A stretch of DNA of 64,000 bases from Janibacter sp. Soil728. Its GTDB lineage: Bacteria; Actinomycetota; Actinomycetes; Actinomycetales; Dermatophilaceae. The stretch spans positions 289-64,288 of the forward strand of contig NZ_LMRZ01000001.1 of NCBI RefSeq assembly GCF_001428305.1, written 5' to 3'. Shown in pieces: positions 1 to 64,000 of this stretch (position 1 is the stretch's first letter; the number at the start of each line of letters is the position of its first letter). Below the pieces are notes generated by a model. The model did no database searches, was not told the DNA's origin, and saw only the letters and a list, made by a program, of their open reading frames with translations. The position numbers and the translations under genes are program-made.

Positions 1-469
1 CCGCGCGAGGGCAGGATCCGGTTGTCGTCGTCGAAGTTGCCCGTCGCGCCGGAGCCGACATAGCGGATCTGCGCGCGACGGAAGCGGTCGCCACCGGCCT
101 CGGCCTGGAAGCCCAGGGCGTCCCAGTCCTCGTAGCGGGTCTCACGGCTGGCGATGCACGAGTCGATGAGCTGGTCCAGGTCCGCGCCGGGCTGCAGGGT
201 CTCTTCGGTCTGCTGGGTCTGCTGGGGGGCTCGATCTTGGCCCGCAGCCGCTTGACGTGGTTGTCGTCGTCGAAGTTGCCCGTCGCGCCGGAGCCGACAT
301 AGCGGATCTGTGCGCGACGGAAGCGGTCGCCACCGGCCTCGGCCTGGAAGCCCAGGGCGTCCCAGTCCTCGTAGCGGGTCTCACGGCTGGCGATGCACGA
401 GTCGATGAGCTGGTCCAGGTCCGCGCCGGGCTGCAGGGTCTCTTCGGTCTGCTGGGTCTGCTGGGTCAT
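1..469 (-). pseudogene. Cupin-like protein, 5' end scrambled by an internal duplication (partial)
   Basis: An ATG at 469 opens a frame beginning MTQQTQQTEETLQPG and continuing to DWDALGFQAEAG and VGSGATGNFDDDN. At about 259 the frame enters a foreign stretch (HVKRLRAKIE) and then reads the upstream repeat copy in the wrong frame. The outer copy (20-226) carries the same coding sequence, now followed by RILPSR, which looks like the natural continuation, but it has no start codon. I recall similar N-termini in cupin proteins near aromatic-catabolism genes, so cupin is a tentative call. The gene lies 27 bp downstream of the aldehyde dehydrogenase and would be last in that operon. It is either a recently broken gene or an assembly artefact. 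The rest lies off the window. Confidence 0.45.
20..465. repeat. 207-bp direct repeat (20-226 and 259-465)
   Basis: Two copies of a 207-bp sequence sit 239 bp apart with only one difference seen (C at 73, T at 312). They are separated by 32 bp (227-258). The inner copy retains the start codon of the cupin-like gene; in the outer copy the ATG is replaced by GC-rich sequence. The near identity suggests a very recent duplication or an assembly error. Confidence 0.95.
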
Positions 470-496
470 CTGCTTGCTCCTTGTGTGTCGGGCTGG

Positions 497-2059
497 TCAG
501 GCGGGGGTGTGATCGGTCAGGTCCGCGCAGGCCGCGCGAGCCTCGTCGGCGGCCCACGGGAGGGGCTCGCCGCTCAGGTCGATGTAGACGGACTTCTGTC
601 GCATGTACGAGCGGATCCCCTCTCGCCCCTTCTCCACGCCGAGACCGCTGTCGCGGACGCCGGCGAAGGGGGTGGAGATGCTGAACTGCTTGTAGGTGTT
701 GACGTAGACCGTCCCCACGACGAGGGCCTTCGCGATGCGGTGGATCCGCCGGTAGTCCGCGGTCCAGATGCCGCTGGCCAGGCCGTAGGCGCTGTCGTTG
801 GCCTGGGCGATCAGGTCGTCCTCGTCGTCGAAGGGCAGGACCACGGCCACCGGGCCGAAGACCTCCTCGCGGCAGATCGTCGCGGAGTTGTCGACGCCAC
901 CGAGGATGGTCGGCAGGTAGTAGGCGCCCTCGGCGAGAGCGGGGTCCTGCGGGGCGTAGCCTCCGACGAGGACCTGGGCACCCTCGGCGACAGCAGCGTC
1001 GACCATCGCGGCCACCTGGTCACGGTGGCTGTGGGTGATCAGCGGGGCGACCTGGGTGCGGGGATCCGTGCCGGGGCCGACCCTCAGGTGCCGCGTCGCC
1101 TCGACGAGTCGGGCCACGACGTCGTCGAAGATCGACCGCTGGACGAAGATCCGAGATCCGGCGATGCAGCTCTGGCCGCTGGAGGAGAAGACTCCGTAGA
1201 GGATGCCGGCGACGGCCTGGGTGAGGTCGGCGTCGTCGAAGACGATGGTGGGTGACTTGCCGCCCAGCTCGAGGGTGGCCGGCATCAGCTTTTCAGCAGC
1301 CACGTGGGCCAGGTGGCGCCCGGTGGAGGTGCCACCGGTGAAGGTGAGCTTGCCGACGCCCGAGTGCGCGACGAGCGCCTCACCCACGGTGCGACCGGGG
1401 CCGGGGAGCACGGACAGCAGGCCGGCAGGTAGCCCCTCCTCCTCCGCGATGCGGGCGAGCAGCAAGGTCACCCAGGGCGCCCAGGCCGGCGGCTTGGCCA
1501 CGACGGCGTTGCCGGCGGCGAGCGCAGGGGCGATCTTCTGTGCATCGCTGGCAATCGGCGAGTTCCACGGGGTGATCGAGGCGACGACCCCCACGGGCTC
1601 CCAGGTGGCGATGGTCATCCACGGCCCCCGCGACGGCGTCACCTGGTCCTCGAGGGTCTCCAGGGCCGACGCGACGTAACGGAAGGTGCCAGCGGCACTG
1701 CGGGCCAGCGCTGTCGTCTCGCCGCGGGTCTTGCCCGTGTCGAGGGTCTGCAGCGCGGAGATGTCGTCGGCACGCCGCTCGATGGCGTCACCGATGCGGC
1801 GCAGGACGGCGGCCCGCTCGTGGGGGGCGGCGTCGCGCCAGCCACTCGTCACGGCGGCCTGCTCACCTGCGCGCACGGCCTCGTCGACGTCGTCGACGGT
1901 GGCTGCGTGCAGTCGGGCGAAGACCTGGCCCGTGGCGGGGTCGACGGTCTCGATGACGTCGCCGGTGCCGGTACGCCAGCTGCCGGCGACGAACACCTCG
2001 TCGCGCAGGAGGTGGCCCAGGGCCAGCCCTTCTGCAAGTGGAGCGATCTCAGTCGACAT
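497..2059 (-). CDS. NAD(P)-dependent aldehyde dehydrogenase
   Basis: This 520-aa protein has the full-length aldehyde dehydrogenase architecture and probably oxidises an aldehyde intermediate to the acid. Visible family motifs are the catalytic Glu in ATLELGGKSP (about residue 265), the nucleophilic Cys in SGQSCIAGSR (about 300), the cofactor-binding TFTGGTSTG stretch, and the C-terminal EEVFGPVAVV block. The ATG at 2059 directly precedes the conserved N-terminus. It follows the aspartate-dehydrogenase-like gene after a 95-bp gap that carries the shared operator core, so it may have its own promoter. With a RidA protein in the same cluster, a 2-aminomuconate-semialdehyde-type dehydrogenase is possible, but substrate cannot be read from sequence. 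Confidence 0.93.
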   Translation of the reverse strand: MSTEIAPLAEGLALGHLLRDEVFVAGSWRTGTGDVIETVDPATGQVFARLHAATVDDVDEAVRAGEQAAVTSGWRDAAPHERAAVLRRIGDAIERRADDISALQTLDTGKTRGETTALARSAAGTFRYVASALETLEDQVTPSRGPWMTIATWEPVGVVASITPWNSPIASDAQKIAPALAAGNAVVAKPPAWAPWVTLLLARIAEEEGLPAGLLSVLPGPGRTVGEALVAHSGVGKLTFTGGTSTGRHLAHVAAEKLMPATLELGGKSPTIVFDDADLTQAVAGILYGVFSSSGQSCIAGSRIFVQRSIFDDVVARLVEATRHLRVGPGTDPRTQVAPLITHSHRDQVAAMVDAAVAEGAQVLVGGYAPQDPALAEGAYYLPTILGGVDNSATICREEVFGPVAVVLPFDDEDDLIAQANDSAYGLASGIWTADYRRIHRIAKALVVGTVYVNTYKQFSISTPFAGVRDSGLGVEKGREGIRSYMRQKSVYIDLSGEPLPWAADEARAACADLTDHTPA

Positions 2060-2095
2060 TGAACCGAGGCCTACCTTCCGTCGTTGCTATAAGTC

Positions 2096-2110
2096 TGAGC
2101 GCAAAGATAT
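2096..2110 (-). promoter_or_regulatory. Operator core site C upstream of aldehyde dehydrogenase
   Basis: Read on the minus strand this is ATATCTTTGCGCTCA, matching the core of the 41-bp elements at 6418 and 12148. A TTGACA hexamer lies just upstream (minus strand, 2120-2115). Orientation relative to the downstream catabolic gene is the same at all three sites. Function as an operator is inference. Confidence 0.5.
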
Positions 2111-2154
2111 TTTCTGTCAAGACTTTTCTCCATCGGACATCTGGAGGAGTCGGG

Positions 2155-2943
2155 TCAGGCGATGAGCGGGACGCGCCCCGTGAGCGAGGCGATCGTCTGC
2201 AGGACCGACCACGGCGCGACCGCGCTCGTGCGGGGGTTCTGAGTGCTCGGGGTGTTGCGGATGACGAAGCTGTACTCGCCGATGGCACCGCTCGCGGTGA
2301 TCTCGTGCGTCGTGCGGGTGGCTGCGGGATCGCCGACGAGCTCGACACCGACGCCGTGCGTGGACCCCACCGCCGTCGCCAGGGCAGCGACCACGTTGAG
2401 CGAGTCCGGGAAGAGCCGGGCCGCATCGCCGGGCCCTCCGGCAAAGACCGTCACCGGCGCAGTGGCCCGCACGAGGTGCTCCACCTCGTCGGCAGACATC
2501 CAGTCGCGCACCAGGGCGCTCGCCTTCTTGGTCGTGCGGACACTGATCGTGTCGAGGCCACCGGACCGGGCTGCCGAGGCGAGCAGGTCCAGCCCCCCGA
2601 CGGCACCGTGCGTGGCGAAGAGTCGCCCGGGCCCGAGCACACCCAGTCGGGGACCGAGTCGGTCGTCGAGCAGGGCTCCCACCGATGTCACGACGAGGTC
2701 GGACCCTCGAGAGAGGACTGCGTCCACGATCTCGTGCACCACCTGCTGGCCGGCGCACTCGACGACCAGGTCAGCGGTCTCGAGAGCCTCCTCGAGGGAG
2801 ATCAGCGGGCCGGCCGGCGAGCTCGGGGCACGCCGGGCGACGATGCCCACGAGCTCGGCACCGACGACCCCTCCTCGAGCCAGCTCCTCTGCTACCCGCG
2901 CTCCGATGACCCCGTGGCCGATGACCGCGACGCGACGGGTCAC
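2155..2943 (-). CDS. Aspartate dehydrogenase-like protein (DUF108/NadX family)
   Basis: This 262-aa protein begins with a Rossmann dinucleotide-binding motif (GHGVIGARVAEEL). It ends with a block like the aspartate dehydrogenase catalytic domain (SLNVVAALATA and THEITASGAIGEYSF). NadX-type enzymes oxidise L-aspartate to iminoaspartate or catalyse related amino-acid oxidation. The start is GTG at 2943, overlapping the ATPase stop by 4 bp, so it is translationally coupled to the ABC transporter. Its place in a catabolic transport operon suggests it handles an amino or imino acid intermediate rather than NAD synthesis. No nadA or nadC is nearby. Confidence 0.8.
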   Translation of the reverse strand: MTRRVAVIGHGVIGARVAEELARGGVVGAELVGIVARRAPSSPAGPLISLEEALETADLVVECAGQQVVHEIVDAVLSRGSDLVVTSVGALLDDRLGPRLGVLGPGRLFATHGAVGGLDLLASAARSGGLDTISVRTTKKASALVRDWMSADEVEHLVRATAPVTVFAGGPGDAARLFPDSLNVVAALATAVGSTHGVGVELVGDPAATRTTHEITASGAIGEYSFVIRNTPSTQNPRTSAVAPWSVLQTIASLTGRVPLIA

Positions 2944-3749
2944 GGACGGTCCTCGCCTGTCTGCAGCTCCTTGTGGCGCAGCAGACTGGCGACATGGCCG
3001 CGGATCTCGACGAACCGCGGGTCGGCCTTGGTCGTCACCTGGTCGCGCGGGTGCGGCAGGTCGACGTCGATCGTCTCGGCGACGATGCTCGGCGGCGTCG
3101 ACAAGACGATGATGTGGTCCGCCAGGTAGACGCTCTCGTCGATGTCGTGGGTGACGACGAGGACCGTGATGCCGAGCTCACGCTGGATGCGCAGCAGCAG
3201 GTCCTCGAGGTCGGCCCGGGTCTGCGCGTCGACCGAGGCATAGGGCTCGTCCATCACGAGCAGCTTGGGCTGCGAGGCAAGGGCCCGCGCGATCGCGACC
3301 CGCTGCTGCATGCCACCCGACATCTGCCAGGGGTAGAGGTGGGTGCGGTCCTTGAGCCCGACGGCCTCGAGCGCCTCGGCCACGCGGCGTTCGCGCTCGG
3401 CCTTGGGCACCTTGGACAGCGGGAAGGCGACGTTCTTGTCGACCCGCATCCACGGGTAGAGGGAGCGCGAGTAGTCCTGGAAGACCATGGCCAGCCCCTC
3501 GGGGACGCCCGTGACGGTCTTGCCCTCGAAGCTCACGCTGCCGTCTGTCGGCTGGTCCAGACCACTGATGATGCGCAGCAGCGTCGACTTGCCGCACCCG
3601 GAGGGGCCGACCATGACGGAGATCTTGTGCGCGGGGATGTCCGCGGTGATGGAGCGGACCGCGAGGTTGGTCCCGTAGGTCTTGGACACCCCGTCGAGCT
3701 GCAGCTCGGGGATGGTCTGCGTGGTGGGGGCGGTGGTGGTGTCAGTCAT
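2940..3749 (-). CDS. ABC transporter ATP-binding protein (SsuB/TauB type)
   Basis: This 269-aa nucleotide-binding subunit energises import through the two permeases encoded just upstream. It shows Walker A GPSGCGKST near residue 50, the ABC signature SGGMQQRVAIARAL near 145, Walker B LLVMDEPY near 165 and the switch His in VVTHDIDE near 203. It resembles ATPases of the nitrate/sulfonate/taurine family. The start at 3749 overlaps the preceding permease by 8 bp and the stop overlaps the next gene by 4 bp, giving a tightly coupled operon. Confidence 0.95.
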   Translation of the reverse strand: MTDTTTAPTTQTIPELQLDGVSKTYGTNLAVRSITADIPAHKISVMVGPSGCGKSTLLRIISGLDQPTDGSVSFEGKTVTGVPEGLAMVFQDYSRSLYPWMRVDKNVAFPLSKVPKAERERRVAEALEAVGLKDRTHLYPWQMSGGMQQRVAIARALASQPKLLVMDEPYASVDAQTRADLEDLLLRIQRELGITVLVVTHDIDESVYLADHIIVLSTPPSIVAETIDVDLPHPRDQVTTKADPRFVEIRGHVASLLRHKELQTGEDRP

Positions 3750-4608
3750 TTTGAGCCGTCACTCCTCGGTGCCAGGACAGGACCCGGCGCTCGATCTGAA
3801 GGAAGATGAAGTTCATGACCACGCCCAGCACGGCGAGCACGATGAGCACGGCGAAGAAGCCGGGGTAGTCGAAGTCGCGCTGGGTGGAGACGAGCAGGTA
3901 GCCGAGTCCGTTGTCGGACTTCTGCAGCTCGGAGATGATCATGATGATGAGGGACATGGACATGGCGGTCCGGATGCCGGCGAAGATCTTGGGCGAGGCC
4001 CCCGGCAGGACGATGTGGGTCAGCACCAGTCGGGTCGGGATCCGGTAGACCGCGGCGGCCTGGGAGCGGACCTCCCCGACCGACATGACGCCGTCGATCG
4101 TGTTGAAGAGGATCGGCCAGACGACGCTGAAGGCGATGAGGAAGATCTTCGGCGAGTCCCCGATGCCGAAGAGCAGGAAGAAGACGCCGAGCAGCGCCGG
4201 GCTGGGCAGTGAGCGGCCCAGGTGGACGAGCGGCTGGAAGAGCGCGTGCATCTTGGGGAAGACGCCGAGCACGACACCGACCCCCACGCCGACGAGGATC
4301 GCCAGCCCGAGGCCGGCGAGCGCTCGGGCGACGCTCGGGACGAAGTGGGTGAAGGTCGCCTCGCCGAGGAAGAGCCGCCCGGGGTCGCTGGAGAGGAACA
4401 TCGCGCCGACCGCCCGCAGGGACTCCAGCGGGCTGGGGACGAAGTAGCCGCTCGTGGCCGAGCGGGACAGCGCCCACCACACCAGGAGGATGACGACCGG
4501 GACGAGGAGACGCAGCCCGATCCGGACCGGAAGGGTGAGCCCGTCCCGGCGAGTCCTGGCGGCGGTCGTGGGACGCGAGCGGGGGCGCAGCTGCTGGGTG
4601 ATGGTCAC
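3742..4608 (-). CDS. ABC transporter permease (SsuC-like)
   Basis: This 288-aa membrane protein has about six hydrophobic segments, the first near residues 29-47 (GLRLLVPVVILLVWWALS). It has a binding-protein-dependent transport inner-membrane signature around residues 195-215, ending in LPGASPKIFAGIRTAMSMS. It is one half of a heteromeric permease with the gene at 4605-5393. Its start overlaps the upstream permease stop by 4 bp. The N-terminus is basic and cytoplasmic (RPRSRPTTAARTRRD). The transported solute is unknown; this subfamily takes up nitrate, sulfonates, pyrimidine precursors or aromatic acids. Confidence 0.93.
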   Translation of the reverse strand: MTITQQLRPRSRPTTAARTRRDGLTLPVRIGLRLLVPVVILLVWWALSRSATSGYFVPSPLESLRAVGAMFLSSDPGRLFLGEATFTHFVPSVARALAGLGLAILVGVGVGVVLGVFPKMHALFQPLVHLGRSLPSPALLGVFFLLFGIGDSPKIFLIAFSVVWPILFNTIDGVMSVGEVRSQAAAVYRIPTRLVLTHIVLPGASPKIFAGIRTAMSMSLIIMIISELQKSDNGLGYLLVSTQRDFDYPGFFAVLIVLAVLGVVMNFIFLQIERRVLSWHRGVTAQND

Positions 4609-5393
4609 TGGGCCAACCCCTTCTTCCAGTCGAAGACCTTGGCGTCGATCAGGGACATCACCAGCGAGACGAGCACGCCGAGGACGCCGGCCACGAGGGT
4701 GGCCGCATAGACGAGATCGAGGTTGGTCGCATTGGCACTGCCCACGAGGATGTAGCCGCCGATCCCGCTGCCCCCGCCGACGAGCAGCTCGGCGGAGACG
4801 GCCACGATGAGGCCGATGGACGCAGCAACCCGCACGCCGGTGAAGGCGAAGGGCAGAGCGCTCGGCAGGACGACGCGGCGCACGACCTCCGCGCGGGAGA
4901 GCCCGAAGGACTCAGCCGTCTGGATGGCGGTGGTGTCCGCCCCCTTCACCGCGTACATGGTGTTCAGGAGGATCGGCCACACGCACGCCAGGGCCACGGT
5001 GATGGACAGCGGCAGCATGCCGTTGCCCATGAGGAGCACGAGGATCGGTCCGAGGGCGATCGACGGGAGGACGCGGAAGGCCTCGACCGGCAGGTTGAAG
5101 GTGATCATCGCCGCCTTGGAGGCGCCCATCGCGGCGCCGACGACGACGCCGACGACGGTCGCCAGCAGCAGCGCGAACATCCACTCGGCCATCGTGAAGC
5201 CAACTGCCTGCCAGAAGGTGCCATCGCTGAAGAGGTCACCGAGGCTGCCGAAGACCCTGCTGGGGACCGGCAGCCCCTCCTTGGTGACCACGGTGCGCAT
5301 GAGCAGCTCGGCGACAGCCACCACACCGATGACGCCGACGACCCCGAGTACTGCCTGACGGCGAGTGCTGAGTGGTTCGTGGATGAGTCTCAT
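4605..5393 (-). CDS. ABC transporter permease (SsuC-like)
   Basis: This 262-aa second permease subunit shares the fold and the transport signature of its neighbour (LPSALPFAFTGVRVAASIG, near residues 170-190). Hydrophobic segments begin at about residues 14-32 and recur to the C-terminus. The start is 25 bp downstream of the binding-protein stop, and a GGAGGG-like ribosome site (cggtcctcccttcga on the plus strand) precedes the ATG at 5393. Two different permease genes in one operon indicate a heterodimeric channel. Confidence 0.93.
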   Translation of the reverse strand: MRLIHEPLSTRRQAVLGVVGVIGVVAVAELLMRTVVTKEGLPVPSRVFGSLGDLFSDGTFWQAVGFTMAEWMFALLLATVVGVVVGAAMGASKAAMITFNLPVEAFRVLPSIALGPILVLLMGNGMLPLSITVALACVWPILLNTMYAVKGADTTAIQTAESFGLSRAEVVRRVVLPSALPFAFTGVRVAASIGLIVAVSAELLVGGGSGIGGYILVGSANATNLDLVYAATLVAGVLGVLVSLVMSLIDAKVFDWKKGLAQ

Positions 5394-5418
5394 CCGGTCC
5401 TCCCTTCGAGGATTCCCT

Positions 5419-6390
5419 CTACTTCTTGGGGGCCCAGAGCGTCTTGTTGACGTCCAGGTCAGCCTTGACGAGCTTCTGCTCCTTGAGGATGTCGACGGCC
5501 TTGGTGTACGACTCCGTGTTCATCTCGTCGTAGTACGTCGGCAGCGGCATGTCCTTGGCGACCGACTTGGGGAGCTTGGCGATGGTCGGGAGCCAGCTGC
5601 GCGCCTCGTCCTCGTTCTTGTTGAGGTCACCCCCCGCCTTGTACATCGCGCGGGCGAAGGCCGCCGCGGTGTCGGGGTTGGCGTCCAGGAACTTCTGGCT
5701 GGCCACGTAGGTCGAACCGGCCAGGCCCTTGTTGGGGCCGGCAGTGTTGTCGACGACCTCGCGCAGACCCGCGCTGCGGGCGCCCGACATGAAGGGCTCG
5801 GGCATGTAGCCGGCGTCGATGGACTTGGCCTTCACGCCGCTGATCATCTCGGGGAAGGGGACCTCGACCCACTTCGGCGTGACGTCGACGCCCTCGCTCT
5901 TGGCGAGGTTGTTGAAGGTGATGTCACCCATGTTCTTCGTCGTGTTGATGCCGATGGTCTTGCCGTCGAGGTCCTTGATGCCCTTGATCGAGGAGGCCTC
6001 GGGCACGAAGATCCCGATGCCGTTGTCGGCGAGCGCGCTCGTGAGCACGACCGAGCGGATCGGCAGGCCGGAGTCGACGGCCATGGCAGTGCCGAAGGGG
6101 GTGGAGTTGGTGAGGTCGAGCTCGCCCGAGACGACCTTCTGGACGCCGGCCGGTCCACCCTGCACGGGCTCGATGGTGACCTTGAGACCTTCCTTCTCGA
6201 AGAAGCCCTTCTCGTTCGCCCAGTAGAGGGCGGCGTAGTCGGTCAGCGGGAGTGACCCGACCTTGAGCTCCGTCTTCTCCAGCGTGCCGTCGGTCGCGGC
6301 CGCCGAACCATCGCTGTCGCCGCCACATCCGGCCAGTGCGAGGGCGATGCTCGCAGCTCCGGCCATGGCCAGCATGCGCGTTGCCTTCAT
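5419..6390 (-). CDS. ABC transporter substrate-binding lipoprotein (NMT1/SsuA-like), copy 1
   Basis: This 323-aa protein starts with a type II signal peptide ending in a lipobox (LALAGC, Cys22), so it should be anchored outside the membrane. The mature part matches the periplasmic-binding fold of the NMT1/SsuA/TauA family: KVGSLPLTDYAALYWANEKG, then QGGPAGVQKVVSGELD and FPEMISGVKAKSIDAGYMPE. It is the first gene of the transport operon, and a divergent 175-bp region with the shared 41-bp element separates it from the molybdenum hydroxylase. A close paralog lies at 11158-12123. Confidence 0.94.
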   Translation of the reverse strand: MKATRMLAMAGAASIALALAGCGGDSDGSAAATDGTLEKTELKVGSLPLTDYAALYWANEKGFFEKEGLKVTIEPVQGGPAGVQKVVSGELDLTNSTPFGTAMAVDSGLPIRSVVLTSALADNGIGIFVPEASSIKGIKDLDGKTIGINTTKNMGDITFNNLAKSEGVDVTPKWVEVPFPEMISGVKAKSIDAGYMPEPFMSGARSAGLREVVDNTAGPNKGLAGSTYVASQKFLDANPDTAAAFARAMYKAGGDLNKNEDEARSWLPTIAKLPKSVAKDMPLPTYYDEMNTESYTKAVDILKEQKLVKADLDVNKTLWAPKK

Positions 6391-6417
6391 GAGGTTCCTC
6401 CGAGTCCGAGCCAGTGC

Positions 6418-6458
6418 ACATCTTTGTGCTCAACTATTTGGCTGTAAGTTATTTTGCG
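6418..6458. promoter_or_regulatory. Shared 41-bp regulatory element, site A
   Basis: This AT-rich 41-bp element starts ACATCTTTGTGCTCAAC and ends TAAGTTATTTTGCG. It matches site B at 12148-12188 at about 33 of 41 positions without gaps. Both lie between a divergent binding-protein gene and a plus-strand catabolic gene. It is a likely operator for a regulator encoded elsewhere. Confidence 0.65.
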
Positions 6459-6507
6459 ACACATCATCCACTCCGTCAAGTAGTTCTGGCACATTCGTCC
6501 CAGACCG

Positions 6508-6536
6508 TTTACCTGTAAGCAGTTGAGCGATAAGGT
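6508..6536 (+). promoter_or_regulatory. Candidate promoter for the molybdenum hydroxylase operon
   Basis: TTTACC (6508-6513) and TAAGGT (6531-6536) are separated by 17 bp and sit 30 bp before the first start codon. A ribosome site (gaggag) lies just before the ATG at 6566. An overlapping inverted pair TTACCT/AGGTAA is also present. Assigned by eye only. Confidence 0.4.
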
Positions 6537-6565
6537 AACTATGACGCGAGCAGCGAGGAGCAGCA

Positions 6566-7429
6566 ATGAAGCCCGCCCCCTTCGACTACGTCATGGCCAC
6601 ATCGGTCGCAGACGTCGTCAACCACCTGGCCGAGGACGAGCGCGAGGTGAAGGTCCTTGCCGGCGGCCAGTCCTTGGTGCCGGTGCTCAACATGCGCCTG
6701 GCCCGACCCCAGGTCCTGGTCGACATCACCAGGGTTCCCGACCTCCAGACCATCGAGCTGACGCCGGACGGCGAGCTCCGCATCGGTGCAGCCGTGCGGC
6801 AGACCGACGCACTGGAGCATCCGCTGGTCCGTCGGGACTGGCCGGCAGTGGTCAGCGCGATCCGACACATCGGTCACCCGCAGATCCGCAACAGCGGGAC
6901 CGTCTGCGGCAGCCTCGCGCACGCCGACTCCTCCGCCGAGCTGCCCGCAGTTGCGGTCCTGCTCGATGCACGGATCCAGGTCGTCAGCCCTCGGGGCAGC
7001 AGGGAGGTCCGCGCCGCAGACTTCTTCCTCGGGACCTTCACGACCGACCTGGCGCCGGACGAGCTGGTGACAGCCGTGCACTTCCCGCCGTCACCGGCGG
7101 GCACCCGGCACGATGTCAGCGAGTTCACGCAGCGGCGTGGCGACTTCGCGACCGTCGGGGTGGCCACTCGGGTCGCACGCCGCGCAGACCTGCTGAGCGA
7201 GTGCCGTGCCGTCTTCTTCGGCGTGGGGGGCACCCCAGTGCGCGTCCCGACCGTCGAGGACGTCCTCGTGGGGTCTGACCCCACCACGGCGGACTGGGCC
7301 GCGGTCGCCACGCTCCTCGCCGAGGCCCTCTCCCCACCCACCGATGTCCACGCCAGTGCCGAGCTGCGGCTCGAGCTGGCGGCCACCCTGCTGCAACGAT
7401 CCATCCTGAGCGCCTGGGAGCTGTGCTGA
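6566..7429 (+). CDS. Molybdenum hydroxylase FAD-binding (medium) subunit
   Basis: This 287-aa protein is the FAD subunit of a xanthine-dehydrogenase/CO-dehydrogenase family enzyme and relays electrons from the FeS subunit. It has the FAD-binding motif AGGQSLVPVLNMRL near residue 33. The second FAD motif appears as IRNSGTVCGSLAHADSSAELP near residue 110, a variant of the usual TIGG form. A CoxM/CutM-like C-terminal domain follows. It starts at ATG 6566 behind gaggagcagca. Its stop overlaps the next start (TGATG). Order medium-small-large is typical of CO-dehydrogenase-like and nicotinate-type hydroxylases. Confidence 0.93.
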   Translation: MKPAPFDYVMATSVADVVNHLAEDEREVKVLAGGQSLVPVLNMRLARPQVLVDITRVPDLQTIELTPDGELRIGAAVRQTDALEHPLVRRDWPAVVSAIRHIGHPQIRNSGTVCGSLAHADSSAELPAVAVLLDARIQVVSPRGSREVRAADFFLGTFTTDLAPDELVTAVHFPPSPAGTRHDVSEFTQRRGDFATVGVATRVARRADLLSECRAVFFGVGGTPVRVPTVEDVLVGSDPTTADWAAVATLLAEALSPPTDVHASAELRLELAATLLQRSILSAWELC

Positions 7430-7977
7430 TGACCATCAAGAAGGCCGCTGCGCCCCGCAGCCCTGTCACCCCCCGGCTCGTGGAGCCCACCGCGTGGCGG
7501 CACGTCGACCTCGAGGTCAACGGCTCCACCGTCTCGACCGAGGTCGAGTCCCGCCTGCTGCTCAGCGACTTCCTGCGCGAGCGTCTGGCGCTGACCGGCA
7601 CGCATGTCGGGTGCGAGCAGGGCGCCTGCGGTGCCTGCACCGTCCTGCTCGACGGCCGTGCCGTCCGTTCCTGCCTGACTCTCGCGGCCGCGTGCACGGG
7701 GCGGGAGGTCAGGACGATCGAGGGCTTGGCCGAGGACTCTCTCCACCCCGTCCAGCAGGCCTTCCACGACCACCACGGCCTCCAGTGCGGCTTCTGCACC
7801 CCCGGCTTCGTCATGTCCATCACCGAGCTGCACGAGCGCGAGGAACCGGTCTCCGAGGATGAGCTCATGGACCAGCTGTGCGGCAACATCTGCCGCTGCA
7901 CGGGTTATCGAGGGATCGAGCGCGCCGCCCGGCAGTCCGTCCGCGTCGCGACCGAGGGAGGTGCCGACGATGAGTGA
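7429..7977 (+). CDS. Molybdenum hydroxylase [2Fe-2S] (small) subunit
   Basis: This 182-aa protein carries two [2Fe-2S] clusters. The plant-ferredoxin-type motif CEQGACGAC is near residue 60 with its fourth Cys in VRSCLT, and the second, all-helical domain has CGFCTPGF and CGNICRCTGYRGI. About 20 extra residues precede the usual N-terminus. ATG at 7429 is preferred because it overlaps the upstream stop by one base (TGATG); an in-frame GTG exists at 7423. The stop overlaps the large subunit start by 8 bp. Confidence 0.94.
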   Translation: MTIKKAAAPRSPVTPRLVEPTAWRHVDLEVNGSTVSTEVESRLLLSDFLRERLALTGTHVGCEQGACGACTVLLDGRAVRSCLTLAAACTGREVRTIEGLAEDSLHPVQQAFHDHHGLQCGFCTPGFVMSITELHEREEPVSEDELMDQLCGNICRCTGYRGIERAARQSVRVATEGGADDE

Positions 7978-10360
7978 GTCGACGAGCACGCGAGAGGCGA
8001 CCGAGGCACCGCGCCTCGTCGGTCAGCCCATCCCCCGCGTCGAGGACGACCGCCTGCTACGCGGTCAGGGCCGCTTCGTCGACGACGTCACCCTGCCCGA
8101 CGCCCTGCACATCGCCTTCCTCCGCAGTCCGCACGCGCACGCCCGTATCCGCTCCCTCGACACATCGGCAGCCGAGTCGGCCCCGGGCGTCGTCGCCGTC
8201 TACGACGGACGGTCGCTGCTCGGAGTCGTCGAGCCACTGGTCAACATCGAGGAGGTGCGTGTCCCACCGGGGCTGATCGAGGGGGTCGCGCCGATCGTCA
8301 AGATCCAGCCGATGCCGCCGCTGGCGCACGACGAGGTCAACTACGTGGGCCAGCCCATGGTCATGGTCGTCGCAGAGTCCCGGTACCTCGCCGAGGACGC
8401 GGTCGAGGAGATCCTCGTCGACTACGAGCCACTGCCGGTCGTGACCGACCCCGAGCGGGCGCTCGACCCCGACTCCCCGCTGGCCCTGCTCGAGGCCGAC
8501 GACAATGTCGGTCTCCAGGCCCACATCTCGACGGGAGACATGGAGGCCGCCATCGCCGGGGCCCACGTCGTGCTCGAGGAGACCTTCGCCTCGCAGCGCT
8601 ACGTCCCGTCCCCCATGGAGACGCGCGGCGTCGTGGCGAGCATCGACCCGTTCTCGGCGCGTCTGCAGATGTGGTCCAACACCCAGACACCCCACCGGGT
8701 CCGCGACCACGTGGCGCATGCCCTCGGCATCTCGACCGATGACGTCACCGTGACGACGCCGGATGTCGGCGGTGGCTTCGGGCAGAAGGGGATCCTCATC
8801 GTCGAGGAGATCCTCGTCCCCTTCGCCGCGCGGGACCTCGGCCGGACCGTGCGCTGGCAGGCGGACCGCACGGAGAACCTCGTGGCCGACACCCACGCAC
8901 GCGAGCAGATCCACCACCTGACGATCGCCGCGGACGCCGACGGCCGGTTGCTGGGGGTTCGCGACCGGTGCATCACCAACATGGGCTGTCGCAATGTCGT
9001 CGGTCTCGTCGTCGCGTACAACGCGCTGGTCCACCTCACCGGCCCCTACCGCGTCCCCGCACTCGACCTCGAGCTCGTCGGGTCCCTCACCAACACGATG
9101 TTCACCGCGCCCTACCGTGGGGCCGGCCGTCCCGAGGCTGCATTTGCCATGGAGCGCGCCATGGACCGGCTCGCCGTACGGCTGGGCAAGGACCCGGCCG
9201 AGGTCCGCCGGATCAACCTGCTCACCGAGGAGGACATGCCGTACTTCTCGGGTCTGCTCGACCGGCGTGGTCTGCCGCAGGAGATCGATACCGGGGACTA
9301 CGTCAAGATGCTCGACATGGTCGAGGAGATGATCGACTTCCCTACCTTCCGCGAGGAGCAGGCTCGGCTGCGCGGCTCGGGCGTCCACCGTGGCGTCGGG
9401 CTCGGCATGTACATCGAGATGTCCGGCCTGGGCCCCTTCGAGTCAGCCCGTGCCACCGTCCTGCCGTCGGGGACCGTCCGGGTCTCGACGGGGTCACCCT
9501 CGCAGGGGCAGGGGCACGCCACCAGCTTCGTCCAGGTGGCCGCCGACGCGCTCGACGTCCCCATGGACGACATCGAGCTGGTGGGAGGCGACACGTACAA
9601 CCTCCAGTACGGCGTGGGCACCATCGCCAGCCGCGCCATGGTGACCGCGGGCAACGCCATCGACATGGCCTGCCGCGAGCTGCACACCCAGATCGAGCGC
9701 GCTGCGGCCGGCCTGCACGGCGTGGCGCCCGAGGACGTCGCCCTGCAGGCAGGCAAGGTCGTGGTGGCCGGCGCCGCCTCGATGACGCTCGCCGAGCTGG
9801 TGCGAGCACTCACCAGGTCGCCGAGCGATGACCCCAGCGCCGGGCTCTCGGCCCATGCGTACTTCAGGCCGCCCAACTACGCCACCTCCAGCGGGCTGCA
9901 CGCCGCGGTCGTCGAGGTCGACACGGCCACGGGAGCCACGAGCATCCTCGACTACGTCGTCGTCCACGAGGCCGGCAACATCGTCAACCCGACCATCGCC
10001 GACGGCCAGATCCTCGGTGGGGCCGTCCAGGGGATCGGCGGCGCCCTGCTGGAGCACCTGCAGTACGACGCCAACGGCCAGCCCACCACCGCGACCTACA
10101 TGGACTACCTCATGCCCACGGTCGAGACCGTGCCCGAGATCCGTCTCGGCGAGGTCTTCTACCCGACCCCGACCAACCGACTGGGGGTCAAGGGGCTGGG
10201 CGAGGGCGGGGCGGTCGGACCGCAGGCGGCCATCGCCAATGCCGTCGAGGACGCGCTGCGTCCCCACGGCGTCGTCGTCCGGTCCACGCCCGTCAACCCA
10301 GATCACATCCGACGACTGCTGCGTGAGAGCGCAGCGGCCACGACCTCAGGAGGAGAGTGA
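7970..10360 (+). CDS. Molybdenum hydroxylase catalytic (large) subunit, form-II CoxL-like
   Basis: This 796-aa subunit binds the molybdenum-cytosine/pyranopterin cofactor and hydroxylates the substrate with water as oxygen donor. Visible motifs are GGGFGQKG (about residue 265), APYRGAGRPEA (about 380) and the catalytic Glu in KGLGEGGAVGP (about 745). The active-site loop reads AYRGAGR-like, as in form-II enzymes acting on heteroaromatics, rather than the AYRCSFR loop of true CO dehydrogenase. So this is not a form-I CO dehydrogenase. With the NicC-like monooxygenase nearby, a nicotinate-type dehydrogenase is the best guess. No XdhC- or MobA-like maturation genes are in the window. Confidence 0.93.
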   Translation: MSESTSTREATEAPRLVGQPIPRVEDDRLLRGQGRFVDDVTLPDALHIAFLRSPHAHARIRSLDTSAAESAPGVVAVYDGRSLLGVVEPLVNIEEVRVPPGLIEGVAPIVKIQPMPPLAHDEVNYVGQPMVMVVAESRYLAEDAVEEILVDYEPLPVVTDPERALDPDSPLALLEADDNVGLQAHISTGDMEAAIAGAHVVLEETFASQRYVPSPMETRGVVASIDPFSARLQMWSNTQTPHRVRDHVAHALGISTDDVTVTTPDVGGGFGQKGILIVEEILVPFAARDLGRTVRWQADRTENLVADTHAREQIHHLTIAADADGRLLGVRDRCITNMGCRNVVGLVVAYNALVHLTGPYRVPALDLELVGSLTNTMFTAPYRGAGRPEAAFAMERAMDRLAVRLGKDPAEVRRINLLTEEDMPYFSGLLDRRGLPQEIDTGDYVKMLDMVEEMIDFPTFREEQARLRGSGVHRGVGLGMYIEMSGLGPFESARATVLPSGTVRVSTGSPSQGQGHATSFVQVAADALDVPMDDIELVGGDTYNLQYGVGTIASRAMVTAGNAIDMACRELHTQIERAAAGLHGVAPEDVALQAGKVVVAGAASMTLAELVRALTRSPSDDPSAGLSAHAYFRPPNYATSSGLHAAVVEVDTATGATSILDYVVVHEAGNIVNPTIADGQILGGAVQGIGGALLEHLQYDANGQPTTATYMDYLMPTVETVPEIRLGEVFYPTPTNRLGVKGLGEGGAVGPQAAIANAVEDALRPHGVVVRSTPVNPDHIRRLLRESAAATTSGGE

Positions 10361-11076
10361 CCGTGCAGATCGATCACACGCTGACCATCCATGCCGACAT
10401 CGACCAGGTCTGGCCCCTGCTGCAACGACCGGAGACCGTCGTCGAGTGCCTCCCGGGCGTCACGCTCACCTCCTTGGACGGAGAGGCCTTCACCGGGAAG
10501 ATGTCCGTCGGGCTGGGACCGATGCGGCTGAACTACGGCGGCGAGGGGACGCTGCGCTACGACGAGCCGGCCCGGGCGATCCACATCGGGGCCCGGGGCA
10601 ACGAGGCGCGAGGGGCAGGCAGCGCCGCAGCCACGGTCGACATCTCCGTCCTGCCCGGCGCCGAGGGCTCGACCCGGATCGACGTGTCGATGGAGCTGGA
10701 CCTGCAGGGCAAGCCCGCCCAGTTCGGTCGAGGAATCCTCGCCGAGGTGATCACGCGTCTGGCGACCCAGTTCGGCAAGAACCTCGAGCGCCGGGTCGCC
10801 GACACCTCGAGCCAGGGGCTGGTCGACGCCGCCGGCTCGTCCGCTGAGCCACTGCAGGCGTCTGGCGCACCCGTCACCGCCCGTGGCCCGGTCGGCTCGG
10901 CGCCTGTGTCGCCGTCGACCTCGGGACGTCAGCTCGTGGCGCTGGCGGCCGCCGCTCTGGTCGGTGCCGCCGCCACCGCGCTCATCGGTTCCCGCCGCTC
11001 CGTGCACGTGACGATCGTGGCCGGGGACGCCCCCGAGTGGATCGAGCTCGCGCGGGACCTCGTCCGCGGTCACTGA
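10357..11076 (+). CDS. CoxG-like SRPBCC protein with C-terminal membrane anchor
   Basis: This 239-aa protein begins with a SRPBCC/CoxG domain (VQIDHTLTIHADIDQVWPLL, LPGVTLTSLDGEAFTGKMSV). It ends with one hydrophobic segment (LVALAAAALVGAAATALIGS, about residues 188-208). CoxG proteins attach Mo-hydroxylases to the membrane or pass electrons to quinones, and the anchor fits that role. The GTG at 10357 overlaps the large subunit stop by 4 bp and follows an aggagag ribosome site. A Ser/Ala/Pro-rich linker joins the domain to the anchor. It is the last gene before a strong terminator. Confidence 0.88.
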   Translation: MTVQIDHTLTIHADIDQVWPLLQRPETVVECLPGVTLTSLDGEAFTGKMSVGLGPMRLNYGGEGTLRYDEPARAIHIGARGNEARGAGSAAATVDISVLPGAEGSTRIDVSMELDLQGKPAQFGRGILAEVITRLATQFGKNLERRVADTSSQGLVDAAGSSAEPLQASGAPVTARGPVGSAPVSPSTSGRQLVALAAAALVGAAATALIGSRRSVHVTIVAGDAPEWIELARDLVRGH

Positions 11077-11103
11077 CACGGGCCCGCCCGGCGCCGAGCG
11101 CGA

Positions 11104-11138
11104 CAGGAGCCCACGCCCCTCGGGGACGTGGGCTCCTG
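11104..11138. terminator. Bidirectional terminator hairpin
   Basis: A perfect 12-bp stem (CAGGAGCCCACG, 11104-11115, with its complement at 11127-11138) with an 11-nt loop lies between the convergent CoxG-like and second binding-protein genes. It can serve both strands. Confidence 0.85.
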
Positions 11139-11157
11139 TTGTGCAGGCGGCGACGAC

Positions 11158-12123
11158 TCAGTCGGCCGGCTGCCAGTAGACGTCGTTGACCTGCAGGTCC
11201 TTCTTGACCAGGTCCTGCTCCTTGAGGATGTCCAGCGCGCGCCCCAGACCCTCTTCGTCATAGGAGCCGTAGTAGGCGGGAAGCGGCATGCTGTTGGCCG
11301 TCTTCTTGTCCAGCTTGGCAAAGCTGGGCAGCCAGGCGCGCACCTCGTCCTCCTTCTTGGCCATGTCGGCACCAGCGGCGTACATGGCGTCGGAGAAGGC
11401 CTTGGTCGTGGCCGGGTTGTCCTTGACGAACTTCTCGCTCGACAGGTAGCTCGCCGCCGCCAGGCCGTCGTTGGGTCCCGTCGTGAGGTCGACGACCTTG
11501 CGCAGCCCCGCTCCCCGCGCCTGCGAGGCGAAGGGCTCGGGGAAGTAGCCGGCATCGATCGACTTGGCCTTGACCCCGCTGAGCATCTCGGGGAAGGGGA
11601 CCTCGACCCACTTCGGCGTCACGGACACGCCCTCGCTCTTGGCCTGGGCGCGGAAGGTGATGTCGCCGATGTTCTTGGTGGTGTTGGTCCCGATGGACGT
11701 GCCGTCGAGGTCCCCGAGGTCCTTGATCGGCGACCCGTCGAGGACGTAGATGCCCATCCCGTCCTCGGCCAGGGCGCTGGTGATGACCACTGCGCGGATC
11801 GGCAGGCCGGAGTCGTGTGCGGTCGCGGCGACGAATGCCGGCGAGTTGGTGAGGTCGAGATCACCCGAGACCACTCTTTGCACGCCGGCAGGGCCACCCT
11901 GGACCGTCTCGATCGTGACATCGAGCCCGGCGTCCTCGAAGAACCCCTTCTCGTCGGCCCAGTACAGGGCGGCGTAGTCGGCGAGTGGCAGGGAACCCAC
12001 CGTCAGCTCGGTCTTCTCGAGCTCACCGTCCGCGGACGCAGCTGACCCGCCCCCACCGCATGCAGATGCTCCGAGCGCCAAGCCGGCCGCCAGCGCGGTG
12101 CCCCAGAAGTGCCTCGTTCTCAT
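11158..12123 (-). CDS. ABC transporter substrate-binding lipoprotein (NMT1/SsuA-like), orphan copy 2
   Basis: This 321-aa paralog of the protein at 5419-6390 has a lipobox (LGASAC, Cys22) and nearly identical mature segments (KVGSLPL-type LTVGSLPLADYAALYWADEKG; FPEMLSGVKAKSIDAGYFPEP). It has no permease or ATPase of its own, so it probably feeds the transporter at 2940-5393 with a related solute or after a change in specificity. It is divergent from the NicC-like gene across a 129-bp region holding site B. Confidence 0.93.
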   Translation of the reverse strand: MRTRHFWGTALAAGLALGASACGGGGSAASADGELEKTELTVGSLPLADYAALYWADEKGFFEDAGLDVTIETVQGGPAGVQRVVSGDLDLTNSPAFVAATAHDSGLPIRAVVITSALAEDGMGIYVLDGSPIKDLGDLDGTSIGTNTTKNIGDITFRAQAKSEGVSVTPKWVEVPFPEMLSGVKAKSIDAGYFPEPFASQARGAGLRKVVDLTTGPNDGLAAASYLSSEKFVKDNPATTKAFSDAMYAAGADMAKKEDEVRAWLPSFAKLDKKTANSMPLPAYYGSYDEEGLGRALDILKEQDLVKKDLQVNDVYWQPAD

Positions 12124-12147
12124 GCTTCCTCCGATGTCACGGTCAGA

Positions 12148-12188
12148 ACATCTTTGTCCTCAACCATTTTGTACTAAGTAATTTTGTG
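12148..12188. promoter_or_regulatory. Shared 41-bp regulatory element, site B
   Basis: The element starts ACATCTTTGTCCTCAAC and ends TAAGTAATTTTGTG. It is collinear with site A at 6418-6458, with 8 differences seen. It lies in the divergent region between the orphan binding protein and the monooxygenase, so those promoters are probably co-regulated. Confidence 0.65.
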
Positions 12189-12252
12189 GTGAGATGGACT
12201 CATAGTCAAGACCCGCGCGAAGGACGATGGCGTCCGTCGAAGGAGACAGCAC

Positions 12253-13362
12253 ATGAAGATCGCGATCATCGGTGGTGGCATCGGCGGGCTGACCCTCGCC
12301 CTGGCACTGCGCAAGGAAGGGCACGAGGCCGTCGTCCACGAGCGCACCGCGCAGTTCGGACGGGTCGGCGCCGACATCAACCTCACCCCCAATGCCGTCC
12401 GCGCCCTCGACCCCCTGGGCGTGGGTGAGCACCTGCGCACCGAGGCCGCGCGGCCTCGCTTCCGCATCAGTCGCGACGGCTACACCGGCGAGGAGACCTC
12501 CCGACTGCCGATGTCCGACGCCGCCGAAGAGGCCTACGGCGCACCGCAGCTCACGATCCACAGGGCAGACCTCCTCGACGCCCTCGAGGCTGCCGTCGGC
12601 AGCGACGCCGTGCACCTCGGCCACGGCCTCGAGTCCTGCGAGGTGACCGATGACGGAGTATCCCTGCGCTTCGCCGACGGTTCGACCGACGATGCCGATG
12701 TCGTCGTCGGCGCGGACGGGATCCACTCGGCCGTACGTCGCAGCCTGCTCGGCGAGGAGCACCCCGAGTTCACCGGCACCGTCGCCTACCGGGCCGTGCT
12801 GCCCACCGAGCGGGTGGCCCACCTGCCGGGCATCGACTGCTTCACGAAGTTCTGGGGCAAGGACCGCTACACGCAGATCGTCACCTTCCCCCTCACCCGC
12901 GGCGAGGAGACCTTCGTCTTCGCCACCGAGCACCGGGAGAGCTGGTCGCAGGAGTCCTGGACCACCCCGGGTCGCATCGAGGACCTGCGCGCCGCCTACG
13001 CGGACTTCCACGAGGACGCCCGAGCCCTGCTCGACGCCTGCGACGACGTGCTCATCTCCGCGCTCTACGTGCGCGACCCCCTCACCACGTGGGGTCGAGG
13101 TGGCGCCACCCTCATCGGGGACGCCGCGCACCCGATGATGCCCTTCATGGCGCAGGGCGCCGGGCAGGCGATCGAGGACGCGGTCGTCCTGGCGCGCTGC
13201 CTGTCAGTCCACGGCGCACCCGAGGGGCTACGGCGCTACGAGGCCCTGCGCCAGGAGCGGACCGCACAGATCCAGGTCGGGTCGCGCGGCAACGAGTGGC
13301 TCAAGGCGGGCGGCAACGCCGACTGGGTCTACGGCTACGACGCGTGGGAGGTGACCCTGTGA
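12253..13362 (+). CDS. FAD-dependent monooxygenase, NicC (6-hydroxynicotinate 3-monooxygenase)-like
   Basis: This 369-aa group A flavoprotein hydroxylase has the N-terminal FAD motif GGGIGGLTLALAL, the GADGIHSAVR (DG) motif near residue 155 and the second FAD motif GDAAHPMMPFMAQGAG near 290. Several stretches resemble what I recall of NicC (FRISRDGYTGEETSRLP, LTIHRADL, WVYGYDAWE near the C-terminus). NicC decarboxylatively hydroxylates 6-hydroxynicotinate to 2,5-dihydroxypyridine. Salicylate-type hydroxylases are the main alternative. The ATG at 12253 follows an aaggaga ribosome site. It is coupled to the RidA gene by a one-base overlap. Confidence 0.85.
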   Translation: MKIAIIGGGIGGLTLALALRKEGHEAVVHERTAQFGRVGADINLTPNAVRALDPLGVGEHLRTEAARPRFRISRDGYTGEETSRLPMSDAAEEAYGAPQLTIHRADLLDALEAAVGSDAVHLGHGLESCEVTDDGVSLRFADGSTDDADVVVGADGIHSAVRRSLLGEEHPEFTGTVAYRAVLPTERVAHLPGIDCFTKFWGKDRYTQIVTFPLTRGEETFVFATEHRESWSQESWTTPGRIEDLRAAYADFHEDARALLDACDDVLISALYVRDPLTTWGRGGATLIGDAAHPMMPFMAQGAGQAIEDAVVLARCLSVHGAPEGLRRYEALRQERTAQIQVGSRGNEWLKAGGNADWVYGYDAWEVTL

Positions 13363-13703
13363 TGCGCGACCCCCACCCCTACAGCCCCGCGTCGAAGGCC
13401 GCTGGCCTGGTCTTCGTGTCCGGCGCCCTGTCCATCGACCGCGACGGCACGGCGGTCCCCGGACGCGCAGAGGCGATGGACGCCGCCCTCGACCGGATGA
13501 CGGAGCGCATGGCCACGGTGGGCGCGACGCTCGCCGATGTCGTCAAGCTGACCTACTTCGTCACCGACGTCACCCTCCGCGAGGAGGCGAACCGGCAGTT
13601 CGAGCGCGTCTTCGAGCACCCCCGACCCGCGCGCACCTTCGTCGAGGTCAGCGATCTCCCCTACGGGGCGAGCGTCGAGATCGACTGCATCGCCAGGGGG
13701 TAG
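13362..13703 (+). CDS. RidA (YjgF/YER057c/UK114) family protein
   Basis: This 113-aa protein matches the length and pattern of RidA enamine/imine deaminases: FVSGALSIDRDG early, then VVKLTYFVTDV and the C-terminal ARTFVEVSDLPYGASVEIDCIA. Family members hydrolyse reactive imines, and some act as dedicated deaminases in aromatic amine pathways (for example 2-aminomuconate deaminase). ATG at 13362 shares a base with the upstream TGA, so it is the second gene of the monooxygenase operon. That suggests a pathway role. The convergent neighbour ends 10 bp away. Confidence 0.88.
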   Translation: MRDPHPYSPASKAAGLVFVSGALSIDRDGTAVPGRAEAMDAALDRMTERMATVGATLADVVKLTYFVTDVTLREEANRQFERVFEHPRPARTFVEVSDLPYGASVEIDCIARG

Positions 13704-13713
13704 TCCCCGTCGG

Positions 13714-15150
13714 TCAGTCCTCGTCCGCCCCGTCGACGGCGTACCAGCGGTCCTCGCCGGGCACCTTGCCGTCGGGGTATGTCAACGCCAGCTCGGCGAG
13801 GGTCGGACGCGCAGGCTCGCGCACCTCGTCCGGCAGCATCGCGGTGATCGCGTCGAAGACCCGCTCCATGTCCCGCGGGACCGAGCGGTACTTCAGGTCC
13901 ACCGGCTCCCCGAAGGTCACGGTCACCTCGGGTCGGTCGAGCAGGTTCAGCACCCGAGGCACCCTCGAGGACCGCGGCCAGACCTTCTCCGTCCCCGTGA
14001 TGGCGAAGGGGATGACCGGCACTTTGGTCAGCTGGGCCAGGCGGGCGGCCCCGGGGTAGCCGGTCATGCCCGGCTCGAAGAAGTTGATCCCGCGCGGGAT
14101 CGTGCCCTCGGGCATCATCGCGACCATCTCCCCGCCCGCGATGGAGCGCACAGCTGCCGCGAAGGCGTCGGGGCTGTCCGGGTCCTCCTGGCGACGGTCG
14201 ACGCTGACCCCACCGATCGCGCGGAAGAAGGCGCCGAGGGCGGGGACGTCGAACAACTCCTTCTTGCCCAGGAAGCGCGCGGTGCGGCCGGCGCGGCCCA
14301 TCGCGACGAGCATCGCGACCACGTCGAAGTAGGAACGGTGGTTGCCCACGAGGATCGCGGGGCCGACGAGTGGGACGTTCTCCGCGCCGGTGACGGTGAA
14401 CTTCGCGTAGGGGAAGACCTCGGGCCGCGCCAGCATGCTGACCATCCGTTGCACCTCCATGCCGATGACCGGCAGCTTCATCACGCCCGGCGAGGTGTCG
14501 AAGTGCAGGACGGGCCAGCGCGCGGCGATCGCGAGCGTCTGCAGTCGCGGGTCAGGGTTGACTGCGCCGGGGTTGCCGACGGCCTTCAGCAGCGGGGCGT
14601 CGTAGATCGAGTCGGAGTAGGCGAAGGACTCGTCGAGGTCGATCCCGTTGTCCTGCGACCATTCGCGCACGGCCGCGATCTTGCCCATCGACCACACGAA
14701 GTGCCCGTCGTTGCGCCCGGTGAAGCGGCCGTCCTCGCCGACCTCGTAGCGGGTCGCGATGACCGCGTCGATGCCGAGCCGCTCGGCCAGCGGGCGCACG
14801 AGGTGCTCCGGGGTGGTCGTGGCGAGGACGACGGGCCGCCCGGCCTCCTGGTGCTCCTTGATGAGCATCTTGGCGAAGGGACCGACCATCGGCTCGAGCA
14901 CATCGGCCGCCAGCAGCGCCGCCTCGTCGAAGGCATCGGCTGGCCGGCCCCTGGCCACGAGGACCGCCTGACGGGCCAGGGCGATCGAGCCGAGGGACTC
15001 ACCGAGGAGGTTGAAGTAGCCGAAGAGCAGCGACTCACCGGGCACCCGTGCGGAGACGACCCCTGTCTGCCGCATGGCCGCGGACAGCGCCGGACCGGAG
15101 GCCTTCGGCAGGAGGGTCCGGTCAAGATCGAAGAATGCTGCACCCGTCAT
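13714..15150 (-). CDS. HAD-IB phosphatase / PlsC acyltransferase fusion
   Basis: This 478-aa two-domain protein has an N-terminal HAD-IB hydrolase (nucleophile motif FFDLDRTLL, with FAYSDSIYDAPLLKAVGNP near 190) and a C-terminal 1-acylglycerol-3-phosphate O-acyltransferase. The acyltransferase shows the HX4D box GNHRSYFD near residue 270 and the PEGT box MMPEGTIPRG near 350. Such fusions occur in actinobacteria and are assigned to phosphatidic acid or storage-lipid synthesis. Starting at 15150, it stands alone between convergent and divergent neighbours. Confidence 0.92.
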   Translation of the reverse strand: MTGAAFFDLDRTLLPKASGPALSAAMRQTGVVSARVPGESLLFGYFNLLGESLGSIALARQAVLVARGRPADAFDEAALLAADVLEPMVGPFAKMLIKEHQEAGRPVVLATTTPEHLVRPLAERLGIDAVIATRYEVGEDGRFTGRNDGHFVWSMGKIAAVREWSQDNGIDLDESFAYSDSIYDAPLLKAVGNPGAVNPDPRLQTLAIAARWPVLHFDTSPGVMKLPVIGMEVQRMVSMLARPEVFPYAKFTVTGAENVPLVGPAILVGNHRSYFDVVAMLVAMGRAGRTARFLGKKELFDVPALGAFFRAIGGVSVDRRQEDPDSPDAFAAAVRSIAGGEMVAMMPEGTIPRGINFFEPGMTGYPGAARLAQLTKVPVIPFAITGTEKVWPRSSRVPRVLNLLDRPEVTVTFGEPVDLKYRSVPRDMERVFDAITAMLPDEVREPARPTLAELALTYPDGKVPGEDRWYAVDGADED

Positions 15151-15211
15151 GCGGCGAGGTTACCGACGCGATCGCCTGCCGGACAGGGTTTCGACGTCTA
15201 ACGTGGGTCAC

Positions 15212-15892
15212 ATGAGCGATGACGCCGAGGTCCTCACCAGCAACCAGGTCGACGAGCGCGCGCCGCGCGACTGGCGGGAGGTCGACGGGATGCTGCGCAC
15301 CCGGCTCAAGGTCGCGGACTACACCGCGGCGCTGGACCTGGTCACGCGCATCGCCCAGGCCGCCGACGCAGCCGATCACCACCCCGACATCGACCTGCGC
15401 TACAACTGGGTCGGCCTGCGCCTGGTCAGCCATGACGTGGGCGGGCTCAGCCCCCGCGACCTGGAGCTGGCTGGTGAGATCAGTCGGATCGCCGCCGACG
15501 TGGGCGCCGAGGCGCTCCCTGAGGTCACCACCTCGATGACGATCGGGATCGACACCGCTGACGCCGCCGCGATCCGTCCCTTCTGGATGGCCCTCACCGG
15601 CCACGACGAGGCGAAGGGGGATGCCAGCAGCCTCCCTTCGCCCGACGGGCAGCTGCCGGAGATCTGGTTCCAGGAGAGCGAGGCCCGCGAGTGCCGGGGC
15701 CGCGTGCACCTGGACGTGTACGTCCCCCACGACCAGGCCCTGAGCCGGGTGGAGGCGGTCGTCGCCGCGGGCGGGCGCCTCGTCACGGACGAGTTCGCCC
15801 CCTCCTGGTGGGTCCTCGCCGACGCCGACGGCAACGAGGCGTGCGTGTGCACCTGGCAGCCACACGGCGGGGACGCGCACCCGGCGGCGTGA
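15212..15892 (+). CDS. Pterin-4a-carbinolamine dehydratase / VOC domain fusion
   Basis: This 226-aa protein has an N-terminal PCD-like domain (residues about 5-95, active-site-like HHPDIDLRYNWV) followed by a VOC/glyoxalase-like domain (about 105-215, ending WWVLADADGNEACVCTWQ). PCD recycles the oxidised pterin cofactor of aromatic amino acid hydroxylases. No pterin-dependent hydroxylase is visible here, so its substrate is open. ATG at 15212 is favoured because translation from earlier starts would run into the divergent promoter. There is no clear operon partner; the lipoprotein array begins 47 bp later. Confidence 0.85.
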   Translation: MSDDAEVLTSNQVDERAPRDWREVDGMLRTRLKVADYTAALDLVTRIAQAADAADHHPDIDLRYNWVGLRLVSHDVGGLSPRDLELAGEISRIAADVGAEALPEVTTSMTIGIDTADAAAIRPFWMALTGHDEAKGDASSLPSPDGQLPEIWFQESEARECRGRVHLDVYVPHDQALSRVEAVVAAGGRLVTDEFAPSWWVLADADGNEACVCTWQPHGGDAHPAA

Positions 15893-15939
15893 GAACCTGT
15901 GGGCGCACCGCCCCGCTCCTCGACTGTGAAGACGCCACC

Positions 15940-16689
15940 ATGACGCGCCCCACCCGCCGCACCACCCGACTCCTCGTCCCCGTGGCCGCCGTCGTGGTCG
16001 CCGTCGGTCTGGCCGCCTGTGGCGGCACGGACGTCCCACCGCCGACCTCCCCGCCGAGCTCGTCGACGAGCGCGACCGACGAGGTCACGCCGGAGACGCT
16101 CGACCGGCCCGAGCAGCAGCAGGTCGATGCCGCGACCGCCAAGGCAGCGCTGCCCACGCTCGAGGACATGCCCGACGACGGCTGGGCCATCGACATCTCG
16201 ACCTTCGGCGACGACCCGGTCACCTACGACCCCGCCGTGTGCGCGGATGTCGAGCTCGACTCCCAGGAGGCACGCACCTTCGAGGACCAGCACCGCAAGG
16301 TCAACGAGGCGGCCCGCTTCAGCACGCCCCAGTCGCACGGCGGCCTCATCACCGCCACGTACGTCGAGAGCTTCGACGCGCCCTATCCCACCTCGCTCCT
16401 CGACGCCGCCGGGGAGCACGTCACCGACTGCGCCACCTACACCTGGACCAAGAACGCCAGCTCCAGCACCCGCCACGTCAAGGCCATCTCCGTCCCGGCG
16501 CTGGGCGACCGTTCCTTCGGGTTGCGCCTGTCGTCCGGCGAGTCCGAGTCCTACACCGATCGTCTCTACGTGCGCAGCGGGCACAACCTGATCACCGTCA
16601 TGACCCTCAGCAAGGAAGAGACGTACGACGGCACCCTCATGACGAAGTACGCCCAGGACATCCTCGACAAGCTCAAGAAGACGCCATGA
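15940..16689 (+). CDS. Secreted lipoprotein, array member 1 of 7
   Basis: This 249-aa protein has a lipoprotein signal peptide with the lipobox LAAC (Cys27) and a Pro/Ser/Thr linker. Its folded domain follows the array pattern: QQQVDAATAKAALPTLED, a Cys in YDPAVCADVEL, SLLDAAGEHVTDCATY, PALGDRSFGLRL and the RSGHNLITV motif near the end. The two core cysteines probably form a disulfide outside the cell. I do not recognise the family; PknH extracellular-type sensor domains are a possible distant relative. It is coupled to member 2 by an ATGA overlap. Confidence 0.82.
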   Translation: MTRPTRRTTRLLVPVAAVVVAVGLAACGGTDVPPPTSPPSSSTSATDEVTPETLDRPEQQQVDAATAKAALPTLEDMPDDGWAIDISTFGDDPVTYDPAVCADVELDSQEARTFEDQHRKVNEAARFSTPQSHGGLITATYVESFDAPYPTSLLDAAGEHVTDCATYTWTKNASSSTRHVKAISVPALGDRSFGLRLSSGESESYTDRLYVRSGHNLITVMTLSKEETYDGTLMTKYAQDILDKLKKTP

Positions 16690-17420
16690 GTCGCTCGAGG
16701 CGCAGCATCGCCCCCTTCGCCGTCGTCACCGCCCTGATCCTGATGACGGCTGCCTGCGGCGAGCCGACGGCGCCGTCGGAGTCGACGTCCAGCGTCGCCA
16801 CCAGCGAGCCGACGGCGTCCGAGGCCCTCGAGCGGCCCGAGCAGCAGCAGGTCGACGTGGCGACGGCCCGTGCCGCGCTGCCCACCCTCGAGGATCTGCC
16901 CAAGGGGTGGGTGGTCAACGAGAGCCCGGTCTCACACGCGGAGCGGACCTACGACCCACCGGAGTGCGCGGCCGTCGAGTTCCGCAGCGCCGAGGCGCAG
17001 ACCTTCAAGAAGGCCCATCTTGAGGTCGAGGAGCGCGTCGCCTACTCGGAGTGGACCCAGGGCGTCGCGGCGCAGCTCGCCGTCACCCTCTACTCCTTCT
17101 CCGAGCCGTTCCCCACCACGCTGCTCGACCAGGCCGGCGAGCGTCTCGGCGACTGCTCCGCCTACCAGCGCACCATCGATGGTGCGGCGCGGTCCTGGGC
17201 GACCCAGGCGCTCACCACGCCGACGGTCGGCGACCGCGCGCTGGGCATCCGGTACACCGCCGGCGCGGACGGGGCCGGCCGGGTCACCGACGAGCTGACG
17301 GTCCGCAGCGGCCACAACCTCGTCGTCGTCAAGTACCTGCCCACGACCACGACCTACGACGACCAGGCGCTCCAGGACTACGCCCAGGACGTCCTCGACC
17401 GCCTGGAGAAGGCATCATGA
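16686..17420 (+). CDS. Secreted lipoprotein, array member 2 of 7
   Basis: This 244-aa protein has its lipobox at TAAC (Cys24) and is closest to member 1 (shared RPEQQQVD, TARAALPTLEDLP). It carries the array marks YDPPECAAVEF, LLDQAGERLGDCSAY, PTVGDRALGIRY and VRSGHNLVVVKYL. Function is unknown; an extracellular binding or sensing role is inferred from lipid anchoring and the lack of any catalytic motif. It overlaps both neighbours by 4 bp (ATGA), so members 1-4 form one translationally coupled operon. Confidence 0.82.
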   Translation: MSRSRRSIAPFAVVTALILMTAACGEPTAPSESTSSVATSEPTASEALERPEQQQVDVATARAALPTLEDLPKGWVVNESPVSHAERTYDPPECAAVEFRSAEAQTFKKAHLEVEERVAYSEWTQGVAAQLAVTLYSFSEPFPTTLLDQAGERLGDCSAYQRTIDGAARSWATQALTTPTVGDRALGIRYTAGADGAGRVTDELTVRSGHNLVVVKYLPTTTTYDDQALQDYAQDVLDRLEKAS

Positions 17421-18157
17421 CGTCCATGAGCCGCCGGGTGCCCCCCTTCGCCGTCGTCGCCGCCCTGGGTCTGATGACGGCTGCGTGCGGTGGCGAGACC
17501 ACACCGCCCACCCCGTCGACGGTGACGGTCACGCAGACGCCCACGGAGCAGACGACGGGACCCGAGCGCCGCCAGCTCACGACCCAGCAGGTCACCGCGG
17601 CACTGCCGACCAAGGACGACGTCCCGGCCATCTTCCGACCGGACTCGCGCGGCTTCGACACCTCCTCGGTCAGCGAGCGCACCACCGACCCCGCCTCCTG
17701 CCTCGCGCTGTACATGGCCACGCCGGCACAACGCACCTTCACCAAGGAGCACCTCGTCGCCGACGGCGGGGTGCGCTTCAGCGAGGACCCGGACGAGCCG
17801 GGGTCGGCAAGCATCTCGGTCGGGATCCTCAGCTACGACGAGCCGTACCCCCGCGAGTACCTCGACGAGGCCGGCGCCGTGCTCGGCGAGTGCTCCACGT
17901 TCACCTCGCGCACCACACCGGACTCCGCCGAGGGGACGTGGCAGGCGACCACCATCTCGACCCCCACACTCGGCGACCAGAGCTTCGGCGTACGCATCGG
18001 CTCCCGCGACATCGACCTGGCCATCGACTACCTCTGGGTCCGCAGCGGCCACAACGTCGTGCACGTCCGCATGCTCACCGGTTACCGGCAGGACAACGGC
18101 GACCAGCTCAAGACGTCCGCCCAAGGCGTGCTCGACGACCTGGCCGCGACCCCATGA
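17417..18157 (+). CDS. Secreted lipoprotein, array member 3 of 7
   Basis: This 246-aa protein has its lipobox at TAAC (Cys24) and a signal peptide nearly the same as member 2 (PPFAVVAALGLMTAAC), which implies duplication of an adjacent gene. Array features are RRQLTTQQVTAALPTKDD, TDPASCLALYM, YLDEAGAVLGECSTF, PTLGDQSFGVRIGS and YLWVRSGHNVVHVRML. The last 80 residues are closest to member 4. Function is unknown. It starts at the ATG overlapping the stop of member 2. Confidence 0.82.
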   Translation: MTSMSRRVPPFAVVAALGLMTAACGGETTPPTPSTVTVTQTPTEQTTGPERRQLTTQQVTAALPTKDDVPAIFRPDSRGFDTSSVSERTTDPASCLALYMATPAQRTFTKEHLVADGGVRFSEDPDEPGSASISVGILSYDEPYPREYLDEAGAVLGECSTFTSRTTPDSAEGTWQATTISTPTLGDQSFGVRIGSRDIDLAIDYLWVRSGHNVVHVRMLTGYRQDNGDQLKTSAQGVLDDLAATP

Positions 18158-18888
18158 GGTCCGCCCGCCGTCTGGTGCCGCTCGTCACCGCTCTCGCCGT
18201 GGCCCTGCCCCTCGCCGCCTGCGGTGAGGACTCGCCACCCCCGTCCACCCCGACGGCGAGCGCCGCGACGACGTCGGCGCCGACCCCGTCGGAGGCCGAC
18301 GGTCCCGAGCAGCGACAGCTGACGGCCAAGGAGGTGACGGCCGCCCTGCCCGGCAAGGACGAGGGCCCCTACCCAGCCTCTGACCGTGAATTCGATCCAA
18401 ACGCGCGGAGCACGGCAGCGACCGACCCCGAGCCGTGCCTGGCGCTGGTGCTCGACACCCCCGAGATGCGCACCTTCAAGCAGGAGCACATGGTCGCCGG
18501 CGGCGGTCAGATCTACCTCCAGCCGCAGGACTTCGCCGCGCCGCAGATGGCGGTCATCCTGTGGAGCCACGACGAGGTCTACCCCAAGCGCTTCTTCGAC
18601 GAGGCGGGCGCCGCGCTCGCCGAGTGCACCACGCACGCCAGCGCGGACTCACCCGACGACGCGATGGGCGACGACTGGCAGGCCACGTCGATCCCGACGC
18701 CGGCGATGGGTGACCAGAGCTTCGGCGTGCGGATCGGGCGCGAGCAGTTCGACATGGCCATCGACTACCTGTGGGTGCGCAGCGGCCACAACCTCATCAC
18801 CGTGCGGATGCGCACCGGCTACACGCAGAGCAACGACAAGCGCCTGGCGAAGTACGCCCAGGGCGTCCTCGACGAGCTGGAGAAGTAG
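18154..18888 (+). CDS. Secreted lipoprotein, array member 4 of 7
   Basis: This 244-aa protein has its lipobox at LAAC (Cys23). It pairs with member 3 (shared RQLTAKEVTAALP, TDPEPCLALVL, GDQSFGVRIG, AIDYLWVRSGHN). The array marks FFDEAGAALAECTTH and ITVRMRTGY are present. The similarity of members 3 and 4, and of 1 and 2, suggests stepwise tandem duplication. It overlaps member 3 by ATGA and is followed by an 87-bp gap with a short hairpin, so it ends the first operon segment. Confidence 0.82.
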   Translation: MRSARRLVPLVTALAVALPLAACGEDSPPPSTPTASAATTSAPTPSEADGPEQRQLTAKEVTAALPGKDEGPYPASDREFDPNARSTAATDPEPCLALVLDTPEMRTFKQEHMVAGGGQIYLQPQDFAAPQMAVILWSHDEVYPKRFFDEAGAALAECTTHASADSPDDAMGDDWQATSIPTPAMGDQSFGVRIGREQFDMAIDYLWVRSGHNLITVRMRTGYTQSNDKRLAKYAQGVLDELEK

Positions 18889-18895
18889 CCCGACC

Positions 18896-18911
18896 GCTCC
18901 TCACAAGGAGC
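18896..18911. other. Short hairpin between lipoprotein members 4 and 5
   Basis: A 6-bp stem (GCTCCT/AGGAGC) with a CACA loop lies 7 bp after the stop of member 4. There is no T-run. It could be a weak attenuator that splits the array into two transcripts. Confidence 0.35.
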
Positions 18912-18975
18912 AATCTCACCCATCCTCGGCACACAGCGGCCCGTAGGCTTGTCTGCGGCCGACGAAGGGAATGAC

Positions 18976-19683
18976 ATGGGGTACCCCCGCACCGCGGTCC
19001 GCGGTCTCGCCACGCTCATCGGGCTGCTGCTCCTCGCCGGCTGCATACGCCCGTCCTTCGGTGGTGGCGACGCCCCGCCCGCCCCGGTCGGCGCCGGCCA
19101 GCTCAGCGAGGACCAGGTGCGCATGGCACTTCCCCGGGACGACCAGCTGCCGGAAGGCATCGAGGTCGACGACGACCAGACGGGCAGCGAGGCCGAGGCC
19201 AGCGACGAGGCCACCGCCTACCCGGCCAGCTGTCTCGACGTCCGCCTCGCGGGCACCGCGGGCAAGGCGCTCAAGGACCACCGGACGGCCCGGGTCAAGA
19301 AGTCCTTCGTGGGCGAGGAGGGCGGCTCGGTCAGCGTGACCGTCTCCTCCTACGACCAGCCCGTCCCTGCGCAGCTCTTCGACGATGCCGGAGCGGCCCA
19401 GAGCCAGTGCGGCACCTTCCAGCTCATCGACGAGTCGGGGACGTCCTCGTGGAAGCTGGACCAAGTCACCTTCCCCCAGATCGGTGACCGGACCTACTCC
19501 ACCCGCGTCCAGAGCACCACCGAGGGCGACATCTTCAAGGGCGGCGTCGTGCAGATCGCCGGCGCATCCAGGGGCCACAACCTCGTCTACGTCGTCTACG
19601 CCTCGGGTCCACGCTCCGACTACGACCCCACTGCCGTCGAGACCTTGACCAAGGCGACCATCGACAACCTGGACGCGCTGTGA
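18976..19683 (+). CDS. Secreted lipoprotein, array member 5 of 7
   Basis: This 235-aa protein has its lipobox at LAGC (Cys23). It is more divergent: QLSEDQVRMALPRDDQ, YPASCLDVRL, LFDDAGAAQSQCGTF, PQIGDRTYSTRV and ASRGHNLVYVVYA, so the GHN motif is kept while the preceding Ser is lost. ATG 18976 is chosen because a gaaggga ribosome site precedes it; an in-frame GTG at 18949 has no such site. It begins the second coupled segment of the array. Function is unknown. Confidence 0.8.
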   Translation: MGYPRTAVRGLATLIGLLLLAGCIRPSFGGGDAPPAPVGAGQLSEDQVRMALPRDDQLPEGIEVDDDQTGSEAEASDEATAYPASCLDVRLAGTAGKALKDHRTARVKKSFVGEEGGSVSVTVSSYDQPVPAQLFDDAGAAQSQCGTFQLIDESGTSSWKLDQVTFPQIGDRTYSTRVQSTTEGDIFKGGVVQIAGASRGHNLVYVVYASGPRSDYDPTAVETLTKATIDNLDAL

Positions 19684-20444
19684 GGACCATCGTGCGCACC
19701 GGTGCCGTGGCGGCCGCGCTCGCGCTGCCTCTCGCCGGGTGCGGGCTGCTCCCCCAGGCCGCGCCCTCCGGCTCATCGACCTCCCCGCCGACCTCCCAGG
19801 GCGCCGCCGACCAGTCCGGCGAGGACCTCGGCACGCTCACCGGTGCCGGCCGACCTCTGGACGAAGGGGGCCTGCGCGCCGCGCTGCCAGCGCCAGCCGA
19901 CCTCGGGGACGGGTGGGAGGACGACCCCATGAAGACCATCTTCGAGACGGCCGGTGCCGATGTCACCCCCGCCACGTGCGCACCCCTGCTGCAGAAGGGG
20001 CCGGAGTGGGAAGAGGCCAAGAAGTCCCAGAGGGCCCGCGTCCAGACCAACCTCAAGCGCAGCGACAACCCACCGCCCCCGGGCACCGAGCGCCACTTCC
20101 TCGGCGTCTGGGCCTACTCCTTCGACGACCCGTACCCGGTCCACCTCTTCGACGAGGCAGGGGCGCGCATCGCCGACTGCCCGAACTTCGACGTCCGACA
20201 GGTCGACACGGGTTCGACGAGCTCCTACGCGGCCTCGCCCCTCAGCTTCCCCACACTCGGCGACCGCACCTTCGCGCTGCGGATGCAGGTGCAGCAGACC
20301 TACGAGACCTTCACGATCGACTTCGTCATGATCAAGATCGGGCACAACACCATCTCCGTCGCCAACAGCACCTACAACGGGACTCCGGACGCAGCGGTCA
20401 CCGAGAAGGCCGCCCGCGCGGCGCTGGCCGGGCTGGAGGAGTAG
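19680..20444 (+). CDS. Secreted lipoprotein, array member 6 of 7
   Basis: This 254-aa protein starts at a GTG overlapping the stop of member 5 by 4 bp. Its lipobox is LAGC (Cys21). It is the most divergent copy: GGLRAALPAPADLGDGW, VTPATCAPLLQ, LFDEAGARIADCPNF, PTLGDRTFALRM and MIKIGHNTISV. Only the GHN core of the final motif remains. It contains a proline run (DNPPPPGTE) absent from other members. Function is unknown. Confidence 0.78.
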   Translation: MRTIVRTGAVAAALALPLAGCGLLPQAAPSGSSTSPPTSQGAADQSGEDLGTLTGAGRPLDEGGLRAALPAPADLGDGWEDDPMKTIFETAGADVTPATCAPLLQKGPEWEEAKKSQRARVQTNLKRSDNPPPPGTERHFLGVWAYSFDDPYPVHLFDEAGARIADCPNFDVRQVDTGSTSSYAASPLSFPTLGDRTFALRMQVQQTYETFTIDFVMIKIGHNTISVANSTYNGTPDAAVTEKAARAALAGLEE

Positions 20445-20447
20445 CTG

Positions 20448-21191
20448 ATGAACCGACCTCACGTCACGGCCACCGCAGCCCTCGTCGTGGCGCTGACCGC
20501 TGGGCTCACCGGGTGCACCACCCCCTTCGGCAGCGATGACCCGAGCACGTCGCAGACCACGACGCCGACGCCCGCCTCGCCGTCCACCCCCGCCGACAGC
20601 GGTCGGGGCAGGCAGCTGAGCGAGCAGGAGGCCACTGCGGCCCTGCCCACCCGGCCCACGGGCGCCAAGAACGTGGCGGCGCAGAGCGCCCCCGAAGGTC
20701 GCGCGACCGACCCGGCGGAGTGCCTCGACATCCTGCGCGCCGGCCCCGAGGGCGATGCCCTGCGCCAGGTGCGGGTCGCCCACGCCGAGCGCACCTGGTC
20801 CACCCAGGACCCGGCGACGAGCTACAGCTTCGAGATCGACTCCTACTCCCGTCCGGTCGGCCCCGCCCTGCTCGACCGGTCGGGCGCCGCGATGAGCAGC
20901 TGCTCCACCTTCTCGCTCACGGGCGAGGACTCCGCCGGGCACTTCGACCTGCGGGTCATCGCCGAGCCCCGGACGGTCCCGACCATCGGTGAGCAGAACT
21001 ACGGCGCCCGGCTCATCACCTTCGACCAGGTCGACGGCAAGAGCGTGCGGGTCTACATGGACTACATCGTCGTGCGCGCGGGTCACAACCTCGTCGCCGT
21101 CACCAGCGTGCACCGCGACGAGGACCGCGGGCGGGACGAGCTCGAGACCCATGCCGAGGAGATCCTGCAGGACCTGCAGGACAGCGCCTGA
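20448..21191 (+). CDS. Secreted lipoprotein, array member 7 of 7
   Basis: This 247-aa protein has its lipobox at LTGC (Cys23) and a long Thr/Pro/Ser linker. Array features are RQLSEQEATAALPTRP, TDPAECLDILR, LLDRSGAAMSSCSTF, PTIGEQNYGARL and VVRAGHNLVAVTSV. It starts 3 bp after member 6, so it is co-transcribed. No enzyme, transporter or regulator is interspersed anywhere in the array, and the next gene is a cytoplasmic-type transglutaminase/DUF2126 protein. Confidence 0.8.
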   Translation: MNRPHVTATAALVVALTAGLTGCTTPFGSDDPSTSQTTTPTPASPSTPADSGRGRQLSEQEATAALPTRPTGAKNVAAQSAPEGRATDPAECLDILRAGPEGDALRQVRVAHAERTWSTQDPATSYSFEIDSYSRPVGPALLDRSGAAMSSCSTFSLTGEDSAGHFDLRVIAEPRTVPTIGEQNYGARLITFDQVDGKSVRVYMDYIVVRAGHNLVAVTSVHRDEDRGRDELETHAEEILQDLQDSA

Positions 21192-21281
21192 GCCCGCGCA
21201 GCCCGCTCGCGCGCCAGCCGGGCGCACCCGTCACGCCCCTCGTCACGCCCCTCGGCCGCCCCTCGCACCTACAGTGGGCGG

Positions 21282-24200
21282 GTGACCATCCGTGTAGCCC
21301 TCGAGCACCGCACCTCCTACGAGTTCGCGGAGCCCACCCACGTCTACCCGCACACGATCAGGCTGCGCCCCGCACCCCACTCGCGCACGCCGATCCCCAG
21401 CTACTCGCTGCGGATCGAGCCGCCGGAGCACTTCCTCAACTGGCAGCAGGACCCCTTCGGCAACTGGCTGGCGCGGGTCGTCTTCCCCGACAAGGTCTCC
21501 CGGCTCGAGATCACCGTCGACCTCACGGCGGACATGACGGTCATCAACCCCTTCGACTTCTTCGTCGAGGACTGGGCGTCGACCTTCCCCTTCGCCTACC
21601 CCGAGCAGACGCGCGTCGACCTGGCGCCCTACCTGCAGCCCGTCGACGACGGCGGCGAAGGGAGCGGCCCGGCCCCCGAGGTCAGCGCCTGGCTGGAGCG
21701 GACCCTCCCTTCGCTCCTGACGGCACCGCGTGACGCGGCGGTCGGCGAGGGCACGCGCATCGTCGACTTCATCGTCGGGCTCAACCGGGCCATCCGGGAG
21801 AGCGTCGACTACACGGTCCGCCTCGAGGCCGGCGTCCAGACGCCGCAGCACACCCTCGAGCGGGGCATCGGCTCCTGCCGCGACAGCGCGTGGCTGCTCG
21901 TCTCGGCGATGCGCCAGCTCGGGCTCGCCGCCCGCTTCGTCTCGGGCTACCTCGTCCAGCTGACCTCGGACCTCAGTGCGGTCGGCGATGACAGCCTCAA
22001 CGGCCCGACGGAGGACTTCACCGACCTGCACGCGTGGGCCGAGGTCTACATCCCCGGCGCCGGGTGGGTCGGGCTCGACGCGACCTCCGGGCTGCTGTGC
22101 GGCGAGGGCCACATCCCCCTCTCGTGCACCCCCCACCCTGCCTCCGCCGCCCCGATCAGCGGCGCGACGGCACCGGCCGAGGTCACCTTCGACTTCTCCA
22201 ACACCGTGACCCGCTTCGCCGAGGACCCGCGCGTCACCAAGCCGGTCACCGACGAGCAGTGGGCCGACATCACGACGCTCGGCGAGGCCGTCGACGACCT
22301 GCTGGCGAAGGGGGACGTCCGCCTGACGATGGGCGGCGAGCCGACCTTCGTCGCGGCCGGCGGCACCAAGGACCCGCAGTGGCACACCGCCGCCGACGGC
22401 GAGCAGAAGCGCGAGCTGGCGATGGCCCTCGCCCGCCGTCTGTCCGGGCCCGGCACCCTGCGCCACCACGGCCAGGGCAAGTGGTACCCGGGCGAGCCGC
22501 TGCCCCGCTGGCAGATCGGGCTCGCGGAGCGCACCGACGGCCAGCCGCTCTGGCGCGACCCCGACCTGCTCGACGACCCGTGGGGTCCCGAGCGCGAGGA
22601 CTCCACCTCTGCCGAGGCCGCCGACGCGGCCCGCGGCCTGGCGCTGGGCATCGCCCGCCGTACCGGCATCCCCGTCGAGCAGCTCGTCGCTGCCGTCGAG
22701 GACCCGCTGCAGCAGCTCGCGCAGGAGGCCCGTCGCCCCGCCGGTGAGGCGCCCACCCCCGGCGATCTGGCCCCCGATGCCGAGGACGCGTCCGACGAGG
22801 CCAAGCGCGCCGCCGCACTGGCGCGCATCGACGCCGAGGTCGACCCGGACACCCCGGCCGCCTGGGTGCTCCCGATCTTCCCCGCACCTGACGGTGAGGG
22901 CTGGGCGACGACGACCTGGCGCACCCGCCGTGGGTTCCTCGCGCTCGTCCCCGGGGACTCCCCCGCCGGCCTGCGCCTGCCCCTGTCCTCCATCGCCTGG
23001 TCGGAGGGACCGATCACGCCGGAGCGATCCCCCTTCGCCCCGCGCGGAGCGCTCCCGGCCGTCGACCCGAGCACCCTCGGTGAGGTCGACACCGCCCCCG
23101 CCCGGGTCCTGCCGATCGAGGAGTCCCCGCGCACGGCACTGGCCGTGCAGCACCGCGGGGGGCATCTCTTCGTCTTCCTCCCGCCGGTCGAGGACTTCGA
23201 GGACGCCCTGGCGCTCGTGACCGCCGTCGAGGGGGCCGCCGCCGAGATCGGCCATCCCGTGGTCCTCGAGGGCTACCCCCTGCCCGGCGACGACCGGGTC
23301 CGCACGATGTCGGTGACGCCCGACCCCGGCGTCATCGAGGTCAATGTCTCGCCGACCGCGTCCTGGGGCGAGCTCGTCGCGCAGTCCGAGAGCCTCTACG
23401 AGCACGCGCGCCAGATCCACCTGTCGACCGAGAAGTTCGACCTCGACGGCTCCCACACCGGCACGGGCGGCGGCAACCACCTCACGCTCGGCGGGGTGAC
23501 GGCTGCCGACAGCCCGATGCTGCGCCGACCCGACCTGCTGCGCTCGCTGATCACCTACTGGCAGCACCACCCGGCGCTCAGCTACCTCTTCTCGGGCCGC
23601 TTCATCGGCCCGACCTCGCAGGCGCCGCGCGTCGACGAGGGGCGCGCCGAGTCGCTCTACGAGCTCGAGATCGCCTTCTCCCAGCTCGACCACGTCATCG
23701 CGATGGAGCACGACGCGTCCGCGATCACCGAGCCGCTCGACGAGACCTACCGACCCAAGCAGCACACCCGCCCCTGGCTGGCCGACCGGCTGCTGCGCCA
23801 CCTGCTGACCGACATCACGGGCAACACCCACCGGTCGGAGTTCTGCATCGACAAGCTCTTCGCCCCCGGGACCGAGCGGGGCCGGCTGGGACTGCTCGAG
23901 ATGCGCGGCTTCGAGATGCCGCCGCACCCGCGGATGGGTCTGCTGCAGGCGCTGCTCGTGCGGGCGCTCGTCGCCCGCTTCTGGGACGAGCCCTACACCG
24001 GGCCGCTCGTGCACTGGGGCACCCGGCTGCACGACCGCTACCTCCTGCCCGCCTTCGTCGCCGCCGACCTGCGCGACGTCCTCGACGACCTCAACGGCTA
24101 CCTGGAGCGTGTCGGGGCCGGACGGATGGACCCGGCGTGGTTCGACGCCTTCCTCGAGTTCCGGTTCCCGCGCCTGGGTGACACGACGATCGCCGGGGTC

Positions 24201-24899
24201 GAGCTGGAGCTGCGCTCGGCCATCGAGCCGTGGCACGTCCTCGGCGAGGAGGTCAGCCAGTTCGGCACCGCACGCTATGTCGACAGCTCCGTGGAGAAGG
24301 TGCAGGTCCGCGCCGTCGGCCTCGTCGAGGGCCGGCACGTCATCACGTGCAACGGCGTCCCCGTGCCGATGGTCCCCGTGGCCGAGCAGGGCTGGGGTGG
24401 TCCCGTCGGGGCGAAGGGGAGCACCGGCGCCTTCGTCGGCGGCGTCCGCTACCGCGCCTGGGCTCCCCCGTCGGCCCTGCACCCGACGATCGGCGTGCAC
24501 GGTCCGCTGACCTTCGACCTCGTCGACCGGTGGTCGGGGCGCTCCCTCGGCGGCTTCACCCACCACGTCACCCACCCGGGGGGCGTGGCCTACGACAGCT
24601 TCCCCGTCAACGCCGCGTCCGCGGAGTCGCGTCGGGCAGCTCGGTTCGTCGCCGGCGATCACACCCCCGGACCGATCGACCTGTCGACCCTGCCCGACCC
24701 GCGCTCCGGGCTGGGCCCGGCCGTCACCGACTACCCGGTGACGCTCGACCTGCGCCGGTTCCCCGGGACCGACCGGATGCCGGGGACGGAGGACGAGTTC
24801 GCCATCCCCCCGACCGAGACGCTCGATGCGGGCATGCCGCCCGCAGACGGGGTGACGGTCGTGGAGACGAGCGCCGAGGGGGCCGTGCCCCCGGCCTGA
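21282..24899 (+). CDS. Transglutaminase-like / DUF2126 protein
   Basis: This 1205-aa protein starts at GTG 21282. Residues 1-120 form a bacterial transglutaminase N-terminal domain (HRTSYEFAEPTHVYPHTIRL). A transglutaminase core follows with Cys in GIGSCRDSAWLL (about 199), His in DLHAWAEVY (about 250) and Asp in GLDATSGLL (about 265). The rest (about 290-1190) is the DUF2126 region typical of this long fusion, including RLTMGGEPTFVAAGG, LGGVTAADSPMLRRPD and IGNT-like GNTHRSEFCIDKLF. Such proteins are usually found with a circularly permuted ATP-grasp partner in peptide-modification operons. No such partner is next to it here. Confidence 0.9.
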   Translation: MTIRVALEHRTSYEFAEPTHVYPHTIRLRPAPHSRTPIPSYSLRIEPPEHFLNWQQDPFGNWLARVVFPDKVSRLEITVDLTADMTVINPFDFFVEDWASTFPFAYPEQTRVDLAPYLQPVDDGGEGSGPAPEVSAWLERTLPSLLTAPRDAAVGEGTRIVDFIVGLNRAIRESVDYTVRLEAGVQTPQHTLERGIGSCRDSAWLLVSAMRQLGLAARFVSGYLVQLTSDLSAVGDDSLNGPTEDFTDLHAWAEVYIPGAGWVGLDATSGLLCGEGHIPLSCTPHPASAAPISGATAPAEVTFDFSNTVTRFAEDPRVTKPVTDEQWADITTLGEAVDDLLAKGDVRLTMGGEPTFVAAGGTKDPQWHTAADGEQKRELAMALARRLSGPGTLRHHGQGKWYPGEPLPRWQIGLAERTDGQPLWRDPDLLDDPWGPEREDSTSAEAADAARGLALGIARRTGIPVEQLVAAVEDPLQQLAQEARRPAGEAPTPGDLAPDAEDASDEAKRAAALARIDAEVDPDTPAAWVLPIFPAPDGEGWATTTWRTRRGFLALVPGDSPAGLRLPLSSIAWSEGPITPERSPFAPRGALPAVDPSTLGEVDTAPARVLPIEESPRTALAVQHRGGHLFVFLPPVEDFEDALALVTAVEGAAAEIGHPVVLEGYPLPGDDRVRTMSVTPDPGVIEVNVSPTASWGELVAQSESLYEHARQIHLSTEKFDLDGSHTGTGGGNHLTLGGVTAADSPMLRRPDLLRSLITYWQHHPALSYLFSGRFIGPTSQAPRVDEGRAESLYELEIAFSQLDHVIAMEHDASAITEPLDETYRPKQHTRPWLADRLLRHLLTDITGNTHRSEFCIDKLFAPGTERGRLGLLEMRGFEMPPHPRMGLLQALLVRALVARFWDEPYTGPLVHWGTRLHDRYLLPAFVAADLRDVLDDLNGYLERVGAGRMDPAWFDAFLEFRFPRLGDTTIAGVELELRSAIEPWHVLGEEVSQFGTARYVDSSVEKVQVRAVGLVEGRHVITCNGVPVPMVPVAEQGWGGPVGAKGSTGAFVGGVRYRAWAPPSALHPTIGVHGPLTFDLVDRWSGRSLGGFTHHVTHPGGVAYDSFPVNAASAESRRAARFVAGDHTPGPIDLSTLPDPRSGLGPAVTDYPVTLDLRRFPGTDRMPGTEDEFAIPPTETLDAGMPPADGVTVVETSAEGAVPPA

Positions 24900-24904
24900 T
24901 CCGA

Positions 24905-24930
24905 CTGCCCTGACCAACGTGTCCGGGCAG
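24905..24930. terminator. Terminator hairpin between convergent genes
   Basis: A 10-bp stem with one mismatch (CTGCCCTGAC paired with GTCCGGGCAG, loop CAACGT) lies right after the transglutaminase stop and before the convergent DinB gene end. Confidence 0.6.
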
Positions 24931-24935
24931 GACGT

Positions 24936-25421
24936 CTACCCCTGCGTCACCACGAGGTCCTGGTGCCCGTCCATCAGCTCGCGCGCGATGTCGAGATGCC
25001 CTGCGTGGACCGAGGTCTCGACCAGCACGCGGAAGACGACCTCGCGCCCGTCGGACATCATCGGTCCGCCGAACTCCTCCACCGGGGGCCACCATCGAGG
25101 TGGGGCGTCCAGATCGGCTGCCGCGAGGACCTCGTCGCTGCGGGCGATGTGGCGCCTGTAGACCGCGACGGCCTCGGCGCCCGTCATGGGCTCGGACACC
25201 CACCCGTCGTGCAGGGCGGCGATGGCCGTGGCGTCACCACCGAGGACTGCGGCGATCCAGAACATCTCGTCATCGAAGACGAGGTGGTTGAGCAGTGTGG
25301 TCATCGTCCAGCCAGAAGGGGCCACACACCGACTCATGTCGGTCTCGTCGAGCCCGGCGACGGCACGCAGCACGTGGGCGCGCGCACTCGCGAGCTGGGT
25401 CAGCAGGTGCGCATCGTGCAT
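24936..25421 (-). CDS. DinB/DUF664 family protein
   Basis: This 161-aa protein has the DinB/YfiT-like four-helix pattern: LRAVAGLDETDMSRCVAPSGWTM, TLLNHLVFDDEMFW and a closing SVHAGHLDIARELMDG. The spaced histidines (LNHL and HAGH) are the usual metal ligands of this family, whose members are thiol-dependent transferases or isomerases, often mycothiol-using in actinobacteria. The start is the ATG at 25421. It lies 79 bp behind a second family member, so the pair arose by duplication or co-selection. Confidence 0.85.
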   Translation of the reverse strand: MHDAHLLTQLASARAHVLRAVAGLDETDMSRCVAPSGWTMTTLLNHLVFDDEMFWIAAVLGGDATAIAALHDGWVSEPMTGAEAVAVYRRHIARSDEVLAAADLDAPPRWWPPVEEFGGPMMSDGREVVFRVLVETSVHAGHLDIARELMDGHQDLVVTQG

Positions 25422-25500
25422 GTGGGGGGCTCCTGGTGGGGTGTCTGGGATCGGGTGTCGGGTGAGCTGTCCTTGTCCAACCGAGTGGACGCGGTCATGC

Positions 25501-26016
25501 CTATCGGACACCGAGACCGGTCCGTCCGTCGAGCAGCTCGCGGGCGATGTCGAGGTGTCCGGCATGCCGCGCCGTCTCCTCGATGAGGTGCAGGACCACC
25601 TCGCGGACGTCGGCGACGGGCGTCGGCAGGTCCTGTCGGTGCACGCCGGTCGGCCGGTCGTCGAGCATGAGCTCGTCGAGGACCGCGTCGGTCTGCGCGC
25701 ACCGGTCCCGGTAGGACGCGAGGACCTCGCCGACCGCGCGTCCGGACACCAACGCCGGCCGATCGTCCTCTTCCGAACCGCCATCGTCGGCTTGCGGCCA
25801 CGGCATCGGCGAGACGCGATCTCCCAGGACGACCTGTCCCCAGAGGCGCTCGGCCCCACCGAGGTGCTCCAGCAGCCCGAGCGGGGTCCATCCGCTGGGC
25901 ACGATCGAGCTGCGCCACGAGGCCTCGTCGAGGTCCGCCACGATCGCCAGCACGCTGGACCGCTGGGCCTGGAGGCAGGCGAGGAGGGACTCACGCTCGC
26001 CCAGCGTCGGGCGCAT
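25501..26016 (-). CDS. DinB/DUF664 family protein
   Basis: This 171-aa protein is a paralog of the downstream DinB gene: LVCLQ-type start LLACLQAQRSSVLAIVADL, then VPSGWTPLGLLEHLGGAERLW and ETARHAGHLDIARELLDGR. The conserved His pair (LEHL, HAGH) is present. The ATG at 26016 shares a base with the TGA of the AHSA1 gene, so it is translationally coupled. In the ArsR-AHSA1 operon such proteins are usually unassigned detoxification functions. Confidence 0.87.
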   Translation of the reverse strand: MRPTLGERESLLACLQAQRSSVLAIVADLDEASWRSSIVPSGWTPLGLLEHLGGAERLWGQVVLGDRVSPMPWPQADDGGSEEDDRPALVSGRAVGEVLASYRDRCAQTDAVLDELMLDDRPTGVHRQDLPTPVADVREVVLHLIEETARHAGHLDIARELLDGRTGLGVR

Positions 26017-26519
26017 CACGATGTCGGCGACTGCCCGTATGCCGGCCGCAGGTCGGCCCAACGGTCCGACCACGGCGCGGGCGCACGGCCCTCGAGTACC
26101 GCTCTCAGGTCCTCGATGTGGACCTGCCACCCAGCGCCGTGGTCGGGCGCTGCCTCGAGCGGGATCCCGCGCTCCTCGACGACGAGGCGCGTCCCCGCGG
26201 GGTCGGGGCTCAACCACGCCTCGAGCTGGGTCTCGTCAGCGGCCCCCGGCTCCATGGTGAGCAGCAGGTGTCGGGGGGCGTCGCAGACCTCGACCCTCCC
26301 GGGCCCATCCCATCCGCTCGTGAAGGACGCCTGGAAGAGGCCCCCTGGCCGCAGGTCGCCGTCGACCGTCGCCACCCACCGGCCCAGCCGGGCCGGCTCG
26401 GAGATCGCCGCCCACAGGTCGTCGATGTCGGTGTCGTAGACGTCCTCGACATGGACGACCGACACACCGTCGACCACCCACACCTCGCCGAGCAGTCCGC
26501 TCTTGTCCATCGGGGCCAT
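26016..26519 (-). CDS. SRPBCC/AHSA1 family protein
   Basis: This 167-aa START-like ligand-binding protein shows the AHSA1 pattern: VYDTDIDDLWAAISEPARLGRWV near residue 30, LRPGGLFQASF and VCDAPRHLLLTM. The ligand is unknown. It lies 3 bp after the ArsR gene, the standard ArsR-AHSA1 arrangement, and is coupled to the DinB gene. Starts at 26519 and 26510 (MDKSGLL) are both possible. Confidence 0.9.
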   Translation of the reverse strand: MAPMDKSGLLGEVWVVDGVSVVHVEDVYDTDIDDLWAAISEPARLGRWVATVDGDLRPGGLFQASFTSGWDGPGRVEVCDAPRHLLLTMEPGAADETQLEAWLSPDPAGTRLVVEERGIPLEAAPDHGAGWQVHIEDLRAVLEGRAPAPWSDRWADLRPAYGQSPTS

Positions 26520-26522
26520 CGC

Positions 26523-26849
26523 TCACTCGCTCCTTCGTCGTTGTCGCACGCCTCGCGCCACCTCGGTGTGCAGCGCTGAGAGCCGCTGCTCCCAGTCCTG
26601 CTGACGGCGGTCGAGCCAGTCGCCGACCTCGACGAGTGCCTCCGGCCGCAATCGGTAGACCCGGCGCTGCCCGACGGGCCGGACATCGACCAGTCCCGCC
26701 TCGCGCAGCACCGCCAGGTGGCGCGAGACACCCGGCTGCGCCACCGGCACGAGTGCTCCGAGCTCGCCCGCGGCGGCCTCGCCCGCACACAGCGCCTCGA
26801 TCATGACCCGCCGGTGCGGGTCGGCCAAGGCGTGCAGCACGGCGTCCAT
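26523..26849 (-). CDS. ArsR-family transcriptional regulator
   Basis: This 108-aa winged-helix repressor has the ArsR core LADPHRRVMIEALCAG, then LVPVAQPGVSRHLAVLREAGLVDVRPVGQ-type helix-turn-helix (residues about 30-65) and a wing VYRLRPEAL. No metal-binding ELCVCDL-type cysteines are present, so it probably senses something other than metals. It is the first gene of an operon with AHSA1 and two DinB genes and is divergent from OhrR. A promoter at 26857-26885 places transcription start at or near the ATG. Confidence 0.92.
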   Translation of the reverse strand: MDAVLHALADPHRRVMIEALCAGEAAAGELGALVPVAQPGVSRHLAVLREAGLVDVRPVGQRRVYRLRPEALVEVGDWLDRRQQDWEQRLSALHTEVARGVRQRRRSE

Positions 26850-26856
26850 CCCATGA

Positions 26857-26885
26857 ATTTAACAGTTCAGATATATATCGAGCAA
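26857..26885 (-). promoter_or_regulatory. Promoter of the ArsR operon, probably leaderless
   Basis: On the minus strand TTGCTC (26885-26880) and TTAAAT (26862-26857) are spaced 17 bp. Seven bases separate the -10 box from the ATG at 26849, so the mRNA would start at the initiation codon. The spacer holds an alternating AT stretch (atatatat). Confidence 0.55.
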
Positions 26886-26932
26886 GACATTCATTGAGCC
26901 CATCCCCGGGTGCGGGTCTTCCAGTAATTGGG

Positions 26933-26961
26933 TTGTGCGCAATTGAATTGCGTGCAATGAT
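26933..26961 (+). promoter_or_regulatory. OhrR operator overlapping a leaderless promoter
   Basis: A near-perfect palindrome at 26933-26957 (TTGTGCGCAATT, G, AATTGCGTGCAA) is centred on 26945 and resembles OhrR operators of actinobacteria (TTGCnnGCAA-type). It overlaps a promoter TTGTGC (26933-26938), 17 bp, AATGAT (26956-26961). The GTG start of ohrR lies 7 bp after the -10 box. Binding by OhrR would block both boxes, giving autoregulation of ohrR-ohr. Confidence 0.7.
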
Positions 26962-26967
26962 CATGGA

Positions 26968-27429
26968 GTGCAGACGACCCAGCAGCTCGACCACCAGACC
27001 TGCTTCGCCCTCTACTCGGCGGCGCGGGCGGCCACGGCTGCCTATCGCGAGGCCCTCGCGGAGATCGGTCTGACGTACACCCAGTACGTCACCCTGCTCG
27101 CCCTCTGGGAGCAGGACGGGCGCACCGTCTCCGAGCTGGGCACAACGCTCCGCCTCGACAGCGGCACCCTCTCCCCCCTCCTCAAGCGGATGGCCGCCAA
27201 CGGCCTCGTCGAGAGACGTCGCGAAGGGAAGGACGGGCGCACCGTCACGATCCACCTCACCGACGCCGGGCACGACCTCGAGACGCAGGTCGCCTCGATC
27301 CAGCGCCGCCTGTACGACGCCGTCGACATGGAGCCGGAGGAGCTGGCCACCCTGCGCGATCTGGCGCAGCGCTTCTGCGCATCGGCGGCCGAGATCACCC
27401 ACCCTGACACCCAAGGAGCACCACGATGA
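26968..27429 (+). CDS. ohrR: Organic hydroperoxide-sensing MarR-family repressor OhrR
   Basis: This 153-aa MarR-type regulator has the N-terminal sensing Cys in the OhrR context (LDHQTCFALYSAARA, Cys12). The DNA-binding wing and recognition helix are visible as DSGTLSPLLKRMAANGLVERRRE. Oxidation of the Cys by organic peroxides releases DNA. The GTG start at 26968 has no spaced ribosome site and sits at the predicted transcript start. The stop overlaps the ohr ATG by 4 bp. A second Cys (RFCAS) lies near residue 142. Confidence 0.93.
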   Translation: MQTTQQLDHQTCFALYSAARAATAAYREALAEIGLTYTQYVTLLALWEQDGRTVSELGTTLRLDSGTLSPLLKRMAANGLVERRREGKDGRTVTIHLTDAGHDLETQVASIQRRLYDAVDMEPEELATLRDLAQRFCASAAEITHPDTQGAPR

Positions 27430-27848
27430 AGACCATCTACACCGCAGAGGCGCTGGCCACCGGCGCCGGACGCGACGGCCACGGCCGCAGCGCCGACGGA
27501 CGGCTCGACCTCGACCTCGCGGTCCCGCAGGAGATGGGCGGGTCCGGCAACGGGACCAACCCCGAGCAGCTCTTCGCAGTCGGTTACGCCGCGTGCTTCC
27601 ACTCCGCGCTCCAGCTGGTCGCCAAGCAGGCGAAGGCCGACGTCACCGACTCGGCCGTCGGTGCCCGCGTGCACATCGGGCCGAATGACGACGGGGGCTT
27701 CCAGCTCGCCGTCGAGCTCGAGGTCACCCTGCCGCACCTCGACGCCGAGGTCGCCCAGCAGCTCGCCGACCGCGCCCACGAGGTGTGCCCCTACTCCAAC
27801 GCCACCCGCGGCAACATCGACGTGACCGTCACGGTCACGCAGGACTGA
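27426..27848 (+). CDS. ohr: Organic hydroperoxide reductase (Ohr/OsmC family)
   Basis: This 140-aa protein matches Ohr in length and motifs: the peroxidatic Cys in GYAACFHSAL (about 59) and the resolving Cys in HEVCPYSNATRGN (about 123). Ohr reduces organic hydroperoxides using lipoylated proteins as electron donors. It is co-transcribed with its regulator and followed 7 bp later by an oxidoreductase gene that is probably in the same transcript. Confidence 0.95.
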   Translation: MKTIYTAEALATGAGRDGHGRSADGRLDLDLAVPQEMGGSGNGTNPEQLFAVGYAACFHSALQLVAKQAKADVTDSAVGARVHIGPNDDGGFQLAVELEVTLPHLDAEVAQQLADRAHEVCPYSNATRGNIDVTVTVTQD

Positions 27849-27855
27849 GGACCAC

Positions 27856-28866
27856 ATGAGCACCACTCCCACGACCACCCGACAGATCGCCCTCGCCTCG
27901 CGCCCGACCGGGGCGCCGACGAGCGACAACTTCCGCCTCGAGAGCGTCGACCTGCCCGAGCTGGCCGACGGCCAGGTCCTCGTGCGCAATGTCGTCATGT
28001 CCGTCGACCCGTACATGCGCGGTCGGATGAACGACGCGAAGTCCTATGTCGCGCCCTTCCAGGTCGACGCCCCACTCGATGGCGGCGCGGTCGGTGAGGT
28101 CATCGCCTCACGCTCCGACGACATCGCCGTCGGCCAGCACGTCCTGCACGGGCTCGGCTGGCGCGAGCACGCGATCCTGACTGCGGCCAAGGTGTCGGTC
28201 ATCGACACCGAGGTCGCGCCGGCCTCCGCCTACCTCGGGGTCCTCGGGATGCCCGGCCTGACCGCCTACGTGGGCCTGACCGCGGTCGCCGAGATGCGCG
28301 AGGGGGACACCGTCTTCGTCTCGGGTGCGGCCGGGGCCGTCGGCCAGGTGGCCGGGCAGATCGCCAAGGCCCTCGGTGCCGCCAAGGTCATCGGCTCGGC
28401 AGGCACACCCGCCAAGGTCGCCCGCGCCCTCGAGCTCGGATACGACGAGGCCTTCGACTACAAGACGGCGCCCGTCAGCGAGGGGCTGCGCGCCGTGGCT
28501 CCCGACGGCATCGACGTGTACTTCGACAATGTCGGCGGTGACCACCTGGAGGCGGCGATCTCCTCCCTTCGCCTCCATGGACGGGTCGCGATGTGCGGCG
28601 CCATCTCCCAGTACAACGCGACCGACCCCGCGCCCGGGCCGCGCAACCTCTTCCAGGCGATCGGCAAGGGGCTGACGCTGCGCGGCTTCATCGTCGGCCA
28701 GTACCCACAGCTCGCCGCCGAGTACCGCGAGCGCGCCGCCGGTTGGCTGGCCGAGGGCCGGCTGCAGGGCGACGAGACCTTCCGCGACGGGCTCGACGGC
28801 GCCCCGCAAGCCTTCATGGACCTCCTCCAGGGCGCCAACACCGGCAAGATGCTCGTTCGCCTCTGA
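27856..28866 (+). CDS. NADP-dependent oxidoreductase, CurA/LTB4DH-like MDR family
   Basis: This 336-aa zinc-independent medium-chain dehydrogenase/reductase has the family start (ASRPTGAPTSDNFRLE, then VVMSVDPYMRGRM) and the nucleotide-binding GAAGAVGQVAGQIAKALGA near residue 156. Members reduce the double bond of enals, enones or curcuminoids. It follows ohr by 7 bp, so a role in clearing lipid peroxidation products together with Ohr is a reasonable inference. Confidence 0.92.
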   Translation: MSTTPTTTRQIALASRPTGAPTSDNFRLESVDLPELADGQVLVRNVVMSVDPYMRGRMNDAKSYVAPFQVDAPLDGGAVGEVIASRSDDIAVGQHVLHGLGWREHAILTAAKVSVIDTEVAPASAYLGVLGMPGLTAYVGLTAVAEMREGDTVFVSGAAGAVGQVAGQIAKALGAAKVIGSAGTPAKVARALELGYDEAFDYKTAPVSEGLRAVAPDGIDVYFDNVGGDHLEAAISSLRLHGRVAMCGAISQYNATDPAPGPRNLFQAIGKGLTLRGFIVGQYPQLAAEYRERAAGWLAEGRLQGDETFRDGLDGAPQAFMDLLQGANTGKMLVRL

Positions 28867-28878
28867 CCGGCTCCCCGC

Positions 28879-29535
28879 TCAGGTGGTCCCGCTACGACCG
28901 GCGGCGGGACCACCCGGCGCACCGGAGGGCCGCGCCACCGTCGTCGTCACCCGCGTGAGCGCGGGTGCGGCAGGGGTGGAGCTGAAGCCGAAGCGCGGCG
29001 GCGGGCTCACCGCCCGGAGGCCACCGAGGGGCTCGCCCTCCCAGGTGCCGTCGAGCGAGGTCACGTGGTGCTGGTCGTGCGCGCCGTAGTACTCGCGGCG
29101 CCCACCGCCCGCGCTGCCGACCGTGCGCACGCCCGGCAGCAGGCGCCTGGCGATCGGGTCGGCGAGGTGTGCGAAGGCCCGGCTGCGACCGATGCGGTCC
29201 GGCACGGGCCGCAGGAGTCGGCCGACGGCCGTGCGCCCACCCAGCTCGACGCGGCACCGCAACGGTCCCGCGTCGAGCCGCCACTCGTGCTCGTCGGTGC
29301 CGAGGGTCACCGGGCAGAGGCGGACCTCGTCGAAGGAGTAGGTCGCTGCGACGTAGTCCGCGACGGCAGCGTCCGGCGCGACCAGTATTCGCCGGTCATC
29401 GGCCGTCGCGACCATGACGTCGGTGAAGGATCCGAGCGGTGAGCTCGACCAGTCACCGATGACCAGCCGCACCCCGCTGCTGCTGCCCGCACCGAGGATG
29501 CGGCCACGGAACCGGTCGAGCACGGTGGGGGTCAC
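28879..29535 (-). CDS. Uncharacterised protein in the egtB-egtD operon
   Basis: This 218-aa protein is not one I recognise. It begins VTPTVLDRFRGRILGAGSSSGVR with GTG 29535, overlapping the EgtD stop by 4 bp, which supports both start and co-translation. It is a mixed sequence without signal peptide or membrane segment; repeated short strands (FTDVMVATADDRRILVAP, FDEVRLCPVTLG) suggest a beta-rich domain. The tail is Ala/Pro/Gly-rich. It occupies the place where egtC or egtE often stand, but shows no amidohydrolase or PLP-lyase motifs. Confidence 0.72.
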   Translation of the reverse strand: MTPTVLDRFRGRILGAGSSSGVRLVIGDWSSSPLGSFTDVMVATADDRRILVAPDAAVADYVAATYSFDEVRLCPVTLGTDEHEWRLDAGPLRCRVELGGRTAVGRLLRPVPDRIGRSRAFAHLADPIARRLLPGVRTVGSAGGGRREYYGAHDQHHVTSLDGTWEGEPLGGLRAVSPPPRFGFSSTPAAPALTRVTTTVARPSGAPGGPAAGRSGTT

Positions 29536-30509
29536 GGCACGCCCGGAGGGTCCACGACCCGCGCCAGCGTGAGCGAGAAGTCTCCCGCCCCGTCGGTCCA
29601 TCCTGCGACGGGCTGGAGGCCGTGACCGGCCAGCTCGTCGCGCAGCTCGCCCGGGTCGAACTTGCGGGAGATCTCGGTGCGCAGGTGCTCCCCCTTCGAC
29701 AGCTGCCAGGTGCGTCCGATGCCGGTGAAGTCCGCCTCGACGTCGCGGACCGCCCGCAGCCGCATCTCGATGCGCGAGGACCCCTCGTCCCAGACGGCCT
29801 CGTGCTCGAAGTCCCCGCGCCGCAGGCCCGTGACCGGAGTCAGGCGGTCGATGACCTCGATGAGATTGAGGTTGAACTCCGCAGTGACCCCGGCGCCGTC
29901 GTCATAGGCGGCCACCAGCCGGGCGGCGTCCTTGACGAGGTCCGCGCCGAGGAGGAAGTGGTCGCCCGGAGCCAAGGCAGAGCGCACCATCCGCAGGAAG
30001 CTCGCGCGCTCGTCCTCGGTGAAGTTGCCGATCGTCCCGCCGAGGAAGAGCAGCAGCCGCTCTCCGTCCGCACCGGCCAGCGGCGGCAGGTGGTGGAAGT
30101 CGGCGACGGCCGGCTCGACCGCGAGCGTGGGGTACTCCCTCTGCAGCTGCTCGGCGGTCTCCAGGAGCACCTCGCTGCTGATGTCCAGCGGCGCATACGT
30201 GGCAGGCCGGCCACCAGCGGTGAGCTCATCGAGCAGGACCCTGGTCTTGGCGGAGGTCCCGGCCCCGAGCTCGTGGACACTGCTGGCGTCCGTGACCTCG
30301 ATGATCTGCGCGCTGCGCTGCTGCAGGATCTCGCGCTCAGCCCGCGTCGGGTAGTACTCCGGCAAGGAGGTGATCTGGTCGAAGAGCCGGCTGCCCCGCT
30401 CGTCGTAGAACCACCGCGGCGGCAGCGTGGGCGGATCTGCCCAGAAGCCCTCGCGCAGGTCCTCCTCGAGCTCGTGGCGCTGGTCGGTCTGCTGCTGCGT
30501 GCTGGTCAT
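29532..30509 (-). CDS. egtD: L-histidine N(alpha)-methyltransferase EgtD
   Basis: This 325-aa enzyme trimethylates histidine to hercynine with S-adenosylmethionine. It matches EgtD in length and pattern: PRWFYDERGSRLFDQITSLPEYYPTRAE-type start (split here for length), SAM-binding ELGAGTSAKTRVLLD near residue 80, and LLFLGGTIGNFTEDE near 150. The terminal EISRKFD segment is also typical. ATG 30509 overlaps the egtB stop by 4 bp. Confidence 0.95.
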   Translation of the reverse strand: MTSTQQQTDQRHELEEDLREGFWADPPTLPPRWFYDERGSRLFDQITSLPEYYPTRAEREILQQRSAQIIEVTDASSVHELGAGTSAKTRVLLDELTAGGRPATYAPLDISSEVLLETAEQLQREYPTLAVEPAVADFHHLPPLAGADGERLLLFLGGTIGNFTEDERASFLRMVRSALAPGDHFLLGADLVKDAARLVAAYDDGAGVTAEFNLNLIEVIDRLTPVTGLRRGDFEHEAVWDEGSSRIEMRLRAVRDVEADFTGIGRTWQLSKGEHLRTEISRKFDPGELRDELAGHGLQPVAGWTDGAGDFSLTLARVVDPPGVP

Positions 30510-31756
30510 CGGGCGAGCCTCAGGCCGGAGAAGGCCCATCGGGAGGCTGCGGGGAAGAAGTTGCGGTAGGTCGTGCGCGGGTGCTGCGGGGGCGTGATCG
30601 CCGAGGCTCCGCGCAGGACGTGCTGGTCGTTCATGAACTTGCCGTTGTACTCGCCCACCGCGCCCGGCGCCGTCTCGAAGCCGGGGTAGGGCACGTAGGC
30701 GCTCGCGGTCCACTCCCACACGTCGCCGAGGGTCACCTCGGTCGCACGGCGGGGGTGGCAGCGCTGCGGGTCGAGCAGGCCGCCCCGCACCTCGAGCCCG
30801 TCCGCGGCACGGGCCTCCCACTCGTGCTCGGTGGGCAGACGCTGACCTGCCCACCGAGCGAAGGCGTCCGCCTCGAAGAAGGAGACGTGACACACCGGCT
30901 CGGCGGCGACCACCGGCCGACGGCCCGACAGGGTGAAGGTGGTCCACCTCCCGTCGTCGTCCTCGCGCCAGTAGCCGGGTGCCCGCCACCCGGCGTCCTG
31001 CACGCTCGCCCACCCGTCGGAGAGCCACAGGTCGGGACGCGAGTACCCACCGTCGGCGATGAAGTCGAACCACTCGGCGTTGGTCACCTGCCGAGTGCCG
31101 ATCTCGACGTCCTCGAGCCACACCCGGTGGCGGGGGCGCTCGTTGTCGAAGGCGAAGCCCGCGCCGTCATCCCCGACGTGCCTCACCCCTCCGGGGACGT
31201 GCGTCCAGCGAAGGGGGGTCGGGCCGGCCGTGGGGTCGTCGTCGGGGGCCCGCTCGACGTAGGTCGGCTGGAGGACATTGCCCGACAACAGATGCTTGAC
31301 GTCCATGAGGAGAAGCTCCTGGTGCTGCTCCTCGTGGTGGCAGCCGAGCTCGACGAGATCGAGCTGCTCCTCGGCGAGCGTGCCCGCCTCGAGACGTGCG
31401 GCGACCTGCTGCTCGACGTCGGCGCGATAGGCCGCGACCGCAGCGACGCCGGGGCGGGTCACGTGGCCACGAGCCGCGCGGGGATGCCTCTCCCCGACCG
31501 CCTCGTAGTAGCTGTTGAAGAGATAGCGGAAGGCGGGGTCGCGCGGCCGGTAGCCGGGGTCGGCGCCGAGGACGAACTCCTCGAAGAACCACGTCGTGTG
31601 GGCACGATGCCACTTGGTCGGGCTGGCCTCGGTCATCGACTGCGGAGTCTGGTCCTCGGGACTGAGGCAGTGCGTGAGTCGGTCGGTCCGCGCGCGCACG
31701 TCTGCGAAGCGCGCGATCAGCGCCGCGAGGTCGGGTCGGGAGATGGTGGTGGTCAT
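30506..31756 (-). CDS. egtB: Ergothioneine biosynthesis sulfoxide synthase EgtB
   Basis: This 416-aa non-haem iron enzyme joins hercynine to a thiol donor. The DinB-like N-terminal domain has WHRAHTTWFFEEF (His50/53) and the iron triad HHEEQHQE (His141, His145); an FGE-sulfatase domain follows (GDVWEWTASAY, then SGLRLAR at the end). ATG 31756 is chosen because a GGAGGA ribosome site sits just upstream; an in-frame ATG at 31768 overlaps that site. The C-terminal segment reads RNFFPAASRWAFSG, lacking the Asp I recall in gamma-glutamylcysteine-using EgtB, so cysteine may be the donor. Confidence 0.94.
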   Translation of the reverse strand: MTTTISRPDLAALIARFADVRARTDRLTHCLSPEDQTPQSMTEASPTKWHRAHTTWFFEEFVLGADPGYRPRDPAFRYLFNSYYEAVGERHPRAARGHVTRPGVAAVAAYRADVEQQVAARLEAGTLAEEQLDLVELGCHHEEQHQELLLMDVKHLLSGNVLQPTYVERAPDDDPTAGPTPLRWTHVPGGVRHVGDDGAGFAFDNERPRHRVWLEDVEIGTRQVTNAEWFDFIADGGYSRPDLWLSDGWASVQDAGWRAPGYWREDDDGRWTTFTLSGRRPVVAAEPVCHVSFFEADAFARWAGQRLPTEHEWEARAADGLEVRGGLLDPQRCHPRRATEVTLGDVWEWTASAYVPYPGFETAPGAVGEYNGKFMNDQHVLRGASAITPPQHPRTTYRNFFPAASRWAFSGLRLAR

Positions 31757-31854
31757 GCTGTCCTCCATGCGACGGGGGCTGACAACCACCGTCGGGCACC
31801 GGGAGATGGAGCTTCGGACACGGTCGACGCTACGCGCTGCACTGGCTCCGCGCA

Positions 31855-31893
31855 CGGGCAACCCCTGACCTGCTGGAGCGCACGGGTTGCCCG
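31855..31893 (-). terminator. Hairpin downstream of the PPOX-family gene
   Basis: A 10-bp perfect stem (CGGGCAACCC at 31855-31864, complement at 31884-31893) with a 19-nt loop lies 15 bp past the stop of the gene at 31909. It probably separates that gene from egtB. Confidence 0.5.
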
Positions 31894-31908
31894 CGGAGGC
31901 AGGCGACG

Positions 31909-32379
31909 TCAGAGGGAGACGGTCCCGGTGTCGCCGAGGTCGGGCCGATCGTCGCTGACGAGGCCCTTGGCCATCTGCACGACCGTGGCGATGCTGCCCG
32001 GTGTGGACCAGTAGCGGGCGGTGTCCGCAGACACCGTGAGGATGGTGTTGTCGGGGTTGTCTGCATCGCCCTTCATGAAGGCACCGGCCGAGGCATCCCA
32101 CAGGCGCGCGAGCAGCTGTCGGTCGTCGTTGCGTGCGGCCGTGCCGCTCAGGCTGACCCAGCCGCCGTCACCGGAGTAGGTGACGTTGACCTGCGGATTG
32201 GCGGCGATGGCTCGCATCTTGTCCGAGTCGGCCTCGGTGATGAAGTGCACCGTGCCCGGGTCGCCCAGGTCCTGGGTGCCCATCGGCACCGACACCAGCC
32301 GCCCGTCCTCGACGTACGTGAGCACGGCGATCCTGGTGTCCTTCATGATCGTGGTGACGGTCTCGGTCTTGTCGGCCAT
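31909..32379 (-). CDS. Pyridoxamine 5'-phosphate oxidase-family (general stress 26-like) protein
   Basis: This 156-aa protein has the split-barrel flavin-binding pattern: DTRIAVLTYVEDGRLVSVPMG, VHFITEADSDKMRAIAANPQVNVTY-type strand-helix (shortened) and WVSLSGTAARN. It is the short, single-domain type that binds FMN, F420 or FAD, with unknown substrate. A strong AGGAGG ribosome site precedes the ATG at 32379. It stands alone and divergent from the gene at 32485. Confidence 0.9.
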   Translation of the reverse strand: MADKTETVTTIMKDTRIAVLTYVEDGRLVSVPMGTQDLGDPGTVHFITEADSDKMRAIAANPQVNVTYSGDGGWVSLSGTAARNDDRQLLARLWDASAGAFMKGDADNPDNTILTVSADTARYWSTPGSIATVVQMAKGLVSDDRPDLGDTGTVSL

Positions 32380-32484
32380 GGTTCCTCCTGGCTCGTCGGA
32401 TGTGTCCGAGAGCGCATTACCCGCTCGGGGGCCGGGCACACCCACGTCCACCGAGCGCTGCGCAGCGCTGCCACAATCGGCGTC

Positions 32485-33294
32485 ATGCGGCCCATCCCTC
32501 GTTTTTGGCAGCCGGCGAGAGCCGACGTGGAGCACGAAGGGCGGCGCGTCCCCCTTCGCGTCTGGGGATGGTCGATCGAGTCCGCGGCGGAGGCCGCCGA
32601 CCGTGCCCGCCAGCGGCTCGCGGCGGCCGTGGAGCAGCTGACGCGGGGACGGCCCGGCTTCGACTACTACCCGCGCTCCCCCCTTCGTGAGGAGCTCCTG
32701 CACGAGGTGCGCGGCGCCGACGGCGCCCTCCTCGGGGCAGTGACGCGCAACCGGATGGGCGTCGACGTGCTCAACACCGATGTGGTGCTCTTCGCGGACG
32801 TCGACCTGCCGCAGCAGCGCAAGGGGCTGCTGCGCAGGAAGGTGCTCGCGGACCCGGGGCCCGCCCTGGCGAGGATCGCGCACTGGGCCGCCGCCCACCC
32901 CCGACTCGGGGTGCGCACGTACCGGACCGCCGCAGGCTTGCGCGTGCTCATCACCGGGCTGCCCACCGGGCCGCCCGACCTCGGCATCCTCGTCGAGCTC
33001 GGGTCGGACGATCTCTATGTCATGCTCTGCGGCCACCACGAGACCTCGCGGGCCCGCCTGACCCCCAAGCCCGAGCGCGTCGGGACAGGTCGCATCCCGC
33101 ACTCGTGGCCCTACGACGCGCAGACCGGGCCGGTCGCGACCACCTGGCTGGGGGACTATGCCCGGGCGTGCACCGGGCACGCGGTCTGCGAGCTGCTCTC
33201 GGTGACGGGACCGCCCCCGGACCCGGACGAGGTCGCGCTCGTCGACCTGCACGACCGGGTCACCCAGGCATCCTCAGGGCTGCCGCTCGCCTGA
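32485..33294 (+). CDS. Conserved hypothetical protein
   Basis: This 269-aa protein has no signal peptide or membrane span and is not one I can name. It contains RPGFDYYPRSPLREELLHEV, then RNRMGVDVLNTDVVLFADVDLP, RTAAGLRVLITGLPTG and a C-terminal DDLYVMLCGHHETSRARLTPKPERVG-like block (abbreviated). The spaced acidic and Arg residues in those blocks look like a conserved active or binding site. ATG 32485 is the first start after the divergent promoter. The convergent neighbour ends one base after its stop. Confidence 0.75.
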   Translation: MRPIPRFWQPARADVEHEGRRVPLRVWGWSIESAAEAADRARQRLAAAVEQLTRGRPGFDYYPRSPLREELLHEVRGADGALLGAVTRNRMGVDVLNTDVVLFADVDLPQQRKGLLRRKVLADPGPALARIAHWAAAHPRLGVRTYRTAAGLRVLITGLPTGPPDLGILVELGSDDLYVMLCGHHETSRARLTPKPERVGTGRIPHSWPYDAQTGPVATTWLGDYARACTGHAVCELLSVTGPPPDPDEVALVDLHDRVTQASSGLPLA

Positions 33295-33295
33295 G

Positions 33296-33745
33296 TCAGA
33301 ACCAGCGCCGCACCGTGGCGACGTACTCCCCGTACGTGGAGCCGAAGCGCCCGAGCAGGGCCTCCTCCTCCGCGGGGATCTGCAGCAGGTCGATGACGCC
33401 GACGAACCCGACGGTCGGGATCAGCGCGAGCGGGTCGCGGCGGTGGATGGCGTACCCGGCGACCAGCAGCGCGTCCCCGAGGTAGATCGGGTTGCGGGAG
33501 TAGCGGTAGACGCCGCGACGGACGACCTGCGTGGTGTCCTGGGGGCGCGTCGGGTCAAGGGTCGTCCCGGCCGAGCGGACCTCACGGATGCCTGCGGCTG
33601 CGACGGCGAGCCCGGCGAGCGCCACCGCTGCACCGAGCGTCGACGTGGCGGCCGATGTCGTCGATCCGCGCGTCAGCAGACGCTGCGCTGCCAGCGAGGC
33701 CAGTCCGAGGACAGGGGGCGAGCGGAGGATCGACAGTGGCTCCAT
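33296..33745 (-). CDS. Isoprenylcysteine carboxyl methyltransferase-family membrane protein
   Basis: This 149-aa protein has several hydrophobic segments and the family's SAM-binding C-terminal pattern: RRGVYRYSRNPIYLGDALLV near residue 78 and LIPAEEEALLGRFGSTY-type IPAEEEALLGRFGSTYGEYV near 125. Bacterial members methylate unknown membrane-associated substrates. ATG at 33745. It ends next to the convergent gene with no room for a terminator. Confidence 0.88.
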   Translation of the reverse strand: MEPLSILRSPPVLGLASLAAQRLLTRGSTTSAATSTLGAAVALAGLAVAAAGIREVRSAGTTLDPTRPQDTTQVVRRGVYRYSRNPIYLGDALLVAGYAIHRRDPLALIPTVGFVGVIDLLQIPAEEEALLGRFGSTYGEYVATVRRWF

Positions 33746-33865
33746 GGACCAACGGTAGTCGCCTCGCCTGCGCAGGGACAGCCCCGCGCGGACAACGGCA
33801 ATGGCGAAGGGGGGCGCCGTCGCCGTGGTCTTGTCGCGGCGCCCGCCCGCTGCGAAGGTGGACCC

Positions 33866-34651
33866 ATGAGTGACGTCACGAGCAAGGCCAGCGAGCTCCT
33901 CCAGATGCACCAGACCGGCGAGATGCTGGTGCTGCCGACGGTCTGGGACGCGTGGTCCGCCCGCGCAGTGGTCGACGCCGGGTTCCGTGCGCTGACCATC
34001 GGCAGTCACCCGCTCGCCGACTCCCGCGGTCAGCAGGACGGCGAGACGATGACCCTCGACGACGCGCTCGACGGCATCCGACGGATCTGCGGGGCAGTGA
34101 CGGTGCCCGTCTCGGCGGACGTCGAGTCCGGCTACGACACCGCCGCCGCCGAGCTCGTCGAGCGGGTCCTGGACGCCGGAGCCGTGGGCATCAACGTCGA
34201 GGACACCGTGCACTCGCAGGGTCGCCGGGTGCGGGAGATCGCCGAGCACGCCGACTACATCGCCGCGATCCGACAGGCGGCCGACGCTGCCGGCGTCGAC
34301 CTGGTCATCAACGCGCGCACCGACGCGCTGCTCCATGGCACCGACCGCTTCCCGGACCCGCTGGCGGAGGCGATCGCTCGGGTGCAGGCGTGCGAGCAGG
34401 CAGGGGCCAGCTGTGTCTACCCGGTGAAGATCCCCGACGCCGCGACCCTCGCCGCGCTCATGGCAGCGACCTCGCTGCCGGTCAACGTCACCGCGCACCC
34501 CGTCGACGGTGCGCCGTCGGGGTCGCTGCAGGAGCTGCGCGACGCCGGGGTGCGACGCGTGACCTTCGGGCCCCTGCTCCAAAAGGCGTTGACCAGCTCG
34601 ATCGCCGACCTCACCGGTCCATGGCTGGGGGCCGCGGGCCTGAGCGACTGA
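33866..34651 (+). CDS. Isocitrate lyase/PEP mutase superfamily protein
   Basis: This 261-aa TIM-barrel protein has the superfamily's metal-binding acidic residues in VPVSADVESGYD and GINVEDTVHSQGR, and an INARTDALLHG strand. The length and lack of the KKCGH isocitrate lyase loop place it with the carboxyvinyl-carboxyphosphonate phosphorylmutase/oxaloacetate-decarboxylase-like group rather than isocitrate lyase. The exact substrate is unknown. Its last 63 bp are duplicated at 35764-35826. Confidence 0.9.
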   Translation: MSDVTSKASELLQMHQTGEMLVLPTVWDAWSARAVVDAGFRALTIGSHPLADSRGQQDGETMTLDDALDGIRRICGAVTVPVSADVESGYDTAAAELVERVLDAGAVGINVEDTVHSQGRRVREIAEHADYIAAIRQAADAAGVDLVINARTDALLHGTDRFPDPLAEAIARVQACEQAGASCVYPVKIPDAATLAALMAATSLPVNVTAHPVDGAPSGSLQELRDAGVRRVTFGPLLQKALTSSIADLTGPWLGAAGLSD

Positions 34652-34681
34652 GCGACTCGGGCATCCGCTACATTCCACCCC

Positions 34682-35740
34682 ATGAGCCACCAGCCGACCT
34701 CGCCAGCCAACCCAGAGATGACAGGCAGCCTCGACTCTTTCCGCAGGCCGCCGGTGGGGGCGATGATCTTCTTCGCCCTGACTGCCCTGGCCGGCCTGGG
34801 GGTGCTGATCCGCGCCCTGACCGCCAAGGCGGTAGCCACCTGCCACGGCTCGGCGATGTCCGCGGGGGACATGTGCGAGATCGGTACTCGCCGTAGCGGC
34901 GACGTCACCCGTGACTACCAGACGAGTCTCGACGTGGCCCAGGCTGCTCTGCACGGGCAGCAGCTGGCCGGCCTGCTCGTCCTGCTGGCCTCACTCGTCA
35001 TCATCGCTCTGCTGCAGAGCACGTGGCGTCGCGACCTGCGCATGCTGGAGGGGCTCGCTCAAGAGCGTCCGGAGCTGAGCCACGTCGACCGCGGTCTCAT
35101 GGCCCCCGTGTTCGGGGGGATCTGCGCGATCGTCCTGCTCGCGGCCGGCGGCTACTACTTCTTCGTCACCCAGGGGGCGAGCGGCTTCGGGGTCGTCCCC
35201 GCCGTCCTGGCCGCGGTGATCCTCGCGGGCCTCGTGATCCTGGTGCTGGCCCGGCCCAAGGGTGCGACGGCGCTCCTGCTCTACCCCACGGACCTCGCGG
35301 TGGTCAGTCGTGGCGCCCGCTCCCGGGTCCCCTACTCGGACGTCCAGCACTTCGTCGGCGACAAGACCCACTCCTTCAACTGGGCAGGCAGCGGACGCGG
35401 CGACGTGCTGCTGGGGCAAGACGAGTCCCCGCGCCTGCGTCAGGTCCTCGCCGAACGCACCCACGCGGCGCTCGCCCAGAGCGCTCCGCAGCAACTGGCC
35501 CAGGGGCAGACCGTCGACTTCGGAGAGATCACGCTCAGCCGCGATGTCATGACCATCAACGGCAAGAACATCGCCATGGGCAACCTCGCCTCCTTCATCA
35601 CCGCCACCTCGGGCAGCGACACGGCCTTCGAGGCGCGTGACCACTCCGGCACGGTGCTGGGGAGCGCGGTCACCGCACGGGTGGCCAACGCGGACATCCT
35701 GCGTAGCCTGCTGACCGACCGCGGCATCGCGGTGATGTGA
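34682..35740 (+). CDS. Membrane protein with C-terminal DUF6585-like domain
   Basis: This 352-aa protein has four hydrophobic segments (near residues 28-46, 98-116, 145-163 and 172-192). A loop after the first contains two Cys (TCHGSAMSAGDMC), a pattern I associate with actinobacterial membrane proteins. The cytoplasmic C-terminal half (from about 200) is strand-rich (LLLYPTDLAVVSRGARSRVPY). Function is unknown. The gene lies between two copies of the 3' end of its upstream neighbour, which suggests it was inserted there. Confidence 0.8.
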   Translation: MSHQPTSPANPEMTGSLDSFRRPPVGAMIFFALTALAGLGVLIRALTAKAVATCHGSAMSAGDMCEIGTRRSGDVTRDYQTSLDVAQAALHGQQLAGLLVLLASLVIIALLQSTWRRDLRMLEGLAQERPELSHVDRGLMAPVFGGICAIVLLAAGGYYFFVTQGASGFGVVPAVLAAVILAGLVILVLARPKGATALLLYPTDLAVVSRGARSRVPYSDVQHFVGDKTHSFNWAGSGRGDVLLGQDESPRLRQVLAERTHAALAQSAPQQLAQGQTVDFGEITLSRDVMTINGKNIAMGNLASFITATSGSDTAFEARDHSGTVLGSAVTARVANADILRSLLTDRGIAVM

Positions 35741-35763
35741 CCGTCTCGACCAGACGACAGACA

Positions 35764-35826
35764 TTGACCAGCTCGATCGCCGACCTCACCGGTCCGTGGC
35801 TCGGGTCCGCGGGCCTGAGCGACTGA
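35764..35826 (+). repeat. Displaced 63-bp copy of the 3' end of the upstream gene
   Basis: This matches 34589-34651, the last 63 bp of the isocitrate-lyase-family gene including its stop codon, with 3 differences seen. The repeats are 1175 bp apart and enclose the membrane protein gene. Duplication of a gene's 3' end around an insert resembles an integration scar. Confidence 0.9.
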
Positions 35827-35834
35827 CCGTTGGC

Positions 35835-35858
35835 CTGCATTGCCCTAGGGGAATGCAG
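35835..35858. repeat. Palindrome P1 (CTGCATTGCC type)
   Basis: A 24-bp palindrome, CTGCATTGCCC then TAGG then GGAATGCAG, sits 9 bp beyond the stop of the AraC-type gene. It differs from palindrome P2 (37321-37344) at only two of 24 positions. It may act as a terminator, but the element is repeated, not just structurally similar. Confidence 0.75.
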
Positions 35859-35866
35859 ACGAATGG

Positions 35867-36673
35867 TCAGTTGCAGCCCTCGGCCCGGTACCGCGTCGGG
35901 GTGAAGCCGAGCGTCCTGCCGAACTCCCGGGTCAGATGGGCATGGTCGGCGTACCCGAGGTCCGCCGCGATGGTCGCGAGGTCCGTGCCCGGCTCCTGAC
36001 GCACCCGCTCAGCCGCCTCCTGCAAACGCCGCCGCCGGATGATCGCCGCTGGGCTCAGGCCGACGTACGAGCTCGCGAGGCGTTGCACGGTACGCACCGA
36101 CACCCCAAGACGAAGGGCGAGGTCGTCCACCCGCAGCAGAGCGGGATCCCCGTCGGCCAGGTCGACGAGACGACGCGCCACGGGTGCGTCGGGATCGCCG
36201 TCCACGATCGGCCCGACCTCCTGGACGAGCCAGTCCTCGAGCAGCCGCGCGGCGGCGGCGTGACGTCCGTCGACGTCCCCGGGTCCGTCCATGACCGAGG
36301 CGACGTCACCGTGGAGGCGAGTCGCCCCCTTCGCCTGCGTGACGCGGTCCTGCCAGACCAGCACCTCGCCGAGGAGGGCGTGCGCGGCGCCGGGCGTCAG
36401 CAGGGCTCCCACGGCCCAGCCGCGGCCGACGAGGTCGCGCCGCCACGCGCTCGTCACGGGACCGTAGAGGTGGACCCCCTCGGACTCGACGACGAGCTGG
36501 CACGCGGGGAAGGGCAGGGTGAGAGCCTCGTGGACCACCCCGTCCGGCAGGTCCCACTCCGGCACCCAGAACCACCGGGCGAGGGGTGCACCCTTCGGCC
36601 CGGGCAGGATGCGACTCACCGGCGCGCGCTCGTCCGGTCGCAGCTGGCCCTTCTCCGGGATGCGCCCACTCAC
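35867..36673 (-). CDS. AraC-family transcriptional regulator
   Basis: This 268-aa regulator has a variable N-terminal ligand-binding half with a DUF6597-like feel (WFWVPEWDLPDGVVHEALTL) and a C-terminal AraC DNA-binding domain with both helix-turn-helix units (LALRLGVSVRTVQRLASSYV and ATIAADLGYADHAHLTREFG). GTG 36673 is favoured; an in-frame start at 36763 would run into the divergent gene. It is divergent from a VOC-family gene across about 75 bp, so it probably controls that gene. Confidence 0.88.
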   Translation of the reverse strand: MSGRIPEKGQLRPDERAPVSRILPGPKGAPLARWFWVPEWDLPDGVVHEALTLPFPACQLVVESEGVHLYGPVTSAWRRDLVGRGWAVGALLTPGAAHALLGEVLVWQDRVTQAKGATRLHGDVASVMDGPGDVDGRHAAAARLLEDWLVQEVGPIVDGDPDAPVARRLVDLADGDPALLRVDDLALRLGVSVRTVQRLASSYVGLSPAAIIRRRRLQEAAERVRQEPGTDLATIAADLGYADHAHLTREFGRTLGFTPTRYRAEGCN

Positions 36674-36747
36674 ACCGGCAGCGTAGCCAGCGCCAGCCTG
36701 ACGTGAATCTTCAAGCCGGGCCACGGCCCCGGCCCTACTGTCGTGGC

Positions 36748-37260
36748 ATGGAGCAGACGGCACAGGGCATCACCGGTCAGCACACCGACAACGGGACACC
36801 GCACGGCTTCACCGCGCTCACCCCCTTCCACACCGTGCGCGACGCGCGGGGCGCCATCGCCTGGTACGAGCGGGTCTTCGGCGCGCGGACCGTCGACGTC
36901 ACCGAGATGCCCGACGGCGAAGGGGGGACACTCATCGCGCACGCGACGCTCGACTTCGGCCGGGGTCGGCTGCAGATCGGCGACCCGGTGCCGAACTTCG
37001 GCCTCACCGCACCCCCCGAGGAGGACGCGGTCTGCTCTTCGATCTCCCTCTACGTGCCCGACATCGATGCGGTGATGGTCGAGGCCGAGGCGGCCGGAGC
37101 CACCGTGCGCGAGCCCCTGGCCGACTTCGTCTCCGGAGACCGCTTCGCCTCGATCCGCGACCCGCACGGCATCCGCTGGGCGATCCTGACGCGCGTCGAG
37201 GACCTCTCGGACGAGGACTCTTCAGCGCGGGTACGGGAGTGGGCCGCGAGCGCGGGCTGA
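36748..37260 (+). CDS. VOC/glyoxalase (PhnB-like) family protein
   Basis: This 170-aa protein has the PhnB-like VOC fold: TVRDARGAIAWYERVFGA early, then YVPDIDAVMVEAEAAGATV and DRFASIRDPHGIRWAI. It retains the terminal D-P-x-G-x-x-W motif. Substrate is unknown. The gene is divergently paired with the AraC regulator, and the pair is bracketed by palindromes P1 and P2. Confidence 0.88.
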   Translation: MEQTAQGITGQHTDNGTPHGFTALTPFHTVRDARGAIAWYERVFGARTVDVTEMPDGEGGTLIAHATLDFGRGRLQIGDPVPNFGLTAPPEEDAVCSSISLYVPDIDAVMVEAEAAGATVREPLADFVSGDRFASIRDPHGIRWAILTRVEDLSDEDSSARVREWAASAG

Positions 37261-37318
37261 GGGCCGTCACGAACTGCGGAAGCGATCCAGAGCAGGGGCG
37301 AACCGGTCACACTGTGAA

Positions 37319-37346
37319 ACCTGCATTGCCATAGGGCAATGCAGGT
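37319..37346. repeat. Palindrome P2 (CTGCATTGCC type)
   Basis: A perfect 12-bp inverted repeat (ACCTGCATTGCC/GGCAATGCAGGT, loop ATAG) lies 58 bp past the VOC stop. Its 24-bp core (37321-37344) matches P1 at 22 of 24 positions. It could form a hairpin terminator but has no T-run. Confidence 0.75.
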
Positions 37347-37392
37347 ATTGCGGGGTTGGGCGTCTGAGCCCGCTGACGGTCGCGGTCCGCGG

Positions 37393-37491
37393 AGGTGTGT
37401 CGTACTGCAGTTGGTCCTGGTCCGCGGCACGATGGCCCGGATTACCGGTGGTCCGTGGGACCGGGCTGGACGAACTGCAGTACGACACACC
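37393..37491. repeat. Long-arm inverted repeat in the 37261-37532 intergenic region
   Basis: Two 24-nt arms with one mismatch (left arm 37393-37416, starting GGTGTGTCGTACTGCAGTT; right arm 37468-37491) are separated by 51 bp. The 272-bp gap between the VOC and aldo/keto reductase genes has no credible coding sequence. The structure could be a small mobile element remnant or a structured RNA. Confidence 0.7.
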
Positions 37492-37532
37492 CTCAGGCGC
37501 GCGAGGTCAACGGCGTCACGTCACTCGGACAG

Positions 37533-38543
37533 TCAGCTGGGGCGCTTCTTCGGAGCGTTGGCCGCGGTCAGGCCTGCGTCGCGCTCGACGTGGTCGCCGA
37601 GGACGCTGTCGATCTTGGCCAGGACCTCGGGCTCGAGCGTGACGCCGGCTGCCGCGACATTCTCGACGACCTGCTCGGGGCGTGAGGCACCGATGATCGC
37701 CGCCGCGACATTGGGGTTCTGCAGGACCCAGGCGACGGCGAGCTGGGCCATCGACAGCCCCACCTCGTCGGCGACCAGCTTCAGGCCCTGGACCGCGGTG
37801 AGCAGCGCGTCGTCGCCCACCCGACCGGAGATCGACTTGCCGACCTCCTCGTCAGCGGCGCGGCTCCCTTCGGGCAGGGGCTGACCGGGCAGGTACTTGC
37901 CGGTGAGGATCCCCTGGGCAACCGGGCTCCACACGATCTGCGAGAGGCCGAGCTCCTCGCACGTCGGGACGACCTCGTCCTCGATGACCCGCCAGAGCAT
38001 GGAGTACTGCGGCTGGCTGGAGATCAGGTGGATGCCGAGGTCCGAGGCGAGGCGGTGCCCCTCGCGGATCTGGTCGGCGGTCCACTCGCTGACGCCGATG
38101 TAGAGCGCCTTGCCCTGCCGGACGACGTCGGCGAAGGCCTGCATCGTCTCCTCGAGCGGTGTCTCGGTGTCGTAGCGGTGCGCCTGGTAGAGGTCGACGT
38201 AGTCGGTCTGCAGGCGACGCAGCGACCCGTCGATCGACTCACGGATGTGCTTGGCGGACAGGCCGGAGTCGTTGTGCCCGGCCGGGCCGGTCGGCCAGTA
38301 GACCTTGGTGAGGATCTCGAGCGACTCACGTCGCTCGCCCTTGAGCGCCTCGCCGAGGACGCTCTCCGCCTTGGTGTTGGCGTAGACGTCGGCGGTGTCG
38401 AAGGTCGAGATCCCGTTGTCGAGAGCCGCACGCACGCACGCCGTCGCGGCGTCGGCCTCGACCTGCGAGCCGTGGGTGAGCCAGTTGCCGTAGGCGATCT
38501 CGCTGATCTTGAGACCGCTGTTGCCGAGGTGTCGGTAGTCCAT
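37533..38543 (-). CDS. Aldo/keto reductase (YghZ/KCNAB-like)
   Basis: This 336-aa NADPH-dependent reductase has the family motifs MDYRHLGNSGLKISEIAYGN at the start, NGISTFDTADVYANTKAE with the catalytic Asp/Tyr, a catalytic Lys in LTKVYWP, DLYQAHRYD with the His, and the cofactor-binding IIGASRPEQVVEN near the end. Related enzymes detoxify aldehydes such as methylglyoxal. It is monocistronic and converges on the VOC gene. Confidence 0.93.
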   Translation of the reverse strand: MDYRHLGNSGLKISEIAYGNWLTHGSQVEADAATACVRAALDNGISTFDTADVYANTKAESVLGEALKGERRESLEILTKVYWPTGPAGHNDSGLSAKHIRESIDGSLRRLQTDYVDLYQAHRYDTETPLEETMQAFADVVRQGKALYIGVSEWTADQIREGHRLASDLGIHLISSQPQYSMLWRVIEDEVVPTCEELGLSQIVWSPVAQGILTGKYLPGQPLPEGSRAADEEVGKSISGRVGDDALLTAVQGLKLVADEVGLSMAQLAVAWVLQNPNVAAAIIGASRPEQVVENVAAAGVTLEPEVLAKIDSVLGDHVERDAGLTAANAPKKRPS

Positions 38544-38590
38544 GTGACGCACGCTACGCCGCGTCGCGCACCACGCGTCAACCGCTGGTC

Positions 38591-39391
38591 TCAGGGGGTG
38601 ACGTTGAGCCGCCCGAGGACGATCGCCGCGGTCCCCTGGTCGCCGGTCACCTCGACCTGGGCCTCCTCCGGCGCGATCCGGCCACCGGTGAGCCGCAGCC
38701 AGGTGGCGTCGTCCATCGTGAGGGTGACGTCGCCCCCTTCGCTCGGGTCGAAGGGAGCGGCCCTCCCGTCCTCGCCCACCCGCGCTGCGAGCACCCGGCC
38801 CTGCGGGCCGGTGATGCGGGCGACGGCGGCTGTGCCGGACGGCAGTCGCCGCAGGGTCACCGGGAAGACCTTGGTCATCAGGGCTGCGACGTGAGCCGCT
38901 CCGGCGCTGGAGGTCGCGACCGGACGACCGGTCGCGACGCGGATGTCCTGCTCGTGGACCCACAGGTCGATCGGCCGGTTGCGCAGCCACGTCGCCAGGT
39001 CCCAGCCGAGCTCGCCGACCAGCCCGGGAGCCGGCGCCTTGAGGTCAGAGATGTCGAGATCTGCGAGGACCTCACGACGGCGGACGCAGGCCGTCTCGAG
39101 CTCGTCGAGCAGCTCTGCGGCAGAACGCCCCCGGCGTGCGACCACTCCCGCCTCGGTGATGTCGCTGGTCATCGGCCGGTTGCCCTCGGCCACGAGGTCG
39201 ATCCGACCGCCCTCGGGCTGGGGCATCCCCGCAGCCTCGGACTCCAGGTGCGCGAGGTGGGCCAGCACGTCCTGGACGCTCCAGCCCGGCAGCGCCGGCC
39301 GGTCCCAGTCGTCGTCGGTCAGCTCGCGCAGGACGGCAAGGACGTCCTTCGAGGTCTCGTCCCAGAGGGCCAGCGGGTCGGGTCGGGTCAT
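38591..39391 (-). CDS. Maleylpyruvate isomerase-family (mycothiol-dependent DinB-like) protein
   Basis: This 266-aa protein fits the actinobacterial TIGR03083-type family: LTDDDWDRPALPGWSVQDVLAHLAHLESE with the first His ligands (near residue 45), then WLRNRPIDLWVHEQDIR with the second His near 147. A C-terminal SCP2-like part (about 175-266, LTMDDATWLRLTGGR) follows. Family members use mycothiol with a divalent metal; the substrate is unknown here. ATG at 39391. It is divergent from the gene at 39434. Confidence 0.88.
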   Translation of the reverse strand: MTRPDPLALWDETSKDVLAVLRELTDDDWDRPALPGWSVQDVLAHLAHLESEAAGMPQPEGGRIDLVAEGNRPMTSDITEAGVVARRGRSAAELLDELETACVRRREVLADLDISDLKAPAPGLVGELGWDLATWLRNRPIDLWVHEQDIRVATGRPVATSSAGAAHVAALMTKVFPVTLRRLPSGTAAVARITGPQGRVLAARVGEDGRAAPFDPSEGGDVTLTMDDATWLRLTGGRIAPEEAQVEVTGDQGTAAIVLGRLNVTP

Positions 39392-39433
39392 GTGGGCAGC
39401 CTAGGGCCGCCCACCGAGTGGGACGATCATCCG

Positions 39434-40294
39434 GTGACGACAGACCAACGAGACATGTCCCCCCTTCGCGCTGTGCTGCTCGGATGCGGTGACCTCGGGA
39501 TCAGGGTGGGGACCGCGTTGCTGGCCTCCGGTCACGAGGTGACGGGGGTGCGGCGCACCGTGGCGGCCCTGCCGGAGGGCTTCGCCGGGGTCTCGGCCGA
39601 TCTGGCGAACGGCGACGTGCCCGACCTCGCGGCAGACCTGCTGGTCATCACGATGACTCCCGACCGACGAGACCCGACCGGCTACCGGACCACCTATGTC
39701 GACGGGGTGCGCCATGGGCTCGAGGCCGTGCTGCGAGCAGGAGCTCCACGAAGGGCGGTGCTCGTCTCGTCCACGAGCGTCTACGGCGACCTCGAGGGCG
39801 ACCTCGACGAAAGGACCGTCGTTGCGCCACAGGCGGATCGGCCCAAGATCCTGCTGGAGTCCGAGGCGCTCTTCCACGAGGCGATCCCCCACGGGAGCAT
39901 CCTGCGGCTGAGCGGCCTCTACGGCTCCCCCGACAACCGGCTGGTGCGCACCGTGCGCGAAGGGGCCAACCCGGACCCCGGACGCTGGACCAACCGCATC
40001 CACCGGCAGGACGCCGCCGCCGCGATCGTGCACCTGCTGACGATGGGCGAGGAACCCGCCGCCCTGTACGTCGGGACCGACGACGCGCCAGCTCTCGCGG
40101 GTGACGTGCGGGACTTCGTCGCGGACGAGCTGGGGGTCGACCGGCCTTCTCCGACAGGCGCTCTCGAGCCGCACGGCCGCCGGATGCGCAATGCACGGCT
40201 GCGCGCGACCGGGCTGCAGCTGAGGTACCCGACCTATCGCGAGGGGTACCGGGCACAGCTCCTGGTGGACGGGGAATCGCCGCGGGGAGGGTGA
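39434..40294 (+). CDS. NAD-dependent epimerase/dehydratase (YeeZ-like SDR)
   Basis: This 286-aa Rossmann-fold protein has GCGDLGIRVGTALLASGHEVTG near the N-terminus and SSTSVYGDLEG with a YxxxK-like region replaced (PKILLESE), as in extended atypical SDRs of the YeeZ type. GTG 39434 is used, with gggac 10 bp upstream; ATG 39455 would give 279 aa. Substrate is unknown. It is separated from the convergent gene by 3 bp. Confidence 0.82.
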   Translation: MTTDQRDMSPLRAVLLGCGDLGIRVGTALLASGHEVTGVRRTVAALPEGFAGVSADLANGDVPDLAADLLVITMTPDRRDPTGYRTTYVDGVRHGLEAVLRAGAPRRAVLVSSTSVYGDLEGDLDERTVVAPQADRPKILLESEALFHEAIPHGSILRLSGLYGSPDNRLVRTVREGANPDPGRWTNRIHRQDAAAAIVHLLTMGEEPAALYVGTDDAPALAGDVRDFVADELGVDRPSPTGALEPHGRRMRNARLRATGLQLRYPTYREGYRAQLLVDGESPRGG

Positions 40295-40297
40295 CCC

Positions 40298-41398
40298 TCA
40301 GTCACCGGACTTCTCGTCGTCGTAGTTCTCGCCGTAGTGGTCCTCGTAGGTCGTGCCCACCTCCGGGTCCGTGCTCGTGGCGGGACCCGACGGCCTGACC
40401 TCGACCTGGCCGTCCTCACCGGGGACGAACCTCTCCTCGATCGCGCCCCGACCGGCCTGGTCGGCCTCCTCCGGCGAACCGCCTGCCGCGACGACCTCCG
40501 CGTAAGCCCCGTCGTAGGCGAGCTCCATCGGGCCACGCTCGACGATCACGCCGTCCATGCGGCGCTCCTTCGCGAAGTACACCGCCTCGGTCGAGGCCTC
40601 CACCTCGTTGTCGATCTGCGTCGCGATGAAGGTCTCCCGGTCCTGGGTCGAGGCGTCACCGCCTCGGTCTTCGACGTCCCACTGCGCGTGGCTCGCCTCG
40701 TGGATGAGCACCCCGGGATCCTTGACGAAGGGACTGATGACGATCGTGTTGCTGTCCGGCTTGTACACGGCCGACTCCACCGAGGAGTCGACCTCGATGA
40801 CGATCCCGTCGTCCGCGAGAGTGGTGAGGAGCTCTCGTCCGCGCGCGGTCGCCATGAGCTCCTTGATCACGGGTTCGTTCGGATCCGCACCCTCGGGCAA
40901 CCGCACGCCGTCCACCCCCGGGTCCGTGGGTCGCTCGGCCTCGGGCACCTCGGTGACCTGCTCCTCACCGGCCATGACCTTGGCGATGACCGGACCCACG
41001 TCGATGCCCTCGGGGAAGATGTCGGGCACGCGGATGCCCGGCTCCTCGGGTCCGTCGGGGTTGGGTTGGGTGGGACCACCGCCGGGGTTGGGTTGGGTGG
41101 GACCACCGCTGACCGGGAAGGAGCCCCCTTCGCTGGCACCGGACTGCTCGTCGGCCTGACGCGCCAGCTCAGCGCCCAGCCGATGCAGCATCACCGCCAC
41201 CGCGTCCAGCCGATGGCGGGCTCCGGACCAGTCATGGACGAACCCCTCCATGTCGTCTCCGGCCCACGCCTCCGCGAGGACCGTGACCAGCTGAGCACCC
41301 GTCGTGCCGAGCTCTGTCGTGGTCTCGGCCAGACCACCGACCTGCGACGCGATCTCGTGCAGCCGTGCGGTGTCCGAGCCTTCGCTGACGGGCCCCAT
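40298..41398 (-). CDS. WXG100-like N-terminus fused to a predicted HEXXH zinc-metallopeptidase
   Basis: This 366-aa protein has an N-terminal helical hairpin of ESX/WXG100 type (residues about 8-85) with the WAGDDMEGFV turn. A proline/glycine linker has a duplicated GGPTQPNP unit (about 93-115). A C-terminal domain contains HEASHAQWD (HEXXH, near residue 232) followed by an acidic helix (IDNEVEASTEAV). The layout is that of a type VII-exported effector or toxin. No ESX secretion genes, partner or immunity gene are adjacent. HEXXH in this context resembles minimal metallopeptidase domains of polymorphic toxins; activity is unproven. Confidence 0.75.
   Translation of the reverse strand: MGPVSEGSDTARLHEIASQVGGLAETTTELGTTGAQLVTVLAEAWAGDDMEGFVHDWSGARHRLDAVAVMLHRLGAELARQADEQSGASEGGSFPVSGGPTQPNPGGGPTQPNPDGPEEPGIRVPDIFPEGIDVGPVIAKVMAGEEQVTEVPEAERPTDPGVDGVRLPEGADPNEPVIKELMATARGRELLTTLADDGIVIEVDSSVESAVYKPDSNTIVISPFVKDPGVLIHEASHAQWDVEDRGGDASTQDRETFIATQIDNEVEASTEAVYFAKERRMDGVIVERGPMELAYDGAYAEVVAAGGSPEEADQAGRGAIEERFVPGEDGQVEVRPSGPATSTDPEVGTTYEDHYGENYDDEKSGD
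41057..41110 (+). repeat. Two 27-bp tandem repeats with G-quadruplex motifs
   Basis: Units at 41057-41083 and 41084-41110 differ at one position. Each contains GGGGTTGGGTTGGGTGGG on the plus strand, four G-runs with short loops. They encode the repeated linker of the WXG100-like protein on the other strand. Confidence 0.9.
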
Positions 41399-41512
41399 GC
41401 CCTCCCCTTCGTCGTACGTCTGGCAATGACCCTACGAGGTGGCTCCGGACGCCGACCATGGGGAGCGCTCCCCCTCGCGCAGCTCATGGCGGACAGTCCA
41501 TAGGCTGCAGCC

Positions 41513-42304
41513 ATGAACCTGCAGGAGATGCTCGACCAGGCCGCGAGCGGCACCGCCCACGTCGAAGGGGGCTGGGGCCAGGGCCGCGCCACCTACGGCG
41601 GTCTGGTCGGCGCCCTCGCCTACTCGGCGCTGCGAGCGCAGCTGACCGCGGACCCGCGGCCGCCGCTGCGCAGCCTGACCGTCAACTTCGTCGCGCCGGT
41701 CGGACCGGGTCAGGCCGAGGTGGAGGCGACGATCCTGCGCGCGGGGTCCAGCGCCACCCAGGGACTCGTGCAGCTGCGGCAGGACGACAAGGTCGCGGCT
41801 GCGGTGCTCGCGGCCTTCGGCGCACCGCGCACGTCGGCGATCCGGGTCGAGCCGACGGCGGTCACGATGCCGGACCTGCCCGATCCGGAGTCGATCGAGC
41901 CCTTCCCCTACATCCCCGGGGCGACGCCCGACTTCTTCCAGCACGTGGAGCTGCGTCTGGCGGACGGCAGCGCGCCCTTCGCGGGCGCCGACACCTCGCA
42001 CATGAGCGGGTGGATGCGCTTCCGTCAGGCGCCGCCCACCTTTGACGAGCGGCACTTCATCGCGCTCGCCGACGCCTGGCCGCCCGCCGTCATCCAGATG
42101 CTCCCCACACCCGCTCCCGGCAGCAGCCTGACGTGGACGCTCGAGCTGCTCGGTGACGTGACGGCCGAGCCGGACACCCACTGGGCCTACGCCGTGCACA
42201 CCGATCAGGCCGGCGACGGGTATGCCCACACCGACGCGCGCATCTGGCACCCGGACGGGCGGCTGGTCGCGATCAGTCGGCAGACGGTGTCGGTCTTCGG
42301 CTGA
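41513..42304 (+). CDS. TesB-like acyl-CoA thioesterase family protein
   Basis: This 263-aa double-hotdog protein matches actinobacterial thioesterase-family proteins: WGQGRATYGGLVGALAYSAL near residue 22, LRSLTVNFVAPVGPGQ near 52, and a second hotdog with MSGWMRFRQAPP and DAWPPAVIQML near 180. It probably hydrolyses acyl-CoA; chain specificity is unknown. ATG at 41513. A strong bidirectional terminator follows 16 bp after its stop. Confidence 0.88.
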   Translation: MNLQEMLDQAASGTAHVEGGWGQGRATYGGLVGALAYSALRAQLTADPRPPLRSLTVNFVAPVGPGQAEVEATILRAGSSATQGLVQLRQDDKVAAAVLAAFGAPRTSAIRVEPTAVTMPDLPDPESIEPFPYIPGATPDFFQHVELRLADGSAPFAGADTSHMSGWMRFRQAPPTFDERHFIALADAWPPAVIQMLPTPAPGSSLTWTLELLGDVTAEPDTHWAYAVHTDQAGDGYAHTDARIWHPDGRLVAISRQTVSVFG

Positions 42305-42320
42305 GGCCTCAGTTGGCACA

Positions 42321-42356
42321 AAGACACCCCGCGCGTCGCAACGCGCGGGGTGTCTT
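42321..42356. terminator. Strong bidirectional terminator
   Basis: A perfect 16-bp stem (AAGACACCCCGCGCGT, loop CGCA) lies between the convergent thioesterase and helicase genes, with A- and T-flanks on both sides. Confidence 0.93.
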
Positions 42357-42381
42357 CGACTGACAGGTGGTGCGGCTGGGG

Positions 42382-43905
42382 TCAGCGGTTGCGACCCGAG
42401 CTGCTGGAGCTGAAGGCCACGACGCTGCCGCCGCGCGAGCCACCCTGACGACCGGAGCCGCCGCCTTGGCCGCCACCGGAGCGACGCTGGCCGCCCGAGG
42501 CGCCGCGCGACTGACCGCCGCCGGAGCCACCACGGGACTGACCGCCGCCGGAGCCGCCGCCGTTGCGATTACGACCGGCGCCGCCACGCTCACCGCGCGG
42601 TGAGCCGCCCTGGCCGCCGCCGTTGCGGCCACCCTGGTCACCACGGGACTGGCCGCCACGACCACCGCCGCGGGAACCGCCCTTCGAGCCGCCGCCGTTG
42701 CCCTGCTGGGCAACGCCCTCGTGGACGAAGGCGCCGGGGTAGGCGCGCTCACCGGGAGCCAGCTCCGCGAGGAGCTCGTGCCCGACGTTGACGCGGGTGG
42801 TGGTCGGCTTGATGCCGGCCTTGCGGGTGAGGTCCTTGACGTCGCGGACCTGCTCGTCGGTCATGAGCGTGACGACCGTGCCCTCGGCGCCGGCGCGCGC
42901 GGTGCGACCGGAGCGGTGGAGGTAGGCCTTGTGCTCGACCGGCGGGTCGGCGTGGATGACGAGGGAGACGTCGTCGACGTGGATGCCACGGGCAGCGATG
43001 TCGGTCGCGACGAGCGTCGACGCGGTGCCGGAGTGGAAGGCCTCCATCGTGCGGGTCCGCGCATTCTGGCTGAGGTTGCCGTGCAGCTCCACCGCGGGGA
43101 CACCGGCGGCATTGAGCTGGCGGGCCATCTTCTTGGCGCGGTGCTTGGTGCGGGTGAAGACGACCTTGCGTCCGGGGGCCGCGACCAGGTCGGTGAGGAC
43201 CGGCAGGTGGTCGTTGACGTGGATGTGCAGCACGTGGTGGGTCATCTTGGCGACCGGCGACTGCGCCGAGTCGGCCTCGTGGGTGACCGGCGACTCGAGG
43301 TAACGCTTGACGATCTGGTTGATCGCGCCGTCGAGCGTGGCGGAGAAGAGCATCCGCTGGCTGCCGCGGGGCGTCTTGTCGAGGATGCGCTTGACGACCG
43401 GCAGGAAGCCGAGGTCAGCCATGTGGTCGGCCTCGTCGAGGATGGTGATCTCGACGGAGCTGAGGTCGATGTGGCCCTGGTTCATCAGGTCCTCGAGGCG
43501 ACCGGGGCAGGCGACGACGACGTCGACGCCCTTGCCGATGGCCTGGACCTGGGGGCCCTGACCGACGCCACCGAAGACGGTGCGGGTGCGCATGCCGTAG
43601 GCAGCGGCGAGCGGGGCGAGCGCGTCGTCGAGCTGGATCGCGAGCTCGCGGGTCGGAGCGAGGATCAGCGCGCGGGGACGCTTGGACTGACGGCTGCGAC
43701 CGCTCGCGGCGAGGCGAGCGACCAGCGGCAGGCAGAAGGCGTAGGTCTTGCCCGAGCCGGTACGGCCACGGCCGAGCACGTCACGGCCGGCGAGGGAGTC
43801 CGGAAGCGTCGCTTCCTGGATCGGGGTGGGGACGGTGATCCCGTCCTTCTCCAGGATGGAGACGAGGGGGGACGGCACGCCGAGCTCGGCGAAAGAGGTG
43901 GTCAC
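42382..43905 (-). CDS. DEAD-box ATP-dependent RNA helicase with Gly/Arg/Ser-rich tail
   Basis: This 507-aa helicase remodels RNA. Visible motifs in order: Q motif FAELGVPSPLVSILEKDGI, motif I GRTGSGKT, Ia PTRELAIQ, II DEADH (DEAD variant with a trailing His), III SAT, V VATDIAARGIHVDD and VI HRSGRTARAG. The C-terminal about 110 residues are low-complexity repeats of Gly, Ser, Arg, Asn and Gln, an RGG-like RNA-binding tail. It resembles RhlE/cold-shock helicases. The upstream 43906-44060 region would give a long leader, which fits regulated expression. Confidence 0.95.
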   Translation of the reverse strand: MTTSFAELGVPSPLVSILEKDGITVPTPIQEATLPDSLAGRDVLGRGRTGSGKTYAFCLPLVARLAASGRSRQSKRPRALILAPTRELAIQLDDALAPLAAAYGMRTRTVFGGVGQGPQVQAIGKGVDVVVACPGRLEDLMNQGHIDLSSVEITILDEADHMADLGFLPVVKRILDKTPRGSQRMLFSATLDGAINQIVKRYLESPVTHEADSAQSPVAKMTHHVLHIHVNDHLPVLTDLVAAPGRKVVFTRTKHRAKKMARQLNAAGVPAVELHGNLSQNARTRTMEAFHSGTASTLVATDIAARGIHVDDVSLVIHADPPVEHKAYLHRSGRTARAGAEGTVVTLMTDEQVRDVKDLTRKAGIKPTTTRVNVGHELLAELAPGERAYPGAFVHEGVAQQGNGGGSKGGSRGGGRGGQSRGDQGGRNGGGQGGSPRGERGGAGRNRNGGGSGGGQSRGGSGGGQSRGASGGQRRSGGGQGGGSGRQGGSRGGSVVAFSSSSSGRNR

Positions 43906-44191
43906 GAAGGGGTGCTCCAGACGGAGTCATGATGCTTCGGTTCTGCCCGGCGCGGGTCCGTCCTGCGGAAGGCAGGGGTATCGCGGCGCGATGGCATCGT
44001 TGCAAAAAGAGAAGCAGCGCACTGCAGAACTGGGCGGCTGCTTCGTCAAGTGTAGCGGGCGAAGGGGGGGGCCTTGACCACACTGCCCAGCAGCATCTAG
44101 GCGCGGCTGCTCAGTCCCATCAGCACTCAACGGAGGGCGCCCACGGGACAGGGCGCTCCTTTGCCTGACTGTTCATCTCCAGCGCAGATGA
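43906..44191. other. Intergenic region between helicase and defence island
   Basis: No gene is seen. On the minus strand TACACT (44055-44050) is a candidate -10 box for the helicase and would leave a leader of about 140 nt with a small hairpin (CCTGC/GCAGG near 43970). An 8-G run lies at 44064-44071. A bulged hairpin at 44132-44159 (GCGCCC/GGGCGC core) followed by CTTT may be a terminator. This gap marks the left edge of the lower-GC segment. Confidence 0.4.
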
Positions 44192-45148
44192 TCACGAAAC
44201 CGAGTGACGCTTCTCCGGACTCTTCCGTCGCCGCTTTGCAGCCTTCACGCTTGCGGCTGACCCGCTTGGCAGAGATCGCAAATCCCCGATCTGACTCTCC
44301 ACGAATTCCAACAAGTCCGACCACTCAGGCCACACTCTAGGGTCACCGCCCCCCAACGACTCCAGCAACCTACCCCTGTCCATGGTGACCGATACTTCAT
44401 TTGTAATGTCATGCCACCAATTGTCACCTAAAGGAACGACGAAGGGTATAGCGAAGCCCACACTTGGTTGCGCCCCCACGGCTAGCCAAGTATGCCACCG
44501 CACAGCAGAAACGTCGCGAGGCTTCATTCTAAAATCTTGCTTTATGGTGTTCTGTACAAGAAAAATTGGAAAGCCAGTGCGAGAATCCGTAAAAGGCTTC
44601 CAAACAATTACGTCGACCCCGGCATCTTGGTAATGACTAGGTATCGAATCGAAGTTCCGCAGAGAAACTCCCATCTGCTCAGCCGCCCAAGAGACAGCCT
44701 TCGGAAAGTCTGTTGGACGCCCCGACCTAGGGGGCCAAGCAAAAATAAGGGCCTTAGCCCTAGCGCCTTGGTGCGCCCTGAAGGCTTCGCGAACCACAGC
44801 ATCAAACAGTGAGTCTGCATCGCCATACCGGGCCGCCCTGCGAAACTCGGTCCCACGCATCGAAAGAAGGAGAAGGAGGGCGTACAGTTGAAACTCTCCA
44901 GCCCTGTCTATGCGGACACCTCGGCCGTCAAGCGAGAAGGGGTAATGCTTACCAAACTCCCTCCCTCGCCGCTCGATCTCGGCGAATGCGAACGCAAAAT
45001 CCTCATCCGCTGGCTGTCGCCCCACGGCAAACATCCCACTCAACTCACTTTGCGAAAGGTGCTCGTCTTCTGACGCGAGCAACTCACACTCAATAAATTC
45101 GGCCATCGCGTACGGATCAAAGTCTGACGGCGGCTCCACCCACGTCAT
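44192..45148 (-). CDS. Putative nuclease-like protein of a two-gene defence-type operon
   Basis: This 318-aa protein is partly recognisable. Residues about 175-205 (DAGVDVIVWKPF, then FPIFLVQNTIKQDF) look like a restriction-endonuclease-fold core of the 'GVD...W...QCxTGK' type, where D179 and Q199 would be the metal-site residues and the usual QCATGK is altered to QNTIKQ. A helical N-terminal part and a basic tail (KAAKRRRKSPEKR) flank it. Its start overlaps the ParB-like gene stop by 4 bp. The DNA is visibly AT-richer than neighbours (runs such as aaaatcttgctttatgg), a sign of transfer. Confidence 0.68.
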   Translation of the reverse strand: MTWVEPPSDFDPYAMAEFIECELLASEDEHLSQSELSGMFAVGRQPADEDFAFAFAEIERRGREFGKHYPFSLDGRGVRIDRAGEFQLYALLLLLSMRGTEFRRAARYGDADSLFDAVVREAFRAHQGARAKALIFAWPPRSGRPTDFPKAVSWAAEQMGVSLRNFDSIPSHYQDAGVDVIVWKPFTDSRTGFPIFLVQNTIKQDFRMKPRDVSAVRWHTWLAVGAQPSVGFAIPFVVPLGDNWWHDITNEVSVTMDRGRLLESLGGGDPRVWPEWSDLLEFVESQIGDLRSLPSGSAASVKAAKRRRKSPEKRHSVS

Positions 45149-46221
45149 CGCTCGCCACCCTGGGGATACAGCTCAGCAAGTATTTGCGCCACGCCCTGCA
45201 AATCAGAGATCGCGACGAGAGTCGCGTCATCGACGGCCGAGGGCTCAAGGCGCACAGCCCTCGTCGCTTGACGGAGGGAGCGATTAATCATGCGGGCAAA
45301 CTGCTGGTCTATATCCTGAGTCGACTCAAGCGCCTCAACTAGGTCCAGCGTCTCTCGCAGCACGGCCAGAGCCCGGCCGCTTTCGTCAGCGAAAACCTTT
45401 GCCAAGTCGCCGAGTTGCCTTGAGTCTGCAATAACTCGCCCCTCACCGCGCCTATCGCCGAATATCAGCGTGAATAGTTCGGCGAGGCTGCCCTCAGCAT
45501 CGTCGGCAAGTGGCCAAAATTCTGTATCTACATCGCGCGGATCCGGCGCCCCAATATGCTTCCTGATGGCAGGACGCCCCATAGCATTGTTGAACACACC
45601 AAAGGCATCGCGAACTCGGCGGGTATCCAACCCCATTTCATCCGCTTGGCGCAAAACCTCATAGTCACGATACTTAGAGGCAATTTCTGTCCTCTTACGC
45701 CCGACCAGGTCGGCGACTTCATCCAATGAATTTCCGTCACGATTCACCAACTGAGCGATAAACCGAGCTTGTGCGTAGGGGTCCCACGGTTCAATACCAG
45801 AAATGTGGCGGTACCCCAATAGTGCAGCCACGTCTTTCGGCTGAGACACCAAGAGGACAGGTATCATCTGGGGAACTCCACCCCCCTCAAGCGCCGCCCA
45901 CCGGTGATTCTCGATAGCGAACTCTTCACGAAGCCGGGAGTCCGACAGGCCCATGAGTGCGGTTAATCGCCGATTGCCCTCAATGACGACGTAAACGTCG
46001 CCCCGAGCCACGGCAATCAGTGGCTCACTCTCGAAGAAACGGTGTTCTTCGATTGACTCTGCAATTCTGAGTGGGTCGAAATGCTTGTTAATAAATATCG
46101 CAAGAGCTCGCTGATCACTCAGGCCGAGGTCCAAATCTGGAGGGAGTCGCGGATTGTCGGGATCTAGCCGAAGATCGGCTAGCGGAAGGGGCACAACCGC
46201 CTGAGCGTCAACGGAACTCAC
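45145..46221 (-). CDS. ParB-like N-terminal domain protein
   Basis: This 358-aa protein has a ParB/sulfiredoxin-type domain: LPLADLRLDPDNPR, then SEPLIAVARGDVYVVIEGNRRLTALMG-type core with the ExNRRxxAL motif (residues 81-89). A KorB-like helix-turn-helix follows (LDEVADLVGRKRTEIASKYRDY, near 165-185), then a helical C-terminus. No ParA is nearby, so it is not a partition gene. It is paired with the nuclease-like gene. GTG 46221 sits 6 bp after a TATATT box. Codon use is less GC-biased than in the flanking genes. Confidence 0.82.
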   Translation of the reverse strand: MSSVDAQAVVPLPLADLRLDPDNPRLPPDLDLGLSDQRALAIFINKHFDPLRIAESIEEHRFFESEPLIAVARGDVYVVIEGNRRLTALMGLSDSRLREEFAIENHRWAALEGGGVPQMIPVLLVSQPKDVAALLGYRHISGIEPWDPYAQARFIAQLVNRDGNSLDEVADLVGRKRTEIASKYRDYEVLRQADEMGLDTRRVRDAFGVFNNAMGRPAIRKHIGAPDPRDVDTEFWPLADDAEGSLAELFTLIFGDRRGEGRVIADSRQLGDLAKVFADESGRALAVLRETLDLVEALESTQDIDQQFARMINRSLRQATRAVRLEPSAVDDATLVAISDLQGVAQILAELYPQGGER

Positions 46222-46227
46222 TGGTCG

Positions 46228-46233
46228 AATATA
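46228..46233 (-). promoter_or_regulatory. -10 box of the ParB-like/nuclease operon
   Basis: TATATT on the minus strand is followed by six bases and the GTG start at 46221, so the transcript is probably leaderless. No good -35 box is seen 17 bp upstream, which may indicate dependence on an activator. Confidence 0.45.
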
Positions 46234-46573
46234 TCAGGGTGGGCCTCTGGGATCTGCCGGTGAAGGCAGATCCTGCGCCTACCGAAGACACGGGGTGCCA
46301 CCGTTCAACCCCAGCACAGCCTGAACTCCTTGGCCGCGGATGAAGAGGCGTTGGGGCACACGCGTCGGCTACGGCGTCAACCAGGATCCTGCGAGCCCGA
46401 CCCACGTCGGGTGGTGGGCGTTGTCAGTGGCTGCTGGTGGAGTCGCTGCCAGTCCAGAGATTCTTCGCCTGACGGTCCAGCCGTGCACTTGATGGGAGGC
46501 CCCATGCAACAGGCAGCCCTGTCGATCGACCTACGATCATCCATGCCGCTGCCCGACCAGCACTCAGCGAGGC
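46234..46573. other. Divergent intergenic region of the defence island
   Basis: This region between the ParB-like gene and the methyltransferase has no convincing gene. It holds a 9-bp hairpin GGATCTGCC/GGCAGATCC (46250-46273) and a 6-bp hairpin CCCGAC/GTCGGG (about 46397-46412). An ATG at 46504 with a GGGAGG box could extend the methyltransferase N-terminus, but the 35 added codons are rare ones (cta, cga, agg, ata, agt) unlike the rest of the gene. Confidence 0.5.
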
Positions 46574-46601
46574 TTGACATAGCTGATGTGACAGCTAAGT
46601 T
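46574..46601 (+). promoter_or_regulatory. Methyltransferase promoter with operator-like palindrome in the spacer
   Basis: TTGACA (46574-46579) and TAAGTT (46596-46601) are spaced 16 bp. Between them lies a perfect inverted repeat TAGCTG-ATGTGA-CAGCTA (46580-46597), which overlaps the first bases of the -10 box. The predicted transcript starts at or next to the ATG at 46609. A protein bound there would block polymerase, as in self-regulated restriction-modification systems. Confidence 0.55.
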
Positions 46602-46608
46602 GGAGAGT

Positions 46609-48021
46609 ATGAACCGCCCCCCATTTGAGTACGCCGACCTCTTCGCCGGCATCGGGGGGTTCCACGCGATGCTCGACCATGCCGGGGGCCAGTGCGTCTA
46701 CGTCTCCGAGATCGACCGCGAAGCCCGGGAGACCTACTCCCGCAACTGGATCGACCCGCTGCCAGAGCGCGCGCGCCCCGTAGTCAACACGGACATCACC
46801 CTCGACACCCCAGACGATCTGCCCGTCGGCGTCCCGAAGCACCAGGTCCTTGCTGCCGGCTTTCCCTGCCAGCCCTTCTCCAAATCTGGCTACCAGCGCG
46901 GCATGGACGAGGCCCGGGGGACGCTCTTCTGGAACATCGCACGCATCCTCGAGGAGCGGACTCCTTCGGTCGTCCTGCTCGAAAATGTCCGAAACATCGC
47001 AGGCCCCCGCCACCGTCATGAGTGGGAGACGATCATCCGCACACTGCGAGAGATCGGGTACCGCGTCTCCGACACACCCACGGTCTTCTCTCCCCACTTC
47101 CTGCCGCCTCACCTGGGGGGAACCCCCCAGGTTCGCGACCGCGTCTTCATCCTCGGCACCTACATCGGACCGGAGCGGGTTGCTGCAGAGCTAGCCGCTG
47201 GCGAGGAAACCGCGCCCACAGTGCGTCGGGCGCCCGTAGAGGACTGGCAGGCCACCGACTGGCAAAGCGAGTGGGTCCTTGACGAGGACGCTGCCATAGA
47301 TGACCTCGGTCGCTACCGGCTCAGCGCGGAGGAGACGGCCTGGGTGAACGTCTGGGACGACCTCGTCCAGCGGATGTGGTCCTCGACCGGACGTCGACTT
47401 CCCGGCTTTCCTCTCTGGTCAGACGCGTGGGTGCCTGAGCACACCCTCGACCCGCTCGAGATGGACGCCCTACCTGCCTGGAAGCGCCAGATCCTGATCA
47501 AGAATGCGGCGTTCTACGACAGCAACAAGCGCGTCATCGACGCCTGGCGCAAGGACCACCCAGAATTCAAGGACTTCCCGACCTCACGACGCAAGCTCGA
47601 GTGGCAGGCCCAGGACACCCCCTCCCTGTGGGACACGATCATGCATTTCCGCCCCTCTGGGATCCGGGCGAAGGCTGCGACCTACCTCCCCGCGCTCGTC
47701 GCGATCACCCAGACCTCCATCTACGGACCTCGGAGACGGCGACTCACCCCGCACGAGGCCGCGCGGCTGCAGGGGCTGCCCCGCTCCTTCACCTTCGGGC
47801 CCCAGCGCGACTCGGCTTCGTACAAGCAGGTGGGCAACGGCGTCGCGGTCGGCGCTGCCTGGCACGTCTTCAGGACCCACGTAGAACGCGACGCTGCAGA
47901 CCTGCCCAAGGCACTCGTCAAGGCAGTGCTCGGCGCAGACCTCAACCCTGCTGGCGATGCTCTGTCGACGAAGGCGTTCGAGTACTTGGACGAGGGTGAA
48001 GAACGCCCCCAGGCGAGCTAG
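46609..48021 (+). CDS. DNA (cytosine-5) methyltransferase
   Basis: This 470-aa Dcm-type enzyme transfers a methyl group to cytosine C5 in duplex DNA. Motifs in order: I DLFAGIGGF (residue about 9), IV GFPCQPFSKSG with the catalytic Cys (about 86), VI ENVRN (about 125), VIII QVRDRVFI (about 174) and X QVGNGVAVGAAW (about 406). The recognition region (about 190-350) is long. ATG 46609 is preferred on codon use and promoter position; ATG 46504 would add 35 residues. It abuts the convergent gene at 48022 with no gap. The modified sequence is unknown. Confidence 0.93.
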   Translation: MNRPPFEYADLFAGIGGFHAMLDHAGGQCVYVSEIDREARETYSRNWIDPLPERARPVVNTDITLDTPDDLPVGVPKHQVLAAGFPCQPFSKSGYQRGMDEARGTLFWNIARILEERTPSVVLLENVRNIAGPRHRHEWETIIRTLREIGYRVSDTPTVFSPHFLPPHLGGTPQVRDRVFILGTYIGPERVAAELAAGEETAPTVRRAPVEDWQATDWQSEWVLDEDAAIDDLGRYRLSAEETAWVNVWDDLVQRMWSSTGRRLPGFPLWSDAWVPEHTLDPLEMDALPAWKRQILIKNAAFYDSNKRVIDAWRKDHPEFKDFPTSRRKLEWQAQDTPSLWDTIMHFRPSGIRAKAATYLPALVAITQTSIYGPRRRRLTPHEAARLQGLPRSFTFGPQRDSASYKQVGNGVAVGAAWHVFRTHVERDAADLPKALVKAVLGADLNPAGDALSTKAFEYLDEGEERPQAS

Positions 48022-49470
48022 TCAGGCCGGCCACTCAAAGCGTGCGACAGCAAGATCACTGCCTCGAGCCTTGCCCACGGACAGGTTGAACTTGGGTCGC
48101 CGAGCACGCCCCTGCTCGCCTTCTGCATCGGGGGCCTGCAGACCTTGGTTGAAGCCTGTGAGCTGACCGGCCAGCAACGCTCCCGTGAGCGCCTCACGGT
48201 CGTGGAAGAAGAAGGCCTCGACGTGCTGCGGCTCGAAGCCGGCCTTGCGTCGTCGCGACCTGCCGGAGTTCGACGGCTTCGACTTCACCCCCTTCGCCTT
48301 CTTCTGCTCACGCTGCCAGGCCACGAACGACCCGTCCTCGTCCTCGATGCCCACGCCGCCCACCATCAGAAACCCAAGACCCTGCTCGCCGATGCACTGG
48401 CTCATAGCCACTTGATCGTTGAGCGGAGCAGCGCTCTGCCCCCTGGTGACCGCGCCCGTGGAAGGCGTGCGCCACATCTCTGTATGCGCCTTGAGGTCCC
48501 AGACGAACTGGAGGGAGTAGTCGAAGTCCGTGCGGCCGTAGGAAATGCGAGGAGGGTTCGGATTGGGCGTGAAGGCCGCGTTGAGCAGCTCGCGCCCCTT
48601 CGCCTCGTAGTAGAAGCCCTGCCACTCGTTGTCGTTCGGTCCGCGCGTGAGGCCCTGCTTCTCCATCCACGCGATGGACTCGCGCCCGTCCCACAGCACG
48701 CGCCGACGGCCGCCTTCGTCCGTCGTCGCTCGCCAACCATCGACGAGCGCCGCGGCCAGCGCTTTACCTTCCTGCTCGGGAGTCCCTAGGAGCATCGCTC
48801 GGGCGATGCCGAGCCTGCCCAGGCGCAGCTCGGCGCCAGCCAGCAAGGTGTTCAGGCCAGTGAGGGAGATGGTCTCGCCCGTCGACTCGCACTGATCCGT
48901 CCACGGAGCCCCGAAGAACTCAGCAAGCGCCTTGCCCAGCTTTGTCTTCGTGAGCCGTGTGTCGAGGTGCGGCACGAGATTGGTGGACAGGTTGATCAGG
49001 ACACTCTTCTGCTCCTTGCTTCCAGGGCCGAGCCGCTCTGGACCAGATCCGGTCAGCTGACTGATCCGGTTGACCGCCTCGATCTTCGAGGCTGCCGGCT
49101 CGAATGCAGACCACTTCGGGTCGTCGAGGCCTGCGGGTCGACGAGCTGCGAGCCGCGCGAAAGATCCCAGGCGGTAAGCCTCTGCGGCTCCCTCAAGAAG
49201 AGCATTCATCCCGTCGAGGTTGACCTTGTTGCGCTCCTCGTACGACGGCAGCCATTCCACTCCCAAGGAGAATGCGATGAGCGCCCCGGTCCGAGAGTTG
49301 GTGTCGGCGATATCCGTCTCGAGACCGAGCACGTCACGCAGGGCGAGGATCGCCCCCTTCTCCCCTCGGGTACCGCGTGGCACAGCGCCGGTCAGCGAGT
49401 AGACACGTGCGATCGCCTCGGCCATCGTCGCGGCCGGAAGGAAGAATTGCCCCTGGTCCCCAGCATCCAT
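48022..49470 (-). CDS. Probable type II restriction endonuclease paired with the methyltransferase
   Basis: This 482-aa protein is not one I can name by family. A PD-(D/E)XK-like core appears at about residues 303-325 (YGRTDFDYSLQFVWDLKAHT), giving D...D-x-K with a following acidic stretch. Nearby FLMVGGVGIEDEDGSFVAW and a basic patch (KKAKGVKSKPS, RSRRRKA) fit a DNA-binding nuclease. The gene lies tail to tail with the methyltransferase, the stops being adjacent. Restriction function rests on this context and the motif; it is not proven. Confidence 0.7.
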   Translation of the reverse strand: MDAGDQGQFFLPAATMAEAIARVYSLTGAVPRGTRGEKGAILALRDVLGLETDIADTNSRTGALIAFSLGVEWLPSYEERNKVNLDGMNALLEGAAEAYRLGSFARLAARRPAGLDDPKWSAFEPAASKIEAVNRISQLTGSGPERLGPGSKEQKSVLINLSTNLVPHLDTRLTKTKLGKALAEFFGAPWTDQCESTGETISLTGLNTLLAGAELRLGRLGIARAMLLGTPEQEGKALAAALVDGWRATTDEGGRRRVLWDGRESIAWMEKQGLTRGPNDNEWQGFYYEAKGRELLNAAFTPNPNPPRISYGRTDFDYSLQFVWDLKAHTEMWRTPSTGAVTRGQSAAPLNDQVAMSQCIGEQGLGFLMVGGVGIEDEDGSFVAWQREQKKAKGVKSKPSNSGRSRRRKAGFEPQHVEAFFFHDREALTGALLAGQLTGFNQGLQAPDAEGEQGRARRPKFNLSVGKARGSDLAVARFEWPA

Positions 49471-49586
49471 GGCCCTACTGAACCAGAGGAGCAGGCCACA
49501 AGGGGCCAGTCAGCCGCACTTCGTATCCCCAGCAGCAGCACGAGCTGGCTGACCACACCAGGTGCGGCCAGCCACAGTTCGTGCGC

Positions 49587-49725
49587 CCCTTCGAGACGGT
49601 CGCTACGCGACCTCCTCAGGGAGCGGGGCCGGGCATGACGAAGCCCCGCCCTTCGAGACGGTCGCTGCGCGACCTCCTCAGGGAGCGGGGCCGGTCAGCC
49701 CACCTCAGGGAGCGGGGCCGGTCAG
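49587..49725. repeat. REP-like palindromic repeats, copies 1-3
   Basis: Two 46-bp copies (49587-49632, 49649-49694) begin CCCTTCGAGACGGTCGCT and end in GGAGCGGGGCCGG; a partial third spans about 49701-49725. The core GGTCGC-TGC-GCGACC is itself palindromic. They lie between the restriction gene and gdhA. The same core recurs upstream of gdhA. Confidence 0.92.
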
Positions 49726-49729
49726 TAGA

Positions 49730-51285
<1,556 letters not shown>

Positions 51286-51318
51286 ATCGCCGTCGGGGGG
51301 CCGTGGGATGGTTGTGAC

Positions 51319-51633
51319 ATGAGCAACTCCGTGAGCCGTCAGAGCAATCCCGACCGCTTCGAGGTCACCAGCGACGACAAGGTGGCCGGTTTCGCCCAGT
51401 TCGTCGACCACGACGGGCGTCGGGTCTTCTTCCACACCGAGATCGGCGAGGAGTTCGGCGGGCAGGGCCTGGCCGGCATCGTCGTCGAGGAGGCCGTCAC
51501 GGCCACCCGCGAGGAGGGCCTGACCCTCGTCGCGGTCTGCCCGTATGTCAAGAAGTGGCTGACCAAGCACCCCGAGCACGCCGACATCACCTCACCGGTG
51601 ACGCCCGCGGACCTCGCGGCCATCAACGCCTGA
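51319..51633 (+). CDS. Small GNAT-family N-acetyltransferase (YjdJ-like)
   Basis: This 104-aa protein is the minimal GNAT form: FAQFVDHDGRRVFFHTEIGEEFGGQGLAGIVVEE includes the acetyl-CoA loop GGQGLAG, and the end VAVCPYVKKWLTKHPEH is characteristic of the YjdJ/Gtn10-like group. The acceptor is unknown. ATG 51319 follows the repeat cluster. The next gene, exonuclease III, starts 19 bp later and may be co-transcribed. Confidence 0.92.
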   Translation: MSNSVSRQSNPDRFEVTSDDKVAGFAQFVDHDGRRVFFHTEIGEEFGGQGLAGIVVEEAVTATREEGLTLVAVCPYVKKWLTKHPEHADITSPVTPADLAAINA

Positions 51634-51652
51634 GCCGAGCCCAGCCACACCG

Positions 51653-52564
51653 ATGCGCATCGCCACCTTCAACGTCAACGGCATCCGAGCAGCACAGCGC
51701 AGGGGCTTCGAGGCCTGGCTCGCCGAGCGCGCGCCCGATGTCGTCGCCCTCCAAGAGGTCCGTTGTCCCGCTGCCGCGCTGCCCACCGGGGTCTTCGGCG
51801 ACTACCACCTCGCCTACGAGCCCGGTCACCTCGCCGGCCGCAACGGCGTCGCCGTCCTCACCCGCACCCGCCCGGCCGCCGTGCGCACCTGGGACGGCGA
51901 GGTCCTCATGCGAGCTCCCGACGAGGAGCACCTGCACACCGAGCTCTCCCCCGCCGGCACGATGGCGCGCGGGCTCACCCCCTTCGCCTCGGAAGGTCGC
52001 TACATCGAGGTCGATCTCGCGGACTCTCCCGTGACCGTGGCCTCCCTCTACCTGCCGAAGGGGGGCCTGCCCGCCCGCCTGCAGAAGCCCGGCGGTCGTG
52101 AGACCCCCGACGGTGGGGTGAAGTACCAGCGCAAGATGGGCTTCCTCGCCTCCTTCGCCCGGCAGCTCGACCGCTCCCGCAAGGCGGCCAAGGCCGCTGG
52201 TCGCGAGTTCCTCCTCCTCGGTGACCTCAACGTCGCGCACACCAGGCAGGACCTCACCAACTGGCGCACGAGCAACAAGGCCGAGGGCTTCCTGCCCGAG
52301 GAGCGCGAGTGGTTCGGCACGATCGTCTCCCCGCGCACGCTCGTCGACGTCGTGCGCTCCGTGCACCCGGAGGCAGATGGGCCGTACTCGTGGTGGTCGT
52401 GGATGGGCGGCGCCTTCGACCGGGACACCGGCTGGCGGATCGACTACCACCTGGCGACCCCCGGCCTGGCCAGGCGGGCCGTCACGGCCGGCACCGACCG
52501 CCCGGCCAGCGGACCCGAGCGAGTCAGCGATCACGCGGCCGTCGTCGTGGACTATGCCGACTAA
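51653..52564 (+). CDS. xthA: Exodeoxyribonuclease III family (AP endonuclease)
   Basis: This 303-aa enzyme repairs abasic sites and trims 3' ends. It has the endonuclease/exonuclease/phosphatase motifs: FNVNGIRAAQRRGFEAWL, VVALQEVR with the metal-binding Glu, LLLGDLNVAHTRQDL, and the catalytic His in RVSDHAAVVVD. Full length for the family. It forms a likely operon with the GNAT gene before it and the ArsC-like gene 10 bp after. Confidence 0.94.
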   Translation: MRIATFNVNGIRAAQRRGFEAWLAERAPDVVALQEVRCPAAALPTGVFGDYHLAYEPGHLAGRNGVAVLTRTRPAAVRTWDGEVLMRAPDEEHLHTELSPAGTMARGLTPFASEGRYIEVDLADSPVTVASLYLPKGGLPARLQKPGGRETPDGGVKYQRKMGFLASFARQLDRSRKAAKAAGREFLLLGDLNVAHTRQDLTNWRTSNKAEGFLPEEREWFGTIVSPRTLVDVVRSVHPEADGPYSWWSWMGGAFDRDTGWRIDYHLATPGLARRAVTAGTDRPASGPERVSDHAAVVVDYAD

Positions 52565-52574
52565 CGTGGCCCAC

Positions 52575-52931
52575 ATGAGCGATGTCACCGTGCTGCACAA
52601 CCCGAAGTGCTCGACCTCCCGCGCCGCGATCGAGACCCTCGACGCGACCGGTGCGCAGGCCGAGGTCCGCCAGTACCTCAAGGAGCCGCTCGACGAGGCC
52701 GCCCTGCGCGATCTCATCGGCAAGCTCGAGGACGAGCCGACCGATCTGGTGCGCCGGGACTCCTTCTTCAAGGAGCAGGGCCTCACCGACGCCGATGTCG
52801 CGACCGTCGACCAGATCGTCGCGGTCCTCGTCGAGCACCCCCGGCTCATGCAGCGCCCCGTCATCGTCAAGGGCGAGGCCGCGATCATCGGTCGCCCCAA
52901 GGACCGGGTCGCCGCCTTCCTCGCCGGCTGA
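52575..52931 (+). CDS. Arsenate reductase (ArsC/Spx) family protein
   Basis: This 118-aa thioredoxin-fold protein has HNPKCSTSRAAIETL with the reactive Cys12 and the substrate-site RPVIVKGEAAIIGRP near residue 95, as in glutaredoxin-linked arsenate reductases. No arsenical pump or ArsR gene is next to it, so physiological arsenate reduction is uncertain. ATG at 52575, 10 bp after the exonuclease stop. Confidence 0.92.
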   Translation: MSDVTVLHNPKCSTSRAAIETLDATGAQAEVRQYLKEPLDEAALRDLIGKLEDEPTDLVRRDSFFKEQGLTDADVATVDQIVAVLVEHPRLMQRPVIVKGEAAIIGRPKDRVAAFLAG

Positions 52932-52974
52932 GGACCCCGTGGCCTGCCGAGCGGGAGGCGGCTAGCGTGAGGTC

Positions 52975-53295
52975 ATGATCCTCATCGTCGTGAAGTACCG
53001 CACCAAGCCCGAGTACACCGAGCAGTGGCCCGAGATCGTGGACGAGTTCACCCAGGCCACCCTCGCCGAGCCGGGCAACCTCTTCTTCGAGTGGTCGATG
53101 AGCCTGGACACCGACGACGAGTGGGTGCTCGTCGAGGCCTTCCAGGACGACGCCGGCGAAGCGCACGTCACCAGCGACCACTTCGCCAAGGGCCTGGAGG
53201 CCATGCGCCCCGCGCTCGCCGAGACCCCGCGCATCATCAGCCGCACCGTCGAGGGATCCGGCTGGGACGAGATGGGCGAGCTCCAGGTCGGCTGA
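52975..53295 (+). CDS. Antibiotic biosynthesis monooxygenase (ABM)-domain protein
   Basis: This 106-aa ferredoxin-like fold protein shows the ABM pattern ILIVVKYRTKPEYTEQWPEI, then EPGNLFFEWSMSLD and FQDDAGEAHVTSDHFAKG. Such proteins act as cofactor-free quinol monooxygenases or simply dimeric domains of unknown role. It follows the ArsC-like gene by 43 bp on the same strand. The convergent neighbour ends 7 bp after it. Confidence 0.9.
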   Translation: MILIVVKYRTKPEYTEQWPEIVDEFTQATLAEPGNLFFEWSMSLDTDDEWVLVEAFQDDAGEAHVTSDHFAKGLEAMRPALAETPRIISRTVEGSGWDEMGELQVG

Positions 53296-53302
53296 CCACC
53301 GA

Positions 53303-54487
53303 TCAGGCGCGCCGCAGCACCCCGTGCCCGAGGAGCTGGGTGGCGGCGGTGCGCACCAGGTCGAGCGCCTGCGGGTGCTCACCGAGCTGTGCCACCACCC
53401 GTGCCGCGAGCTGGTCGAGGGTCATCGGGTCCGCGGCCGCGCGCCAGACCACCGCTCCCGGACCGGCGAGGCGAAGGGGGCGTGCCCCGACCATCACGAG
53501 CACCTCACCGTCGCAGGCGATCGCGTCCGACCACGGCGCCCGCGCGAGCAGGTCGCCGTCCTCGATCGAGACCCCGTCGAGGTCCTCGCTGAAGGAGACG
53601 GCGTCAGCGGGCAGCCGGTCGGCTCCGGTCGCCGGCAGGTGCTCCCACGTCGGCTCGGTCGGCGCCGCACGCTGCAGATGGTCCCGCACCAGCTCGTGGC
53701 AGGTGTCGATCTCGGCGTAGCGCAGCGTCGAGGGGGGCCCGCCGGCGGTGACCGCGCGCGCGAGCCGGTCCAGACCGTCGTCGAGCCACCACGTCGACGA
53801 GGTCTCGGGGATGACCGCGAGCACCTGCTCGATGAGCCCGACCTCCTCGATGGCCGGGGCGGCGGCCTCCGGGTCGCGGCTGAGGGTGAGCAGCGCCGTC
53901 AGTCGTGGCGCCGACGGAGTCGGCCCCAGACCGAGGGCATCGGGTCCGAGCTCCTCCTTGTGGAACCGGTCGGCCGGGTCGATGACGAGCGAAGGGGGCT
54001 TGGGGTGCGGCGCGATCCGGCCGTCCGGCAGGAGGATGACCGACTCGTCGGAGATGTAGCCGAGCCGGGTCCCCAGCATCCGCGTCGCGGTCGACTTGCC
54101 CCCGCCAGAGGGGGCGACGAGCGCGAGCGCGCGACCGTCCGGGTCAGCGAGTGCGGCGGCGTGCAGCAGGGTCACCCGGCCGCGCAGCCGCGTCAGGCCG
54201 GCGCGGGTGATCTCGCGGGAGAGCGCGTAGGGCACGCGGTCCGCGGTCGCGGCTCCCGCGATGAGCACGCCCGGCTCGCGGTCCGTGGGTGCGTCACCCT
54301 GGTAGACGCGCACCCGCACCGGGTCCTCGTCGAGCCGCACGGTGTCCGGGGCACTCGTCAGCGCGACGCACCGCTGCCAGCGCTGCACCATCGCCTCCGC
54401 CTGGGCGTCGTCGAGGTCGCTGACGTCGAGGACCCAGGTGCATCCCATCGTCACGAGCTCGATCGTGCGCGTGCCCACGTCTGCCAC
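53303..54487 (-). CDS. HprK-like P-loop kinase fused to a PqqD-like domain
   Basis: This 394-aa protein has an HPr-kinase-like P-loop domain (APSGGGKST, about residues 125-133, with YISDESVILL nearby). Its C-terminal domain (about 315-394, LAGPGAVVWRAAADPMTLDQLAARV) looks like PqqD, the peptide-recognition element of RiPP systems. This pairing belongs to HprK-related kinase systems of unknown function. No precursor peptide, radical SAM or cyclase gene is seen around it. GTG 54487 is chosen because a GGGAGGG ribosome site lies 8 bp upstream; an earlier GTG is at 54517. Confidence 0.8.
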   Translation of the reverse strand: MADVGTRTIELVTMGCTWVLDVSDLDDAQAEAMVQRWQRCVALTSAPDTVRLDEDPVRVRVYQGDAPTDREPGVLIAGAATADRVPYALSREITRAGLTRLRGRVTLLHAAALADPDGRALALVAPSGGGKSTATRMLGTRLGYISDESVILLPDGRIAPHPKPPSLVIDPADRFHKEELGPDALGLGPTPSAPRLTALLTLSRDPEAAAPAIEEVGLIEQVLAVIPETSSTWWLDDGLDRLARAVTAGGPPSTLRYAEIDTCHELVRDHLQRAAPTEPTWEHLPATGADRLPADAVSFSEDLDGVSIEDGDLLARAPWSDAIACDGEVLVMVGARPLRLAGPGAVVWRAAADPMTLDQLAARVVAQLGEHPQALDLVRTAATQLLGHGVLRRA

Positions 54488-54596
54488 CGGTGCGGCCCTC
54501 CCTTCGCCCGGCCACACTCTGCCAGAGCAGGACCGGCCACGAGAGGGTCATCCACTCCCCTCTGCTCATCGCGTGGGGAGCACTAGGCTCGACAGC

Positions 54597-55673
54597 ATGT
54601 CGCGACCACATGCAGCCGCGATCCTCGAGGACTCGTGGCACCGGCAGGTCGCCGGGGCCATGCGACGCCGAGGATGGGGCACGCGCGTGCTCACCTACAC
54701 CGGCTACGGCAGTGTCGAGCGGGTGCGCGTCCTCGGCCGGGTCCTCATGACCCGCCGGCCCTACGCGCCCGCTGCCGCCGACGCCCGCGCGTCCTGGCTC
54801 GAGCTGCGCACCGCCGACCACGAGCGCCGCGGCTGGCGGGGCTTCTTCACCACCCCGGCTGCTGGCGAGCCGGTCACCGTGAGCATCGGGGATCGCGAGT
54901 TCCGCACTCGCGCCAACCGATCGGGCATGCTCGACCTGACGATCACCGACCACGGCCTCGAGCCGGGGTGGCACGACGTGCACATCCTCTCCCCGCGGGC
55001 GGCCGACACCACTGCCGCCGTCTTCATCGTCGCTGCGGACCAGACCTTCGGCATCGTCTCCGACATCGACGACACGATCATCACCACGACGATGCCCCGG
55101 CCGATGATCGCGGCGTACAACACCTTCTTCCGGCACGAGGGCACCCGACGCGCGGTGCCCGGCATGGCGACGATGTACCGCGAGCTGCTCGCCCAGCACC
55201 CCGGGGCGCCGATCATCTACGTCTCGACCGGGGCGTGGAACGCCGTGCCGCCCCTCACCCGATTCATGCGGCGAGCCGGGTACCCGCTCGGCCCGACCCT
55301 GATGACCGAGTGGGGCCCCACGCACACCGGCTGGTTCCGCTCGGGGCAGGACCACAAGCGCGCCTGCCTGCACCGGCTGGCGCGCGAGCTCCCCGAGATC
55401 CGCTGGGTGCTCATCGGCGACGACGGCCAGCACGACCCGAGCCTCTACGGCGAGTTCGCCGAGCAGCGTCCCGACCGCGTGCGCGCCATCGGGATCAGGG
55501 TGCTCACCGCCACCGAGCAGCTGCTGAGCCACTTCACCCCGATCGCCACCGACGACTACGAGCAGCACGTCGGTGTCGAGCTGCCGATCTGTCGGGCCGA
55601 GGACGGCTGGACGATGATCGAGCAGATGCGCAAGGCCCTCGGGTCCACCACGAGCGGAGCCCCCAGTGCCTGA
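54597..55673 (+). CDS. App1-type phosphatidate phosphatase family protein
   Basis: This 358-aa protein carries the App1 catalytic domain, an HAD-like phosphatase: VSDIDDTIITTTMPRP with the nucleophilic Asp (residue about 156-160), APIIYVSTGAWN, and WVLIGDDGQHDPSLYGEFA. The N-terminal about 140 residues are strand-rich and family-typical (GYGSVERVRVLGRVL). Family members dephosphorylate phosphatidic acid or related substrates. ATG 54597. Two bases separate its stop from the glycosylase start. Confidence 0.88.
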   Translation: MSRPHAAAILEDSWHRQVAGAMRRRGWGTRVLTYTGYGSVERVRVLGRVLMTRRPYAPAAADARASWLELRTADHERRGWRGFFTTPAAGEPVTVSIGDREFRTRANRSGMLDLTITDHGLEPGWHDVHILSPRAADTTAAVFIVAADQTFGIVSDIDDTIITTTMPRPMIAAYNTFFRHEGTRRAVPGMATMYRELLAQHPGAPIIYVSTGAWNAVPPLTRFMRRAGYPLGPTLMTEWGPTHTGWFRSGQDHKRACLHRLARELPEIRWVLIGDDGQHDPSLYGEFAEQRPDRVRAIGIRVLTATEQLLSHFTPIATDDYEQHVGVELPICRAEDGWTMIEQMRKALGSTTSGAPSA

Positions 55674-55674
55674 G

Positions 55675-56526
55675 ATGCCGGAGGTGCAGGGACTCGTCGA
55701 CTTCCTCGGCGAGCGCCTCTCCGGCCTGGCGATCGAGCGTCTCGAGCTCGCCTCCTTCTCCGTGCTCAAGACCTTCGACCCACCGCCGCAGGCACTCGAG
55801 GGCGCCCCGGTCGACGGGGTCCACCGGCACGGCAAGTTCATCGACATCGACTGCGACGGAACGCACCTGGTGATCCACCTCGCTCGCGCCGGGTGGATCC
55901 GCTGGTCGGACGAGCTGCCGCGGACCGTGCTGCGCCCGGGCAAGTCACCCATCGCCCTGCGGGTGCGCCTCGTCGACGGGTCCGGATTCGACGTGACCGA
56001 GGCGGGCACCAAGAAGAGCCTGGCCGCCTACCTCGTCCGCGACCTCCAGGAGGTCCCCGGCATCACCCGGCTCGGGCCCGACCCGCTCTCCGACGAGCTC
56101 GACCGCGAAGCCTTCGGTGCGCTGCTCGCCGACCGCAAGATGCAGATCAAGGGGGTGCTGCGCGACCAGTCGCTCATCGCGGGGGTCGGCAATGCCTACT
56201 CCGACGAGGTGCTGCACGCGGCGCGGTTGTCCCCCTTCGCCCTCGCCTCATCGCTCACCGAGCAGGAGGTCGACACCCTCCACACGGCCCTGCGCTCGAC
56301 CCTGGTCGAGGCGATCGCTGCCGCATCCGGCAAACCCGCCGCCCAGCTCAAGGACGCCAAACGATCCGGGATGCGCGTGCACGGCCGCACCGGTGAGGAG
56401 TGCCCGGCGTGCGGCGACGTCGTGCGTGAGGTGAGCTTCGCCGACCGGTCGCTGCAGTACTGCGCGACCTGCCAGACCGGCGGCAAGCCGCTGGCCGACC
56501 GCCGCACGAGCAAGTTCCTGAAGTGA
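55675..56526 (+). CDS. Fpg/Nei-family DNA glycosylase
   Basis: This 283-aa base-excision enzyme starts MPEVQGLVDFL, giving the required Pro and Glu after Met; a GTG 9 bp upstream would also give a P-E start. It has the catalytic Lys region HRHGKFIDID, the H2TH motif QSLIAGVGNAYSDEVL near residue 180 and a C-terminal zinc finger (CPACGD and YCATCQ). Probably removes oxidised bases. Its start overlaps nothing but lies 2 bp after the App1 gene. Confidence 0.93.
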   Translation: MPEVQGLVDFLGERLSGLAIERLELASFSVLKTFDPPPQALEGAPVDGVHRHGKFIDIDCDGTHLVIHLARAGWIRWSDELPRTVLRPGKSPIALRVRLVDGSGFDVTEAGTKKSLAAYLVRDLQEVPGITRLGPDPLSDELDREAFGALLADRKMQIKGVLRDQSLIAGVGNAYSDEVLHAARLSPFALASSLTEQEVDTLHTALRSTLVEAIAAASGKPAAQLKDAKRSGMRVHGRTGEECPACGDVVREVSFADRSLQYCATCQTGGKPLADRRTSKFLK

Positions 56527-56565
56527 CGCAGCCTTGAAGTAGCACCGGACGCCGAGTCCGTTGAC

Positions 56566-56607
56566 TCGAAGAAGGACCGCGACCCACAGGTCGCGGTCCT
56601 CCTTCGA
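56566..56607. terminator. Strong bidirectional terminator
   Basis: A 12-bp perfect stem AGGACCGCGACC (56573-56584), loop CACA, extends past one mismatch by another 6 bp (TCGAAG/CTTCGA). It lies between the convergent glycosylase and DUF4097 genes. Confidence 0.92.
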
Positions 56608-56655
56608 ATGGGCACCTCCGCGGAGCCGGCAGGACCCGGCCCGCGGCGAAGGGGG

Positions 56656-57513
56656 TCAGCTCGGGTCGATCCGGACCGACCCGACACCGCTCTCGACCGT
56701 GATGCGACGCGAGGAGCTGCTGTCGTTGCCGATGTTGTTGATGACATCGGACGCGCCACCCGAGGTGTTGACCCGGTAGCCCTCGGTGCCGGGCACCCGC
56801 ACCGTGGCCTCACCGACGCCGACGCGCACGTCGACGGTGCTCGGGGGTTCGACCGCCTCGTAGTCGATCGCGCCCACACCGATGTCGGCGCTGACGGTGT
56901 CGCCCTCGGACTCGGTGATGGTCACGTCGCCGGCGCCGACCTGGAGGTCGATGTCGCCGGTCGTGCCCTCGAGCGAGACCGCGCCGACGCCGTGCTCGAT
57001 CGTCAGGTCGGTGTCGGCCGGCACGATGACGAGCCAGTCGACCCGGCACACGGTGCCCAGGCTCGGACGCGAGCAGGAGGAGGTCAGCCGGGTCGCCCCG
57101 CCGGAGGTGCGCACGCTGCTCGTCGGCTTGCCCAGCCCCCAGGTGCTCGTGATGACCGCGTGGGGTCGCTCGCCCGCCTCCGCCGCGCGGAAGCGCACAT
57201 CGCCCACGTCACCGGAGAAGCGCACCGCCCCGTCGGCCGTGATGGGCTGCTCCCGCGTCTGCGACTGCTTGAGCATCGGCCCGACGAGGCTGAGTCCGGC
57301 GACGAGGAGCAGAGCGAGCGTCACGAGGAGCGCGATGACCCGGATCGGGCCGACGGGCGTCCGCGACGGCGGGGTCGTCGCCGTCTCCTGCACCGCGGCG
57401 GCGCGGCGGCTCTCCCGCTCACGGGAGGCGTCGGTGCGATAGCGGTCGCGCAGATCGGGGTCGGTGGGCTCGCCCGGTCGCGGCGGCCACTGGGTCATGG
57501 GTGTCGTGGACAT
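56656..57513 (-). CDS. DUF4097-type adhesin-like membrane protein
   Basis: This 285-aa protein has one membrane span (about 58-80, IRVIALLVTLALLLVAGLSL) after a polar cytoplasmic part, then an extracellular parallel beta-strand domain of DUF4097 type with GxG turns (HGVGAVSLEGTTGDIDLQVG, IGVGAIDYEAVEP). Such proteins commonly sit with two-component or PspC-type envelope-stress systems. It is the last gene of the operon with the kinase and regulator (3 bp after the regulator stop). Confidence 0.88.
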   Translation of the reverse strand: MSTTPMTQWPPRPGEPTDPDLRDRYRTDASRERESRRAAAVQETATTPPSRTPVGPIRVIALLVTLALLLVAGLSLVGPMLKQSQTREQPITADGAVRFSGDVGDVRFRAAEAGERPHAVITSTWGLGKPTSSVRTSGGATRLTSSCSRPSLGTVCRVDWLVIVPADTDLTIEHGVGAVSLEGTTGDIDLQVGAGDVTITESEGDTVSADIGVGAIDYEAVEPPSTVDVRVGVGEATVRVPGTEGYRVNTSGGASDVINNIGNDSSSSRRITVESGVGSVRIDPS

Positions 57514-57516
57514 CGG

Positions 57517-58197
57517 TCAGTCCTCCTGGTCGAGCCAGCGGAGCACGGCGAGCACCCGTCGGTGGTCGCCGTCGGCCGGGGGCAGGTCGAGCTTGGTGAA
57601 GATCGAGGTCACGTGCTTCTCCACGGCCCCGTCGGAGACGTAGAGCTCCTTGCCGATCGCGGAGTTGGTGCGTCCCTGGGCCATCAGGCCGAGGACATCC
57701 CGCTCGCGGGGGGTGAGCGCGGCGAGCGGGTCGACGTTGCGCGCGCGGGTGAGCAGCTGGGTGACGACCTCGGGGTCGAGCACGGTCCCGCCAGTAGCCA
57801 CATCACGCAGTGCGGCGATGAAGTCGCTCGTGTCGGCGACGCGGTCCTTGAGGAGGTAACCCACCCCCTTCGACCTGGCCGCGACGAGCTCAGTCGCGTA
57901 CTGCTCCTCGACGTACTGGGAGAGGACCATCACGGCGATGTCGGGGTGCCGCTCGCGGACGGCGAGCGCCGCGACGATGCCTTCGGAGGTGAAGGTCGGG
58001 GGCATCCGCACGTCGACCACGACGAGGTCGGGCCGGTGCTCGTCGACGGCCGCGATGAAGCTCTCGCCGTCGGGGCAGGCGGCCGCGACGTCGAAGCCGG
58101 CGGACGTCAGCAGGCGCACGATGCCGTCGCGCAGCAGCACGGAGTCCTCGGCGAGGACCACCTTGGTGGGGCTCTCGGTCTGGGTCGGGTCGGTCAT
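57517..58197 (-). CDS. NarL/LuxR-type response regulator
   Basis: This 226-aa regulator has a receiver domain (acidic pocket VVLAEDSVLLRDG, phospho-acceptor Asp in PDLVVVDVRMPP near residue 61, Lys in YLLKDRV) and a C-terminal LuxR helix-turn-helix (LTPRERDVLGLMAQGRTNSAIGKEL-type, near 160-185). Its ATG overlaps the kinase stop by 4 bp, so it is the cognate partner. Confidence 0.95.
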   Translation of the reverse strand: MTDPTQTESPTKVVLAEDSVLLRDGIVRLLTSAGFDVAAACPDGESFIAAVDEHRPDLVVVDVRMPPTFTSEGIVAALAVRERHPDIAVMVLSQYVEEQYATELVAARSKGVGYLLKDRVADTSDFIAALRDVATGGTVLDPEVVTQLLTRARNVDPLAALTPRERDVLGLMAQGRTNSAIGKELYVSDGAVEKHVTSIFTKLDLPPADGDHRRVLAVLRWLDQED

Positions 58198-59483
58198 CGC
58201 AGGCTCCGTCCGGTGCGAAGGGGGAGGGTCGCGGTCAGCGTGGTCGGTCCCCCGTCGGGGGAGGCCACCTCGAGCGTGCCGTCGACGGCGGTGACCCGCT
58301 GGCGCAGTCCGGTCAGGCCGGTCCCGAGCGTGGGGTCGGCGCCTCCGCGCCCGTCGTCGGTGACGACCGCGGTGAGCCGCTCGGCGTCGGTGGTGACGAC
58401 GACCTCGGCGTGCTGGGCGCCGGAGTGCTTGGCGACATTGGTCAGGGCCTCGCTGACGACGAAGTAGGCGATCGCCTCGGTCGTCGGGTCGAGGCGACCG
58501 ACGTCCTGGACGTCGACGGAGACCGGGACGGCCGAGCGTGCGGCCAGGGCCGGCAGCGCCGCCTCGAGACCGCGGTCGGCGAGGATCGGCGGGACGATGC
58601 CGCGAGCGACGTGGCGCATCTCGACGATCGCCTCCTTGGCCGAGCGGTGGGCCTCGTCGACGAGCTGGGCCGCGCCCTCGGGGTCGTGACGGATGGCCTC
58701 CTTGGCCATGCCGAGCGTCATCGCGATGGACACCATGCGCTGCTGCGGACCGTCGTGCAGGTCGCGCTCGATGCGGCGACGCTCCGCCTCGACCGAGTCG
58801 ACGGCCTCGCGGCGGGAGTCGGTGAGGGTGTCGACGCGGGCGGCGAGGTGGGCGACGACCTTGCGCTCGTCCCGGCCGAGGAGCCAGCGGGCGAGCATGA
58901 CGTCAACCGAGGTGAGCAGGCTCGCCACGACGGGCATGAGCAGCAGCGTCACGAGGGCGATCGTCCAGGCGGACGCCAGCTCAAGGGTGCCGTCGACGCG
59001 CAGGATGCCGAAGATCGAGATGCCGTCGTCGGGGAGCCGGCTGCCGAGCAGCGGGACACCGAGGACGAGCAGGGCCTGGGCGAGGACGGCGAGGGTCAGC
59101 CACCCGATGACGGTGCCCCACATGGCGTGCAGCGCGAGATAGGCCGTGCTGCGCCAGGAGTGCTGGTCGAGGAGCAGGCGCCGCCACAGTGGCTGCACGC
59201 GACGCGGCGGCGGGTCGACCCTGCGGCCGGTCAGCGCGACGACGCGGTGCCGCTCGGCGTGGCCGATGACACCGCACAGCCACAGCAGCGGCACGAGCAG
59301 GACGAGGCCGACGCCGCCGGCGCTGACGAGCGCCAGCGCGGCGATCACGAAGGTGATGAGGAGCATCGCGGCGAAGGCGGTGAGCGTGCTCGTCGCGAGG
59401 AGCAGCACGCTGCCCCAGCCGGCGAGCCAACGTCGCGGCAGGCTGGTCCGCTCCAACGGCGGGGAGAGGGTCTGGGTGGTCAC
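58194..59483 (-). CDS. Sensor histidine kinase (HisKA_3 type)
   Basis: This 429-aa kinase has four hydrophobic segments in the first about 200 residues with no large extracellular domain, as in membrane-stress sensors of the LiaS/DesK group. The dimerisation and phospho-acceptor motif ERRRIERDLHDGPQQRM is near residue 240; the ATPase shows EALTNVAKHSGA and DDGRGGADPTLGTGLTGL. GTG 59483 is chosen because it starts a coherent hydrophilic-then-membrane N-terminus; longer frames upstream look non-coding. It is first in the operon. Confidence 0.93.
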   Translation of the reverse strand: MTTQTLSPPLERTSLPRRWLAGWGSVLLLATSTLTAFAAMLLITFVIAALALVSAGGVGLVLLVPLLWLCGVIGHAERHRVVALTGRRVDPPPRRVQPLWRRLLLDQHSWRSTAYLALHAMWGTVIGWLTLAVLAQALLVLGVPLLGSRLPDDGISIFGILRVDGTLELASAWTIALVTLLLMPVVASLLTSVDVMLARWLLGRDERKVVAHLAARVDTLTDSRREAVDSVEAERRRIERDLHDGPQQRMVSIAMTLGMAKEAIRHDPEGAAQLVDEAHRSAKEAIVEMRHVARGIVPPILADRGLEAALPALAARSAVPVSVDVQDVGRLDPTTEAIAYFVVSEALTNVAKHSGAQHAEVVVTTDAERLTAVVTDDGRGGADPTLGTGLTGLRQRVTAVDGTLEVASPDGGPTTLTATLPLRTGRSLR

Positions 59484-59587
59484 GAGACCAAACCTACGGA
59501 GACACGGGCCCGCGGTCTGCCCTGCACTCCCCCATCTCGAAGGGGGGATGTCCCCCCTTCGTCCCCGGTGGTCAGGCGTAGGAGCGG

Positions 59588-60196
59588 CTAGAGGGGGACG
59601 GTGATGAAGGAGGCGACGTGCTCCCGCAGCACCGCTGCCATGTCGACGGACTGACGGTCCAGGAGCCACTGCACCTGCAGGCCGTCGGTCGCCGCCACGA
59701 GCATCCGGGCCGCTTGACGACTGCTGGTGCCCGAGCGCACCTCCCCGTGCGTCGCGGCGACGTCGAGGGCTTCTTCGAGCAGGTCCACGACCCGCTCGTA
59801 CCGGCCCACGAAGTAGTCGTGCAGAGGGTGGTCGGGCGAGGTCCCCTCGGCCGACAGGGTCACGTGCAGGTCGACCAGCTCGGGGGTGTCGGGATTGCGG
59901 CCGACCTCCTCCAGCCACGCACGGATCACGTCGAGGCCCTGCAGGTGCGCGGCGTCCAACCGCTGCAGGGCGTCCTGGTCGCGCCAGGTGAGGACGGCCC
60001 GCAGGAGGTCCACCTTGGTGGGGAAGTGGTGCATCACGCCGGCGTGGGTCAGCCCCGCACGCTCGGCCACGTCACGCAGCGAGCCGTTGCGGTACCCCGA
60101 TGTCGAGAAGACGGTGACGGCGGCCGCGACGATCTCCTGTCGTCGCGCCGCGGTCTTGGCATAGACACCCCGGGGCTTGCGATTGGCTGCAGACAC
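59588..60196 (-). CDS. TetR-family transcriptional regulator
   Basis: This 202-aa regulator has the N-terminal TetR helix-turn-helix (RQEIVAAAVTVFSTSGYRNGSLRDVAERAGLTHAG-type, shortened; HHFPTKVDLL closes it) and a C-terminal ligand domain with DGLQVQWLLDR near the end. It is divergent from the MFS/GH3 operon across 103 bp with a palindromic operator, so it most likely represses those genes until a glycoside or aglycone binds. Confidence 0.92.
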   Translation of the reverse strand: MSAANRKPRGVYAKTAARRQEIVAAAVTVFSTSGYRNGSLRDVAERAGLTHAGVMHHFPTKVDLLRAVLTWRDQDALQRLDAAHLQGLDVIRAWLEEVGRNPDTPELVDLHVTLSAEGTSPDHPLHDYFVGRYERVVDLLEEALDVAATHGEVRSGTSSRQAARMLVAATDGLQVQWLLDRQSVDMAAVLREHVASFITVPL

Positions 60197-60231
60197 CCTT
60201 GGACAGTACCTATCGATCAGTCCGTCATGTA

Positions 60232-60255
60232 AAAACCTTCCATCTGGATGGTTTT
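60232..60255. promoter_or_regulatory. Candidate TetR operator
   Basis: A 24-bp imperfect palindrome, AAAACCTTCCAT and its mirror CTGGATGGTTTT, pairs at 10 of 12 positions. It is the only AT-rich symmetrical site in the divergent region and lies 45 bp before the MFS start. Confidence 0.65.
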
Positions 60256-60299
60256 GGGACTAGCGTGTGGGCCACGTCACTGAGCGGAAGGATCGGCCC

Positions 60300-61586
60300 A
60301 TGTCTGCAGCCAACGCCGTCGCCACCCCCGGACTCAGCCCCGAGGGTCACGACCCGGAGAGCACCGAGCGCGTCAGGGTCACGGGCGCGCTGCGCCGGCT
60401 GCTCCTCTGGTACGGCCTGTCGACGCTCGGCATCTGGCTCACCGTCGGAGCAGTCAACAGCGTGCTGCTGCCGCTCCAGGTCCAGTCGCTGGACCCCGAC
60501 AACAAGGCGGCGAACCTGGCGCTGGCGTCGTCGCTCGGCGCGGTGGCGGGGATGCTGTCGCAGCCGATCGCCGGGATGCTCTCCGACCGGACCCGCAGCC
60601 GGCGCGGACGCCGCGCACCGTGGATCCTCGGGGGTGCCGCGGGAACCGCGGTGGCGCTCGTCGTGCTCGGCGGGGTCACGAGTCTCGTCGGTGTCGTCAT
60701 CGTGTACTCGCTGGCCTGGGCGGCCGTGCACATCTACATGGGCCCGCAGCTGGCGATCATGCCTGACCGCGTCCCGCGCGGCGTCCGCGGGACCTTCTCC
60801 GCCGTGGGCGGCCTCGGTGTCATGTTCGGCGTCCTCGGAGGACAGGTGCTCGCCGCACAGCTGGCCATGGCCCCCTTCGCCGCGTACTGCCTCCTGGGCG
60901 CCATCGTCGTCATCGCCGGCTGCGGCCTCGTCCTGCGCAACCCGGACCACGACACCCGGCACCTGCCACGGCAGCCGGTGCCGTGGTCGATGATCCTCGG
61001 CAGCTTCTGGGTCGACCCACGACAGCACCCGGACTTCGCCTTCGGCTTCGTCGGCCGCCTCATGACGCTCATGGGCTTCTACCTCGTCAACACCTTCCAG
61101 CTCTTCCTGCTGCAGGACTACGTCGGGCTCGGGGACGAGGCCGTCGAGGTCCTCCCCCTGCTCGCCCTGTGCGCTCTGGCCACCACCTTGGCCAGCACCG
61201 TCGTCGCGGGCCCCCTCAGCGACCGGATGGGACGACGCAAGCCGCTCGCCGTGGCGGCCGGGCTCCTCATCGCCGCCTCGCTCGTCGCCCCGTGGGTCCT
61301 GCCCACGACCACCGGCTTCGTGATCTACGCCCTGCTCGCGGGGTGCGGCTTCGGCATGTACCTCGCGGTCGACCAGGCCCTGCTCACCGAGATCCTCCCG
61401 GACGCCGACGGCAACGGTCAGTACCTGGGTGTCCTCAACATCGCCGCCTCACTGCCGAGCGCCCTGGCGGCAGCAGTCGCCGGGACCGTGGTGAGCACCA
61501 TCGGATACGGCGCGATCTTCCCCTTGGGGATCGTCATCTCGGTGATCGGCTCCCTGGCGATCCTCCCGATCCGATCCGTGCGATGA
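60300..61586 (+). CDS. MFS transporter, sugar/glycoside type
   Basis: This 428-aa protein has about 12 membrane spans and the MFS loop signatures SDRTRSRRGRRAPWI (after helix 2-3) and GPLSDRMGRRKPLAV (after helix 8). It resembles glycoside-cation symporter-like MFS proteins. ATG 60300 follows a GGAAGGA ribosome site; an upstream GTG at 60267 lacks one. It precedes the GH3 glucosidase by 46 bp, so it probably imports the glycoside that enzyme cleaves. Confidence 0.9.
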   Translation: MSAANAVATPGLSPEGHDPESTERVRVTGALRRLLLWYGLSTLGIWLTVGAVNSVLLPLQVQSLDPDNKAANLALASSLGAVAGMLSQPIAGMLSDRTRSRRGRRAPWILGGAAGTAVALVVLGGVTSLVGVVIVYSLAWAAVHIYMGPQLAIMPDRVPRGVRGTFSAVGGLGVMFGVLGGQVLAAQLAMAPFAAYCLLGAIVVIAGCGLVLRNPDHDTRHLPRQPVPWSMILGSFWVDPRQHPDFAFGFVGRLMTLMGFYLVNTFQLFLLQDYVGLGDEAVEVLPLLALCALATTLASTVVAGPLSDRMGRRKPLAVAAGLLIAASLVAPWVLPTTTGFVIYALLAGCGFGMYLAVDQALLTEILPDADGNGQYLGVLNIAASLPSALAAAVAGTVVSTIGYGAIFPLGIVISVIGSLAILPIRSVR

Positions 61587-61632
61587 CCACCAACCCAGCA
61601 CCGTCCTGCCGCCCACCCAAGGAGCACCCCCG

Positions 61633-63894
61633 ATGACCCTCCGCGACCGCCCACGGCCCACCCTCGAGGAGAAGGCAGCCCTGCTGTCGGGACGCGACCT
61701 GTGGTCGACGCAGCCGGTCGAGCACGCCGGCATCCCCTCGATCGTCCTCACCGACGGCCCGCACGGCGTGCGACGGCAGCGGCCCGTCGAGGGGTCGGGT
61801 CTCCACGACAGCCTGCCCGCGACCTGCTTCCCGCCGGCCGTGGCCATCGGCTCCAGCTGGAACCCCTCCCTCGCCGAGCAGGTCGGCGTGGCCGTGGGGC
61901 AGGAGGCCCGCGCCCTCGACGTCCAGGTCGTCCTCGGGCCGGGGGTGAACATCAAGCGGTCGCCGCTGTGCGGCCGCAACTTCGAGTACTACTCCGAGGA
62001 CCCCCTGCTGTCCGGAGCCCTGGGTACCGCGCACGTGCAGGGGCTGCAGTCCGTCGGCGTCGGGGCCTGCGTCAAGCACTTCGCGGCCAACAACCAAGAA
62101 ACCGACCGGATGCGGATCAGCGCGGACGTCGACGAGCGCACCCTGCGGGAGATCTACCTCCCTGCCTTCGAGAAGGTCGTCAAGGACGCGACCCCGGCGA
62201 CCGTGATGTGCGCGTACAACCAGATCAACGGCGTCCCCGCTGCCCACAACAGCTGGCTGCTCACCGAGCTGCTGAGGGACGAGTGGGGGCACACCGGACT
62301 CGTCGTCTCGGACTGGGCCGCGGTCACCGATCCGGTCCGCTCGGTCCGGGCCGGCCTGGACCTGGAGATGCCCGGGACGAGTGGCCGGAGCGTGCAGCGG
62401 GTCGTCGAGGCCGTCCGCGCCGGCGATCTCGACGAGGCCGTGGTCGACGCAGCCGTCGACCGGCTCCTCGACCTCGTCGACCGCACGACCGGAGGTGACA
62501 TCGGGACGGACCTGGCGGCGGGTGACATCGATCGGCATCACGACCTCGCCCGCGAGGTCGCCACCGAGTGCGCGGTCCTGCTGAAGAACGAGGGGGCGCT
62601 GCCCTTGGTCGAGGGCGCCCGCGTCGCGGTGATCGGAGAGCTGGCCCGCAGTCCCCGGTACCAGGGCGGCGGGAGCTCGCGGGTCACCGCCACCCGCGTC
62701 GACGCCCCCCTCGATGCACTCCGGACGCTGGGGACCGAGCGGGGAGGCACGGTCGACTTCGCCGCCGGCTACACCGTGGACGAGTCCGGCGACGCCTCGG
62801 ACCTGCTGCGGGAGGCGGTCGAGGCGGCACGCACCGCAGATGTCGCCGTCGTCTTCGCGGGGCGGCCCGAGTCGGACGAGTCGGAGGGCTTCGACCGGCC
62901 CGACATCTCCCTTCCGACGGCCCAGACCGAGGTCATCCGTGCGGTCGCCGCTGCGGCCGCGCGCACGGTCGTGGTGCTGAGCAACGGCCTGATCGCGTCG
63001 GTGGAGGGCTGGCACCAGGACGTCGACGCCATCCTCGAGGGGTTCCTGCTCGGCCAGGCCGGCGGGAGCGCCCTGGCCAACCTGCTCCTCGGCATCGACA
63101 ACCCCTCCGGCCGGCTTGCCGAGAGCATGCCGGTACGCCTGTCCGACACCGCCAGCTTCGTCAACTTCCCCGGCGAGCAGGGCCACGTCCGTTACGGCGA
63201 AGGGGTGATGGTCGGCTACCGGTGGCACGAGACCGTGGGCATCCCGTGCCGCTACCCCTTCGGGCACGGGCTGTCCTACACCACCTTCGCCGTGCACGAC
63301 CTGGGCGTCGACGTGACCGGCGACGACAGTGCGCGGGCCACCGTCAGCGTCACCAACTCCGGAGAGCGCCCGGGCAAGCACGTCGTGCAGCTCTACGTCG
63401 CCACCGAGGCCGGCCCGGTGCGCCGACCGGTCCGTGAGCTGCGCGCCTTCGACAAGGTCGAGCTCGCCCCGGGTGAGACGCGCACGCTCACCTTCGACCT
63501 CGGGCGACGGGCCTTCGCCCACTGGGACATCACGAGCGCGAGCTGGGTCGTGCCGGCGGGGACGTATGTCGTGCAGGTGTGCCAGGACGCCGCGACCGTC
63601 ACGGTCGAGGAGCCGATCACGCTCCGCGGCGACGACACCCGTGAGCAGCTGACCCTCGAGTCCACCGTCGAGGAGTGGTCCACCCAGCGTCCCGACGTCT
63701 TCGCCGGCTTCCTGGCCGCGATCCCCGCGGACAGCGGTGTACCGGAGCTGACCCCCGAGCTGCTGCGGGTGATCGCGGGCATGCCGCTGCGGAAGGTCGC
63801 GGACCTGCTCGGCGACGCCGTCCCGACCGAGGTCCTCGACCAGCTGGTCGCGGGCGGGCCGGACGTGGTCGGCGACGACGGTGGTGCACGATGA
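61633..63894 (+). CDS. Glycoside hydrolase family 3 beta-glucosidase-like protein
   Basis: This 753-aa enzyme has the GH3 N-terminal barrel with the nucleophile Asp in GLVVSDWAAV (residue about 226), KHFAANNQETDR and RNFEYYSEDPLLSG. The second alpha/beta domain carries DVAVVFAGRPESDESEGFDR with the acid/base region, and a C-terminal fibronectin III-like domain (SVTNSGERPGKHVVQLYV) follows. There is no signal peptide, so it acts inside the cell on imported glycosides. An aggagc box precedes ATG 61633. Its stop overlaps the next gene by 4 bp. Confidence 0.94.
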   Translation: MTLRDRPRPTLEEKAALLSGRDLWSTQPVEHAGIPSIVLTDGPHGVRRQRPVEGSGLHDSLPATCFPPAVAIGSSWNPSLAEQVGVAVGQEARALDVQVVLGPGVNIKRSPLCGRNFEYYSEDPLLSGALGTAHVQGLQSVGVGACVKHFAANNQETDRMRISADVDERTLREIYLPAFEKVVKDATPATVMCAYNQINGVPAAHNSWLLTELLRDEWGHTGLVVSDWAAVTDPVRSVRAGLDLEMPGTSGRSVQRVVEAVRAGDLDEAVVDAAVDRLLDLVDRTTGGDIGTDLAAGDIDRHHDLAREVATECAVLLKNEGALPLVEGARVAVIGELARSPRYQGGGSSRVTATRVDAPLDALRTLGTERGGTVDFAAGYTVDESGDASDLLREAVEAARTADVAVVFAGRPESDESEGFDRPDISLPTAQTEVIRAVAAAAARTVVVLSNGLIASVEGWHQDVDAILEGFLLGQAGGSALANLLLGIDNPSGRLAESMPVRLSDTASFVNFPGEQGHVRYGEGVMVGYRWHETVGIPCRYPFGHGLSYTTFAVHDLGVDVTGDDSARATVSVTNSGERPGKHVVQLYVATEAGPVRRPVRELRAFDKVELAPGETRTLTFDLGRRAFAHWDITSASWVVPAGTYVVQVCQDAATVTVEEPITLRGDDTREQLTLESTVEEWSTQRPDVFAGFLAAIPADSGVPELTPELLRVIAGMPLRKVADLLGDAVPTEVLDQLVAGGPDVVGDDGGAR

Positions 63895-64000
63895 CCTCCG
63901 CCGTACCTCGCCGTCCCAGCACCGGCATGCGGGTCGCGGCGGCCCTGCTCTCGGAGAGGGCCCGTCGCCGTGAGGGCCATCCCGTCGACCTCGCCCGGGA
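63891..64000 (+). CDS. Start of a gene continuing off the window
   Basis: ATG 63891 overlaps the GH3 stop (ATGA). The 36 visible codons begin MTSAVPRRPSTGMRVAAALL and are hydrophilic and basic afterwards. Too short to identify; co-translation with the glucosidase suggests a role in the same glycoside pathway. Confidence 0.6.
   Translation, partial: MTSAVPRRPSTGMRVAAALLSERARRREGHPVDLAR

What the first reader, a model, noticed from the sequence alone, without database searches (positions are those of the whole stretch)
15940..21191. Seven tandem paralogous lipoproteins with a conserved GHN motif
Seven adjacent genes encode lipid-anchored proteins of about 235-254 aa with the same plan: lipobox, Thr/Pro/Ser linker, an AALP helix, two core cysteines (near DPxxC and xxC-T/N-F), a LGD/IGD turn and a terminal GHN motif. 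Identity falls from members 1-4 to 5-7, showing old and repeated duplication. No enzyme or transporter is embedded. Such an expanded surface family may be a diversified receptor, sensor or inhibitor set and appears undescribed.
Basis: partly seen in the sequence, partly recalled or inferred. Interest (0 to 1): 0.75.

Follow-up and report, generated by a model that had tools for sequence, protein, structure and literature searches.

The report
Tandem PknH-sensor-like lipoprotein array
A Janibacter bacterium carries seven side-by-side genes for lipid-anchored outer proteins that are predicted to share the shape of the sensing domain of the kinase PknH, and relatives of this domain sit on membrane proteases elsewhere, so the array is probably a set of surface binding proteins rather than a wholly unknown kind.

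Summary
Seven co-directional genes at 15940-21191 encode paralogous lipoproteins (235-254 aa), far above chance. The genome is a Janibacter. Arrays of 5-9 copies are in 10 of 16 Janibacter genomes, at one fixed slot wherever both flanks were seen; paralogous arrays probably predate the genus.

New: in seven genomes of another actinobacterial family the same domain ends BlaR1-like multi-pass M48 metallopeptidases, a second receptor-like architecture. Most likely the array is a set of lipid-anchored extracytoplasmic ligand-binding proteins. Ligand and partner are unknown. Average selection is purifying, though weaker than on flanking genes.

The parts
15940..16689 (+). W1, lipoprotein 249 aa, lipid Cys 27, PknH-sensor-like domain (fold inferred from W3 and W6)
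   Evidence: W1-type orthologues in 8 of 10 Janibacter arrays
16686..17420 (+). W2, lipoprotein 244 aa; clear orthologue only in the J. anophelis array among 10 arrays
17417..18157 (+). W3, lipoprotein 246 aa (alternative start 17426, 243 aa); domain 17558-18154 was folded
18154..18888 (+). W4, lipoprotein 244 aa, closest paralogue of W3 (54%)
18976..19683 (+). W5, lipoprotein 235 aa; orthologues in 10 of 10 arrays
19680..20444 (+). W6, lipoprotein 254 aa (GTG start); domain 19836-20441 was folded
20448..21191 (+). W7, lipoprotein 247 aa; highest dN of the members compared with G012 and with J. limosus
   Evidence: orthologues in 7 of 10 arrays
15209..15892 (+). Left border of the slot: pterin-4a-carbinolamine dehydratase / glyoxalase-like fusion; 47 bp before W1
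   Evidence: Pfam; border in 8 of 8 relatives' arrays with both flanks in the fetched stretch, with one extra gene in between in four of them
21282..24899 (+). Right border of the slot: transglutaminase-like / DUF2126 fusion, 1205 aa
   Evidence: Pfam; border in 8 of 8

Best explanation
The array encodes seven lipid-anchored extracytoplasmic proteins, each with one PknH-sensor-like domain: a mixed alpha/beta domain with one conserved Cys pair. It is a locally duplicated branch of an actinobacterial family that uses this domain as an outside recognition module. The same fold forms the outer end of PknH-type kinases (known) and of polytopic M48 metallopeptidases (found here). In the array the domain is free of any cytoplasmic output part, so each lipoprotein most likely binds a small molecule, lipid or cell-wall fragment at the outer face of the membrane and presents it to, or competes for it with, a membrane partner. 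Duplication and divergence would have given the paralogues different specificities. Shown by computation: paralogy, predicted lipidation, predicted fold (two of seven modelled), shared Cys pair, fixed slot with changing copy number, domain fusions. Inferred: ligand binding, the nature of the ligand, the partner, and different specificities.
Against: No ligand, partner or phenotype is known. The genes examined next to the array are metabolic or uncharacterised enzymes with no evident receptor role, and no other copy was found in the own genome at E <= 0.001. The second PknH Cys pair is missing and identity to PknH is only 10-15%, so a shared cleft function is not assured. Six of 16 Janibacter genomes have no array and three of them no member at all at E <= 0.001, so the function is dispensable. 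No sigma-70-type promoter or terminator was seen, and co-transcription is only inferred from overlaps. Most relatives outside Janibacter are single lipoproteins, not receptors.
Confidence: 0.6

Rival explanations
1. TiME-like assembly: the paralogues build homo- or hetero-oligomeric rings or tubes in the envelope that pass nutrients or proteins.
Against: TiME needs its retained N-terminal helix to form a pore, whereas these proteins have lipoboxes; Janibacter is not known to have a mycolate outer membrane (recalled, not tested); array size is 5-9, not constant.
Confidence: 0.1
2. Lipid or envelope-assembly carriers: the domain shuttles lipids or helps envelope assembly, like LpqN or other Mog1/PsbP-like proteins.
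Against: These matches are far below PknH/TiME and in the range common for unrelated folds; LpqN sequence matches cover signal peptide and linker only.
Confidence: 0.15
3. Surface decoys or receptors under an arms race (phage or competitor), diversified by selection.
For: Higher dN/dS (0.27-0.59) than three flanking genes (0.08-0.20) for window vs G012; W7 against J. limosus reaches 0.76 (domain part 0.89); the short W1 signal peptide gives 2.56 over about 24 codons; gain and loss of W1-W4-type copies.
Against: Whole-gene orthologue values stay under 1 in all 18 orthologue comparisons made; no PADLOC match at E <= 0.01 for any of the seven; W5 and W6 orthologues are kept in nearly every array.
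Confidence: 0.1
4. Relics: a tandem array kept by drift, with no specific function.
For: Six of 16 Janibacter genomes have no array; a dispersed single copy is in two fragments in G014.
Against: All seven window genes are intact, orthologue dN/dS is under 1, and the same orthologue groups persist across the genus and partly in a sister genus.
Confidence: 0.05

Closest known systems
PknH extracellular sensor domain (PDB 4ESQ; Pfam PF14032 PknH_C; the domain is also in mycobacterial lipoproteins LpqQ, LprH, LppH, LpqA according to PMC4118811)
   Different: 10-15% identity, below the Pfam cut-off, no second Cys pair, GHN turn aligned to the stretch before the fourth PknH Cys, P-x-GD motif, no kinase, tandem array
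TiME, tube-forming protein in the mycobacterial envelope (PDB 7cu8, 7cu9; Rv3705c)
   Different: Lipid anchor instead of a retained helix; ring formation untested; 8-14% identity
Rv0999-type protein (PDB 4tmd)
   Different: Titled 'putative uncharacterized protein'; 9-14% identity
BlaR1/MecR1-type M56 receptors and M48 membrane peptidases
   Same: Relatives of this domain form the C-terminal end of M48 (weakly M56-like) polytopic peptidases
   Different: The window's proteins carry no peptidase; the sensor of BlaR1 is a penicillin-binding domain (recalled), not this fold
LpqN / Mog1 / PsbP-like proteins
   Different: Far weaker match; a shared Cys pair was not tested

Membership tests
PknH_C (PF14032) | Score over the curated gathering cut-off (27 bits) | tested here: not met
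   Of the seven only W3 is listed, 17.3 bits, E 0.0046; 5 of 62 members of A2 at E <= 0.1, best 4e-5. The own-genome search gave 0 matches, but its control genomes gave none either
PknH_C (PF14032) | PknH sensor fold | tested here: met
   Predicted models of W3 and W6, two of seven
PknH_C (PF14032) | First Cys pair | tested here: met
   25 of 25 PknH_C and 112 and 113 of 113 in the wide set; 7 of 7 in the window. That the pair is bonded is inferred
PknH_C (PF14032) | Second Cys pair (two disulfides in PknH) | tested here: not met
   20 of 25 PknH_C; no further column with Cys in 20% or more of the 113 wide rows. The fold is shared, but I do not file these as PknH_C members
PknH_C (PF14032) | Significant profile relation | tested here: met
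   hhalign E 2.5e-4, probability 43% (Janibacter alone), E 1.6e-7, probability 94% (wide), both above all 60 column-shuffles; E 1.4e-6, probability 90%
PknH receptor kinases | Fused Ser/Thr kinase | tested here: not met
   Seven stand-alone lipoproteins; the only 7 matches in the own genome at E <= 0.001 are the array
TiME | Ring or tube assembly | not testable with these tools
   No complex prediction available
TiME | Retained N-terminal helix needed for the pore | tested here: not met
   A lipobox is predicted in 7 of 7, so the signal helix should be cut off; cleavage itself is not shown
M48/M56 receptor peptidases | HExxH peptidase in the same chain | tested here: not met
   No peptidase match in the window proteins; present in 7 fused relatives
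LppX/LprG lipid-binding lipoproteins | LppX/LprG fold | tested here: inconclusive
   Not among the rows shown, which does not exclude it
LpqN / Mog1 / PsbP-like | Fold | tested here: inconclusive
Known anti-phage defence proteins | PADLOC model match | tested here: not met
   0 of 7 at E <= 0.01

The most novel reading that the evidence does not exclude
The PknH-sensor fold is a general actinobacterial recognition module plugged into three outputs: kinases (PknH), membrane M48 proteases (found here) and free lipoproteins. All would recognise one class of envelope ligand, and the Janibacter array would be a repertoire of ligand variants of that class. The unknown ligand of PknH could then be sought in harmless bacteria.
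Probability: 0.3. Interest if true: 0.7.

Novelty: new variant of a known kind. Interest (0 to 1): 0.5.

Why it matters
The ligand of the PknH sensor domain was described as unknown in the 2012 review whose passages I read. A large, unnamed relative branch outside mycobacteria, present as tandem lipoproteins and as the C-terminal end of membrane metallopeptidases, gives harmless systems in which the ligand and the signalling logic of this fold can be tested. It also marks a family that the Pfam and NCBIfam models used here miss.

Tried and rejected
Curated models: no Pfam or NCBIfam hit over cut-off for any of the seven. NCBIfam and PDB sequence hits lay mostly on signal peptide and linker, the rest at chance level, and were discarded; phmmer of W3's domain against the PDB gave nothing at E <= 10. 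A1, which includes the signal peptide, matched unrelated lipoproteins by signal and linker, so counts use the mature-domain alignment A4. Kinase fusion: 10 long ORFs of relatives scanned with Pfam gave one M48 peptidase and no kinase. Of the ten long-frame loci fetched later, four had no M48 match (G839, G849, G844, G877); other long frames (for example in G854 and G865) were not read. BlaI-type repressor beside the M48 fusions: five upstream ORFs had no Pfam family over cut-off. Overall positive selection: not found, but NG86 on GC-rich codons is rough. A TiME ring-contact comparison was considered but not run. A hetero-ring argument from the number seven was dropped, since array size varies. 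LppX and LprG are absent from the structural rows shown, which proves nothing.

Rows dropped: A2 (62 rows) left out all rows of the MAG G015, the two G014 fragments and the rows without an automatic lipobox call. The tree (72 rows) restored the MAG rows and two of the latter, but left out the MAG copy cut at the contig end, the G014 fragments and the weak relatives outside the array (E > 1e-30). A4 and A5 left out the cut MAG copy. Of one search's nine 'no lipobox' rows, two are cut pieces of the window's own genes, three look like lipoboxes missed by my rule, one is the M48 fusion, two are secreted without a Cys and one is unclear; 9 of its 74 rows are window genes or pieces of them.
Full report
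WHAT IS THERE. Seven genes run head to tail on the + strand from 15940 to 21191. Genes 1-4 overlap their neighbours by 4 bases, as do 5-6; 87 bp separate 4 and 5, and 3 bp separate 6 and 7. Each protein has a signal peptide with a lipobox, a low-complexity Thr/Pro/Ser linker (short in W5) and one domain of about 200 residues. The proteins are real paralogues: leave-one-out profile scores are 108-198 bits against at most 9.5 bits for 500 shuffles each. At DNA level, parts of W1-W4 keep 62-132 bp stretches of 63-78% identity at a spacing of 728-737 bp, one gene length, as expected for tandem duplication of whole genes.

WHERE IT COMES FROM. A scan of named genomes returned six loci, all Janibacter: J. 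limosus, J. anophelis, J. indicus, J. hoylei, J. terrae and a Janibacter MAG.

A FIXED SLOT WITH CHANGING COPY NUMBER. With the mature-domain alignment A4, 10 of 16 Janibacter genomes (window included) hold an array: 7 in the window, 9 in J. limosus, 8 in J. anophelis, 6 in G012 and J. hoylei, 5 in J. terrae, J. indicus, G009 and G002, and 7 matches in the MAG, whose contig ends cut the array. Three of 16 (G005, G007, G014) hold only a dispersed copy, in two fragments in G014, and three of 16 (G001, G003, G013) have no match at E <= 0.001. G012 and J. anophelis have the dispersed copy as well. In 8 of 8 relatives' arrays with both flanks in the fetched stretch, the array lies between the same two genes, a pterin dehydratase/glyoxalase fusion and a transglutaminase/DUF2126 fusion; in four of the eight a divergent Tat-type lipoprotein gene lies between the first of these and the array. 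In G005, G007, G013 and G014 that slot is 1.3-1.8 kb long without a family member; in G003 it is 18 bp, though only part of the right-hand gene matches there; G001 has another arrangement.

HISTORY. The tree of 72 rows gives orthologue groups. W5-type copies are in 10 of 10 arrays, W6-type in 9 of 10, W7-type in 7 of 10, W1-type in 8 of 10, and W2 only in the window and J. anophelis. W3/W4-type copies come and go. A sister genus (G181) has a six-gene array; single members of it join the W6 and W7 groups with starred support, but on long branches, and its rows do not form one side of any branch. That the paralogues predate the genus is likely, not proven. Between the window and G012, dN/dS is 0.27-0.59 for six orthologue pairs, against 0.08, 0.14 and 0.20 for three flanking genes (NG86, rough for such GC-rich codons). 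Over all 18 orthologue comparisons the whole-gene value runs from 0.10 to 0.76; the highest is W7 against J. limosus, whose domain part reaches 0.89, and the short W1 signal peptide gives 2.56 against G012. I read this as relaxed purifying selection without overall positive selection; site-wise selection is not excluded.

SEQUENCE SUPPORT. I collected 25 PknH_C domains from three genomes of one genus (3 of 119 phylum genomes had any). Their profile A7 retrieves 4ESQ, 7cu8 and 7cu9 and nothing else from the PDB at E <= 0.01. Profile-profile comparison aligns the Janibacter family with them over 154 columns, collinear (score 31.8, E 2.5e-4, probability only 43%). With relatives added (113 rows) the score is 49.3, E 1.6e-7, probability 94%; the best of 60 column-shuffles reached 16.7 (Janibacter) and 13.0 (wide), and reversed profiles 10-11. 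The tool's own comparison of A6 and A7 gives probability 90%, E 1.4e-6. The first Cys pair is in 25 of 25 PknH_C and in 112 and 113 of 113 rows here; the second pair is in 20 of 25 PknH_C, and no further column has Cys in 20% or more of the rows here. So this is a separate branch of the PknH/TiME fold. I do not file it as a PF14032 member.

THE GHN MOTIF. In both models GHN lies at the turn between the last two long strands (W3 strands 154-163 and 166-174, G164 and N166; W6 strands 158-168 and 171-180, G169 and N171). In the wide set the Gly is kept at 96%, His at 60% and Asn at 62%. It is best read as a turn signature, not as a catalytic or metal site.

HOW WIDE THE FAMILY IS. Outside Janibacter, matches are patchy: 20 of 149 genomes of the bacterial family, eight of them Janibacter, 29 of 296 of the class, and with the wider profile A6 22 of 396 of the phylum at E <= 1e-7. 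All three counts include the window's own genome, and all are lower bounds, because only the best few candidates per genome were scored. Single genomes have up to six matches (G386). My rule calls a lipobox in 65 of 74 ORF rows; without the nine rows from the window's own genes it is 58 of 65.

A SECOND RECEPTOR-LIKE ARCHITECTURE. In one relative (G369) the domain ends a multi-pass membrane protein with HELAH and a Pfam M48 match. A search of 81 genomes of that bacterial family found matches in 47. I fetched ten loci with long frames, not all there were. Six have HELAH, several TM-like segments, a Pro-rich linker and then this domain; M48 is over the Pfam cut-off in all six, so 7 of 7 with G369; M56 (BlaR1) matches in two of the seven, under its cut-off. 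The other four of the ten show no M48. The six domains score 54-88 bits with the Janibacter-only profile. A recurring fusion in several genera speaks for one protein, not for two frames read together. The outside position of the domain is inferred from its lipoprotein relatives and the Cys pair; TM counts are from simple hydropathy and frames were read from stop to stop.

HOW IT MOST LIKELY WORKS. Two quite different membrane proteins, PknH kinases and M48 peptidases, carry this fold at the end expected to face outwards. PknH's sensor has a large cleft whose conservation suggested a small-molecule ligand, unknown at the time of the review (PMC3601408, passages). I therefore take the array to be a set of lipid-anchored binding proteins with the recognition part but no output part. 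They would bind envelope or environmental molecules and present them to, or keep them from, a membrane partner. The ligand, the partner and the division of labour are inferences. The TiME relation leaves open ring or tube assembly (PMC11434571, passages), which I hold less likely because these proteins are predicted to be lipid-anchored and array size varies.

WHAT IS IN PRINT. Searches for Janibacter lipoproteins in tandem, for TiME/Rv3705c/Rv0999, for PknH sensor and PknH-like lipoproteins, for PF14032 and PknH_C, for Intrasporangiaceae lipoprotein paralogues, for tandem lipoprotein families, and for BlaR1/M48 sensor fusions listed no paper that I recognised as being about this branch (listings only, some capped, open-access library). 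The original PknH structure paper was not held.

Noticed in passing
L275:757-1452, L276:689-1138, L277:600-1055, L278:1104-1685, L280:684-1196: A conserved small ORF (149-231 codons, stop to stop) overlaps or directly precedes the M48-fusion frame in five loci, and a similar one is at L165; no Pfam family over cut-off in the five. Possible cytoplasmic partner of the receptor peptidase.
   Followed up: partly
L054, L055, L057, L058 (between array and pterin-dehydratase gene); L160:11955-12509; L215:7549-8400: A Tat-type lipoprotein gene adjoins the array in four Janibacter genomes and in the sister-genus array, and is found without an array in G001. No Pfam match in the two tested. tblastn found none in the window.
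   Followed up: partly
window 44001-46000: G+C falls to 57% against about 64-72% in the neighbouring 2-kb steps; possible foreign insert.
   Followed up: no
window 5419-6390 and 11158-12123: Two similar substrate-binding lipoproteins of an ABC-transporter type, with xanthine-dehydrogenase-like genes between them (judged by eye from the ORF list).
   Followed up: no
G004, G007, G013: The transglutaminase/DUF2126 gene matches in two pieces in three genomes; frame break or insertion not examined.
   Followed up: no
L061 (G014:C1:1166615-1167387): The dispersed single copy of the family is in two fragments in this genome, while unbroken frames exist in four relatives (G005, G007, G011, G012).
   Followed up: partly
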